DNA from: Candidatus Peregrinibacteria bacterium
GTDB taxonomy: Bacteria; Patescibacteriota; Gracilibacteria; UM-FILTER-43-11
Assembly: GCA_016932495.1 (NCBI GenBank)
Contig: JAFGCR010000041.1
Coordinates: 1 to 41,681, forward strand
Direction of reading: 5' to 3'
DNA length: 41,681 bases
Part shown: piece by piece, positions 1 to 41,681 of the stretch
How positions within the stretch are numbered: position 1 is the stretch's first letter
How the letters are laid out: the number at the start of each line of letters is the position of its first letter
Notes under the pieces: generated by a model
What the model was told of the DNA's origin: nothing
Database searches by the model: none
The model's input: only the letters and a program-made list of their open reading frames with translations
Position numbers and translations under genes: made by a program

Positions 1-145
1 ACTAATGGACCACTAATGGACCACTAATGGACCACTAATGGACCACTAATGGACCACTAATGGACCACTAATGGACCACTAATGGACTAGTCAATTAGCT
101 ATCAATTAGCAATCTATTAGCAATCTATTAGTAATAATTATTAAT
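1..145. repeat. 11-bp tandem repeat array (two blocks)
   Basis: Positions 1-88 are eight units of the 11-mer ACTAATGGACC, perfect except for the last base of the eighth unit. From 91 to 145 follow about five more 11-bp units with a different, drifting word (TCAATTAGCTA changing to TCTATTAGTAA). The array stops 9 bases before the ATG at 155. The first block begins at the window edge, so its true length is unknown. Eleven is not a multiple of three, so this is not a coding repeat. Confidence 0.95.
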
Positions 146-154
146 AAAAATAAA

Positions 155-802
155 ATGGCTGATCTGAAAAAACTTGTCCGTGTAAAAGAGTTGGTGGATA
201 ATGCCGAATCCGCTTTAAAGGTGGCTAAGCAGATCCTCGCTGAGGTCATGGGTCTGAGCGAAGAGGAAAGCGTAAGAACAGATACTTATAAAGAAAAAGC
301 CGCTACGGTGGCCAAAGAACCCACAGGCACCGGCAAGGTGATCGAAGGCGTGTTCGACGGCCAGAACATGGTCGACAAGAAGGGAAGTGTTTATCCGGTG
401 CCGGCTAATTATGCCAGCAAATCCAAACTGATCCCCGGCGATGTCTTAAAACTGACAGTGACCGAAGAAGGCAAATTCCTGTATAAACAGATCGGTCCGG
501 TGGAACGCAAGACCGTGGTCGGGCCTTTGGTGTATAACGACGGCCGGTATCAGGTCCTGGCGAATAACAAGGCTTATAGTGTGCTTTTGGCGTCTGTCAC
601 TTATTTCCGCGCGGAAGTGGGGGATGAGGTGACGCTCATCATCCCCATGAATGAAGAATCCGACTGGGGCGCGATTGAAGCGGTCCTGCCGAAATTCGAC
701 GGGAATCTGGAGGAGGAAGAGGAAGAAAAAACCACGAAAAAGAAGGCAGCTGCCAAGAAAAAAAAGGATGAGGTTGATCTTGAAGAGGAGTTGGACATCT
801 AG
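155..802 (+). CDS. Conserved Patescibacteria hypothetical protein with acidic/lysine-rich tail
   Basis: 215 residues. Residues 1-30 form an amphipathic helix (KLVRVKELVDNAESALKVAK). A compact, conserved-looking globular domain spans about 60-185, with segments such as GVFDGQNM, YPVPANYASKSKL and YKQIGPVERK. The tail, about 187-215, alternates Glu runs with Lys/Ala runs and resembles a disordered nucleic-acid-binding or assembly tail. I recognise this as a protein recurring in CPR genomes, sometimes mislabelled ribosomal L7/L12; its function is not known to me. There is no signal peptide or membrane segment, so it is likely cytoplasmic. The ATG lies in an AT-rich leader after the 11-bp array and has no Shine-Dalgarno sequence. 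A nested palindrome follows the stop. Confidence 0.85.
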   Translation: MADLKKLVRVKELVDNAESALKVAKQILAEVMGLSEEESVRTDTYKEKAATVAKEPTGTGKVIEGVFDGQNMVDKKGSVYPVPANYASKSKLIPGDVLKLTVTEEGKFLYKQIGPVERKTVVGPLVYNDGRYQVLANNKAYSVLLASVTYFRAEVGDEVTLIIPMNEESDWGAIEAVLPKFDGNLEEEEEEKTTKKKAAAKKKKDEVDLEEELDI

Positions 803-805
803 CTC

Positions 806-913
806 TTTTGTCATTTCGACTAAGCGATGCACACGGAGAAATCCCTTTTTGTTGTGTGTTTTGAATGTAGTTAAACAGCAAGGGATTTCTCCGGCAGGGT
901 CGAAATGACAAAA
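806..913. repeat. Nested palindromic intergenic element
   Basis: The outer 15-bp perfect inverted repeat is TTTTGTCATTTCGAC (806-820) against 899-913. The inner 13-bp perfect inverted repeat is GGAGAAATCCCTT (835-847) against 880-892. The element starts three bases after the stop of the preceding gene and could also terminate transcription. The arms resemble interspersed TCATTTCGA/GAGAAATC repeats seen in many bacterial genomes. Confidence 0.85.
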
Positions 914-922
914 ACTTTTTAG

Positions 923-952
923 TTGTACCTAAACCTCCCTCTGTTATATACT
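923..952 (+). promoter_or_regulatory. Putative promoter of the T4SS ATPase gene
   Basis: TTGTAC (923-928), an 18-bp spacer and TATACT (947-952), 32 bases before the ATG at 985. It lies just downstream of the nested palindrome. Confidence 0.5.
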
Positions 953-984
953 ATATAGGACTGTGTTTTAGGTAAAAACAAAAA

Positions 985-3516
985 ATGGTATTTTTACAAA
1001 TCCTTGCAATCGTCGCTGTGGTCCTGGTGGTCGGTTTTGTGCTGGCCTGGCGGATACGTGCGCATAGAAACCTTGAGCGCTCGCTTAATATGATTTTTTT
1101 GCGGGTATCTGTTCCCATCCGCGATTCCAAGGAGGACCGCGAGCGGGAAAGTGAGCAGTTTTCGTCCGGCAAATCATTCAAAGAAGTGAACGATGTGATG
1201 ACCCACCTGTTTGAAGCCCTGCATTCGGTTTACGAGAGCGACTGGATCAACAAACTCACCGGGCAGGATTTTTTTTCCTGCGAGTATGTGATCTTAGACG
1301 GTCTGCTCCGTTTTTTTGTGGTGGTGCCGCGCAATCTAAAATCCCTTTTCGAAAAACAGGTCACTGCGTTTTATCCGGACGTGTTTATTGAGCAGACCGA
1401 GGATTACAATATTTTCCGTGAAGGATACAAGTCATCGGGCATGTACATCCGGCTCCAGAAGCCCAATATGTATCCTATCCGCACGTACCAGTTTTTAGGG
1501 TCTGACCCGTTCAACAATATCGCCAACGCGCTTTCTAAAGTCGAGACTGATGAGGGGGTGGCCATCCAGTTGATGCTTCGGCCCATGCCGGACGGATGGC
1601 AGGAAAAAGGCCGCAAAAAAGCCGAAGACCTTTTCCAGGGCAAAAAAAAGAAAACATTTTTGCAGAAACTCAATGTCTTTGCGTGGATCGGCACCTTATT
1701 CCGTCTGCTTATCCAGGGGGCGGAACATGAAAAGTTCACCGAAAATCTGGATACAGACAAGATGAGCACCCGCACCACGCCTTTGATGGACGAGCAGGTC
1801 AAGCTGATGGAGACCAAAAACGTGAAGGTGGGTTTTGAAACCGTTATCCGGCTGGTGGCGTCGGCCAAGACCGGGTACCGGGCGCGGCAGCTGGTGGCTG
1901 AGGTGAAAGATGCCTTCGCGCAGTATAACGCCCCGAACAACAACAGTTTCACCAAAACCAAGTATTTTCCCCGCAAAGCCCTTATTAAAGGGTTTATATT
2001 GCGCGATATTAAAAAAGACTGGCTCCAGCGTCTGATGCACCCCGGCCCGATGGTCCTTTGCTCTGAAGAGGTCTCGTCTGTTTTCCATTTTCCGAATATC
2101 AAATATAACCGGTCGCCGGTCATTAAGTGGCAGGAGTTCAAAATCGCGCCCGCGCCCAGCAACCTGCCTGCCGAAGGCCTGTTCCTGGGCAACAATGTTT
2201 ACCGGGGCGATACACGGCCCGTGTATGTAAAGCGGGATGACCGCCGCCGCCATTTTTACATCATCGGAAAATCCGGCACCGGTAAAACGACCATTCTTAA
2301 GACCATGCTTAAGCAGGACCTGCAGGAAAAGGAGGGGTGCTGTCTTATTGACCCGCACGGGGATTTCGCGGAAGGGATTTTAGCCCATATTCCCCGGAGC
2401 CGGGCGGATGACGTGATCCTGTTCAATCCCGGCGATCTGGAACGGCCCATGGGGCTTAATATCCTTGAAGCCTACACCAAAGAGCAGAAAGAGTTTATGG
2501 CGCAGGAAGCTCTGTCGATCTTTATCAAGCTGTTCGGCGAAGAGATCATGGGTCCGCGCCTTCAGCACTACTTCCGCAACGGCTGTCTGACCCTCATGGA
2601 TGACGATGACGAGGGAGCGACGCTTATTGACCTGCCGCGCCTGTTCACGGATGATTCCTGGCAGCGGTATAAGGTGAACAAGATCAAAAATCCGGTGGTC
2701 AAATCGTTCTGGGAAAAGGAGATGGCTGCTACCGGCGCGCGGGAAAAGCAGGAGATGATCCCTTATTTCAGCGCCAAGTTCGGCCCGTTTGTGACCAACG
2801 CGCAGATCCGGAACATCATCGGCCAGACAAAATCCGGCTTTGATTTCCGCAAGGTCATGGATGACGGCAGGATCCTGCTTTGTAACCTTTCCAAGGGAAA
2901 GCTCGGCGACCTGAATGCCCAGCTTCTCGGAATGGTCATGGTCTCCAAACTGCAGATGGCGGCGATGAGCCGGGTGGATGTCGACGAGGAAACGCGCAAG
3001 GATTTTTATCTGTACGTGGATGAATTCCAGAACTTTGTGACTGAATCCTTCGCGTCGATCCTTTCTGAAGCGCGCAAATTCCGCCTGAGCCTTATTATGG
3101 CGCATCAGTACATCAGCCAGATCACCAAGATGAGCGGGGGCGGGAAGGGGACGCATGAGGACACCAGCATCCGCGACGCCGTGTTCGGAAACGTGGGGAG
3201 TATGATGTGTTTTAAGATCGGCGCGCAGGACGCGGAATACATGGCCAAGGAGTTTTCACCCGTGTTCAGCGAACAGGACCTCATCAACATCGCCAATTAC
3301 CAGGCGTATTTAAAACTGAATATCGATAATGCTACCTCCCGCGGGTTTAGCATGTCGACGGTTTATGACCCGTCGAAAGGGGATGCGGAGGCGGCCGAAG
3401 CGTACCGCCAGCTCTCGCGCCTTAAGTTCGCCCGTGAGCGGGATTTTGTGGAGCGGGAGATCTACCGCCGTGTGGGAACAAAGGTACTGAAAGATATGAA
3501 GGGGGAGGAAAAGTAA
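985..3516 (+). CDS. Type IV secretion/conjugation ATPase, VirD4/TraD-like
   Basis: 843 residues. One N-terminal membrane helix (about 3-22) is followed by a 400-residue region found in CPR conjugation-type ATPases, then a P-loop ATPase domain. Walker A is GKSGTGKTT at 428-436. Walker B is YLYVDEF with acidic residues at 679-680. It is followed by an AHQYISQ motif typical of the VirD4/TraG/HerA group. Such proteins pump DNA or couple substrates to a type IV secretion channel at the inner membrane. The gene has its own promoter and converges on the operon that ends with a VirB6-like protein, which supports a secretion or DNA-transfer role. No relaxase or VirB4 is seen nearby. The fold assignment is firm; the substrate is unknown. 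Confidence 0.85.
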   Translation: MVFLQILAIVAVVLVVGFVLAWRIRAHRNLERSLNMIFLRVSVPIRDSKEDRERESEQFSSGKSFKEVNDVMTHLFEALHSVYESDWINKLTGQDFFSCEYVILDGLLRFFVVVPRNLKSLFEKQVTAFYPDVFIEQTEDYNIFREGYKSSGMYIRLQKPNMYPIRTYQFLGSDPFNNIANALSKVETDEGVAIQLMLRPMPDGWQEKGRKKAEDLFQGKKKKTFLQKLNVFAWIGTLFRLLIQGAEHEKFTENLDTDKMSTRTTPLMDEQVKLMETKNVKVGFETVIRLVASAKTGYRARQLVAEVKDAFAQYNAPNNNSFTKTKYFPRKALIKGFILRDIKKDWLQRLMHPGPMVLCSEEVSSVFHFPNIKYNRSPVIKWQEFKIAPAPSNLPAEGLFLGNNVYRGDTRPVYVKRDDRRRHFYIIGKSGTGKTTILKTMLKQDLQEKEGCCLIDPHGDFAEGILAHIPRSRADDVILFNPGDLERPMGLNILEAYTKEQKEFMAQEALSIFIKLFGEEIMGPRLQHYFRNGCLTLMDDDDEGATLIDLPRLFTDDSWQRYKVNKIKNPVVKSFWEKEMAATGAREKQEMIPYFSAKFGPFVTNAQIRNIIGQTKSGFDFRKVMDDGRILLCNLSKGKLGDLNAQLLGMVMVSKLQMAAMSRVDVDEETRKDFYLYVDEFQNFVTESFASILSEARKFRLSLIMAHQYISQITKMSGGGKGTHEDTSIRDAVFGNVGSMMCFKIGAQDAEYMAKEFSPVFSEQDLINIANYQAYLKLNIDNATSRGFSMSTVYDPSKGDAEAAEAYRQLSRLKFARERDFVEREIYRRVGTKVLKDMKGEEK

Positions 3517-3823
3517 CTTTCTTCCATCATTCTGAATATAGCTTCTCTCGCGTCATCCTGAACACTACCCCTGTCATCCTGAACCACCCAACGTCATCCT
3601 GAACTTGTTTCAGGATCCCCCGGTAAACCGAATAACCAACCACCAGGCTTTTGTAGTTGAATAAATAGGCTTTCCATTTCGACTGAAAGGATTGTTGGAG
3701 GATCAGGAGATCCTGAACTAAATTCAGGATGACGGAATAGGCGGGAGATTCTGAACCATTTGCTGAACTTGTTTCAGTATAAATTCAAGGATGACTTTAA
3801 GAAGAGCTGAGTAAGGGAATTAT
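3517..3823. repeat. Convergent intergenic region with clustered REP-like palindromes
   Basis: The 307-bp gap between the converging ATPase and VirB6-like genes holds no ORF I would support. It carries the word GTCATCCTGAAC at 3552, 3573 and 3593; the third copy is completed to a hairpin ending at 3616. An inverted copy lies at 3709-3733 and a degraded one at 3763-3794. The same palindrome (TCCTGAAC...TTCAGGA) recurs at 17264-17284 and 38896-38919. These hairpins may end transcription from both sides. Confidence 0.8.
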
Positions 3824-5962
3824 TTATTCGGCTGGCGGAGCGGGCGGGTTTTTTTCCTGAGCATTTTTATCTTCAGCTTTTTCCTTTTTTATTTTATCAG
3901 CAGCCCTTTCGGTTTCCCCTGAACCTTTTCCCGGTTGTGCCGGTCCTTTTTTTTCAGGCCCCTCCGCCTTACCTGTTGTAGCGTCTGCCGCCCCCGCGAC
4001 TTCAGTCTCCGGTTTTGGCTTTGCGGTTCCTGGCAGTTCTTTCCTTTTGGCCATGTCAATGGCTTTAGCGGCGATAGCTTCCCAGTTTTTTCCAAATACG
4101 CCGGAGCTTTCCATCATCGTTCTGAATTTTTCGGAGTGCTGGGCGATGTCCTCGTTGCTTAAGCCAGTGATATTTTTGAGTTTGCTGAATTCTTCTGCTG
4201 ACATGGCGACAGTGATTCTTCCGGTCACTTCGCCCCGCTGGTGCGCCTGTTTGAGTTTATCTTCCGCACTTGCGAATTTTTCGGTCATGCCCATACCGCC
4301 CTGCATTTCACGGCGGAACTCGTCACGCAGGCCCTCGAATTTCCTCAGCGGGCTCATGGATTCCAGGCTGGCGCGGCGGTTCCAGTCAAGTTTGCCTTTA
4401 TCGTAATCATACAGCGGCATAATGGGTGCCCATTTGGGCGCGGAGCCGACCACTTTGGCCATGCGGGTGCCGTATTCGTTGATCTTGCCGGTAACGGCGT
4501 CGATCATCGGGACTTTTTTGAGCGCGGCAAACGTGCCGATCCAGATGATGCCCACGCTGATGATGAGCCAGATGAGTTCCTGCAGGCTGTCCATGCCCAT
4601 AAAGAGCGAGCTGGCGCTGAACACGTGGCTCGTTACTCCGCCTTTATCGTTCAGCTTCGCGAAAAAATCGTTCGACAGAGTCTGGCCGGTGGTGACCATA
4701 ATAAAGCCCACCGTCCACACGGCGCCCACCATGGCGGGCACAAAGGCCCAGTTTACAAAGGCTTTGATGCTGAAACTTTCTATGGCGCTCTGCATCTGCA
4801 TATCCTTGGTCAGGTAATAAGACAGCACCAGGAACGGGGAAAAAGCCATCAGGATCCACAAGGCCGCCATACGCATGATCAGGGCGATGTACAGGGACAT
4901 AAAGGCCACCAGATACGCAATCTGGATAATGAGCGAGAATAAAATGCCGATGGTCACTTTGCTGATATCGTCACCCGTGTTGGCTTGTGTTAAGTTCTGT
5001 ACGCGCGCCATGCTGAACGAGAGGAAGTACGAGGCGTTATTCTGGTTGTACTGGGCGATATCCATCTGTTTCCAGCAGACGGTGGCTTTTTCATAATATT
5101 CTGCTTTGGTATTAGGCTTTCCTCCCTCAGGGTATGCTTCATTATATTTTTTTTCAATTTCTGATATGTTGCAGTCTTTTAAATTGATGCTTTCTTTAGT
5201 ATCAGCAGGATAGTAAAAGGCAGTGGGCATACAATGGCCGGTGACTTTTAATTTACCCTTTTCGTCTGGTTTAAGTTCACAGTCTACCGTTTTAAATTCA
5301 CCCACCACACCCTGCACACCTGCCGGGATCTGGAACACCACATTGGTGGCCACATTGGCGGCGTCTAAGACCACCCGTCCGGCCAGCCATGAAAAGTTGA
5401 TGGCGATCAGCATGATGACGAATTTGGGCAGGGTCTTTTTTAAATCGGTGTTGCCTCCTTCTTCACTGCCGAAAATATGTTTCACTGCCAAAAAGAGCAG
5501 GATCAGCACAAAGACGATGTTCACGATATTCCGGCTCACCACCCAGATGCTGTGGAGCATACTCCCCATCTTATCGGCAAAAATATAGTCATTGCCTAAA
5601 AAGTTCCCGATGTTGAACGTGAAGAAGTGGATAAGCGGGTTGAACAGGGAATTGACGTAGGTAGAGGCTTTGGCTACCGTTTCCAGAATTGCCTTGATGT
5701 CCAGCGGGTCTTTGGGTTTTTCGGGAGCTGCTGTTGTCGGCGGTGCAGTATCTTCTGCAAAAGCTTTGGGGATAAAATAATCTTCGATTGTGGGGCGATT
5801 GTGGGGCGATTGTGGGGCGATTGTGGGGCCAGTCGTAGACCCGATTGTAGACCCAGTCGTAGACCCGATTGTGGAAGTTACTGGGAGGGCGGTGACGTTG
5901 AATACGCCGATAGCAAGGGTGGTCAGCAGAAGGCCTTTGATGAATTTTTGTATATTTTTCAT
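3824..5962 (-). CDS. VirB6/TrbL-like polytopic membrane protein
   Basis: 712 residues. A signal-like hydrophobic start (about 8-25) is followed by a low-complexity Ser/Thr/Gly/Pro stretch encoded by a minisatellite, then two membrane segments around 140-200. A soluble loop comes next, then a cluster of segments including IALIMRMAALWILMAFSPF and LIWLIISVGIIWIGTFAAL. The C-terminal 100 residues are charged and Pro/Lys-rich, likely cytoplasmic and disordered. This architecture matches the TrbL/VirB6 inner-membrane channel component found in CPR genomes. It is the last gene of a minus operon, 22 bp after its neighbour. The assignment rests on topology and the RMAALW segment; the exact family needs a profile search. 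Confidence 0.75.
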   Translation of the reverse strand: MKNIQKFIKGLLLTTLAIGVFNVTALPVTSTIGSTTGSTIGSTTGPTIAPQSPHNRPTIEDYFIPKAFAEDTAPPTTAAPEKPKDPLDIKAILETVAKASTYVNSLFNPLIHFFTFNIGNFLGNDYIFADKMGSMLHSIWVVSRNIVNIVFVLILLFLAVKHIFGSEEGGNTDLKKTLPKFVIMLIAINFSWLAGRVVLDAANVATNVVFQIPAGVQGVVGEFKTVDCELKPDEKGKLKVTGHCMPTAFYYPADTKESINLKDCNISEIEKKYNEAYPEGGKPNTKAEYYEKATVCWKQMDIAQYNQNNASYFLSFSMARVQNLTQANTGDDISKVTIGILFSLIIQIAYLVAFMSLYIALIMRMAALWILMAFSPFLVLSYYLTKDMQMQSAIESFSIKAFVNWAFVPAMVGAVWTVGFIMVTTGQTLSNDFFAKLNDKGGVTSHVFSASSLFMGMDSLQELIWLIISVGIIWIGTFAALKKVPMIDAVTGKINEYGTRMAKVVGSAPKWAPIMPLYDYDKGKLDWNRRASLESMSPLRKFEGLRDEFRREMQGGMGMTEKFASAEDKLKQAHQRGEVTGRITVAMSAEEFSKLKNITGLSNEDIAQHSEKFRTMMESSGVFGKNWEAIAAKAIDMAKRKELPGTAKPKPETEVAGAADATTGKAEGPEKKGPAQPGKGSGETERAADKIKKEKAEDKNAQEKNPPAPPAE
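5785..5878. repeat. Minisatellite inside the VirB6-like gene (11-bp then 12-bp units)
   Basis: Four perfect 11-bp units CGATTGTGGGG (5785-5828) are followed by four 12-bp units alternating AGTCGTAGACCC and GATTGTAGACCC (5831-5878, the last degenerate). They encode the tetrapeptide repeat STIG/STTG and the following PQSPHNRPTI segment near the N terminus. The 12-bp word also forms the intergenic array at 26676-26711. Confidence 0.95.
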
Positions 5963-5984
5963 TGGGGAATGAATAGGGGACTAA

Positions 5985-6557
5985 TTAGGCGATAAAGTAG
6001 GCGGTGATGGCTCCGCCGATTCCGCTGAGCAGGGGGGCGGCAATGGGGAGCGCTTTGGCGGCGGTTTTTTTAACCGCGCCACCGATGGTAGGGGGGGGAA
6101 TGGCAGGCGGTCGGGGCTGGACGCGGGCGCTTTCCGCCAGGCGGGGCTGGATTTTCTGGCCCTTGTTATCCACCCGGTTGATCTGCTTCTGGTTGTCGCG
6201 GGTGGAGGGGGCTTGGGGGATGGCAGGTGTGATGGACTGAGACGCTGTACTTTGTGTTGTTCCAGTTCCCTGAGACGCAAGATTTTGCGTCTTTACGGTT
6301 TTTTGTTGGTCGATGGGAGAGAGGGGGGTGAGTCCGCGGGCCACGTCTTCGGCGGTTTCCCTGACCTTTTCTTTCGTTTTTTCAATTGATTTCTCATCGG
6401 GCTTAAGCCCGCGGATCAGCCGGACTTTTCCCCCTTCGGCGACCAGCGTTTTTTCCATTTTTTCCTCTTCGATTCCTTCATAGCGGCTGGACGCGCTCAT
6501 GCCGAGGGCGGATTTGAGCTGTTGTTCCCGGAGTTGCTCCTGAGAGTCGTCAGGCAT
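5985..6557 (-). CDS. Hypothetical protein, disordered with C-terminal hydrophobic anchor
   Basis: 190 residues, unrecognised. Residues 1-75 are charged and helical. Residues 80-150 are rich in Thr, Ser, Gln and Pro and look disordered. The last 30 residues (AAPLLSGIGGAITAYFIA) are hydrophobic and could be a tail anchor or membrane hairpin. It lies 22 bp upstream of the VirB6-like gene and 19 bp downstream of the 760-residue gene in the same operon. Its position suggests an accessory secretion component, but this is inference. Confidence 0.7.
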   Translation of the reverse strand: MPDDSQEQLREQQLKSALGMSASSRYEGIEEEKMEKTLVAEGGKVRLIRGLKPDEKSIEKTKEKVRETAEDVARGLTPLSPIDQQKTVKTQNLASQGTGTTQSTASQSITPAIPQAPSTRDNQKQINRVDNKGQKIQPRLAESARVQPRPPAIPPPTIGGAVKKTAAKALPIAAPLLSGIGGAITAYFIA

Positions 6558-6576
6558 TTTTAATCAGGGTTAATGT

Positions 6577-8859
6577 TTATTTCCATTTTTCACAGTTGTT
6601 TTTAAGTTCCCGGATGTTACGGGGGCTCGTGAGGAATTTTTCATAGAACAGAAAGCGCATGCGGTCGTTGCCGGTATCAGGCAGCTGGCTCCAGACGGCG
6701 TCGTCGCCGATCAGGTCCTGCAGGTCTTTTTTGGTGAGCACTGGTTCTTTACTGTTCGTTTTCCGGGCTTTGTCGCGCAGGCGTTCCAGCTGTTTGATGC
6801 CGCGTTTGGGGTTTTCCATTATTTTTGACATAGCATTCCATTCATCCGCGTTGCCTATAAACCGTTTCAGCGGGCGGCGGTTAACGCGCCGGGCCAGGCT
6901 GTTTAGGGAAAGGTGGGTGGCGATGCGTTCTTTCCCGCCTTCGCTTTCTGAAAAATAATGCATGGCTTCGGGGTTCTCCTGTATTTTGCCGATACCCCAG
7001 ATCGCCGCGGCGCTTCCGTAGATGACGGGGTTGGTGAAGAAGGCCGACAGTTTTTTTTGTTTCCGCGCCTGCATCAGGTTGGCAAACAGCGTGAGGCCCG
7101 CCATTATTTTGCCCGCGTTGAGCGCCAGGTCGCGTCCATTGAACCCTCCGCGGGAGAGGTGGGAGACGTAGCGGGTGGAATACAATTTGTTCACGTCCCG
7201 GAATTTCATATCGATCTTGGGCGGGGTCTTGTCGGGCGCGACATTTTCCAGGCCGGTTTTTAGGTTTTTGTCCTTGAATTCCTGCGACTGGTCCATCTGG
7301 CCGATGATCCATTCCGCCTCTTTCCCCAGCGTGATGATAGCCATCAGCCGGGCGGCCTGGTTGTCGTGGTGAGGTTTGTCCGGGTTTTTGCTGTCGGTCA
7401 GTTCCGAGACCTTGCGGGGCAGGGATTTTTTATATTCTTTATCATATTTTTTTTCGTGATGTGTTTTGATGTTCTGGATGGCCCGGAACAGTGTATTTTT
7501 TTGATCGGGGTTTTTTAAGATCATACTCCGCCGTTCGCGGTCAGCCCTTATAAAATCCACAACGGCTCCTTCGTCTTCGCCGCCCGGAACCGTCAGGCCG
7601 TTTAACAGCAGATCCCGTTCTTTGCGCACCATGCCATGGATGGAATCAGGCTTGACGTGTTCCAGCGCCAGAATTTTTGCCCGTTCACCGTTGACCGCGC
7701 TGTTGAGTTCCCTGATTACTTTAATGGTTTCTTTCACACCGGTTTCGGCTTTTTTTTCCATAAAATCCTCCAGCTCATCTGCCGCGTCGTGGAAATCATC
7801 AAATTTTTTGCCGGTCAGTTCACTGATTTTGGCAATAAAAGCGGCTTCGGTGCCGTTGTTGAACGCGCTGTCGATAAACTGGTCAGTCAGCAAGGCAGTA
7901 GCGGTCGTCCAGTTATCGCGGTTTAAGATCTCTTTGAATTCAGCGCGGGCATAGATCTCTTCATCGCTTTTCCCTTCATTGATGATCCGGATGATATCCA
8001 GTGTTTTTTTGGATTCTTCTTCCACCCGTTCCAGTTCCGCCAGATCGATCAGGCCGTCTTTGTTGGCGTATTTTTCGTAACGCTTGCTTAAGTTATCCCG
8101 CAGTCTTTCCAGCCCTGTTTTCAGCTTAGCCGGGTCTCTGGCATCTTCCGATTCAAACAGGGCGTCCAGCTGAACGGCGAGGTAGACTTCCATGCCGTCC
8201 TGAAAACCGGTGGTGTGCCATTTTTTACCTGCCAGTTTTTCGTAGCGGTCAAACTGCTTTTCGGTCAGATGGTCCTTTTGCCATTCCACGTTAAAATACT
8301 GGTTTCCCAACGCTTCCAGGAATTCATCGAAGCGGTTAACGGTCTCTTCCCTGAAATTCAGAAATTTCCGGTATTCTGCGGAGTAAGTCGGATAGGAAAG
8401 GATGGGAATGTCGGCCGCTAAAAATTTACCGGCGATTGGTATTTTATGTACCCATGTCGTCTTTTCCGCGCGGGCTGATACCCTTTCTGCCTGTAGGCGC
8501 TGGTCGGCATCGTAAAGTTCGTGCAGGTTTTTTACCGCTTCGGCCAGCCGTTCGCGTTCCTCGGTTTGTTTTTCTTTGATTGTTTCGATTATTTTTTCAG
8601 GGTCGGCGTCCATTTTGTAAATACGGGCAAACAGTTCCGCGTACTTGCTTTCGTAGCGCGCCACTGAATCATTAGCCAGCCGGTCCATGATCTCCTGAGG
8701 GGTATCTTTGGGCGGTTTCAGTTCGTTCTGGAACGATTTTTCCACGCCTGCACGCCATTTGTCCGGTTCGTAATTGTCTTTGAAATGCTCCCCCCATTCT
8801 TTGGGGGTGGCGGGAGTTTTTTCTTTTTCGGAGGTTTCCGTTTCTATTTTTTCCGCCAT
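6577..8859 (-). CDS. Large hypothetical protein of the T4SS-like operon
   Basis: 760 residues from the chosen start, unrecognised. It is highly charged and mostly helical, with probable coiled coils at about 70-140 and 260-330. A weakly hydrophobic patch near the C terminus (NPVIYGSAAAIWGIGKI) might touch the membrane. I chose the ATG at 8859 because GGGAGGG lies eight to nine bases upstream of it. An in-frame ATG at 8931 abuts the previous stop and would add 24 residues, but has no ribosome-binding site. Operon position links it to the VirB6-like protein. No catalytic motif is visible. Confidence 0.75.
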   Translation of the reverse strand: MAEKIETETSEKEKTPATPKEWGEHFKDNYEPDKWRAGVEKSFQNELKPPKDTPQEIMDRLANDSVARYESKYAELFARIYKMDADPEKIIETIKEKQTEERERLAEAVKNLHELYDADQRLQAERVSARAEKTTWVHKIPIAGKFLAADIPILSYPTYSAEYRKFLNFREETVNRFDEFLEALGNQYFNVEWQKDHLTEKQFDRYEKLAGKKWHTTGFQDGMEVYLAVQLDALFESEDARDPAKLKTGLERLRDNLSKRYEKYANKDGLIDLAELERVEEESKKTLDIIRIINEGKSDEEIYARAEFKEILNRDNWTTATALLTDQFIDSAFNNGTEAAFIAKISELTGKKFDDFHDAADELEDFMEKKAETGVKETIKVIRELNSAVNGERAKILALEHVKPDSIHGMVRKERDLLLNGLTVPGGEDEGAVVDFIRADRERRSMILKNPDQKNTLFRAIQNIKTHHEKKYDKEYKKSLPRKVSELTDSKNPDKPHHDNQAARLMAIITLGKEAEWIIGQMDQSQEFKDKNLKTGLENVAPDKTPPKIDMKFRDVNKLYSTRYVSHLSRGGFNGRDLALNAGKIMAGLTLFANLMQARKQKKLSAFFTNPVIYGSAAAIWGIGKIQENPEAMHYFSESEGGKERIATHLSLNSLARRVNRRPLKRFIGNADEWNAMSKIMENPKRGIKQLERLRDKARKTNSKEPVLTKKDLQDLIGDDAVWSQLPDTGNDRMRFLFYEKFLTSPRNIRELKNNCEKWK

Positions 8860-8931
8860 TTCCGGCCCTCCCGCGAAAAAGACGAAGGACGGTTTTTCAA
8901 AATCCCGGTGGTTTTTGAGCGGATAGTTCAT

Positions 8932-9465
8932 TTATAAACGGAGCAGACGGGTTACGATCTCTCCCACACTTTCTCCTTCCCCTTCGACTTCGGGGATTTC
9001 TTTGGAAAGTACTTCCCGCACTTCCACGGGGTTCTGCCGGTCGAGCTGAAGGACGACTTTCTGAAAGGTTTTCCCCGCGATCCTCAGGTTCAGAGTGTGC
9101 ACGTAAGGCGGATGGTAGACGATCCAGAAAGAATTGATGGTGTTGTAGGGGTAAAAATCTCTCCCCGCGTAAATACCAAGCTGGGTGATCTTGATATCGA
9201 TGATCCGCGGTTCCTGGCGGTGGGTGAGGTAATACACACCGGCCAGCACAATAAACACGATGGCCATGGTCGCGGAATCGGTGTAAAGCGCGTAGGCGAT
9301 GAGCGCCAGCGCGATGGTACCGGCGGTCAGAAACCATTTTTTGCTTTTGGGGTGACTGATGAATTCAGGCGCTTTCCAGGCCAGGAGCAGTTTGTTGTGG
9401 ACGGCTCCCGGGTGGATCTGCCATTCCGGGGGGATGATGGGGTCGAGTTCTTGGGTATCGGGCAT
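8932..9465 (-). CDS. DUF5673-like (PH-like) membrane protein
   Basis: 177 residues, first gene of the minus operon. It has a soluble N terminus with the pattern WKAPEF...KKWF, two closely spaced membrane helices (about 46-64 and 67-82), then a beta-rich cytoplasmic domain starting RIIDIKITQLGIYAGRDFYPYNTINSFWIVY. This resembles the DUF5673/bacterial PH-like proteins common in CPR genomes; the function is unknown. The likely promoter lies at 9499-9527. Its stop abuts the longer possible start of the next gene. Confidence 0.7.
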   Translation of the reverse strand: MPDTQELDPIIPPEWQIHPGAVHNKLLLAWKAPEFISHPKSKKWFLTAGTIALALIAYALYTDSATMAIVFIVLAGVYYLTHRQEPRIIDIKITQLGIYAGRDFYPYNTINSFWIVYHPPYVHTLNLRIAGKTFQKVVLQLDRQNPVEVREVLSKEIPEVEGEGESVGEIVTRLLRL

Positions 9466-9498
9466 TTTTGTTTTTGATTAGAGTCAAATAATCTATAT

Positions 9499-9527
9499 AT
9501 TATATCAAATTTCAGAGAGAAAAGCAA
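9499..9527 (-). promoter_or_regulatory. Promoter of the DUF5673-like/VirB6-like operon
   Basis: On the minus strand: TTGCTT (9522-9527), a 17-bp spacer, and TATAAT (9499-9504) with an extended -10 TG. It sits 34 bases upstream of the ATG at 9465. Confidence 0.7.
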
Positions 9528-9535
9528 GGTCAGAA

Positions 9536-9584
9536 GACAGTGACCAGAAACCAGTGCTGGTTACTGGTTGCTGGCCTCTGGTCT
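9536..9584. repeat. Heptad repeat with central inversion before prfA
   Basis: Seven consecutive 7-bp units. Three carry the CAG/ACCAG word (9536-9556), then four begin CTGG at 9557, 9564, 9571 and 9578. CTGG/CCAG are complementary, so the array can fold on itself. Part of it serves as the prfA promoter. Confidence 0.8.
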
Positions 9585-9596
9585 CTGATATATACT
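9568..9596 (+). promoter_or_regulatory. Promoter of prfA, probably leaderless transcript
   Basis: TTGCTG (9568-9573), a 17-bp spacer, TATACT (9591-9596). Only seven bases separate the -10 box from the ATG at 9604, so the transcript should start at or next to the start codon. The GGAGG just before ATG would then not be transcribed, or not usefully so. Confidence 0.65.
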
Positions 9597-9603
9597 GGGG
9601 AGG

Positions 9604-10674
9604 ATGTTAGATAAACTTCTCAAAATCAAAGCGGAATACCAGCAGGTGAATAAAGATCTCAGCGATCCGGCTATCGCGGGCAATCCGGATAAATTTCGTA
9701 AACTGGGGCAGAAGGAAGCCCAGCTCAGGCCAGTGGTGGAACTTATTGAGCGTTATGAAAAAGCGCTTAAGACCATCGATGAGTCCGAGACACTTCTGGA
9801 GACGGAAAAAGACGGCGAATTACTCGCTTTGGCCAAAGAAGATCTGACGGTCGCGAAAGAAGAGCGTGATCAGCTGGAGGAAGACCTGAAAGTGGCTCTG
9901 CTCCCCAAAGACCCCAATGATGAAAAAAGTGTGATCATGGAGATCCGGGCCGGGACGGGCGGAGAGGAAGCCGCGCTTTTTGCGGGGGAACTCAGCCGTA
10001 TGTATATGCGCTACGCGGAAGGCAAAGGTTTTAAAACGGAACTGATCAGCAAGAACGAGGCGGATTCCGGGGGGATCAAGGAGATTATTTTCAGAATCGA
10101 CGGCCATGGGGCGTACAGCCAGCTGAAATACGAAAGCGGGGCCCACCGCGTCCAGCGCATTCCGGTCACTGAAAGTCAGGGGAGGATCCATACGTCGGCC
10201 GCCACGGTGGCGGTCCTGCCGGAAGCGGAGGAGGTGGATATTAAGATCAGAGAAGAAGACCTGAGGATCGATGTTTACCGTTCCAGCGGCCATGGCGGAC
10301 AAAGCGTAAACACCACGGATTCCGCGGTCCGTATCACCCATCTTCCCACGAATCTGGTGGTAACGTGCCAGGATGAAAAATCACAGCTCAAAAACAAACT
10401 GAAGGCCATGTCGGTCCTGCGCGCCCGGCTGTATCAGATGGAAGAAGAGCGCTTGGCTAAGGAAAGGGGGGATATGCGGTCCAGTATGGTGGGGTCCGGC
10501 GACCGGAGCGAAAAGATCCGCACGTATAATTTCCCGCAGGACCGGGTGACGGATCACCGCATTCATCAGAACTGGAGTAATTTACCGGCTATTTTAAATG
10601 GGGATATTGATGATATTATCGAAAAACTGACGATCGAAGATCAGGCGAAGAAATTAGCCGAATTTAAAAGTTGA
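9604..10674 (+). CDS. prfA: Peptide chain release factor 1
   Basis: 356 residues, normal length. It ends translation at UAA and UAG by hydrolysing peptidyl-tRNA in the ribosomal A site. The decoding tripeptide is PVT at 187-189 (in [10 protein letters not shown]), which marks RF1 rather than RF2. The catalytic GGQ is at 231-233 (SGHGGQSVN). No prmC methyltransferase gene follows, although it often does in other bacteria. The promoter sits so close that translation is probably leaderless. The TGA stop lies within the first unit of a heptad array. Confidence 0.97.
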
Positions 10675-10757
10675 CATTTGACACCTGACAATTGACGGCT
10701 ATCGTGAATCGTAACACGAAGTTCGATCGGGCACCGAGTTACGATAAACGAAAGCCG
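10671..10757. repeat. Heptad array and palindromic element after prfA
   Basis: Four 7-bp units of the TTGACAT type (10671-10698) overlap the prfA stop codon. They run into a palindrome whose arms, 10697-10715 and 10738-10756, match at 16 of 19 positions. Its core (ACGAAGTTCGATCGGG) is an inverted relative of the element at 13919-13991. Confidence 0.8.
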
Positions 10758-10815
10758 ATTTTTAATGTATAAAAAATTTGTTCATGTATAAATTTTTTGT
10801 TCATTCATCGGCTTT
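10752..10815. repeat. AT-rich direct repeat within a hairpin
   Basis: AAAGCCGAT (10752-10760) and its complement ATCGGCTTT (10807-10815) enclose two 19-bp near-identical copies beginning ATGTATAAA at 10765 and 10784. The structure may act as a terminator region for prfA. No ORF is present. Confidence 0.6.
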
Positions 10816-10899
10816 GTTCATGATGGTCAGTTTTTTATGTTTTTTGTTGGCTGTTTCGGTATTTCGTCATGCTGTTATTCCGTCATGCCGTCGTAAGCA

Positions 10900-10928
10900 T
10901 TGCATTTTAGAGAGAATTTTGGTATAAT
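10900..10928 (+). promoter_or_regulatory. Promoter of the FecR-domain gene
   Basis: TTGCAT (10900-10905), a 17-bp spacer, TATAAT (10923-10928) preceded by TTGG (extended -10). It is 29 bases before the ATG at 10958. Confidence 0.75.
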
Positions 10929-10957
10929 ATAGAGATAAATTTGAATCTGCTTTTTGA

Positions 10958-13909
10958 ATGGCCAATGACCAAGCCGACAATCAGACGGTAAACAACAATG
11001 GCGTTTCGCTCTATCATTTCTCAAAAAACATCTTTCTTTTGAGCCTTCTTTTTCTGCTGATTTTCAGCGCCTGGTATGGCATGGTCCGCCTGGACCGGCA
11101 GGCGTTTTCTTTTGAAAAAGTCTCGCCGGAACTTATTTTTTCCGCCAATCAGGAGGTCCAGATCAGAACCCCTTTTGATGTTGCGTACGTAAACCCGGAA
11201 CCCGGTCAGGCTTTAATGGCCGGTACCGCTATCCGTACGGGGGCGCAGAGCTTCGTGGAAGTCAAGCTGGACAACAATGTGGTCCGTCTGGATCAGAACA
11301 CGGAGGTCCGTTTGCTGGAAAGCCGTTTTCAGTCGCCTGCAGATGAGCCCCGCCTGGTCTTTCAGCTGCTATCCGGCAGTGTCTGGGTCAATGCGTTTCA
11401 CCCGATTGCGGTCCGCTCTGACCAGGCGGAAGCCTGCTTTGGGCATGGAGTGGGTGTTTACACGTATACTGAACCCTTAAACCGTGTCATGTCGATTGTC
11501 GGTTATGCGGACCTGACTTTATTCCGGCCAAACGGTCAGACGCTTTCCCGGTTTGTAATCCCTCTGAAAAGCCAGGTCACGTTCACGGATTCCCAGCTGA
11601 TCCCCGACTATGCGCGCCTGGAATATTCCAAGTTAAAAAAGGAACTCAAGATGACGCCGGTTTCCCAGTCTATTTTAAATGAGCCCTGGGTCCAGCGGAA
11701 CGTTAAAGACGACGCGCTGATCTTTCTGGCCGAAAATCACTATATCTTTTCTTCCGGTTCTTACCGTTACAATATCTTTTTAAGCACGCTTCGTGAAGAC
11801 CTTACTTTTATTCCTTATAAAAAGCGGCTGGAACGTTTAAGCCGGGCGCGGTTCACGCTCAGCTATCTTCTGGGCGGGGTGCACAGGGACGGAGACATGG
11901 AGGAGGCGGAAACCCTTCTCAGTGTATTTGATTCCCTGGTCAGTGAACAGGAGGGAGATCCGGCTTTGCGTGACCTGATGGAACGCCAGTTTTACGCCAT
12001 CCGCAATGTTGAAACCGATACACCCGCTTACGCGGTAAAAGAAGATCTGAGGAACCATCTGTTTTCCAAGGATGCCCCTGTTTTTCTGAGGACTTACCTG
12101 ACAGATGCGGATTTTCTGATGAGGATCGGAGAGACCAAGCAGGCCGAGTCCGTTTCCAAAGACTGGCTGGCCCAGTGGAAACCGGGCATCCGGAAGGCAC
12201 ACAGTGATGAATTCAGCCAGCAGGCACGGATTTTTCACAGTTTACTGCTTTCTTATGCCGATGATGTGAGCTGGCCGCTTCTGGCTATTCTGGATGAGGC
12301 CGGGGATTACCGGCTCGAGCTGGCGGGGAACGCTGACGAGACATTATTTGAGATCGCTATGGAGCGTCTGGACATGAGCAAATATCTGGTGGCCCATTAC
12401 CGTTACCTGGACGCGCGCAATTATCTGCAGACCAGTTATGAAAGCCTTCACCTGGCACAGAAGGAGACCTACGCCGCAGCGCGTGAGATTTTTCTTGAGG
12501 ACGCTGCTCTGCTGGCCGACCGGATCGCTTTTGCCCAGAAGACCCTGCGGGGAGCCGCGCGCCCTATTAATGAAAAAGATTTTGCCGATTATCTTTCTGT
12601 CCAGGAGCGGGATAAAACCCTTGAGGAACGCTTTCTTACCTTCCTGGAAGAGACGCGTGTCCAGGAGGAAGAGGCGGAACTGCCGACCCTGGATAATGTT
12701 TCCCAGCGTTTCACGCTGGCCCGTATCGTGGTGCTGGATGAAGACATCAAGCCGGACCCTGATTTTCCGTTTCAGTTCACCATTGAGGAAGGGCGCCTTC
12801 TGGACCGTGCCAAAGACGGCTCACCGATCACTTTTTCCGCGCGGTATGATTACACCAATAACGGGGTTTATAACATCTTGTTAAACGACGAGCCCCTTAA
12901 AGGCAATTACGCCCTGGACGATTTTGTGCGTATCGCGATTGCCGGCGCAGCGGCAAAAGAGACGACGCCGGAGGAGAGCATCGTCAATCTGGTTGATTTT
13001 CTGAACCTGACGGAGAGTGAGGAGACGGAACGTTCCCAGGTGACGGCCCAGGATCTGGCGGTCCAGCTGACCATCAATGAGCTCGCCCAGTTTAATATTG
13101 TGGTGCCGTCGGCCCAGCAGGTGTCGGTTTTAAATCCCGTTAAACTGAATGAATACCGGATAGTCGCCGCGATCATCGCAGATCCTGTCACCAAACGGGT
13201 CCTTAAGGTGGATTTTGATTATCATTCCGGAACCAAAATGATCTCGAACATCCGCCTGGTCGACCTCCCCATTGATTTTGGCGGATCGGCGCTTGGCGCC
13301 GCCGAATTCATCCCCTCGGTCTTCCGCGTCGTGGTCGGCCAGGAGAAAGAAGCGGCCGTCTTAAAAGACGTGGTCAGCCGTCTTGGACAGCAGAAAGTGA
13401 CGGTCGACCAAAATGATCTCCGGCTGAACGCCGGCCAGACACAGGCGACTTTTTCAAAAGCGCGGGTCAAATCCATGCCCATTGAATTCAGCGGCGTGTA
13501 CGACATCGGCAGGAACCTGCTTCTGACCGCTCAGCATCCTTTGCTGACCGCGGAGAACGCCGGCATCAGTGATTACATCAGCGACCTTGCCCTGCTTTTT
13601 GTCATTGATTACCTCAAGGGGAAAGGGATCACGGTTTACGAGGAGAATATCGTCACGGCATTGCCGGCCGATAAGGTCAGGATCATCGATTATGTGCGCG
13701 GTTCCAAGATCCTTGATTTTACCTACGATGTTACCAGCAATCGTCTGACCGATATTTCTCTGCAGGGGACGGACGCGCATGTGGACTCCATGACTTTTCA
13801 GGAATTCAGCCTGCTTGAGGGCGGGGAGCCACCGGCGGAGGAGGTGGAAGAGGAAACAGCGGAGGAGGGAATAGCAGAAGAAGAGACTGAAAATATGGAA
13901 ATGCCCTGA
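10958..13909 (+). CDS. Large FecR-domain extracytoplasmic protein
   Basis: 983 residues. A short cytoplasmic start is followed by one membrane helix (about 24-44, LFLLSLLFLLIFSAWYGMV type). A FecR-like domain lies at about 70-150, with features such as LMAGTAIRTGAQSFVEVKLDNNVVRLDQNTEVRLL and LLSGSVWVNA. A long helical middle section (about 220-560) is followed by a C-terminal region (about 600-960) that looks like weakly repeated alpha/beta modules. The last 30 residues are very acidic. No sigma factor or TonB receptor lies nearby, so a classic FecIR circuit is unlikely and a structural envelope role is more plausible. Beyond the FecR domain I do not recognise it. Confidence 0.75.
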   Translation: MANDQADNQTVNNNGVSLYHFSKNIFLLSLLFLLIFSAWYGMVRLDRQAFSFEKVSPELIFSANQEVQIRTPFDVAYVNPEPGQALMAGTAIRTGAQSFVEVKLDNNVVRLDQNTEVRLLESRFQSPADEPRLVFQLLSGSVWVNAFHPIAVRSDQAEACFGHGVGVYTYTEPLNRVMSIVGYADLTLFRPNGQTLSRFVIPLKSQVTFTDSQLIPDYARLEYSKLKKELKMTPVSQSILNEPWVQRNVKDDALIFLAENHYIFSSGSYRYNIFLSTLREDLTFIPYKKRLERLSRARFTLSYLLGGVHRDGDMEEAETLLSVFDSLVSEQEGDPALRDLMERQFYAIRNVETDTPAYAVKEDLRNHLFSKDAPVFLRTYLTDADFLMRIGETKQAESVSKDWLAQWKPGIRKAHSDEFSQQARIFHSLLLSYADDVSWPLLAILDEAGDYRLELAGNADETLFEIAMERLDMSKYLVAHYRYLDARNYLQTSYESLHLAQKETYAAAREIFLEDAALLADRIAFAQKTLRGAARPINEKDFADYLSVQERDKTLEERFLTFLEETRVQEEEAELPTLDNVSQRFTLARIVVLDEDIKPDPDFPFQFTIEEGRLLDRAKDGSPITFSARYDYTNNGVYNILLNDEPLKGNYALDDFVRIAIAGAAAKETTPEESIVNLVDFLNLTESEETERSQVTAQDLAVQLTINELAQFNIVVPSAQQVSVLNPVKLNEYRIVAAIIADPVTKRVLKVDFDYHSGTKMISNIRLVDLPIDFGGSALGAAEFIPSVFRVVVGQEKEAAVLKDVVSRLGQQKVTVDQNDLRLNAGQTQATFSKARVKSMPIEFSGVYDIGRNLLLTAQHPLLTAENAGISDYISDLALLFVIDYLKGKGITVYEENIVTALPADKVRIIDYVRGSKILDFTYDVTSNRLTDISLQGTDAHVDSMTFQEFSLLEGGEPPAEEVEEETAEEGIAEEETENMEMP

Positions 13910-13918
13910 TTTGTGTAG

Positions 13919-13991
13919 TCGGTTAACGTTTATCGTAACCCGATACCCGATCGAGCTTCGTGTTACGAGTTACGATAACCGAGTTAATCGG
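13919..13991. repeat. Palindromic heptad element (family with 10697 and 35550)
   Basis: The left arm, 13919-13939, is identical over 21 bp to 35550-35570 inside rlmD. The right arm, 13969-13991, is the imperfect complement. Read in steps of seven, the words pass from TCGTAAC-like to GTTACGA-like at the centre. It begins 10 bases after the FecR gene stop. Confidence 0.85.
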
Positions 13992-14073
13992 GTGTCAATC
14001 CGTAATTGAAAAATGGGCTGATTTCGCTCTTGCGGGGAGCCTCTTTTTACTATAAACTCTAAGGGCTTTTTTT

Positions 14074-16190
<2,117 letters not shown>

Positions 16191-16210
16191 TTATTTTTTA
16201 ATAAAATAAG

Positions 16211-16272
16211 TGTCTCGTGTTTTGTGTCTCGTGTCTAGCGAGTCACGAAGCACGAGTCACGAGTCACGAATT
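16211..16272. repeat. Heptad repeat with central inversion before secF
   Basis: Four 7-bp units of type TGTCTCG (16211-16238) are followed by four of the near-complementary type CGAGTCA (16239-16266), then six bases and the secF ATG. Positions 16224-16263 match 24633-24672 perfectly over 40 bp in inverted orientation. Confidence 0.92.
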
Positions 16273-17190
16273 ATGAAAAAACAATTCAAATTCATCAAAT
16301 ACACCAAAGCCTGGATTTCCCTTTCTCTGATCGTCATTCTGATCGGCATCGGGGCCATGGTTTATAACAAGGTCAATACAGGTCATTTTATCCGGCTTGG
16401 TATTGATTTTACCGGCGGCACTCTTATGGAGCTGTCCTTTGACGCGGCAGGCGACGATCAGGCCTTAAATCTGCGTGAGGCGATTGATTCTGCGGTGCCG
16501 AATACGGTCAGCCAGATCACGGTTACTGACCAGGGCACCTATATTATCCATGGAAAAGACCTGTCCGCTGAAGAATATGACGCCATCAATGCTTCCATTG
16601 AGCAGGCTTTAGGCGATTTTACGGAAGTGCGTTACACCACGATCGGCCCGAAGATCGGTGAAACCTTAAAACGGAAAGCTTTTGTTGCTTTATCGATTGC
16701 CCTGGTTGCCATTGTGTTTTATATCGCGTATGCGTTCCGCAAGGTACCCAAGCGTGTCAGTCCGTGGCGGTTCGGCATGTGCGCCATCATCGCTTTGATC
16801 CATGATGTCCTTATCACTTTAGGCATATTTGCCCTGCTCGGATTTGAAGTGGACGCTTTTTTTATTACCGCGATCCTCACCATCATCGGTTTTTCGGTTC
16901 ACGACACCATTGTGGTGTTCGACCGGATTCGCGAAAACCTGAAATCCCAGGGCCGTGACGACACATTCGGCGATATTGCGGACATGAGTCTGAACCAGAC
17001 GCTGTCCCGTTCCATCAATACGTCCATTTCTACCCTGTTTACACTGGCCGCCTTGTATTTTCTGGGCGCTGAATCCCTCAGGATATTTGTTTTCGCGCTG
17101 ATCATCGGCATTTTTGTGGGAACTTATTCATCCATTTTCATCGCCAGCCCGGCCCTCACCATCTGGCAGGAGCGGAAGCGGTTGCGTTAA
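16273..17190 (+). CDS. secF: Protein translocase subunit SecF
   Basis: 305 residues. With SecD, not seen here, it uses the proton gradient to help pull secreted proteins through SecYEG. It has one N-terminal membrane helix (about 16-34), the periplasmic motif GIDFTGGTLMEL, then five clustered helices from about 135. The second part has the family pattern IGFSVHDTIVVFDRIREN and a signature near SLNQTLSRSINTS. The ATG at 16273 follows a heptad repeat; an upstream in-frame extension would only translate that repeat. secF is separated from secD, which is usually its direct neighbour. Confidence 0.95.
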   Translation: MKKQFKFIKYTKAWISLSLIVILIGIGAMVYNKVNTGHFIRLGIDFTGGTLMELSFDAAGDDQALNLREAIDSAVPNTVSQITVTDQGTYIIHGKDLSAEEYDAINASIEQALGDFTEVRYTTIGPKIGETLKRKAFVALSIALVAIVFYIAYAFRKVPKRVSPWRFGMCAIIALIHDVLITLGIFALLGFEVDAFFITAILTIIGFSVHDTIVVFDRIRENLKSQGRDDTFGDIADMSLNQTLSRSINTSISTLFTLAALYFLGAESLRIFVFALIIGIFVGTYSSIFIASPALTIWQERKRLR

Positions 17191-17296
17191 ATTTCTGATT
17201 TCGCATTTTAGATTTCTGAATCAGATGTGACATTTTTAGATGTTAAATAAAATGCGGAATCTGATCCTGAACTTGATTCAGGATGAAATCAGAAAT
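17191..17296. repeat. Nested palindrome with heptad words after secF
   Basis: It starts at the base after the secF stop. The outer 12-bp perfect inverted repeat is ATTTCTGATTTC (17191-17202) against 17285-17296. The left arm continues in 7-bp steps (ATTTCTG, ATTTCGC, ATTTTAG, ATTTCTG at 17191-17218). The interior carries the REP-like hairpin ATCCTGAAC...TTCAGGAT (17264-17284). Confidence 0.85.
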
Positions 17297-17337
17297 GAAG
17301 TAAACGGTTTGCAGTGTTTCTGGTGATGGAGAACGGG

Positions 17338-17370
17338 GAGGCGGGGCGCGTCTGTAACGCGCCCCGCCTC
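17338..17370. terminator. Strong GC hairpin between secF and the radical SAM gene
   Basis: A 14-bp perfect stem, GAGGCGGGGCGCGT (17338-17351), a 5-base loop, and its complement 17357-17370. On the plus strand ATTTTGT follows, a weak T tract; on the minus strand there is none. It is probably a transcription stop between converging genes. Confidence 0.6.
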
Positions 17371-17394
17371 ATTTTGTCCCATCCTCATCCCATC

Positions 17395-18921
17395 TCATCT
17401 CATTGCCGGCAGGGGCTGATCCCAGGGAGTCTTTTTAGGGGCTTCTTCGGCCCATTTCTGAAGTTGCCTCAGGGCATATAGCCGTAAGGTGGGCAGAGCG
17501 AGCGTGTTTTTTAGCTGTCTGAGGGAATCCTGGGAGAAACCGATCATGGTCTCGAGCAGGTTTCCGCTCAGCAGGAACGCTTTGGCCTGTTCATACAGCA
17601 CCCGCTGTTCCCGCAGAAGCAGTTTGGGGAGGGTGAGTGCCAGGATCCTGATCGAATGCTCAGGCGCGTAGAACTTCATCATGGCCCGGTGGGTGCGCCA
17701 CTGGCATTCGTAGGCGCTCATGTTTTTGGGCTGGAACACGCAGTAGTGCGCGTCGTAGAGGGACCAGTCCTTTGACAGGATCCGGTCTGTCTCTTTCAGC
17801 CGTTTGGCCAGAGGCGTTCCGGGCATGGGAGTCAGGACGACGAACTGGACGGTGTCGATCCGGTTTCTGAGCGCGAACGTCGCGGTCTCATCGAAGGTGT
17901 CCGCGGTGTCGGTGTCCGCGCCGAATACGAACATTCCATGCACATGGATCTCGTAGGCATGGAATGCGCGGATGGCGTTTTCGACTTCACTGACATTCTG
18001 GTGCTTGTTGTAGGCGTCCAGGGTAGCCTGGTTGACCGATTCGAAGCCACAGTATACAGCGACGCACCCCGACGCTTTCATCAGGCCGAGCAGTTCCCGG
18101 TCCAGTTCACCGGTTTTTCCGTCCTTGAAGACGGCGGACGCCCGCATCTGCGTGGTCCACTGGAAATTCAGTTTGCGCCGGATTATCCCGCGGAGTAGTT
18201 CTTTGGTCCGTGTTTTGTTCACCACGAAGTTGTCGTCGTAAAAGAACACGGTCGATCCGGACCTGAAGGATTCCAGATCGTCCAGGATGGTCTCGACCGG
18301 CCGGTACCGCATCTGTCTGCCGAACATATGGATCACCGAACAGAAGTCACACCCGTAAGGGCAGCCCCAGCTAGTCATGTAGGGCATCTGCGTCATCCGT
18401 TCGTGGCCGGCAATCAGATGGAGGTTGGGGGCGGGCAGGGCCGCGAATTCCTCCTGTGTACAGGGGGGGCGGCCGGCGTTGTGACAGATCCGTCCGTCCG
18501 CGTCGCGGTAGGAAAGGCCTTCGATCGATTTGAAGGTTCCGCCTTTTTCGATGGCTTCCACCAGTTCCGGCAGAGTCGTCTGGCCTTCCCCGCGCACGAC
18601 AAAGTCGCAGTGGGCCAGGGCCTCGTCTGTTAAAAAGGTGACGTGCGATCCGCCGATGACGGTCGGGACGCCAATCTCTTTCATGCGCGCGGCCATCTTA
18701 TAAGCGGCCGGCGCAGTGGAGGTGGTGGTGGAAAAACCCACCAGATCCGCCTGTGATACGTCATACCAGTCTACGGGAGCGATGGTCTCCACATAGATCG
18801 TCACATCGTGCCCTGCGCGGTGAAGGATCTCGCCGAGCAGGGGAAGGCCAAGCCGTGGAAGCCTGGAACGGTCATACACATTTACTCCGGGGGGCTTGGG
18901 TTCGATCAGTCTGATTTTCAT
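17395..18921 (-). CDS. B12-binding domain radical SAM protein
   Basis: 508 residues. An N-terminal cobalamin-binding-like Rossmann domain (about 1-135) has GFSTTTSTAPAAY and VIGGSHVTF. A radical SAM barrel follows, with the cluster motif CPYGCDFC (Cys 187, 191, 194), later VYCGFESVN and FVFGADTDT. A C-terminal helical region (about 380-508) resembles the DUF4070-type tails of this class. Members perform cobalamin-dependent methylations or cyclisations on lipids, tetrapyrroles or antibiotics; the substrate cannot be told here. A good Shine-Dalgarno, AGGAG seven bases before ATG, is unusual for this window. The gene stands alone between 18-bp inverted repeats, which suggests acquisition as a unit. 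Confidence 0.85.
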   Translation of the reverse strand: MKIRLIEPKPPGVNVYDRSRLPRLGLPLLGEILHRAGHDVTIYVETIAPVDWYDVSQADLVGFSTTTSTAPAAYKMAARMKEIGVPTVIGGSHVTFLTDEALAHCDFVVRGEGQTTLPELVEAIEKGGTFKSIEGLSYRDADGRICHNAGRPPCTQEEFAALPAPNLHLIAGHERMTQMPYMTSWGCPYGCDFCSVIHMFGRQMRYRPVETILDDLESFRSGSTVFFYDDNFVVNKTRTKELLRGIIRRKLNFQWTTQMRASAVFKDGKTGELDRELLGLMKASGCVAVYCGFESVNQATLDAYNKHQNVSEVENAIRAFHAYEIHVHGMFVFGADTDTADTFDETATFALRNRIDTVQFVVLTPMPGTPLAKRLKETDRILSKDWSLYDAHYCVFQPKNMSAYECQWRTHRAMMKFYAPEHSIRILALTLPKLLLREQRVLYEQAKAFLLSGNLLETMIGFSQDSLRQLKNTLALPTLRLYALRQLQKWAEEAPKKTPWDQPLPAMR

Positions 18922-19062
18922 GATCCTCTCCTTTTTTGTCTGTTTAAGCTTAAAAACAATGTTTTAAACACTGCAAACCGTTTTAAAGAACAATCCAACC
19001 GACACTCTCAAAGAGATCGGTCAGAATCACCTTTATTATAGGATTATTTTTAAAAAGATAAA

Positions 19063-20010
19063 CTAGATTTCTTTATTCAGGAGCCACAGGATCATGGCTT
19101 TCTGCATATGCATGCGGTTTTCCGCCTGATTAAAGATGACGGCGTTTTTGTGATCGATGGCGTCCCGGGTGATCTCGTAGCCGATATGGCAGGGCATGCA
19201 GTGCATTATTTTGCAGGCGGGCGCGTAAGTGTCTATCAGTTTTGCGCTGACCTGATATGGCATGAATTTGGCTTTCCGCTCTTCATAAATTTTTTGGAAT
19301 CCGGGTTTTACTTTTCCATCCTCAAAATACTCCATGTCCATCCAGGTGTCCGTGTGCACGTAGTCCGCGTCTTTCATGGCCTCAGCGATGTTCAGCGCGC
19401 GGACCACGTTGCCGGTTTCGTCCGCCATTCTGTTCAGTTCCGGGTCTATGCTTGGTTCGTTCACTTCCGGCGCCACGATATACACTTTGATCCCCAGTTT
19501 GGCGCAGGCCAGTATCAGGGTGTTGCTGACATTGTTTTCGATTCCCATCCATACGATCTTTTTCACGTTTTCAATGCCGCTACTGTGTTCGGCCATAGTG
19601 AGAATATCGGAAAGCGCCTGGGCCGGGTGGTATTTTTCACTGCACGCGTCGATGACCGGGATCTTATTGAAACCGGCCGCCCTTACAACATCTTCCGCTT
19701 TTTTGGCGCGGAACATCAGCACCGCGCCGTACCGCATCACTGCCTGAATCTCATCCCCGAAATCGGTGAGGGAAAACTGGGAGGTGCGGGAATCTAAAAA
19801 AATGGCGTGCCCGCCCAGTTCTGTCATGCCGGCTTCAAAGCTGAGCCGGGTGCGGGTGCTGGTCTTCTGGAACAGCATGATGAGTGTCTGGTTCGGAAGG
19901 AGATTGGTGAGTTCACCGGCACTGCGTTTTTCTTTCAGCCGGATGGCCATGGTGAGCATGGTCAAAATATCCTCTTTGGACTGCTCTTTAAGAGAAATCA
20001 GGTGGCGCAT
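19063..20010 (-). CDS. argF: Ornithine carbamoyltransferase-family enzyme (substrate uncertain)
   Basis: 315 residues. The family transfers a carbamoyl group from carbamoyl phosphate to an amine, usually ornithine, giving citrulline for arginine synthesis. Visible motifs are STRTR at 51-55 (carbamoyl phosphate), HPAQ at 128-131, and HCMP at 270-273 in place of HCLP. The ornithine-binding loop, normally DxxxSMG, reads DTWMDME at 221-227, so a different amine, such as an acylated ornithine, is possible. No other arginine-pathway gene is present. The ATG at 20010 is chosen because the longer frame runs backwards through a tRNA gene. It starts 16 bases after the tRNA 3' end and is probably co-transcribed with the two tRNA-Arg genes. 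Confidence 0.8.
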   Translation of the reverse strand: MRHLISLKEQSKEDILTMLTMAIRLKEKRSAGELTNLLPNQTLIMLFQKTSTRTRLSFEAGMTELGGHAIFLDSRTSQFSLTDFGDEIQAVMRYGAVLMFRAKKAEDVVRAAGFNKIPVIDACSEKYHPAQALSDILTMAEHSSGIENVKKIVWMGIENNVSNTLILACAKLGIKVYIVAPEVNEPSIDPELNRMADETGNVVRALNIAEAMKDADYVHTDTWMDMEYFEDGKVKPGFQKIYEERKAKFMPYQVSAKLIDTYAPACKIMHCMPCHIGYEITRDAIDHKNAVIFNQAENRMHMQKAMILWLLNKEI

Positions 20011-20026
20011 GATGAATGGGTTATTA

Positions 20027-20103
20027 TGGTACCCGCTACAGGATTCGAACCTGTGGCCTTTGGCTCCGGAAGCCAACGCTCTATCCAGCTGAGCTAAGCG
20101 GGC
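20027..20103 (-). tRNA. tRNA-Arg (anticodon CCG)
   Basis: 77 nt including an encoded CCA end. It has a seven-bp acceptor stem (GCCCGCT with AGCGGGT), anticodon stem TTGGC/GCCAA, a loop reading TTCCGGA with anticodon CCG, and a T-arm with GGTTCGAATCC. It decodes CGG. It is five bp downstream of the second tRNA and 16 bp upstream of the carbamoyltransferase start. Confidence 0.96.
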
Positions 20104-20108
20104 TTAAG

Positions 20109-20185
20109 TGGTGCGCCCAGAGGGATTCGAACCCCCGACACCCGGTTCCGAAGACCGGTGCTCTAATCCACTGAGCTATGAGCGC
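20109..20185 (-). tRNA. tRNA-Arg (anticodon TCG)
   Basis: 77 nt including encoded CCA. Acceptor stem GCGCTCA with TGGGCGC, anticodon stem CCGGT/ACCGG, loop CTTCGGA with anticodon TCG, and a normal T-arm. It decodes CGA and possibly other CGN codons. First gene of the tRNA-tRNA-carbamoyltransferase unit. Confidence 0.96.
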
Positions 20186-20195
20186 ATCCTGGAAA

Positions 20196-20224
20196 ATACT
20201 ATCAGAGTTTACTGCTTCCGTCAT
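20196..20224 (-). promoter_or_regulatory. Putative promoter of the tRNA-Arg/carbamoyltransferase unit
   Basis: On the minus strand: ATGACG (20219-20224), a 17-bp spacer, TAGTAT (20196-20201), ten bases before the tRNA 5' end. Both boxes match consensus at four of six positions. It is divergent from the promoter at 20239-20267. Confidence 0.5.
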
Positions 20225-20238
20225 GACCATTTTTTTAC

Positions 20239-20267
20239 TCGACAAATTTTTTTAATTGTTTTATAAT
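20239..20267 (+). promoter_or_regulatory. Promoter of the 573-residue hypothetical gene
   Basis: TCGACA (20239-20244), a 17-bp spacer, TATAAT (20262-20267). The -10 box overlaps an in-frame ATG at 20266, so that codon cannot be the start; the next ATG, at 20290, is used instead. Confidence 0.75.
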
Positions 20268-20289
20268 GACCCCCTTAACAAATCCTAAT

Positions 20290-22011
20290 ATGAAAATTCC
20301 CTCCAAATCCTCTGAAACCGTGCACCAGAAATTACGGCGCCAGCGTGATAATATGGCTGGCCGGATCGAATCGCTTACAGAACAGATCAAAGAGGCCCGG
20401 GCGATTTCAAAACGCCATCTGGAAGCCGGCCGTGAAGAGCTGCATGCCAAAAAAGAGCTCCTTATTGAGCAGCTCACCGAAAAGAGAAGGCTGATCATCA
20501 TCACACGCCGGCAGCTTGCTCGCCAGCTGGAGACGCTGAGCCGTAAAGATGTCGTCCAGAATCAGCGCCGCCGCCGGGATATCAAAGAGGATTTTTTCTT
20601 TGCCAGCAAAGACGAGTACTGGGAACGCATGCCGCGCTCTTTGTTTAAAACGTTTCAGGAAATGCATTGCGCCCGCCGTTACTGGACGGTGCCCAAGCGG
20701 GAAGGGGATTGGGGGGGTGTGGATGCCCATCAGCTTCCGCTGGCCCATACCGTGGTGGACCCATCCCGGGTTTCTCCTGATTTTCTGGAGCATTTCGATA
20801 TTCCGGAAAAGTCTCTTTTAAACGGAAAGATGGATGATGTGCAGGCGCATCTGACCGCGCAGGATAGTGTGGATAGCGTGAAAGCTTTTTATCAGGATCA
20901 TGTGCAGCCGCTGCCGGATTTTGGTTATGAGTCCAAAAACCCAAATTTCAGGATTCTGGCAGTCAAAGATCACAGTCCGGAGCATGACGGGGAGATCATC
21001 CATCCCCGCCGGAAATCCAGGAGCTCATTGCTTAAGGAGCCTGCGATCTTCCGCGACGCGTACTCACTCCGCCGGAAGACGGAGCATATGGGTAAAGGGT
21101 ATTCCGCTGAAAGGACAGCCCTTTTCAGAGCTCTTAATATTGTAAAAGAACTCCACGCGAAACTCGGCGCAATCCGTGCGGATGATGCGCCCCGGGAAAA
21201 AGCAGAAAAACGGGAAGAGGCGGAACGTTCTTTGGGGCAGAAGCCGGTACTCAGCAGAGTCCGCGATAATGATAAGGCAGAGGCGCGTGAAACACTTGAA
21301 ACCATCGATCTAACGGATAGCCGCGGACAGGTCAACCCGCCGGCGGCCATGGCAAAGCTGGTGAAAGTACGCGACCGCCTGAGCACGCGGGGAAAATCCG
21401 TTCGCCGTATTACGGATATTACTGATAAGGATAAAGAACAGCTGAAGGAAGTCATCCGTTACTGCGAAGACTCCCTCCTTCACCTTGCGGAAGCGTTTAA
21501 ATCGTTCCATGACGGCGGGAGTTTCGCCCATCGGAATGAAGAGGGCGGCCTTGTCCCTGCCATACGCCTTGATCTTGGCCTGAAACAGCTTCGCTTAAGG
21601 CCGTTCCGGTTTTATGCGGCAAAGCTGGAAGACATCGATGCGGCCATGTACCGCCTTTCCCGTGAGGGAAAAACAGATGAGCAACGCCGGGAATCCTTAA
21701 AAGGCCATGCGGTCTGCCAGGTGTTTAAGGTTCAGAAGGCGTTTGAGGACTGTCTGGCGGAAGTGTCACTTAAAAACGGTTTTACTCAGGAGCAATTGGT
21801 CGCAAAAGCCCGCACCCTTTACCGTGCCGCGAAACACAATAGTGTGGAAGGGTATGAAACGGCCTTTGACCATCTGATGGAGATCGTGGATGTGATCGGC
21901 CAGCATTTAAAGGACAATCCTTATAATTATGACGGGGAGACCCTCCGGCTGACCTTTAAGGAATACTTAAAGAGTGTTGATTTCCAGGCGGTTGTGGCGG
22001 AGGCGGTTTAG
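20290..22011 (+). CDS. Hypothetical basic coiled-coil protein
   Basis: 573 residues, unrecognised. Residues about 5-100 form a long, strongly charged coiled coil rich in Arg and Lys. A mixed globular region spans 110-270, a charged linker 290-340, and a helical C-terminal domain 350-570. There is no signal peptide or membrane segment, so it is cytoplasmic. No catalytic motif is visible. The start at 20290 is set by the promoter, whose -10 box covers the upstream ATG. It is followed by a hairpin and two more unrecognised genes with their own promoters. Confidence 0.75.
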   Translation: MKIPSKSSETVHQKLRRQRDNMAGRIESLTEQIKEARAISKRHLEAGREELHAKKELLIEQLTEKRRLIIITRRQLARQLETLSRKDVVQNQRRRRDIKEDFFFASKDEYWERMPRSLFKTFQEMHCARRYWTVPKREGDWGGVDAHQLPLAHTVVDPSRVSPDFLEHFDIPEKSLLNGKMDDVQAHLTAQDSVDSVKAFYQDHVQPLPDFGYESKNPNFRILAVKDHSPEHDGEIIHPRRKSRSSLLKEPAIFRDAYSLRRKTEHMGKGYSAERTALFRALNIVKELHAKLGAIRADDAPREKAEKREEAERSLGQKPVLSRVRDNDKAEARETLETIDLTDSRGQVNPPAAMAKLVKVRDRLSTRGKSVRRITDITDKDKEQLKEVIRYCEDSLLHLAEAFKSFHDGGSFAHRNEEGGLVPAIRLDLGLKQLRLRPFRFYAAKLEDIDAAMYRLSREGKTDEQRRESLKGHAVCQVFKVQKAFEDCLAEVSLKNGFTQEQLVAKARTLYRAAKHNSVEGYETAFDHLMEIVDVIGQHLKDNPYNYDGETLRLTFKEYLKSVDFQAVVAEAV

Positions 22012-22032
22012 TTTTTAGAGAGAGAATCAGCA

Positions 22033-22056
22033 AAATACTTTACAAAGTATTATTTT
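22033..22056 (+). terminator. Hairpin terminator after the 573-residue gene
   Basis: AATACTTT and AAAGTATT form an eight-bp stem with a two-base loop (22034-22051), followed by a T-rich stretch. It overlaps the -35 box of the next promoter. Confidence 0.55.
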
Positions 22057-22067
22057 TATTGTATAAT
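22039..22067 (+). promoter_or_regulatory. Promoter of the 92-residue hypothetical gene
   Basis: TTTACA (22039-22044), a 17-bp spacer, TATAAT (22062-22067), 34 bases before the ATG at 22102. Confidence 0.7.
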
Positions 22068-22101
22068 ATAAATATCAAATAAAAAATTAACCCAAATAAA
22101 A

Positions 22102-22380
22102 ATGGCTGAAACCTATAAATATTATCCCCATGGTGACAGAGATCCCAAAACCCGCGGCGAGCGTGTCGACCTAATCCGTGAAGGTCATAAGTGGCGTTTT
22201 GCCGGTTCTGATGTCAATTCAGAACTCCCCGCGGATTATTTGCTTACTATGCGTCAGAATATCGAAGCTGGCTGGGGAAAGATCCAGCGGACTAACGAAA
22301 TCGGGCAGGTCATTCAGGGCGGCCGGGCAGATTTGCTTAGATGGACTAAAGGTTTAGAGGAGGGCGGAGGGCGGCGTTAA
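22102..22380 (+). CDS. Small hypothetical protein
   Basis: 92 residues, unrecognised. Soluble and mixed-charge, starting MAETYKYYPHGDRDPKTRGE and ending in a glycine/arginine tail (EEGGGRR). There are no cysteines, signal peptide or membrane segment. The gene has its own promoter and a clear intrinsic terminator, so it is a single-gene transcript. That monocistronic signal set is the best support that it is real. Confidence 0.7.
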   Translation: MAETYKYYPHGDRDPKTRGERVDLIREGHKWRFAGSDVNSELPADYLLTMRQNIEAGWGKIQRTNEIGQVIQGGRADLLRWTKGLEEGGGRR

Positions 22381-22400
22381 AAGGCTAAGTTTATTTATTT

Positions 22401-22436
22401 GCGCCTGTTCTTTTTATGGGGACAGGCGCTTTTTAT
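22401..22436 (+). terminator. Intrinsic terminator
   Basis: GCGCCTGT (22401-22408) pairs with ACAGGCGC (22422-22429), a 13-base loop, followed by TTTTTATT. It ends the 92-residue gene transcript. Confidence 0.85.
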
Positions 22437-22463
22437 TGACAAATAAAAAATAAACTTTATAAT
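22436..22463 (+). promoter_or_regulatory. Promoter of the 115-residue hypothetical gene
   Basis: Consensus TTGACA (22436-22441), a 16-bp spacer, consensus TATAAT (22458-22463), 28 bases before the ATG at 22492. It is the closest match to consensus in the window and directly abuts the preceding terminator. Confidence 0.85.
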
Positions 22464-22491
22464 ATTAAACTAATTTATAAATTTTAGTCTT

Positions 22492-22839
22492 ATGAAAGTT
22501 TTTAAACAGAAAGGTGTCATCCCTGACCAGGCCGTTGAGCAGTTATATTCAGACAATCCTCAATATATCGACTGGCGAGATATATTGCCCCAGATCCAGG
22601 CTATGCTTCTGGGGGTTGACGGATGTTTAACGGAGGCTCAGGTCGAAGGCCTAAGGGCGGAGTTGCCTTTAGACAGAAAAGTTCATGAAGATTTAATGAT
22701 AACAGTGGGTGCCAACGAAGGAGGTCCGATTTTGGCGTTAAAAAAAGCGCAGGAGATCATTGCTATGGCACGTCTGCAATGCAAAAATTGCACCAAAAAA
22801 GATAGTTGTCCACGGACCGATGCGCCGTCGGAGGGCTAA
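22492..22839 (+). CDS. Small hypothetical protein with C-terminal cysteine motif
   Basis: 115 residues, unrecognised. Mostly helical, with a C-terminal CKNCTKKDSCP (CxxC plus a third Cys) that could bind metal or act in redox. Likely soluble. It follows a near-perfect promoter, so it may be well expressed. Its TAA stop overlaps the TAG stop of convergent queF by four bases (22836-22839), leaving no room for a terminator between the two. Confidence 0.7.
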   Translation: MKVFKQKGVIPDQAVEQLYSDNPQYIDWRDILPQIQAMLLGVDGCLTEAQVEGLRAELPLDRKVHEDLMITVGANEGGPILALKKAQEIIAMARLQCKNCTKKDSCPRTDAPSEG

Positions 22840-23255
22840 CATTTAAACCGTTTTTCACACACCGTTTTTACATTCCCGCGCACATTCATATCCACGATGA
22901 TGTGCGCTTTTTTTGGTTTCACGGTGTCTAAAAAGTCGGCAAAGATCACTTCCGTGACCGCTTCGTGGAAAATTCTTAAGTTGCGGAAGGCGTGGATGTA
23001 GAGTTTGAAGGATTTCAGTTCCAGGCAGGTTTTATCCGGCACATAACGGATCTGCACACTGCCGAAATCCGGCCAGTCTGAAAACGGGCAGATGGCGGTG
23101 AATTCAGGGGTGGAGATATCCACCCACTGTTCGCCGGGGGTCAGGTTTTTAAAGGCGAAGACTTCCAAAGGTGCTTCTTTTTTCAGAGCTTTGCGGATTT
23201 TAATTAAATCCACCTGTTTGTAATCTTTTCCTTCCTGGTAGCGTTTTTGGGTCAT
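22836..23255 (-). CDS. queF: NADPH-dependent 7-cyano-7-deazaguanine reductase
   Basis: 139 residues, the single-domain (Bacillus-type) length. It reduces the nitrile preQ0 to the amine preQ1 for queuosine in tRNA. The active-site cysteine lies in AICPFSDWPDFG, with the partner Asp in the PDFG segment. The substrate/NADPH signature is LELKSFKLYIHAFRN, followed by FHE. Last gene of the queE-queC-B3/B4-queF run. A GCGCGATT hairpin lies in the 35-bp gap upstream. The stop overlaps the convergent gene. Confidence 0.95.
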   Translation of the reverse strand: MTQKRYQEGKDYKQVDLIKIRKALKKEAPLEVFAFKNLTPGEQWVDISTPEFTAICPFSDWPDFGSVQIRYVPDKTCLELKSFKLYIHAFRNLRIFHEAVTEVIFADFLDTVKPKKAHIIVDMNVRGNVKTVCEKRFKC

Positions 23256-23268
23256 GATTTTTAGGTGG

Positions 23269-23288
23269 GCGCGATTGGCGAATCGCGC
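23269..23288. repeat. GCGCGAT hairpin between the B3/B4 gene and queF
   Basis: GCGCGATT (23269-23276), loop GGCG, AATCGCGC (23281-23288). It shares the GCGCGAT word with the palindrome at 37659-37678. It could stabilise or attenuate the operon message. Confidence 0.75.
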
Positions 23289-23290
23289 TT

Positions 23291-23977
23291 TCAGGATAGA
23301 AGCATATAAGAACCTCCGCAGTACTCCTTTATGGTATCACAAACATGCTGGAGTACCATACAGACTTCTCCTTTAGAGCTTGCCTGGTTGCCCTGCACGT
23401 ATAAAAACACCTCTTCGGTCTGCCCCGGTACGATTTTGGTCACGTTTGACTGTCGGGTCTCCATCCAGCAGATCACTTCTCCGCTGTCGTCCACCGCGGC
23501 GTATTTGCCAGCCGGGACGATAACGGGTTCAGTCTGCATGATAGGCGTGTACTGCTCTGTGCCGTCGGTCTTTCGGATCGTCACGTTCCCTTTTAGGCGG
23601 GCCGCGTCGTGCGCGCCGATGGCGTACCCTGTCTGTGCCACCACCATATTATAACTATCCACGATGGTGTTGATATTGGGGAGCCGGCCCTGTTTTTCAA
23701 TCAGCCTTAAAAGCGTTTCACTGGCCGGCGCGGTTTCCTGTTCGCCGTGGAGCCGGTACAGTTCACGGTATCCGTTTACAACAGGGGACTCAAGGAGGGA
23801 GCGGATGTCTACGCGCGTCAGTTCGGTTTTAATATGCCTTTTTAAAGCGCCGGGAAGGTTTTTTTTGATCTCCGCTCCGCGGATCAGGGCGCCTTTTGCC
23901 TTAATGCCAAGGGCTTCCAGTTCCGGGGCAATGATCAGGCGGATGGCCGGTGAGGTCTCGGGGGATTTCTCGGTCAT
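23291..23977 (-). CDS. B3/B4 domain protein (PheRS-beta-like, free-standing)
   Basis: 228 residues. The central pattern LPNINTIVDSYNMVVAQTGYAIGAHDAARL, then VPAGKYAAVDDSGEVICWMETRQSNVTKI, matches the B3/4 domain that in phenylalanyl-tRNA synthetase beta houses the editing site. Free-standing versions are thought to bind or edit tRNA, but this one is unproven. The start overlaps the queC stop by four bases (ATGA), so the two are translationally coupled. Its place inside a queuosine gene run is notable, since both concern tRNA quality or modification. Confidence 0.85.
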   Translation of the reverse strand: MTEKSPETSPAIRLIIAPELEALGIKAKGALIRGAEIKKNLPGALKRHIKTELTRVDIRSLLESPVVNGYRELYRLHGEQETAPASETLLRLIEKQGRLPNINTIVDSYNMVVAQTGYAIGAHDAARLKGNVTIRKTDGTEQYTPIMQTEPVIVPAGKYAAVDDSGEVICWMETRQSNVTKIVPGQTEEVFLYVQGNQASSKGEVCMVLQHVCDTIKEYCGGSYMLLS

Positions 23978-24624
23978 GGTCGGTAAAGTAAAGGATCTAT
24001 TATACCAGCCTCTTTAAAACCTTTTAACCTCAGTTTGCAGGCCGGGCATTTTCCGCAGGCCGGACGCGTGCCTTCGTAACAGGTATGAGTGAATTTAAGA
24101 AGGTCCAGCCCGCCGAGTTTTTCCATCAGCTTCACGCTGTCGGCTTTCGTCAGGTGCATCAGGGGGATATGGATGGTGAATGGGTATTCCATAGCCAGCC
24201 TCAATGTTTTCTGCATGGATTTAATAAACGTTTCCCGGCAGTCCGGGTAACCGCTGTAATCCGTCTGGCACACGCCCGTCACCAAGTTTTTGATCCCTTT
24301 CTGTTTGGCGTAGATAGCTGCTACTGTCAGGAATAATTGGTTTCGCCCGTCCACAAACGTGGAAGGCAGGCCTTTGCCGGTTTTGATTTTAACGGTTTTG
24401 TCGGTCAGGGCGTTTTTTGTGAGCTCTTTAAGGACCGGCAGGCTGATGGTCTTATGGGGTACGCCGAGTTTTTTAGCGATGGCCCTGGCGGCCTTCAGCT
24501 CGGTCTTATGCCGCTGGCCGTAATCAAAGCTGATAATTTCCACGTTTCTGAATTTCTTGAGCGCCCACACTAAACACGTGGTGCTGTCCTGGCCGCCGGA
24601 ATGGAGAATGATTGCTTTTTTCAT
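23974..24624 (-). CDS. queC: 7-cyano-7-deazaguanine synthase
   Basis: 216 residues. ATP-dependent conversion of 7-carboxy-7-deazaguanine and ammonia to preQ0. The PP-loop SGGQDSTT is at 9-16. The zinc site near the C terminus is CYEGTRPACGKCPACK. FDYGQRH and TGVCQTDYSGYPDCR are family motifs. The 48-bp gap to queE is almost wholly a heptad repeat, and no Shine-Dalgarno is visible. It overlaps the B3/B4 gene by four bases. Confidence 0.96.
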   Translation of the reverse strand: MKKAIILHSGGQDSTTCLVWALKKFRNVEIISFDYGQRHKTELKAARAIAKKLGVPHKTISLPVLKELTKNALTDKTVKIKTGKGLPSTFVDGRNQLFLTVAAIYAKQKGIKNLVTGVCQTDYSGYPDCRETFIKSMQKTLRLAMEYPFTIHIPLMHLTKADSVKLMEKLGGLDLLKFTHTCYEGTRPACGKCPACKLRLKGFKEAGIIDPLLYRP

Positions 24625-24672
24625 AGTTGTGTCTCGTGACTCGTGCTTCGTGACTCGCTAGACACGAGACAC
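24625..24672. repeat. Heptad repeat filling the queE-queC gap
   Basis: The whole spacer between the queE stop and queC start is repeat. On the minus strand two TGTCTCG-type units are followed by four CGAGTCA-type units. Positions 24633-24672 are the 40-bp perfect inverted copy of 16224-16263. Confidence 0.92.
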
Positions 24673-25290
24673 TTATTTAATATTCATTATTATATGCAAT
24701 CGAGATGAAAAATTATACCCTTCTTTTTTGCAACTCTCAACCAGCCATCCGGACCGTTTAAGGATGGTCGCGCGGGAGGTCCCTTCCGGCATCAGGTAGA
24801 CCGAGGTTTTTGGGATTTTGTATTTTCGTATAAAAGCATTGATTTCTTTTAAATCCTCTCCTTCCTGTACAATAAATTTGTACAAGACTTTTTTATTGGC
24901 GGGCTTCACCCTAAGAGAGTAAGGGGGGTTACCTGAATTTTTGAGTTTTGGTGAACAATTTATTTGTTCAATAAAACCGGTTATCCTGCAGGCAACACTG
25001 CCATTGGTCTCGAGCTCAACCGTATAGTTTTTAAGTTTTTTTAAAAGCTCTTTCAGTCCATTCTGTTGCAGTAACGGTTCCCCTCCAGTGATTACCAGAT
25101 GCCGGCAGGGGTATTTTCTGATGGCCCGGATGATGTCGTTTGTCTCCATTTCCCCTCCCTGTTTCCACGCGTATTTGGTGTCGCACCACTTGCACCTCAG
25201 ATTACATCCGCTCAGCCTCAAAAACACCGCCGGTTTGCCGGCATTCGGCCCCTCCCCCTGGATGCTGTGGAAAATTTCACTGATTATCAT
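24673..25290 (-). CDS. queE: 7-carboxy-7-deazaguanine synthase (radical SAM)
   Basis: 205 residues. It forms the deazapurine ring from 6-carboxytetrahydropterin. FHSIQGEGPNAG at the N terminus and the cluster motif CNLRCKWCD are diagnostic, as is ITGGEPLLQ. The start at 25290 is chosen because the longer open frame only translates the 7-bp repeat upstream (RHETRDT-like). queD and folE, which supply the substrate, are not in the window. First queuosine gene of the run. Confidence 0.95.
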   Translation of the reverse strand: MIISEIFHSIQGEGPNAGKPAVFLRLSGCNLRCKWCDTKYAWKQGGEMETNDIIRAIRKYPCRHLVITGGEPLLQQNGLKELLKKLKNYTVELETNGSVACRITGFIEQINCSPKLKNSGNPPYSLRVKPANKKVLYKFIVQEGEDLKEINAFIRKYKIPKTSVYLMPEGTSRATILKRSGWLVESCKKEGYNFSSRLHIIMNIK

Positions 25291-25349
25291 TTGTGTCTCG
25301 TGTCTCGTGTCTCGTGTCTCGTGTCTCGGGTCTCGGGTCTCGTGTCTCG
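25291..25349. repeat. Heptad array (TCGTGTC) before queE
   Basis: Eight consecutive 7-bp units of TCGTGTC, with TCGGGTC in two of them and TTGTGTC in the first, directly abutting the queE start codon. Related inverted words (CACGAATCAC, CACGAGTCA) follow up to about 25388. Confidence 0.95.
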
Positions 25350-25395
25350 CAAATTCCGGGAGGATCACGAATCACTAGGCACGAGTCATGATTGG

Positions 25396-26649
25396 CTATT
25401 TATTTTTTCCCGTATAATCCGCCACGAAGATCGAGATGATGTTGGCCATGGGCACCGCAATGATCATGCCGACTAGCGCCAGGCCGATCCCGTCGCCCAG
25501 ATTGTAACCGATGGTGGCGCCGGCCATGAGCGCGAAGATGACGACAACCGGATTTAAGCCCACCGAGCGTCCTACAATCAGGGGCACCATGATGTTTCCT
25601 TCTAAAAACTGCATCACCGCGTAGGCCGGAATGAGCCATAATACCAGTACGGGATCCTGATTCAGGGCGATCAGTGTGGCGGACAGGAAGGTGATGAGCG
25701 GACCGAGATAAGGAATGAATTCCGCCAATGCTGATACCATCGCTAGCGTCAGGGCGTAATTGATCCCGATGATACTGAAGACGATAAAGGTGAGAAGTCC
25801 CATGGCGAGCGCCAAAAGCACCTGCCCTCTTATCCATTCGCCGATCTTAATGCTGACCTCTTTGGTTTTCTGTGAGATGTAGCCGGAATATTTATGAGGG
25901 AACAGCGAATGGAAGAAATTGCTGGTGTGCTGTTTGTTCACGACCATGAAGAAGGTGATAATAAGCACCAGAAGCAGGTTGAAGATGCCATTGAAAACCG
26001 TAAAGATGGCGCCGATGGCATTGCCCGCGAAGCTGGTCAGTTTTGAGCCGACCTCTCTTAAGCTGGTGGTTAAGCTGTTTAAAATCTGTGCCTGATCCAC
26101 GTTCTGCCAGATCTGGTTGGCGACAGGCTGTATTTTTCGAATAAACCAAGAGTCGCCCCCTTGTCCGGACACGATGTTCTGGATCATGTCGCGCACAGAG
26201 TAAGCTAAACTGCTCACCTGTTCGGCGATGATCGGAACGAGCGAGGTGAAGATCAGCGTGATGATGCCGAGCACTATCAGGTAGACGATAAAAATACCCA
26301 GCCCGCGGGGGATCTTATACTGCTGGAGCCGGTCCACTGCCGGATTAAAGGCGGCGGCCAGAAACAGGGCGACCAAAAAGAGGATGATGATACTTTTTAA
26401 ATAAAACAGCAGATAAGCAAACCCGATCACTCCCAGTACCGCCATCGTGGCTTTGACGATGGAATCGATCGACAGGCTCACGCGCATCTCTTTTTTCGGT
26501 CCTTCGACCTCGTGCATCAGCTTCTTCTCCTCCTTTTCCAGCTCTTTTTCTTTCATCGATAAAGACTGAAGTCTTTTTTTCAGTTCACTGATCTTTTGCT
26601 GGGATCTTTTAAACAGGCTTTTGGTGGTGCGTTTGAATCTGAATGGCAT
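25396..26649 (-). CDS. AI-2E family transporter (PerM/TqsA-like permease)
   Basis: 417 residues. The N-terminal 60 residues form a charged coiled coil (KISELKKRLQSLSMKEKELEKEEKK), longer than usual. About eight membrane helices follow in the family pattern: two pairs, a soluble loop with amphipathic segments (about 150-260), then a C-terminal block with GLLTFIVFSIIGINYAL, LAEFIPYLGPLITFLSA and PLIVGRSVGLNPVVVIFALMAGA. Relatives export small molecules or ions; the substrate is unknown. A 12-bp repeat array precedes the start. Confidence 0.88.
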   Translation of the reverse strand: MPFRFKRTTKSLFKRSQQKISELKKRLQSLSMKEKELEKEEKKLMHEVEGPKKEMRVSLSIDSIVKATMAVLGVIGFAYLLFYLKSIIILFLVALFLAAAFNPAVDRLQQYKIPRGLGIFIVYLIVLGIITLIFTSLVPIIAEQVSSLAYSVRDMIQNIVSGQGGDSWFIRKIQPVANQIWQNVDQAQILNSLTTSLREVGSKLTSFAGNAIGAIFTVFNGIFNLLLVLIITFFMVVNKQHTSNFFHSLFPHKYSGYISQKTKEVSIKIGEWIRGQVLLALAMGLLTFIVFSIIGINYALTLAMVSALAEFIPYLGPLITFLSATLIALNQDPVLVLWLIPAYAVMQFLEGNIMVPLIVGRSVGLNPVVVIFALMAGATIGYNLGDGIGLALVGMIIAVPMANIISIFVADYTGKNK

Positions 26650-26675
26650 AGTTTATTTGTTAGGAATTAATTTCC

Positions 26676-26711
26676 GATCGTAGACCCGATTGTGGACCCG
26701 ATCGTGGACCC
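26676..26711. repeat. 12-bp tandem array upstream of the AI-2E transporter
   Basis: Three 12-bp units: GATCGTAGACCC, GATTGTGGACCC and GATCGTGGACCC. Inverted, drifted versions (GGGTCTACC, GGGCTCTCGATCGG) follow up to about 26766. It shares its word with the coding minisatellite at 5831-5878. Confidence 0.9.
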
Positions 26712-26770
26712 CATTGCGGATTAGCTACGAACTACTATTGGGTCTACCATTGGGCTCTCGATCGGTTTCG

Positions 26771-27193
26771 TTATTCGGTAACGGCCCGGAGGACCACATC
26801 GATTAAAATCCAGGCCATCAAAGAGACCGCCAGCCCGATCAGGGCGTAGGTGATGGTCTTTTTGGCCGCGTCTTTATCTTCATCCCGGCCGATGATGTAT
26901 TTGTAGCCGCCGACCATCACAAAGATGACCGCCAGCGTGCCTGCGATGCCGACCAGGGTCTGGGTGAAGAATTTGATAAAGCAGGGGATGCTTGAAAGGC
27001 TGATATTCCCCGTGCGGATCATGTCGGCCAGGCCGATGCATTTGCCGCCCCGCCCGCCGATATCCACATCTTCCGCGGGCAGAAAAGTGGGCGGCTGGAA
27101 TTCCTGGGCGAAGGTCATCACATCCCCAAAAACCAGCGCCAGCACCACGGCCACCGGAATCAGAACCAGCAGGATTTTAAAGGTTTTTTTCAT
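26771..27193 (-). CDS. VirB2/TrbC-like pilin (T4SS_pilin type)
   Basis: 140 residues. A signal peptide (about 1-25, ILLVLIPVAVVLALVFGDVMTFA) is followed by a short exported segment with a Cys pair (GGKCIGLAD...IPCFIK). Two membrane helices follow (about 72-93 and 108-130), linked by the loop GGYKYIIGRDEDKDAAKK. This two-helix plan and the GGYKYI...KDAAKKTI loop match CPR T4SS_pilin proteins. It is likely the pilus or channel subunit partner of the ATPase and VirB6-like proteins 20 kb away. The ATG at 27193 fits the signal peptide. Confidence 0.82.
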   Translation of the reverse strand: MKKTFKILLVLIPVAVVLALVFGDVMTFAQEFQPPTFLPAEDVDIGGRGGKCIGLADMIRTGNISLSSIPCFIKFFTQTLVGIAGTLAVIFVMVGGYKYIIGRDEDKDAAKKTITYALIGLAVSLMAWILIDVVLRAVTE

Positions 27194-27215
27194 TTTTAAG
27201 GTTTTTGATGGCTTT

Positions 27216-27244
27216 ATGGTAGCAAATCTTCGACTTGTGAGCAA
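27216..27244 (-). promoter_or_regulatory. Putative promoter of the pilin gene
   Basis: On the minus strand: TTGCTC (27239-27244), a 17-bp spacer, TACCAT (27216-27221), 22 bases before the pilin ATG. Confidence 0.55.
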
Positions 27245-27261
27245 TCTCTATATTCGTTAGA

Positions 27262-27339
27262 ATAGTGCAAGCGAACAGTGCATGTGCAAGGGATGTTTTT
27301 ATATTTACCAATTGCACACTTGCACTTGCCACTTGCACT
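27262..27339. repeat. GTGCAAG/CTTGCAC heptad repeat before proS
   Basis: GTGCAAG-type words (27266-27290) are followed by four tandem 7-bp units of the complementary TTGCAC type (27312-27339), ending eight bases before the proS ATG. Positions 27323-27339 match 34777-34793 perfectly, inverted (17 bp). Confidence 0.85.
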
Positions 27340-27347
27340 ATCGAATT

Positions 27348-28601
27348 ATGAGATACTCCAAATTATTCAGCAAAACCAGTAAGACCGTTCCGCACGACGC
27401 GGACAGCGCGAACGCCAAATTTTTGGTGCAGGGCGGGTTTATCCATCAGGAGGCGGCCGGAGTATACAGCTATCTGCCCCTGGGCTTAAAAGTCCTCCGC
27501 AATATCGAACAGATCATCCGCGAAGAAATAGAGGAAGTCGGCGGCCAGGAGGTCAGTATGTCGGTGCTCCACCCCAAAGAAAACTGGGTCAGGACTGACC
27601 GCTGGGATTCCATGGATGTGCTGTTTAAGTTAAGGGGGGCGGGGGAGAAGGATTATGCGCTTGGCCCCACGCATGAAGAGATCGTCACCCCGCTGGTGCA
27701 GGATTACGTTTTTTCGTATAAAGACCTGCCCACGGCCGTTTTCCAGATCCAGACCAAATTCCGCAACGAACCCCGCGCCAAATCCGGCATGCTCCGCGGG
27801 CGCGAGTTCAGCATGAAAGACCTTTATTCCTTCCATGCCTCGCAGGAAGACCTCGACCGCTATTATGATGAAGTGAAAGCGGCTTATTTTAAGATTTTTG
27901 AGCGGTTAGGCTTTGATCCGGCGAGCACGGTCATCACCTACGCGTCGGGCGGAGCCTTCAGCAAGTATTCCCACGAATACCAGGTGCTTTCCGAGGTGGG
28001 TGAAGACCATATTTATATGTGCGGAAAATGCAGGGTGGCGGTGAACCGCGAAATCCTGGATGATCAGAACGTTTGCCCCGAATGCGGGAATAAAGATTTA
28101 ACGGAGAAAAAGGGGATCGAGGTGGGGAACATTTTTAAACTCGGCACCAAGTTTTCCGGCGCTTTTAATTTCCAGTACACCGATGAATCCGGCAAACAGC
28201 AGCCGGTCATTATGGGGTGTTACGGCATCGGGCCATCCCGCATTATGGGGTCGCTGGTGGAGCTCTTCAGCGATAAGAACGGCATCATGTGGCCCAAATC
28301 CGTCGCCCCTTATCAGGTGCACCTGGTCAGTCTGGGGGTGGATGAGAAGGTCATAAAGGAATCGGAAAAGTTATACAAGGATTTGAAAAAAGCCGGCATT
28401 TCGGTTCTTTTTGATGATCGTGATGAGCGGGCCGGCGCCAAATTCGCGGACGCAGACCTGATTGGCCTTCCGCTCCGGCTTGTGGTATCATCGCGTACTC
28501 TTGAAAAAGGCGGAGTTGAGTGGAAAGAGAGGAATAAATCTGATGCGGAGGAGGTGGTATTGGGGGAGGCGGTGAAGAAGGTGAAGAAATTTTATGAATA
28601 A
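27348..28601 (+). CDS. proS: Prolyl-tRNA synthetase, short form without INS domain
   Basis: 417 residues, against about 570 for the common bacterial form. Charges tRNA-Pro with proline. It contains the class II motifs: motif 2 near TKFRNEPRAKSGMLRGREFSMKD, motif 3 near MGCYGIGPSRIMG, and the C-terminal anticodon-binding domain (ISVLFDDRDERAGAKFADADLIG). The large editing domain that normally sits between motifs 2 and 3 is missing. In its place is a short zinc-ribbon-like segment with Cys 225, 228, 243 and 246 (CGKC, CPEC). The ATG at 27348 is preferred; the upstream extension reads repeat DNA. Confidence 0.95.
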   Translation: MRYSKLFSKTSKTVPHDADSANAKFLVQGGFIHQEAAGVYSYLPLGLKVLRNIEQIIREEIEEVGGQEVSMSVLHPKENWVRTDRWDSMDVLFKLRGAGEKDYALGPTHEEIVTPLVQDYVFSYKDLPTAVFQIQTKFRNEPRAKSGMLRGREFSMKDLYSFHASQEDLDRYYDEVKAAYFKIFERLGFDPASTVITYASGGAFSKYSHEYQVLSEVGEDHIYMCGKCRVAVNREILDDQNVCPECGNKDLTEKKGIEVGNIFKLGTKFSGAFNFQYTDESGKQQPVIMGCYGIGPSRIMGSLVELFSDKNGIMWPKSVAPYQVHLVSLGVDEKVIKESEKLYKDLKKAGISVLFDDRDERAGAKFADADLIGLPLRLVVSSRTLEKGGVEWKERNKSDAEEVVLGEAVKKVKKFYE

Positions 28602-28605
28602 TTAA

Positions 28606-28693
28606 TCGAATAGACTGCGAATAGACATCGAATAGACTGCGAATAGACAGTCAATCCGAAGTCAATCCGAAGTCAATCCGAAGTCAATCCGAA
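28606..28693. repeat. 11-bp tandem array before rfbA
   Basis: Four 11-bp units alternating TCGAATAGACT and GCGAATAGACA (28606-28649) are followed by four perfect units of GTCAATCCGAA (28650-28693). Three bases then lead to the rfbA ATG. The array fills nearly all of the proS-rfbA gap. Confidence 0.96.
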
Positions 28694-28696
28694 ATT

Positions 28697-29476
28697 ATGA
28701 AAGGAATCATTCTCGCCGGCGGTTCCGGAACACGGCTTCATCCGATCACGAAAGTCACCAGCAAACAGCTTCTGCCGGTTTACAACCAGCCCATGATCTA
28801 TTTTCCGCTCCAGACGCTTTTAACCGCGGGGATACGGGATATCCTGATCATCGTGGCGCCGGACCACAGCGGGGATTTTGTGAACCTCCTCGGCTCCGGC
28901 AGGCAGTTCGGGGCGCGGTTCGCGTACGAGGTGCAGGATAAGCCCGAGGGCCTGGCGCAGGCGTTTCTCATTGGCGAGGATTTTATCGGCAAGGATGACG
29001 CGGCCATGATCCTGGGTGACAATATCTTTACCCATGATTTTTCTGCTTCCGTAAAATCCTTCCGGTACGGGGCGAAGATCTTTGTGAAACAGGTCCCGGA
29101 CGCCAAGCGTTTCGGCGTGGTGGAGTTTGACGATAAGGGAAAAGTCATCAGCATCGAGGAAAAACCGGAAATCCCCAAAACCAATTACGCTCAGACGGGT
29201 TTTTATCTTTATGATAAGTATGTGACTGATTATGTGAAGACCCTGAAGCCCAGCAAGCGTGGGGAACTTGAGATCGTGGACCTCAATAAAATCTATCTGG
29301 AAAAAGGCCAGCTCACCGCTGAACTCATCCAGGGTGACTGGATCGACGCAGGCACGTTTGAAAGCCTGTATAAAGCCTCCACCATCGTGCGTGAAAACGA
29401 CCTGGGCATTGACCTGGAAACCCCGCCCACTGTTAAAGTGGAGATAAAAGAAGTGAAGAAGCCTTTAGCTATGTAG
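28697..29476 (+). CDS. rfbA: Glucose-1-phosphate thymidylyltransferase-like nucleotidyltransferase
   Basis: 259 residues, about 30 shorter than typical RmlA, missing part of the C-terminal tail. Makes dTDP-glucose, or a related NDP-sugar, for surface polysaccharide. It has the nucleotide-binding signature GGSGTRLHPITKVTSKQLLPVYNQPMI, then GDNIF (metal/sugar-phosphate site), VEFDDKGKVISIEEKP and WIDAGTFESL. Cytoplasmic. The start lies three bases after an 11-bp repeat array and has no Shine-Dalgarno. Other rml genes are not nearby, but two glycosyltransferases follow within 6 kb. Confidence 0.9.
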   Translation: MKGIILAGGSGTRLHPITKVTSKQLLPVYNQPMIYFPLQTLLTAGIRDILIIVAPDHSGDFVNLLGSGRQFGARFAYEVQDKPEGLAQAFLIGEDFIGKDDAAMILGDNIFTHDFSASVKSFRYGAKIFVKQVPDAKRFGVVEFDDKGKVISIEEKPEIPKTNYAQTGFYLYDKYVTDYVKTLKPSKRGELEIVDLNKIYLEKGQLTAELIQGDWIDAGTFESLYKASTIVRENDLGIDLETPPTVKVEIKEVKKPLAM

Positions 29477-29485
29477 CCTAAGCTT

Positions 29486-29632
29486 TGAAATACGAAATAT
29501 CAGGTTAAAAAATTCCTGAATTTATCCTGAACTTGCCGGATTCAGGACGGGATTTCTCCGGACAGCAGAATCTCGGAGAGGCTCTGAACCAAGTCCAGAG
29601 ATTGTATTAGATGATTTTGATTTCGTATTTCA
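29486..29632. repeat. Nested palindromic element between rfbA and the following gene
   Basis: The outer 13-bp perfect inverted repeat is TGAAATACGAAAT (29486-29498) against 29620-29632, with heptad spacing in both arms. Inside are TCCTGAAC...TTCAGGA and CTCTGAAC...CAGAG hairpins of the REP-like type. No ORF is supported in this gap. Confidence 0.85.
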
Positions 29633-29634
29633 GG

Positions 29635-30342
29635 CTAATAATCCGTCCATTTTCCCTCCTTTCCATCGCAGATGCCGTATTCCCGTTTAAGAGTGAGGGT
29701 GTTTTTGGTGTAGTCGTAATCAAAATACTGTTCGGTGCGGCAGCCGTTTTTCTCCTCCACGGCTTCCAGCTTGATCACCGCTCCTTCACGCTTTCCGAAT
29801 TCCTCGATGGTCGCTAAACACCCGCGGCCTTTATCATCCACCTCCGCCTTAAACAGGGTCTCTTTTTCCAGGTTGTAGCGGTAGATACTGCTGCTCTGGC
29901 ACTGCCCGCGCGGGATGATGAAGATCAGGATCTGTCCTTTTTCTGAAAAGCACGCGCTGGTGGCGGCCGTAAGGCTGACGCCTTTTTCCATAGCGATCTT
30001 TCTGAAATCCGGATACCAGCTGTCGTAAATAAAGGTGGAAAGGTGCGCGCATCGGGTAAACGGGGCCACGCTGACCACTTCCGGTGCTTCTTCTGCTGAT
30101 TTTTCCGGGGCTTCTTTTGCCGGCAGTACCGCTGAATCCTTTTCGGTGGTGACGAGACGGGATTCTAACGTATTGATCTGGGTAGTCAGGTTCTTTTCCA
30201 CCCGTTTGGCGGATGTGTTCTGCCAGAAATAGACCCCTGTGCCCACCACAAAGGCGGTGACGACGATGGTCAGCAAAATGACCCCCATGGTTTCCGGGTA
30301 CTGGGTGCACCGGATGGTTGTTTTACGTTTTTGTGGTGCCAT
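29635..30342 (-). CDS. Hypothetical membrane-anchored protein
   Basis: 235 residues, unrecognised. The cytoplasmic start (about 1-18) is basic. One membrane helix follows (about 19-41, MGVILLTIVVTAFVVGTGVYFW), then a short coiled coil (about 45-70), an Ala/Glu linker, and an extracytoplasmic domain with at least five cysteines (about 95-235) that could form disulphides. It is preceded by an extended -10 promoter. Likely exposed outside the membrane; function unknown. Confidence 0.75.
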   Translation of the reverse strand: MAPQKRKTTIRCTQYPETMGVILLTIVVTAFVVGTGVYFWQNTSAKRVEKNLTTQINTLESRLVTTEKDSAVLPAKEAPEKSAEEAPEVVSVAPFTRCAHLSTFIYDSWYPDFRKIAMEKGVSLTAATSACFSEKGQILIFIIPRGQCQSSSIYRYNLEKETLFKAEVDDKGRGCLATIEEFGKREGAVIKLEAVEEKNGCRTEQYFDYDYTKNTLTLKREYGICDGKEGKWTDY

Positions 30343-30377
30343 ACTACTTACTGTTAAAAAATAGTGAGGGCGTTTTT

Positions 30378-30386
30378 ATTATACCA
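30378..30386 (-). promoter_or_regulatory. Extended -10 promoter for the membrane-anchored protein
   Basis: On the minus strand TGGTATAAT (30378-30386), 35 bases before the ATG at 30342. The -35 region is poor, consistent with an extended -10 promoter. Confidence 0.5.
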
Positions 30387-30390
30387 CAGT

Positions 30391-30591
30391 TTATTTTACT
30401 TCTTTGTCCCGGCATTCCGTGAACATGGTGCCATCCGGTAAACAGCCGAACACGCCTTCGGGACAGGGTTTGTACACGCTCAGGCACTCCGCGCTCTCTT
30501 TGCATTCCTGTTCATTCATATCTTTACATCCGCAGCCGGTTAAAATCATCAGACTGAAAACAGCCAGGATTACGGAAATTATTTTAGTCAT
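30391..30591 (-). CDS. Small cysteine-rich lipoprotein
   Basis: 66 residues from the chosen ATG at 30591; an in-frame ATG at 30621 would add ten. Signal peptide TKIISVILAVFSLMILTGC ends in a clear lipobox (LTGC), so the mature protein is predicted to be lipid-anchored. The mature part has seven further cysteines in about 45 residues (CKDMNEQECKESAECLSVYKPC type), suggesting a disulphide-stabilised knot. Function unknown. Confidence 0.7.
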   Translation of the reverse strand: MTKIISVILAVFSLMILTGCGCKDMNEQECKESAECLSVYKPCPEGVFGCLPDGTMFTECRDKEVK

Positions 30592-30662
30592 TAAGAAAAA
30601 GGGGGTTAAGTTCGGTCGCATTGTACATTAAAAGTCAGAGGTTGGGGAGGGGATTTTTGCGG

Positions 30663-31610
30663 CTATTTATTATTTTTCAGATTTTTGACCATATCCGCAG
30701 ATATCTCATCAAGTCCGAACTGATGATTCCAGCCCCAGTCTTCCCTCGCTTTTGAATCGTCGATCGTTGATGGCCACGAATCTGCTATTTTCTGCCTTTC
30801 GTCAGGTATGAATGTACAGGTGAAACCCTCGATATGTTCAGCGACATTGTCCGCGAGTTCTTTGGCTGAAAAGCTGACAGCGGTCAGGTTGTAGGCGGTC
30901 CGGATGGTTATTTTTTCCGGTTCCGCTTCCATTAACTGCATGGTCGCCTTGACCGCGTCATCCATATACATCATCGGCAATACAGTATTTCCTCTTACAA
31001 AACAATCGTAATGGCCTTTTTCCAGTCCTTCATAATAGATCGCGACCGCGTAATCGGTCGTTCCTCCGCCCGGCGGGGTTTTCCAGGAGATGATCCCCGG
31101 GTACCGTAAACTTCTCACATCCAGCCCGTATTTAACAAAATAATACTGGCACAATAATTCCCCCGCGACTTTTGTGACCCCGTACATCGTCGTCGGTTCA
31201 AGTATGGTTTTCTGCGGAGTGTTTTCCAGAGGCGTTGTCGGGCCGAACGCGGCAATAGAGCTTGGCCAGAACAACCGCTTTATTTTGTACTCCACTGCTA
31301 ATTCCAGAATGTTCTTCAGCCCATTCATGTTTACATCCCATGCCAGATCAGGATTTTTTTCGCCGACCGCGGATAAAACACCCACCAGATGATAGATCGT
31401 ATCGATGTTATATTTTTCTATCAGGGCTTTTAATTCATCCTTATTTCTTGTATCCGCCCTTTCAAACGGCCCCGCGTTTTTAAATTCCTCCGACGGTTCC
31501 TTCCGGTGGCCGACGGCGATCACGTTTTCGTTTCCGAATTTTTTTCTCAACGCGGGAATAAGCTCCGAGCCGATCTGGCCCAAAGCGCCTGTCACTAATA
31601 TTTTTTCCAT
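30663..31610 (-). CDS. tdh: SDR-type L-threonine 3-dehydrogenase / NAD-dependent epimerase family
   Basis: 315 residues. It has an N-terminal Rossmann motif TGALGQIGSEL and catalytic YGVTK (Tyr-x-x-x-Lys). Segments RYPGIISWKTPPGGGTTDYAVAIY, LPMMYMDDAVKATMQL and PDERQKIADSWPSTIDDSKAREDWGW are characteristic of the short-chain threonine dehydrogenase group, rather than of sugar epimerases. It would oxidise threonine to 2-amino-3-ketobutyrate using NAD. No kbl ligase is adjacent. A role in sugar nucleotide conversion is the alternative but less likely. Confidence 0.85.
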   Translation of the reverse strand: MEKILVTGALGQIGSELIPALRKKFGNENVIAVGHRKEPSEEFKNAGPFERADTRNKDELKALIEKYNIDTIYHLVGVLSAVGEKNPDLAWDVNMNGLKNILELAVEYKIKRLFWPSSIAAFGPTTPLENTPQKTILEPTTMYGVTKVAGELLCQYYFVKYGLDVRSLRYPGIISWKTPPGGGTTDYAVAIYYEGLEKGHYDCFVRGNTVLPMMYMDDAVKATMQLMEAEPEKITIRTAYNLTAVSFSAKELADNVAEHIEGFTCTFIPDERQKIADSWPSTIDDSKAREDWGWNHQFGLDEISADMVKNLKNNK

Positions 31611-31695
31611 TGGCGGTTTTGGTTAAAGGGCGTGTTTATTTTTATACAACGCTTATGTTTTTACAATAGCCTTTTAAAATTTCGTTAGAAAAAAG

Positions 31696-31968
31696 TTAAT
31701 CCTTTTCCCAAAATTCCTCTGCCTCTTTTTCCATATCATCCAGGCGGTCGTAGTAATCGGGGAACTCGTTTAAATGCGCCAGCGCGATCTTTCCCGTCAT
31801 CAGCGGGTCGTCGCCGGTCACATTGGTGGCGGGATCCACTGTGCCGTGTTCCAGCTCCACATCCATTCCCCGGCGGAACTGTTCCACGTCGAATTTATCC
31901 CATTTAATTCCCAGCTGAGTGCCGATTTCGATGGCCTGCTCATCGGTAAAGTGTTTTTTAGATGACAT
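31696..31968 (-). CDS. DUF5661 family protein
   Basis: 90 residues, small, acidic and soluble. The pattern FTDEQAIEIGTQLGIKWDKFDVEQFRRGMDVELEHG, then KIALAHLNEFPDYYDRLDDME, matches DUF5661. It has a conserved EHG near the centre and a second HL/PDYY segment. Members occur widely in bacteria and phages; no function is established. It sits 31 bp upstream of nothing it obviously partners. Confidence 0.85.
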   Translation of the reverse strand: MSSKKHFTDEQAIEIGTQLGIKWDKFDVEQFRRGMDVELEHGTVDPATNVTGDDPLMTGKIALAHLNEFPDYYDRLDDMEKEAEEFWEKD

Positions 31969-31999
31969 TTTGGATTGGGTTAAAATGTATTTATGCCTA

Positions 32000-32374
32000 T
32001 TAAAAGCTCATCCACAGCAACCACCCGCCGAACGCCAGCAGGGCAATGGCGCTGAGGATCTGCCCTTTTTTAAACCGTTGGGCCTGTTTATGAATATGCC
32101 CCGGGAAGCCGATTTTTGAAATCCCTTTAATCAGGGTCGACCATCCCAAGATAGTGATCACCACACGCCAGTCCCATACCCATATATTGTGTAAAATGAC
32201 GGTGACCAGCCCCATAAGCAAGGTCGTATACCCCGTCGAAATAACAAATGCTTTGTCGTCGGTCATTTCGATCGTCCGGCCGAGCTGTTTAGTAATAATA
32301 AACAGTGAGCCGAAAATCAGAAAGAAGGCGCCCCAAAGCCTGGCGAAGAAGATCGATATTTCCATTGTTTCCAT
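32000..32374 (-). CDS. Small four-helix membrane protein
   Basis: 124 residues. Four predicted membrane helices (about 8-28, 43-63, 68-85, 103-122) with the soluble loop SKIGFPGHIHKQAQRFKKG between the last two. It resembles small integral membrane proteins seen in CPR genomes but has no named function that I recognise. Followed by DUF5661 in the same direction. Confidence 0.7.
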   Translation of the reverse strand: METMEISIFFARLWGAFFLIFGSLFIITKQLGRTIEMTDDKAFVISTGYTTLLMGLVTVILHNIWVWDWRVVITILGWSTLIKGISKIGFPGHIHKQAQRFKKGQILSAIALLAFGGWLLWMSF

Positions 32375-32393
32375 GTTTTGTTTTGGTTAGGTT

Positions 32394-32555
32394 TTATTGT
32401 TTGCATTCTACCTCGGGCATGGGCGCTGAGGGAACCCCATGTTTTATCCATTCACCGTCTTTGCATATCCAGTCGTCCTCCGGTCCGCCGAGTATAAAGC
32501 GGAGGAATAGAGCTGTGAAAATGATGATGAGGATGATGATAAGAGGTTTTTTCAT
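32394..32555 (-). CDS. Small single-pass membrane protein
   Basis: 53 residues from the ATG at 32555. One N-terminal helix (MKKPLIIILIIIFTALFLRFIL) and a 30-residue exported tail with two cysteines (WICKDGEWIKHGVPSAPMPEVEC). The pattern C-DGEW-KHG-PS-P-P-C recurs in small CPR proteins. A longer start at 32600 exists but overlaps the upstream gene. Real but of unknown function. Confidence 0.6.
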   Translation of the reverse strand: MKKPLIIILIIIFTALFLRFILGGPEDDWICKDGEWIKHGVPSAPMPEVECKQ

Positions 32556-32562
32556 GGGGGTT

Positions 32563-32784
32563 TTAAATATAAAGTTTTTTTCTGAATTTGATTGATGCAA
32601 AGATGAAAATTGATACGCTAATAAGAGTAGAAATATTGTAAACTATCCCAGAATATATTAAATCATAATCCGGGGAAATTTCTGCTTCAATTATCCCAAC
32701 AAATACCCAGGGCAATAAATCTATTATTAAGAAATAAATAAATGCCAATCCTATGTTGATGATTATTTTTTTAATGAGTGACAC
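32563..32784 (-). CDS. Small two-helix membrane protein
   Basis: 73 residues, unrecognised. Two membrane helices (about 8-30 and 48-66) joined by an acidic loop (EAEISPDYDLIY), ending in a basic tail (KFRKKLYI). It is noticeably more AT-rich than its neighbours, suggesting a different origin or weak constraint. It ends eight bp before the next small membrane gene. Confidence 0.55.
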   Translation of the reverse strand: MSLIKKIIINIGLAFIYFLIIDLLPWVFVGIIEAEISPDYDLIYSGIVYNISTLISVSIFIFASIKFRKKLYI

Positions 32785-32816
32785 GATGTAACTCGTTTCT
32801 TAGAAAGCATTGTATA

Positions 32817-33665
32817 TTACCCCTTTATTTTTTTCAAAAACCGCTTCCTCGGATTCCCTTTAAAAAGGTGAGACCAGCGGTATTTAAGGGCGTCTTTAAA
32901 GTGCTGTCTCAGGATCCAGGTTTTGAAGAATTCCTTTAACCCTCCGGCGGAGGCGCGGAGGCCGTCGGCGTGGACGGTGACATCGGGGTGATAGATGACC
33001 TGGTAGCCCGCCTGCCAGCATTTAAAACAGTAGTCCGGATCGGACATGAAAATGAGGTAATCCTGGTTGAGGCCGCCGAGTTTGTTCCAAAGGGTGCGGC
33101 GGGTGATCCAGAAGGAGGACTGGAGCCAGTCTACGGGCTGGGTCTTATAGTAGTTGAGGTCCCGGCATTCGTCTTTGGCGACGAGCGAGCGGAGGAGTGG
33201 CAGGCGGCGCAGGAATGTGCGGCGGGCGATCTGGAGGGTGAGTTTGGGAAAGCGCCGAACGGTCATGGCGATGCTTCCGTCGCCCTCATTGACCTGCTGG
33301 GGCCCGAGCACGCCCACTTCCGGATGTTTATCCATGTAGGTGATAAGTTTCTGGAGGGTCTTTTTGTCTTTCCAGACGATATCGGGATTGACGATGAGGA
33401 TGTAGTCGCCCTTGGATTTTTTGACTCCGCGATTGTTGCCCTTGGGGTAGCCGAGATTTTCGTCGTTGATGATGATCTTAACGTTTCGGTGCTTGCGGAG
33501 GGTCTTGAGCTTTTTGGCGTTAAGCGGGTTGGCGGAATTATCCACCACGATGACTTCGTAGGGAAAATCAGTGATTTGCTCCAAAATACTCTCCACGTTC
33601 TCACAGACGCGGCGGGATTTGAGGTAATCGAGGATGATGATGGATGCTTTGGGTCTTTCTTTCAT
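32817..33665 (-). CDS. Family 2 glycosyltransferase (rhamnosyltransferase-like)
   Basis: 282 residues. GT-A fold: ASIIILDYLKS at the N terminus, VIVVDNSANPL, NDENLGYPKGNNRGVKKSKGDYILIVNPDIVW (the NPD serves as the DxD-type metal site), and FMSDPDYCFKCWQAGYQVIYHPDVTVHADG near the acceptor site. The pattern fits WbbL-type rhamnosyl or related transferases acting on surface polysaccharide at the inner membrane. The ATG at 33665 is chosen; the extension upstream translates the heptad repeat. The next gene encodes another family 2 enzyme. Confidence 0.88.
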   Translation of the reverse strand: MKERPKASIIILDYLKSRRVCENVESILEQITDFPYEVIVVDNSANPLNAKKLKTLRKHRNVKIIINDENLGYPKGNNRGVKKSKGDYILIVNPDIVWKDKKTLQKLITYMDKHPEVGVLGPQQVNEGDGSIAMTVRRFPKLTLQIARRTFLRRLPLLRSLVAKDECRDLNYYKTQPVDWLQSSFWITRRTLWNKLGGLNQDYLIFMSDPDYCFKCWQAGYQVIYHPDVTVHADGLRASAGGLKEFFKTWILRQHFKDALKYRWSHLFKGNPRKRFLKKIKG

Positions 33666-33667
33666 GG

Positions 33668-33733
33668 TCGTGTCTCGTGTCTCGTGTCTTGTGTCTTGTG
33701 TCTCGCGAGTCACGAGTCACTAGTCACGAGTCA
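33668..33733. repeat. Heptad repeat with central inversion between glycosyltransferases
   Basis: Five units of TCGTGTC/TTGTGTC (33668-33702) are followed by four of CGAGTCA/CTAGTCA (33706-33733). The two words are near-complementary. The array runs from the start of one gene almost to the stop of the previous one. Confidence 0.93.
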
Positions 33734-34762
33734 CTAATTCATTAGTTTCTCAATTTTACTCGCCGCGATCCGGAATTTAATGGCGCCGCGTTTGTCGTCC
33801 AGTTCACTTTGCACTTCTTTGACCAGTTCGAGCTGTTTTAAGAGTTCCGGTTCCCGCAGGCGGCAGTAGAGTTTGGCCAGACTGTTAGTAAGGCTGGTGC
33901 GGAGGCGCACGCCGGTAGAGAATTCGGGGAGGTAGTCTTTGTACAGGACGGCCTGCTGGCCGAAAAAGGAGTTTTCACGCACAAAGTCTGATTTTCCTTT
34001 GCGCCCTTTTAAGATCCTCATCAGGCGGAAGGGGGATTGTTCGAAATTGCCGGCCTGACGGTCGTGGTAGACTTTGACATGGGGAATAAAGAGTGATCGG
34101 TGGCCGGCCCACTGCAGGCGGTAGGCCAGGTCCACGTCGTTTTTGTAGTGGAGCAGTGAATCGTAGTATTCGGGAAGGCCCGCATTGTTTTGATAAGCGA
34201 CGTCCTGAAGCGCGTTTTTGCGGAAGATGCTGAGTGCCCCTGACGGGCCGAAAATATCCCGCATTTCATCGTACTGCCCGTTGTCTTCCTCCCCCTGCCC
34301 GATGTCGTAAAAGTGGTGGGAACGGGTGAGGCCGATGCCGCAGCTGTCGATGAGGTTCGTTTCCGCGCGGTTCGCAAAATCCCACCGCATCAGTTTAACG
34401 GTGGCGGAGCCGTAATGGCGGTTTTCGGGTTCTTCCAGCGTGCCGATGGCCTGGCTGACGAAATCGGGCGGGTAACTCATATCCACACTGGCCGTGATGT
34501 AGTACTGGCCGTTCATCCGGCGCATCAGGCGGTTGTGCCCGCCGCTGTGCCACAGGTTGGGGCCGCGTTCTATTTTGAGCGCCTGGAACACATTGGGCAG
34601 ATTGTGCTGGATGTATTCGATGGCTTCGCCCCGCGGGCTCTGGTCGCGCACCAGCAGTTCCAGATTCGGATAATCCTGGTTTAAGAGGCCTTCTAAGCAC
34701 GGTTTTAAATATTCTTCGTTTTTATGAAGCACGAGGCCGATGGTGACGAGGGGAGTGTACAT
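33734..34762 (-). CDS. Family 2 glycosyltransferase
   Basis: 342 residues. The N terminus VTIGLVLHKNEEYLKPCLEGLLNQDYPNLELLVRDQS is the GT-A nucleotide-binding half. ITASVDMSYPPDF supplies the probable metal-binding acidic residue, and YKNDVDLAYRLQWAGHRSLFIPHVKVYHDRQ forms the acceptor side. The C-terminal 80 residues are helical and may dock to the membrane. Likely works with the next gene on a glycan. The ATG at 34762 is followed upstream by a 13-bp-period repeat. Confidence 0.87.
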   Translation of the reverse strand: MYTPLVTIGLVLHKNEEYLKPCLEGLLNQDYPNLELLVRDQSPRGEAIEYIQHNLPNVFQALKIERGPNLWHSGGHNRLMRRMNGQYYITASVDMSYPPDFVSQAIGTLEEPENRHYGSATVKLMRWDFANRAETNLIDSCGIGLTRSHHFYDIGQGEEDNGQYDEMRDIFGPSGALSIFRKNALQDVAYQNNAGLPEYYDSLLHYKNDVDLAYRLQWAGHRSLFIPHVKVYHDRQAGNFEQSPFRLMRILKGRKGKSDFVRENSFFGQQAVLYKDYLPEFSTGVRLRTSLTNSLAKLYCRLREPELLKQLELVKEVQSELDDKRGAIKFRIAASKIEKLMN

Positions 34763-34763
34763 A

Positions 34764-34835
34764 AGTGCAAGTGATAAGTGCAAGTGGCAAGTGTAGATCT
34801 TAAGTGAGTGATACCCTTGCACTTGCACTCGCACT
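34764..34835. repeat. AGTGCAAGTG repeat in the divergent spacer
   Basis: Four 13-bp units beginning AGTG (34764, 34777, 34790, 34803) are followed by complementary CTTGCAC words (34816-34829). It shares 17 bp, inverted, with the proS upstream repeat. Confidence 0.85.
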
Positions 34836-34867
34836 GTTCAATTTTATCATATATTATGGCTCCACAT

Positions 34868-34873
34868 TATACT
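34868..34873 (+). promoter_or_regulatory. -10 box of rlmD, probably leaderless
   Basis: TATACT (34868-34873) lies seven bases before the ATG at 34881. A -35 box is weak (TTATCA, 18-bp spacing). The spacing predicts that transcription starts at the start codon. Confidence 0.5.
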
Positions 34874-34880
34874 TATTTTC

Positions 34881-36077
34881 ATGCAGGAACCCAAATGTAA
34901 ATATTTCGGCAAGTGCGGGGGGTGCGCTACTCAGCACCTTCCTTACGAAATCCAGCTGGAGAATAAGAAAAAACGCCTGAGTCAGACGATCGGGTTTGAG
35001 GGGGTGCAGGTCTTTTCGGATGAGCCGTGGCATTATAGGAACCGTATGGATATGGCGTTTGTGAAAGGGGGGATCGGATTCCGCGAAAAAGGGAAGTGGT
35101 GGTCGCTTCTGCGGGTAACGGACTGCCCGATCTCCAATCACCGTTTAAATGAACTGAATCAGGAGATCTGCGCGTTTTTCGGGGAGGACATTGACGCCTT
35201 TGACGTGAAAAAGCGGACGGGGACGTTCAAGTACGCGGTCATCCGCACGCCCCAGAAGGATTCCTGTATTTCATTTGTGCTTAACAAAGATTCTTCCCGC
35301 CTGAGCGAAGCGGTCTCTAAAGTGGAGGACTTTGCCAAAAAAACCACGGCCAACAATATCCTTATCACTTACACCGATTCCAAAAGCAGTCAGAGTATCG
35401 GGGAGGATTATATCGCGGTGAAGGGGAGTGATATGCTGGAGGAGACGCTTTTAGGGAAGGTTTTCCGTTACAGCGCTCAGGGGTTCTTCCAGAACAATTC
35501 CGTGATGGCGGAGAAAATGCACTGTTATGTTCGTGAAATACTTACTGAATCGGTTAACGTTTATCGTAACTCGAAGCTCGAGTCAGCTAACATTTCCCAT
35601 AACACGAAATCCGAATCGCTCCAGTCTCGAGATACGATAACCGATAAACAACATCTGCTTGATCTGTACGGCGGGGTGGGGGCGTTCGGGATCGTTAACG
35701 CGGATTTATTTCACAAGGTCACTTCGGTGGAAAGTTACGAAGGCTGTACGGTGGCGGCGCAGGCGAACCTCGAACTCAACGGCATTAAAAATATGGAGGC
35801 GATCTGTATAGATGCCAAGCGTCTGAAACAAGTGAAACTTCCTGAAAAAGATCTTTACGTGATCACCGATCCGCCGCGCAGCGGCATGCACCCGGAGACC
35901 ATCATCCAGCTCCGTAAGCTGAAACCGGAGGTGCTTGTTTACATCTCATGCAATGTGGAGCAGTTAGGCAAAGACCTGCCGAAGCTGACGGACTACAAAA
36001 TCAAATCCGCGGCACTGTTTGACCTTTTTCCACAGACGAACCATATGGAAAGTGTGATTGAGCTGGTACTCAAATAA
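34881..36077 (+). CDS. rlmD: RlmD/TrmA-family RNA uracil-C5 methyltransferase with in-frame repeat insert
   Basis: 398 residues. SAM-dependent methylation of a uracil in rRNA (or tRNA). Iron-sulphur cysteines lie at 6, 12, 15 and 82. The Rossmann motif DLYGGVGAFG begins at 261, DPPRSG at 330, and the catalytic Cys 357 is in YISCN. HMESVIEL ends the family signature. Residues about 224-257, between YVREILT and HLLDLYGG, are a 34-residue insert encoded by a palindromic heptad repeat; other members have only a few residues here. The insert sits on a surface loop before the SAM domain and probably does not destroy activity. RlmC, RlmD and TrmA cannot be separated by eye. Confidence 0.9.
   Translation: MQEPKCKYFGKCGGCATQHLPYEIQLENKKKRLSQTIGFEGVQVFSDEPWHYRNRMDMAFVKGGIGFREKGKWWSLLRVTDCPISNHRLNELNQEICAFFGEDIDAFDVKKRTGTFKYAVIRTPQKDSCISFVLNKDSSRLSEAVSKVEDFAKKTTANNILITYTDSKSSQSIGEDYIAVKGSDMLEETLLGKVFRYSAQGFFQNNSVMAEKMHCYVREILTESVNVYRNSKLESANISHNTKSESLQSRDTITDKQHLLDLYGGVGAFGIVNADLFHKVTSVESYEGCTVAAQANLELNGIKNMEAICIDAKRLKQVKLPEKDLYVITDPPRSGMHPETIIQLRKLKPEVLVYISCNVEQLGKDLPKLTDYKIKSAALFDLFPQTNHMESVIELVLK
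35550..35649. repeat. Palindromic heptad element inside rlmD
   Basis: The first 21 bp (35550-35570) equal 13919-13939 exactly. The end (35632-35649) carries the complementary ACGATAACCGAT word. It is read through without stops and keeps the frame. Confidence 0.92.
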
Positions 36078-36143
36078 ATCCGAAATCCGAATACCGAAAT
36101 ACGAAAAAATCCGAAATCTGAATACCGAAATCCGAATATCAAA
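36078..36143. repeat. Heptad array (ATCCGAA) after rlmD
   Basis: It starts on the base after the rlmD stop. Four 7-bp units (ATCCGAA, ATCCGAA, TACCGAA, ATACGAA) are followed by AAA, four more, and a degenerate ninth. Looser complementary TTCG-type words continue to about 36215. Confidence 0.93.
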
Positions 36144-36228
36144 TTTTACAAATTTTTTGAATATTGGGATTTGAAAAATTCGACATTTTTCGCATTTCGA
36201 AGATTCGAGTTTCAAATTTAAAAAAGCC

Positions 36229-36257
36229 TTGCACTCTATAAGCGTCTCTGATAAAAT
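36229..36257 (+). promoter_or_regulatory. Promoter of the rpsB-tsf operon
   Basis: TTGCAC (36229-36234), a 17-bp spacer, TAAAAT (36252-36257). The rpsO promoter has the same -35 box and spacing. A leader of about 105 bases follows. Confidence 0.75.
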
Positions 36258-36264
36258 CTCAGGG

Positions 36265-36370
36265 CATTTAATTATTTTAAGTCTTATTTTCTGATTTATC
36301 CATCCTGTCCCGAGCGAAGTCGAGGGATCACGGGTAAATGTGACGGAGTAAGGCGTTAACCCCAAGGATT
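36265..36370 (+). promoter_or_regulatory. 5' leader of rpsB
   Basis: About 106 bases between the predicted start of transcription and the rpsB ATG. It holds a TCCCGA...TCGAGGGA hairpin (36306-36328), resembling a common interspersed repeat, and an AAGGA three bases before ATG. Ribosomal protein S2 leaders are often self-regulated, but I see no known S2 motif here. Confidence 0.35.
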
Positions 36371-37054
36371 ATGAGTGATATTTCTTTAAAAGAGATGGTT
36401 GAGCACGCGGTGCACTTTGGCCATCCGACCCATAAGTGGAATCCCAAGATGAAGGTCTACCTTTACGGCAAGCGCCACGGGATCCATATTTTTGATTTAA
36501 AAAAGACGGCTGAGGCTTTGGTAAAGGCGCTGGATTTTCTGGCGAACGCCAGGCGGGCCAACAAGACCATCCTGTTTGTCGGCACCAAACAGCAGAGTCA
36601 TCTGCTCCTCCAGGATCTGCACCAGGCTACCAAAATGCCCATTGTCACCGACAAATGGATCCCCGGGCTCCTGACAAACTTCAAGACCATTAAAAAGCGG
36701 ATCGATTATTTTAAAGAACTGAAAGACCAGGACCGGAAAGGCGGTTTTGATAAGTACACCAAAAAGGAACAGGGAAAGCTTCGCAAAAAGATCCAGGATC
36801 TGTCCGCCTCTCTTTCGGGTGTGGAAAGCATGGAAGAAGTGCCGGATATCCTGTTCGTGATCGATATGGTGCGTGACAATATTGCCGTCCGAGAGGCGCG
36901 CCGGCTCCATATTCCGGTCGTAGCTATCGCAGACAGCAATGCCGATCCGGATATCGTGGATTATCCCATCCCGGCCAACGACGATGCCATCAAATCACTT
37001 GAATACATCCTGAATCTTGTTAAGGAGGCTTTGACGGCGAAAAAGGAGAAGTAA
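36371..37054 (+). CDS. rpsB: 30S ribosomal protein S2
   Basis: 227 residues, normal length. Binds at the head-body junction of the small subunit. Family segments: VEHAVHFGHPTHKWNPKMKVYLYGKRHGIHIFDLKKT at the N terminus, VGTKQQ, VTDKWIPGLLTNFKTI, and DILFVIDMVRDNIAVREARRLHIPVVAIADSNADPDIVDYPIPANDDA. First gene of an operon with a DUF4870-like gene and tsf. Confidence 0.98.
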   Translation: MSDISLKEMVEHAVHFGHPTHKWNPKMKVYLYGKRHGIHIFDLKKTAEALVKALDFLANARRANKTILFVGTKQQSHLLLQDLHQATKMPIVTDKWIPGLLTNFKTIKKRIDYFKELKDQDRKGGFDKYTKKEQGKLRKKIQDLSASLSGVESMEEVPDILFVIDMVRDNIAVREARRLHIPVVAIADSNADPDIVDYPIPANDDAIKSLEYILNLVKEALTAKKEK

Positions 37055-37091
37055 TTCTCATTTTTCATTTAGCATTTTTAAATTTTCATTT
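37055..37091. repeat. Heptad array filling the rpsB-DUF4870 gap
   Basis: The whole 37-bp spacer is five 7-bp units of the TTTTCAT type (37055-37089) plus two bases before the ATG at 37092. Confidence 0.85.
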
Positions 37092-37649
37092 ATGGCTGAT
37101 AAACCGGAAAAACCATTGGAGGAAGAAACGCTCGTATCCGACGATATGGCGGCAACGGAAGGTGGCGCTGTAGAGACGGATCATGATCCGTCTCAGGAGG
37201 AGAAAAAGGAAGAAGAGGAGCCGACAGACAAACCCCCTAAGGAAAAGGAAGATGAAATCGATGAGATGACCACCCTGCACGAGCGCACGATTGCGGCTCT
37301 CAGCTATTTCGGTTTTCTGGCCATCGTGCCGTTTTACCTGAAAAAAGAAAGCAAATTCTGCCGTTTCCACGGCAAGCAGGGGCTCACGCTGGCGGTTATC
37401 TTCTTTCTGGCTCAGTTTGTCGCGGTGCTGGATCTCATCATGGACCTCACCCTGATCCTTCAGGCCATCATCGCTTTGTGGTACGGGTTCGGCGCGCTGG
37501 CCGGCCGGTGGAAGAAGGTCCCGCTCATCTATAACTGGTCCTGCCAGCTCGAGGAAGCGCTGGCGCTGAAAACGAAAGAGGAAGAGGCGGAACAGCTCAC
37601 GCTGAAACCGGGGGAAGTGAAGGAAGAGGAAGGAAAGGAAGATAAATGA
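37092..37649 (+). CDS. DUF4870-like membrane protein in the rpsB-tsf operon
   Basis: 185 residues. A highly acidic disordered start (about 1-60) is followed by a Tic20/DUF4870-like core with ERTIAALSYFGFLAIVPFYLKKESKFCRFHGKQGLTL, giving about three membrane helices between 68 and 135. The tail (about 150-185) is acidic and Lys/Glu-rich. It lies between rpsB and tsf, which are usually adjacent in other bacteria. Function unknown. Its last four bases overlap an in-frame upstream extension of tsf. Confidence 0.75.
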   Translation: MADKPEKPLEEETLVSDDMAATEGGAVETDHDPSQEEKKEEEEPTDKPPKEKEDEIDEMTTLHERTIAALSYFGFLAIVPFYLKKESKFCRFHGKQGLTLAVIFFLAQFVAVLDLIMDLTLILQAIIALWYGFGALAGRWKKVPLIYNWSCQLEEALALKTKEEEAEQLTLKPGEVKEEEGKEDK

Positions 37650-37658
37650 TATCTGAAA

Positions 37659-37678
37659 GCGCGATATCGATATCGCGC
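37659..37678. repeat. 20-bp perfect palindrome before tsf
   Basis: GCGCGATATCGATATCGCGC has no loop. Three 7-bp units (CATTAAC, TTTTAAC, TTTCAAC; 37683-37703) follow before the tsf ATG. It shares the GCGCGAT word with 23269-23288. Confidence 0.85.
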
Positions 37679-37708
37679 CTACCATTAACTTTTAACTTTC
37701 AACGAATC

Positions 37709-38476
37709 ATGCCAATCACTGCGTCACAAGTCAACGAATTACGCCAGAAAACCGGCATCTCCATGATGCAATGCAAAAAAGCCCTGGAAGAAGCCGATGG
37801 CAATGAAAAAAAAGCCATGGATATCCTGCGCAAGAAAGGCGCGGACAAGGCGGCTGAAAAGGCTGACCGGCAGATGAGGGAGGGGATTATTCTGGCGAAG
37901 GTGGAAGGGGATAAGGCGGTTATTGTGACTCAGTACTGCGAGACGGATTTTGTGGCGAAGAACGAAGAGTTCCGCGCCATTGCCGAAAAGGCCGCGGAAA
38001 CGGCACTGAAGGAAGGAGTCGAAGCCGCTAAAACCGGGGCAGAACCCGCCTTAAAAGAACTTTTCATCAAGCTGGGCGAGAACATGTCCATCGAGGTCGA
38101 TGCGCTGGAAGGGGAAGGGCTGGGTGAGTATGTGCATACCAACAGTAAAGTCGGCGCCATCGTCAAACTCAATAAAACGGATTCCAAAAAAGCGCGGGAT
38201 GTAGCGATGCATATCACGGCCATGAACCCAGAAGTGGTCAGCCCCGACGACCTGCCGGAGGATGTGGTCATCAGAGAACGCGAAATCTGGACGGAACAGC
38301 TGAAAAACGAAGGCAAACCCGCTGAGATCGTCGACCGGATCCTTCAGGGCAAGGAAAAGAAATTTCGTGAAGAAAGTGCGCTTTTAAAACAGGCGTTTGT
38401 GAAAGACGGTGATAAGACGGTCGAGGATTATCTGGAGGATAACACGGTGGAGATGTTTGTGAGAAAATCTATTTAA
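37709..38476 (+). CDS. tsf: Elongation factor Ts
   Basis: 255 residues. Guanine-nucleotide exchange factor that recycles EF-Tu. The N-terminal TASQVNELRQKTGISMMQCKKALEEADGNEKKAMDILRKKG is the conserved EF-Tu contact, with the TDFVAKN signature near 82. The ATG at 37709 gives the usual start; the longer frame adds 21 residues that translate the palindrome and heptad spacer. It lacks a Shine-Dalgarno. Confidence 0.97.
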   Translation: MPITASQVNELRQKTGISMMQCKKALEEADGNEKKAMDILRKKGADKAAEKADRQMREGIILAKVEGDKAVIVTQYCETDFVAKNEEFRAIAEKAAETALKEGVEAAKTGAEPALKELFIKLGENMSIEVDALEGEGLGEYVHTNSKVGAIVKLNKTDSKKARDVAMHITAMNPEVVSPDDLPEDVVIREREIWTEQLKNEGKPAEIVDRILQGKEKKFREESALLKQAFVKDGDKTVEDYLEDNTVEMFVRKSI

Positions 38477-38487
38477 GAAAGAGTTTA

Positions 38488-38516
38488 TTGACAGTTTCTA
38501 TATATAGGTATATAGT
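38488..38516 (+). promoter_or_regulatory. Promoter of the small lipoprotein gene
   Basis: Consensus TTGACA (38488-38493), a 17-bp spacer, TATAGT (38511-38516). The TTG here could be mistaken for a start codon, but is the -35 box. Confidence 0.8.
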
Positions 38517-38538
38517 AAATCCTTTTTATGTTGCCCTT

Positions 38539-38865
38539 ATGAAAAACAATCCCAGAGAAATATCTTTATTCAATTCATCCTGTATGCGGATCCTCGCGCT
38601 GATCGGTGTCTTTTTAGCTCCTGCCTGCGCCTCCACCCAAAAGCCGGAGTCTGCAAAAGCCAATGTCCCTGTTCCCGGTTTATCTGAACAGATGGATTAT
38701 GAGGCAGATATAAAAGGGGTATGTATCACGGTACGTGAATTGCATGATAAGTTGCTCAGAACCAATCCTGATCAGCTTGATAAAATGGGAAAAGATTTCT
38801 GGAAAACTCTCAATGACTGCGCCAATCTGGAAGAGGTGGAAGAGGAAATGGGGAAGGGGAGGTAA
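38539..38865 (+). CDS. Small putative lipoprotein
   Basis: 108 residues from the ATG at 38539, the first in-frame ATG after the promoter. An inner ATG at 38584 would give a tidier signal peptide (MRILALIGVFLAPAC). The lipobox LAPAC predicts a lipid-anchored Cys. The mature part is helical with two more cysteines and an acidic C terminus (EEVEEEMGKGR). Function unknown. A bidirectional terminator follows. Confidence 0.65.
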   Translation: MKNNPREISLFNSSCMRILALIGVFLAPACASTQKPESAKANVPVPGLSEQMDYEADIKGVCITVRELHDKLLRTNPDQLDKMGKDFWKTLNDCANLEEVEEEMGKGR

Positions 38866-38881
38866 AACCAATCAGAATACT

Positions 38882-38937
38882 AAAAACCCTCTCTTTAGAT
38901 CCTGAAACAAGTTCAGGATGACAATGAGAGGGTTTTT
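38882..38937. terminator. Bidirectional terminator built around a REP-like hairpin
   Basis: The outer 12-bp stem AAAAACCCTCTC (38882-38893) pairs with 38926-38937, giving a T run on both strands. The inner hairpin ATCCTGAA...TTCAGGAT is the dispersed palindrome. It separates the convergent lipoprotein and pnp genes. Confidence 0.9.
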
Positions 38938-38948
38938 TATTTAAGTAA

Positions 38949-41072
38949 TTATTCCGATTTCTTCTCCGGTTGCTTTACCCCTTTCATCGACATCTTATAT
39001 TTCCCGCTTCGTTCGTCGACCGCCAGGAGTTTGACGTTGACCACCTGGCCTTCTTTCAGGAATTTGCTTACATCTTCCACATACTGATCGGAAACCTCGG
39101 AGACGTGGATCATCCCTTCTTTGCCGGGCATAAACTCGACCAGGCCGCCGAAGTCGAACATCTTGGTGATTTTGACGTTTTCATAGATTTTGCCTATTTC
39201 GGGTTCAGCCACCAGGTTCTCGATCCAGGCTTTTGCTTTTTCACCCGGTTCAGATCCCATGGTGGTGATGACCACGGAGCCGTCGTCTTCAATATCGATT
39301 GACTGTACACCGGTTTCATCAATGATCTTATTGATCATTTCACCGCCCGGGCCGATGATGAAGCGGATTTTTTCCGGATTGACCATCATGGAGATGAGCT
39401 GCGGGGCGAACTGGGACAGTTTTTCACGCGGGGCGCCGATCACTTTACCCATTTCCTCCAGGATCTGAAGCCGGCCTTTGCGGGCCTGTTCCAGCCCCTC
39501 CACAAAGATATTGTCGGCCAGACCTTTCAGTTTGGTATCCATCTGGATCGCGGTGATGCCGTCTTTGGTTCCGGTGACTTTAAAGTCCATATCACCTCCC
39601 ATATCTTCTTCATCCTGAAGGTCAGTGAGTACTTTATAAAGATTTTCATCATGGTGGCTGGTAATGAGTCCCATCGCGATGCCTGCGACTGGTTTTTTGA
39701 TCGGAACACCCGCGTCCATCAGAGCCAGAGTAGAGCCGCAAGTGGCGGCCATGGAACTGGATCCGTTCGAAGCCAATATTTCAGTTACCAAGCGGATGGT
39801 GTAAGGAAAATCTTCTTTGCTTGGCAGTACCGGCACAAGAGCCCGTTCGGCCAAAGCGCCGTGGCCGACTTCGCGGTTGCCTGTAAACAGGCGGCTGCTG
39901 GTCTCGCCGACACAGAAAGGTGGGAAATTGTAATGATGCATGTACCTTTTTTTACTTTCCCCTTCGATTCCTTCCAGTACCTGGGCGTCGCCGGGAGATC
40001 CGAGGGTACAGAGAGTCAGGCCCTGTGTTTCTCCGCGGTTAAACAGCCCGGAGCCATGAGTGCGTGGGAATAAGCCCACCTCCATGCTTAACGGACGGAT
40101 CTCGTCCATTTTACGGCCGCCGATCCGTTTGTCATTTTCAAGGATATTACGCCGGACAGTTTGTTTTATTAGGGCGTCCATAGCTTCACTGACCTCTTTC
40201 AGCTCTTCTTCACTGACATGGTCTTTGAAATGCTCTTCCACCTCTTTGGTCAGTTCACGGAAGTAGCCGTAACGGTCCAGTTTGCCGGGGCGTTCATAAA
40301 GGGCTTCCATGACCTTATCGGCATAATTGTTATCGATATAATCGATGATGTCTTGATTTTTAACAGGGGGTTCCACCTCTATTTTTTCTTTACCCACTTT
40401 TTTTTGGATATCAACAATGAAATTGGCGATTTTCTGGGCAGCCTCTTTACCTTTGGCGATGGCTTCCAGCATCTTATCTTCCGGGACTTCATTGGCGCCG
40501 GCTTCGATCATGACGACTGTTGAGGGACTGGCGGAAACAATCAGGTCCAGGTCGCTGGTCTCCCGCTGTTCTTTAGTGGGGTTTATCAGCAGCTCTCCAT
40601 TGATCAGGCCTACCCGAACGGTAGCTGTGGGGCCTTCAAACGGGATGTCTGAAATGGCCAGGGAGATCGACCCGGCTGTTGTTGCGACCATATCATGTTC
40701 ATTTTCACGGTCGTAGGAAAGGGTGGTGAGCATCACCTGGATATCCCGGCGGAAGTACTTAGGAAAAAGGGGACGATAGGTGCGGTCCGCGACGCGGGCC
40801 ATCAGGATTTTGTCATCGCTGGGTCTTGTTTCACGTTTGATAAAGCGGGACCCTTTGATCATGCCGCTGGCATACAGTTTTTCCTGATAATTTACCATCA
40901 GCGGCAAGAAGTCGACACCGGGGCGCGCTTCTTTACTCATGGTGGCGGTTGCTAAAATCACCGTATCGCCCATGCGGACGGTACAGCTTCCGTTAGCCAG
41001 TTTAGCGAGTTTGCCGGTTTCGACAATAAGCTCTTTGTCGCCTATTTTCAGGCGGAATTTTTGTGGCTCCAT
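38949..41072 (-). CDS. pnp: Polyribonucleotide nucleotidyltransferase (PNPase)
   Basis: 707 residues, normal length. Phosphorolytic 3'-5' exonuclease of mRNA decay; forms a trimer. Two RNase PH-like domains (about 10-225 and 310-540; FFPKYFRRDIQV-like segment, and RTHGSGLFNRGETQ in the second, with the active-site DLQDEEDMGGDMDFKVTG) are followed by KH (about 550-610, IRFIIGPGGEMINKIIDETG) and S1 (about 615-690, KMFDFGGLVEFMPGKEGMIHVSE) domains. Downstream of rpsO, as in many bacteria. Confidence 0.98.
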   Translation of the reverse strand: MEPQKFRLKIGDKELIVETGKLAKLANGSCTVRMGDTVILATATMSKEARPGVDFLPLMVNYQEKLYASGMIKGSRFIKRETRPSDDKILMARVADRTYRPLFPKYFRRDIQVMLTTLSYDRENEHDMVATTAGSISLAISDIPFEGPTATVRVGLINGELLINPTKEQRETSDLDLIVSASPSTVVMIEAGANEVPEDKMLEAIAKGKEAAQKIANFIVDIQKKVGKEKIEVEPPVKNQDIIDYIDNNYADKVMEALYERPGKLDRYGYFRELTKEVEEHFKDHVSEEELKEVSEAMDALIKQTVRRNILENDKRIGGRKMDEIRPLSMEVGLFPRTHGSGLFNRGETQGLTLCTLGSPGDAQVLEGIEGESKKRYMHHYNFPPFCVGETSSRLFTGNREVGHGALAERALVPVLPSKEDFPYTIRLVTEILASNGSSSMAATCGSTLALMDAGVPIKKPVAGIAMGLITSHHDENLYKVLTDLQDEEDMGGDMDFKVTGTKDGITAIQMDTKLKGLADNIFVEGLEQARKGRLQILEEMGKVIGAPREKLSQFAPQLISMMVNPEKIRFIIGPGGEMINKIIDETGVQSIDIEDDGSVVITTMGSEPGEKAKAWIENLVAEPEIGKIYENVKITKMFDFGGLVEFMPGKEGMIHVSEVSDQYVEDVSKFLKEGQVVNVKLLAVDERSGKYKMSMKGVKQPEKKSE

Positions 41073-41197
41073 AATAAAAAGGGTTATAGGTTATTTCCCT
41101 ATCACCCGGAGCCAGTTGGTAAAGTCCCAAATTACAGATCACCTTCTGCGGATAAGCTATAACTTGAAACTTTTACGTGTGACCCGGGCTGCAGGGT
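41073..41197 (-). other. rpsO-pnp intergenic leader
   Basis: 125 bases. In E. coli this spacer carries an RNase III hairpin used for PNPase autoregulation. Here I see only a short ATAGG/CCTAT stem near the pnp start and no strong equivalent. No promoter is convincing, so pnp is probably read from the rpsO promoter. Confidence 0.3.
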
Positions 41198-41461
41198 TTA
41201 TTTGCGAAGGTCTAAGGTTTTGATAAGGTCCTGGTATTTATCAGGGCTTTTGGTTTTATAATAGTTAAGCAGTTTGCGGCGTTTGCCGACCATGGCAAGT
41301 AATCCACGGCGGCTGTGCGTGTCTTTTTTGTGGAGTTTAAGATGTTCGGTCAGTTCATTGATGCGTTCGGTCAGGATCGCGATCTGTACCTGGGCGGAAC
41401 CCGTGTCCTGCTGGTGTTTCGCGTGTTTACCGATGATCTTTTTCTTCTTCTCTCTCTGCAT
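41198..41461 (-). CDS. rpsO: 30S ribosomal protein S15
   Basis: 87 residues, usual length. Primary 16S rRNA-binding protein of the small-subunit platform. The [49 protein letters not shown] block is diagnostic. No Shine-Dalgarno before the ATG. Followed by pnp. Confidence 0.98.
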
Positions 41462-41492
41462 TGTAAGGGCATTTTAAAAAAGTAGCAGAAAT

Positions 41493-41521
41493 AGTTTACC
41501 AAAATAAAAAACCTTGTGCAA
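41493..41521 (-). promoter_or_regulatory. Promoter of rpsO-pnp
   Basis: On the minus strand: TTGCAC (41516-41521), a 17-bp spacer, TAAACT (41493-41498), 31 bases before the rpsO ATG. Same -35 as the rpsB promoter. Confidence 0.8.
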
Positions 41522-41587
41522 GTCTTTTATTCAAGTTGGCGGGAAAAATGGCTGTGTATCTGTCTTTTTCCCCATGCACGCGGGACC

Positions 41588-41602
41588 CAATTCAATTGGG
41601 GG
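41588..41602. repeat. Short perfect palindrome upstream of the rpsO promoter
   Basis: CCCAATTCAATTGGG, two seven-base arms around a central C. The rest of the window end (41522-41681) shows no supported gene. Confidence 0.5.
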
Positions 41603-41681
41603 GTAGATATCAATAGGGTTCCGCTCTACTCAATATAAATTTTCTGCGCAAATTTACATTTCGTAGTCCTGCACTTCAGTC

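Follow-up and report, generated by a model that had tools for sequence, protein, structure and literature searches.

A dispersed palindromic repeat of 7-nt units lies in frame within an RlmD/TrmA-family methyltransferase gene of a Peregrinibacteria genome

The methyltransferase gene and its insert

The window, that is, the whole stretch of 41,681 nt that was analysed, carries a gene for an RNA uracil-C5 methyltransferase of the RlmD/TrmA family, intergenic copies of a 62-bp palindrome and further palindromic tracts between genes (Table 1). The fold of the enzyme is matched by RlmCD, RumA and the archaeal tRNA U54 methyltransferase, and the residues invariant in the family are kept in the homologue alignment, namely C6, C12, C15 and C82, which we take, from RumA, to be Fe-S ligands, as well as the DPPR and SCN motifs. 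The gene had been named rlmD: the family holds, and the name is probable, given that the NCBIfam RlmD model (TIGR00479) scores the ORF at 181.9 bits against a cut-off of 183.55. Outside its own family, the protein is nearest to proteins from genomes labelled Woesearchaeota and Aminicenantes (up to 59%), other families of the same class holding no nearer relatives, and this closeness suggests transfer of the gene. The homologue in another genus (G015, locus L019) carries a different palindrome, CCTGCCTACCGGCAGGCAGG, in frame near residue 100 (LPTGRQA).

Table 1. Features of the window, with positions counted from its first letter
Feature	Position	Strand	Evidence
RlmD/TrmA-family RNA uracil-C5 methyltransferase ORF, 398 aa	34881..36077	+	PF05958; TIGR00479 just under cut-off; fold matches
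In-frame palindromic insert, copy of the 62-bp family, ~1.5 units, codons 224-256/257	35550..35648	+	covariance model E=1.8e-9; missing in most homologues
Left arm of the insert; first 21 bp = 13919-13939	35550..35580	+	exact match, BLAST
Degenerate second unit, right arm CTCGAGATACGATAACCGAT at its end	35581..35648	+	72% BLAST match to 13917-13982; 28.4 bits, minus strand, 35584-35650
Intergenic copy, 62-bp element, 10 nt past a stop codon, upstream of gyrB	13920..13981	+	BLAST, covariance model
Intergenic copy, 62-bp element, 21 nt past a prfA-like ORF	10696..10757	-	BLAST, covariance model
Intergenic heptad tract, ATCCGAA type, directly past the methyltransferase stop codon; kin of an Elp3 insert	36075..36148	+	
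Another heptad palindrome family, upstream of gyrB	14071..14166		89% copy at a non-orthologous place in G001
TCGTGTC-type heptad palindrome (second family), before secF	16210..16272		
TCGTGTC-type heptad palindrome	24627..24674		
TCGTGTC-type heptad palindrome	33654..33750		

The insert begins with 21 bp (35550-35570, TCGGTTAACGTTTATCGTAAC) that are identical to positions 13919-13939 of an intergenic element, a match that BLAST lengthens to 25 bp at 96%, and its far end is closed by the complementary arm CTCGAGATACGATAACCGAT. It contains no stop codons and keeps the reading frame, with conserved blocks on either side, as seen in the frame check and in the homologue alignment, respectively. Apart from the BLAST extension, these features had all been described in the original prediction, which placed the insert at 35547-35650 (residues 224-257); the insert is real, and its size is amended to about 1.5 units, since a degenerate full copy comes after a left arm. 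When a covariance model is trained on the nine intergenic copies, with the copy in the ORF left out, it finds 35551-35650 at 51 bits (E=1.8e-9 over the whole genome), and the insert strand folds better than its shuffles both as RNA (z=-4.6) and as DNA (z=-2.8). Because of this E value and of the folding, the likeness of the insert to the intergenic repeat is beyond chance.

The linker that holds the insert is short in relatives. From the helix after the central domain to the first strand of the catalytic domain, 15 homologues of the same family mostly have 10-11 residues, compared with 38 here. Measured from MAEKM to LLDLYGGVG, the stretch has 50 residues, the longest among 81 homologues, of which 47 share the mode of 22 and the second longest reaches 41. 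The absence of the extra residues from homologues, put at 34 in the original prediction, is thus borne out as a net 28 codons over the commonest linker (+84 nt, or 12 heptads), and a loop of equal length, which would have spoken against an insertion, is seen in none of the 81. Alignment therefore supports an in-frame insertion of a palindromic repeat into a linker of which relatives have a short version. What speaks against it is that no close strain supplies a polymorphic empty site; the same-genus genome has no match to the methyltransferase gene.

AlphaFold2 models the methyltransferase with a mean pLDDT of 94.7; the insert lengthens a helix up to residue 239, after which the pLDDT is ~54 at residues 241-250. 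The core fold is accordingly predicted to be intact, with the insert forming a linker made of a helix extension and a low-confidence loop. The proposal that a peptide is added to the protein surface stands at the level of this AlphaFold2 prediction, as a helix extension followed by a flexible loop. The protein is presumably made and active, and the insert would be neutral for it.

A dispersed palindrome family

The unit of the family is a 62-bp imperfect palindrome with inverted arms that folds better than its shuffles. When the intergenic element is compared with the genome by BLAST, ten related places are returned, and the covariance model recovers the nine copies from which it was built together with the copy in the methyltransferase, that is, ten confident copies on eight contigs. 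The next match of the model (E=0.003) is a member of another repeat family. Only one of the ten copies lies inside an ORF, and it is the most degenerate of all. Eight of the nine intergenic copies lie at most 42 nt past a stop codon (P ~8e-4), two gaps being uninformative. None of 17 genomes of the same family, one of them of the same genus, contains the 62-bp family, and an Rfam search over the 41,681-nt window returned two tRNAs and nothing else.

The copies on contigs C41 and C39 have 106 bp in common at 91%, and they lie in non-orthologous, unrelated gaps. Given the ten copies on eight contigs, their lack in 17 relatives and this long shared stretch at non-orthologous sites, the family spreads, rather than only slipping at its site, as had been proposed. 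Further families are dispersed in a similar manner, among them the heptad palindrome at 14071-14166, with its 89% copy at a non-orthologous site of G001. More generally, 192 repeat pairs occur in a 313-kb sample of the genome.

Heptad build of the intergenic DNA

The 62-bp palindrome and the other intergenic palindromes are built of 7-nt units, among them (TCGNNNN)n facing (NNNNCGA)n, TCGTGTC/GACACGA, TTCAATT, TGACATT and TCCGAAA. The lag-7 autocorrelation of intergenic DNA is z=11.1 within the window and z=17.7, with multiples at 14 and 21, in the 313-kb sample on which the genome-level repeat and periodicity statistics rest; coding DNA of that sample has no such signal. When a lag-7 excess above 0.02 is scored as presence, a strong intergenic 7-nt period is found in 12 of the 18 genomes of the family, and in none of six genomes that belong to the same class but to other families. 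The original prediction of one repeat family with a single intragenic copy was therefore right as to the existence of the family and too narrow otherwise, as its units are heptads, other families occur beside it, and more than one gene and genome carry such repeats, in part through what resembles local heptad expansion rather than copying.

Other repeats accompany the heptads. An array of 11-nt ACTAATGGACC units occupies positions 1-98 of the window, at the contig start. The end of contig C47 (18080-18165) matches it at 98.8% identity; the two contigs may therefore adjoin each other in the genome, the assembly having broken at the 11-nt repeat. In a large membrane protein (ORF 3824-5962, minus strand), an in-frame 11-nt array (5771-5863) comes after the hydrophobic segment at the N-terminus, and an array 91% identical to it joins two D-Ala-D-Ala ligase domains within an ORF of contig C39. 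A further dispersed palindrome, ATCCTGAACTTGTTTCAGGAT, is present at 3596-3616, 3710-3730, 17264-17284 and 38899-38919 of the window. On contig C6 of genome G000, a Y1 transposase ORF (L064:2697-3371) contains an in-frame tandem repeat coding SVGIG several times.

Several candidates for insertions were set aside. The GTG starts called at 16210 (secF), 25368 (radical-SAM-like) and 33713 (glycosyltransferase-like) extend the genes back into heptad palindromes; these are likely mis-called, the true starts probably lying further downstream, and an ORF of contig C28 with an N-terminal array of 11-mers likewise has a likely mis-called start. In a DNA search for orthologous empty intergenic sites in G001, the one match that was followed proved to be a repeat between other genes and not the orthologous gap.

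Heptads in loops of housekeeping enzymes

The methyltransferase is not the only enzyme with such a tract. In this genome, in-frame heptad tracts are also present in Elp3 (two), MnmA and PrmC, and the inserts resemble intergenic tracts of the same genome, weakly so in PrmC. Across genera, the lag-7 signal is significant (shuffle p <=0.004) in the RlmD-like loops of this genome, G010 and G016 and in the Elp3, PrmC and MnmA loops of many genomes, and aligned homologues reveal that the words differ from genus to genus. The Elp3 loop carries GATGTCC x4 in G001 and ATCGCAC x4 in G012; the PrmC loops of other genera use AATCACA, AGATCTC or GGACTAT, and their MnmA loops CCAATGT/CCAATGA. TCGAAAA-type units are found in the RlmD-like linkers of G010 and G016, and that of G012 has an 11-nt repeat. 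Palindromes without heptads sit in the same loops elsewhere, for example in PrmC of G007 and in MnmA of G010. It should be noted that the second Elp3 tract lies in a linker that is about as long in relatives, and so not every loop tract is an insertion.

Heptads are significant in 24 of the 40 loops from heptad-rich genomes, compared with 1 of the 17 from heptad-poor genomes (Fisher p=1e-4), and heptads in loops correlate with those between genes (Spearman 0.50, p=0.03); both p-values are optimistic, the cut-off having been set after the data were seen and the genomes being phylogenetically non-independent, and the four genes were chosen because this genome carries tracts in them. Aligned sequences place the same class of DNA in the loops of RlmD-like enzymes, Elp3, PrmC and MnmA across genera, and tolerant loops of several housekeeping enzymes in the family repeatedly host the kinds of repeat found between genes. 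It is possible, at slightly less than even odds, that a family-wide process in Peregrinibacteria both makes and spreads DNA of 7-nt (and 11-nt) units, often palindromic and with species-specific words, and goes on altering tolerant loops, which would be landing pads where the intergenic repeats of each species become protein.

Origin of the insert

The preferred explanation, with a probability of about 0.8, is that a short palindrome of 7-nt units was copied to many places in the genome, and that one copy, lengthened to ~1.5 units, arrived or expanded in the linker that joins the central domain of the methyltransferase to its catalytic domain. There it would survive as an in-frame lengthening, free of stops in the frame used, with the frame kept (+84 nt) and a surface linker merely made longer. 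As to the mechanism behind the dispersal, we infer duplicative copying of short hairpin-forming units; local gain and loss of heptads would afterwards alter their length, and purifying selection would spare in-frame products in permissive loops only. Copying and slippage probably both act, because some loop arrays look like local slippage. It is unlikely, however, that slippage by itself accounts for the insert, the linker having grown in place by 7-nt replication slippage and resembling intergenic DNA through a shared mutational bias. The near-perfect simple arrays in Elp3 of G001 and G012 fit such growth, and heptanucleotide repeats have been proposed to form by polymerase slippage (proposal cited in PMC4679880), but the insert is no simple array; it matches a complex 62-bp family, as the covariance model and the 25-bp match attest, and copies of that family have long sequence in common at unlinked places.

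Movement as a non-autonomous transposon of the REP or MITE kind, driven in trans by a Y1 (IS200-like) transposase of the genome, is doubtful. Four Y1_Tnp genes are present, the element has palindromic ends and dispersed copies, and its concentration just past stop codons is like the placement reported for REPs (PMC3733652). Nevertheless, none of the contigs of the four Y1_Tnp genes carries an element, nor do the flanks of these genes; the GTAG tag is absent; and the longest direct repeats flanking the copies, 0-5 nt, are within the null, the ragged element ends being such that they may hide an eroded target-site duplication. The clustering past genes, together with the stable folds, would equally suit a hairpin kept for a function in RNA or DNA, such as transcript ending, stability or protein binding, with the copy in the gene as a by-product or a regulatory hairpin of the mRNA. 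This is quite improbable, as no T run follows the hairpin in the copies read, the copy in the ORF is the most degenerate one, and the same loops in different genera hold unrelated, often unpaired sequence. An artefact of assembly or annotation is scarcely credible: the genome is a repeat-rich metagenome bin of 50 contigs, one of which ends within a repeat, whereas the frame and both flanks are intact here and analogous inserts occupy the same loop in independent assemblies of other genera. Dispersal of the palindrome by copying, followed by local change in length, thus remains the preferred reading; the earlier observation is confirmed, the evidence supports the main inference drawn from it, namely spread of the family, and the rest of the earlier interpretation is supported in part.

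Significance and comparison with known systems

Rickettsia is the best-known case of dispersed palindromes entering housekeeping genes in frame, a trait regarded as peculiar to that group. A literature search, with subscription journals mostly outside its scope, gave no description of such inserts for candidate-phyla genomes. Here, intergenic repeats would repeatedly become protein pieces, with related bacteria carrying repeats of their own, unlike those described here, in comparable loops of several housekeeping enzymes. An unrelated small-genome lineage, a 7-nt build and the reuse of the same loops across genera together offer a natural series of independent insertions, which can test how non-coding repeats turn into protein segments and which process makes them. 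They also carry a warning that odd linkers in candidate-phyla proteins may be translated repeats rather than functional domains.

Among known systems, MITEs share terminal inverted repeats with the element described here but differ in that no target-site duplication above the null accompanies it. REPs and their RAYTs are similar in being short dispersed palindromes, enriched just downstream of genes and occasionally intragenic (PMC3733652), in a genome with Y1 transposases, whereas the present element is longer and heptad-structured. Membership is ruled out, as there is no conserved GTAG tag, which precedes only one of the ten copies at the hairpin foot (13915), and no linked transposase. The tandem repeats of Borgs are fast-evolving short units that occur between genes and in ORFs, where they encode disordered protein segments; they form perfect head-to-tail arrays on extrachromosomal elements, in contrast to the degenerate, often inverted, chromosomal repeats in housekeeping enzymes seen here (PMC9879509). 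The TAACTGA heptamers of Beggiatoaceae and cyanobacteria share the 7-nt unit, the location near genes and a suspected horizontal spread, yet they are direct repeats of one fixed word, unlike the present case, in which the words are many, frequently form palindromes and also lie in frame inside genes (PMC4679880). Coding palindromes of nematomorph mitochondria likewise place inverted repeats inside genes that still encode functional proteins, but their arms encode conserved protein segments, while here they add linker residues (PMC6649704).

The closest parallel is to the Rickettsia palindromic elements, of which several families per genome are found both between genes and in frame within conserved metabolic genes (review PMC10969869). 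Both systems have a dispersed palindromic family, with ten copies, inverted arms and folding above shuffles in the present case, and an in-frame insert in a conserved gene, absent here from most homologues. They differ in size (~62 bp, or 100 bp in the ORF, against ~150 bp), in the heptad build, in the unrelated host phylum and in the share of copies within ORFs (one of ten, against nearly half of the R. conorii elements). The CGTC end reported for the elements of R. conorii (PMC3733652) is absent from either end of the 62-bp consensus and of the copies. The parallel drawn in the original prediction therefore holds for the way of working, as a dispersed palindrome inserted in frame, and not for family membership, which is not assigned; by analogy, the element would work like the Rickettsia palindromic elements, its closest functional counterpart.
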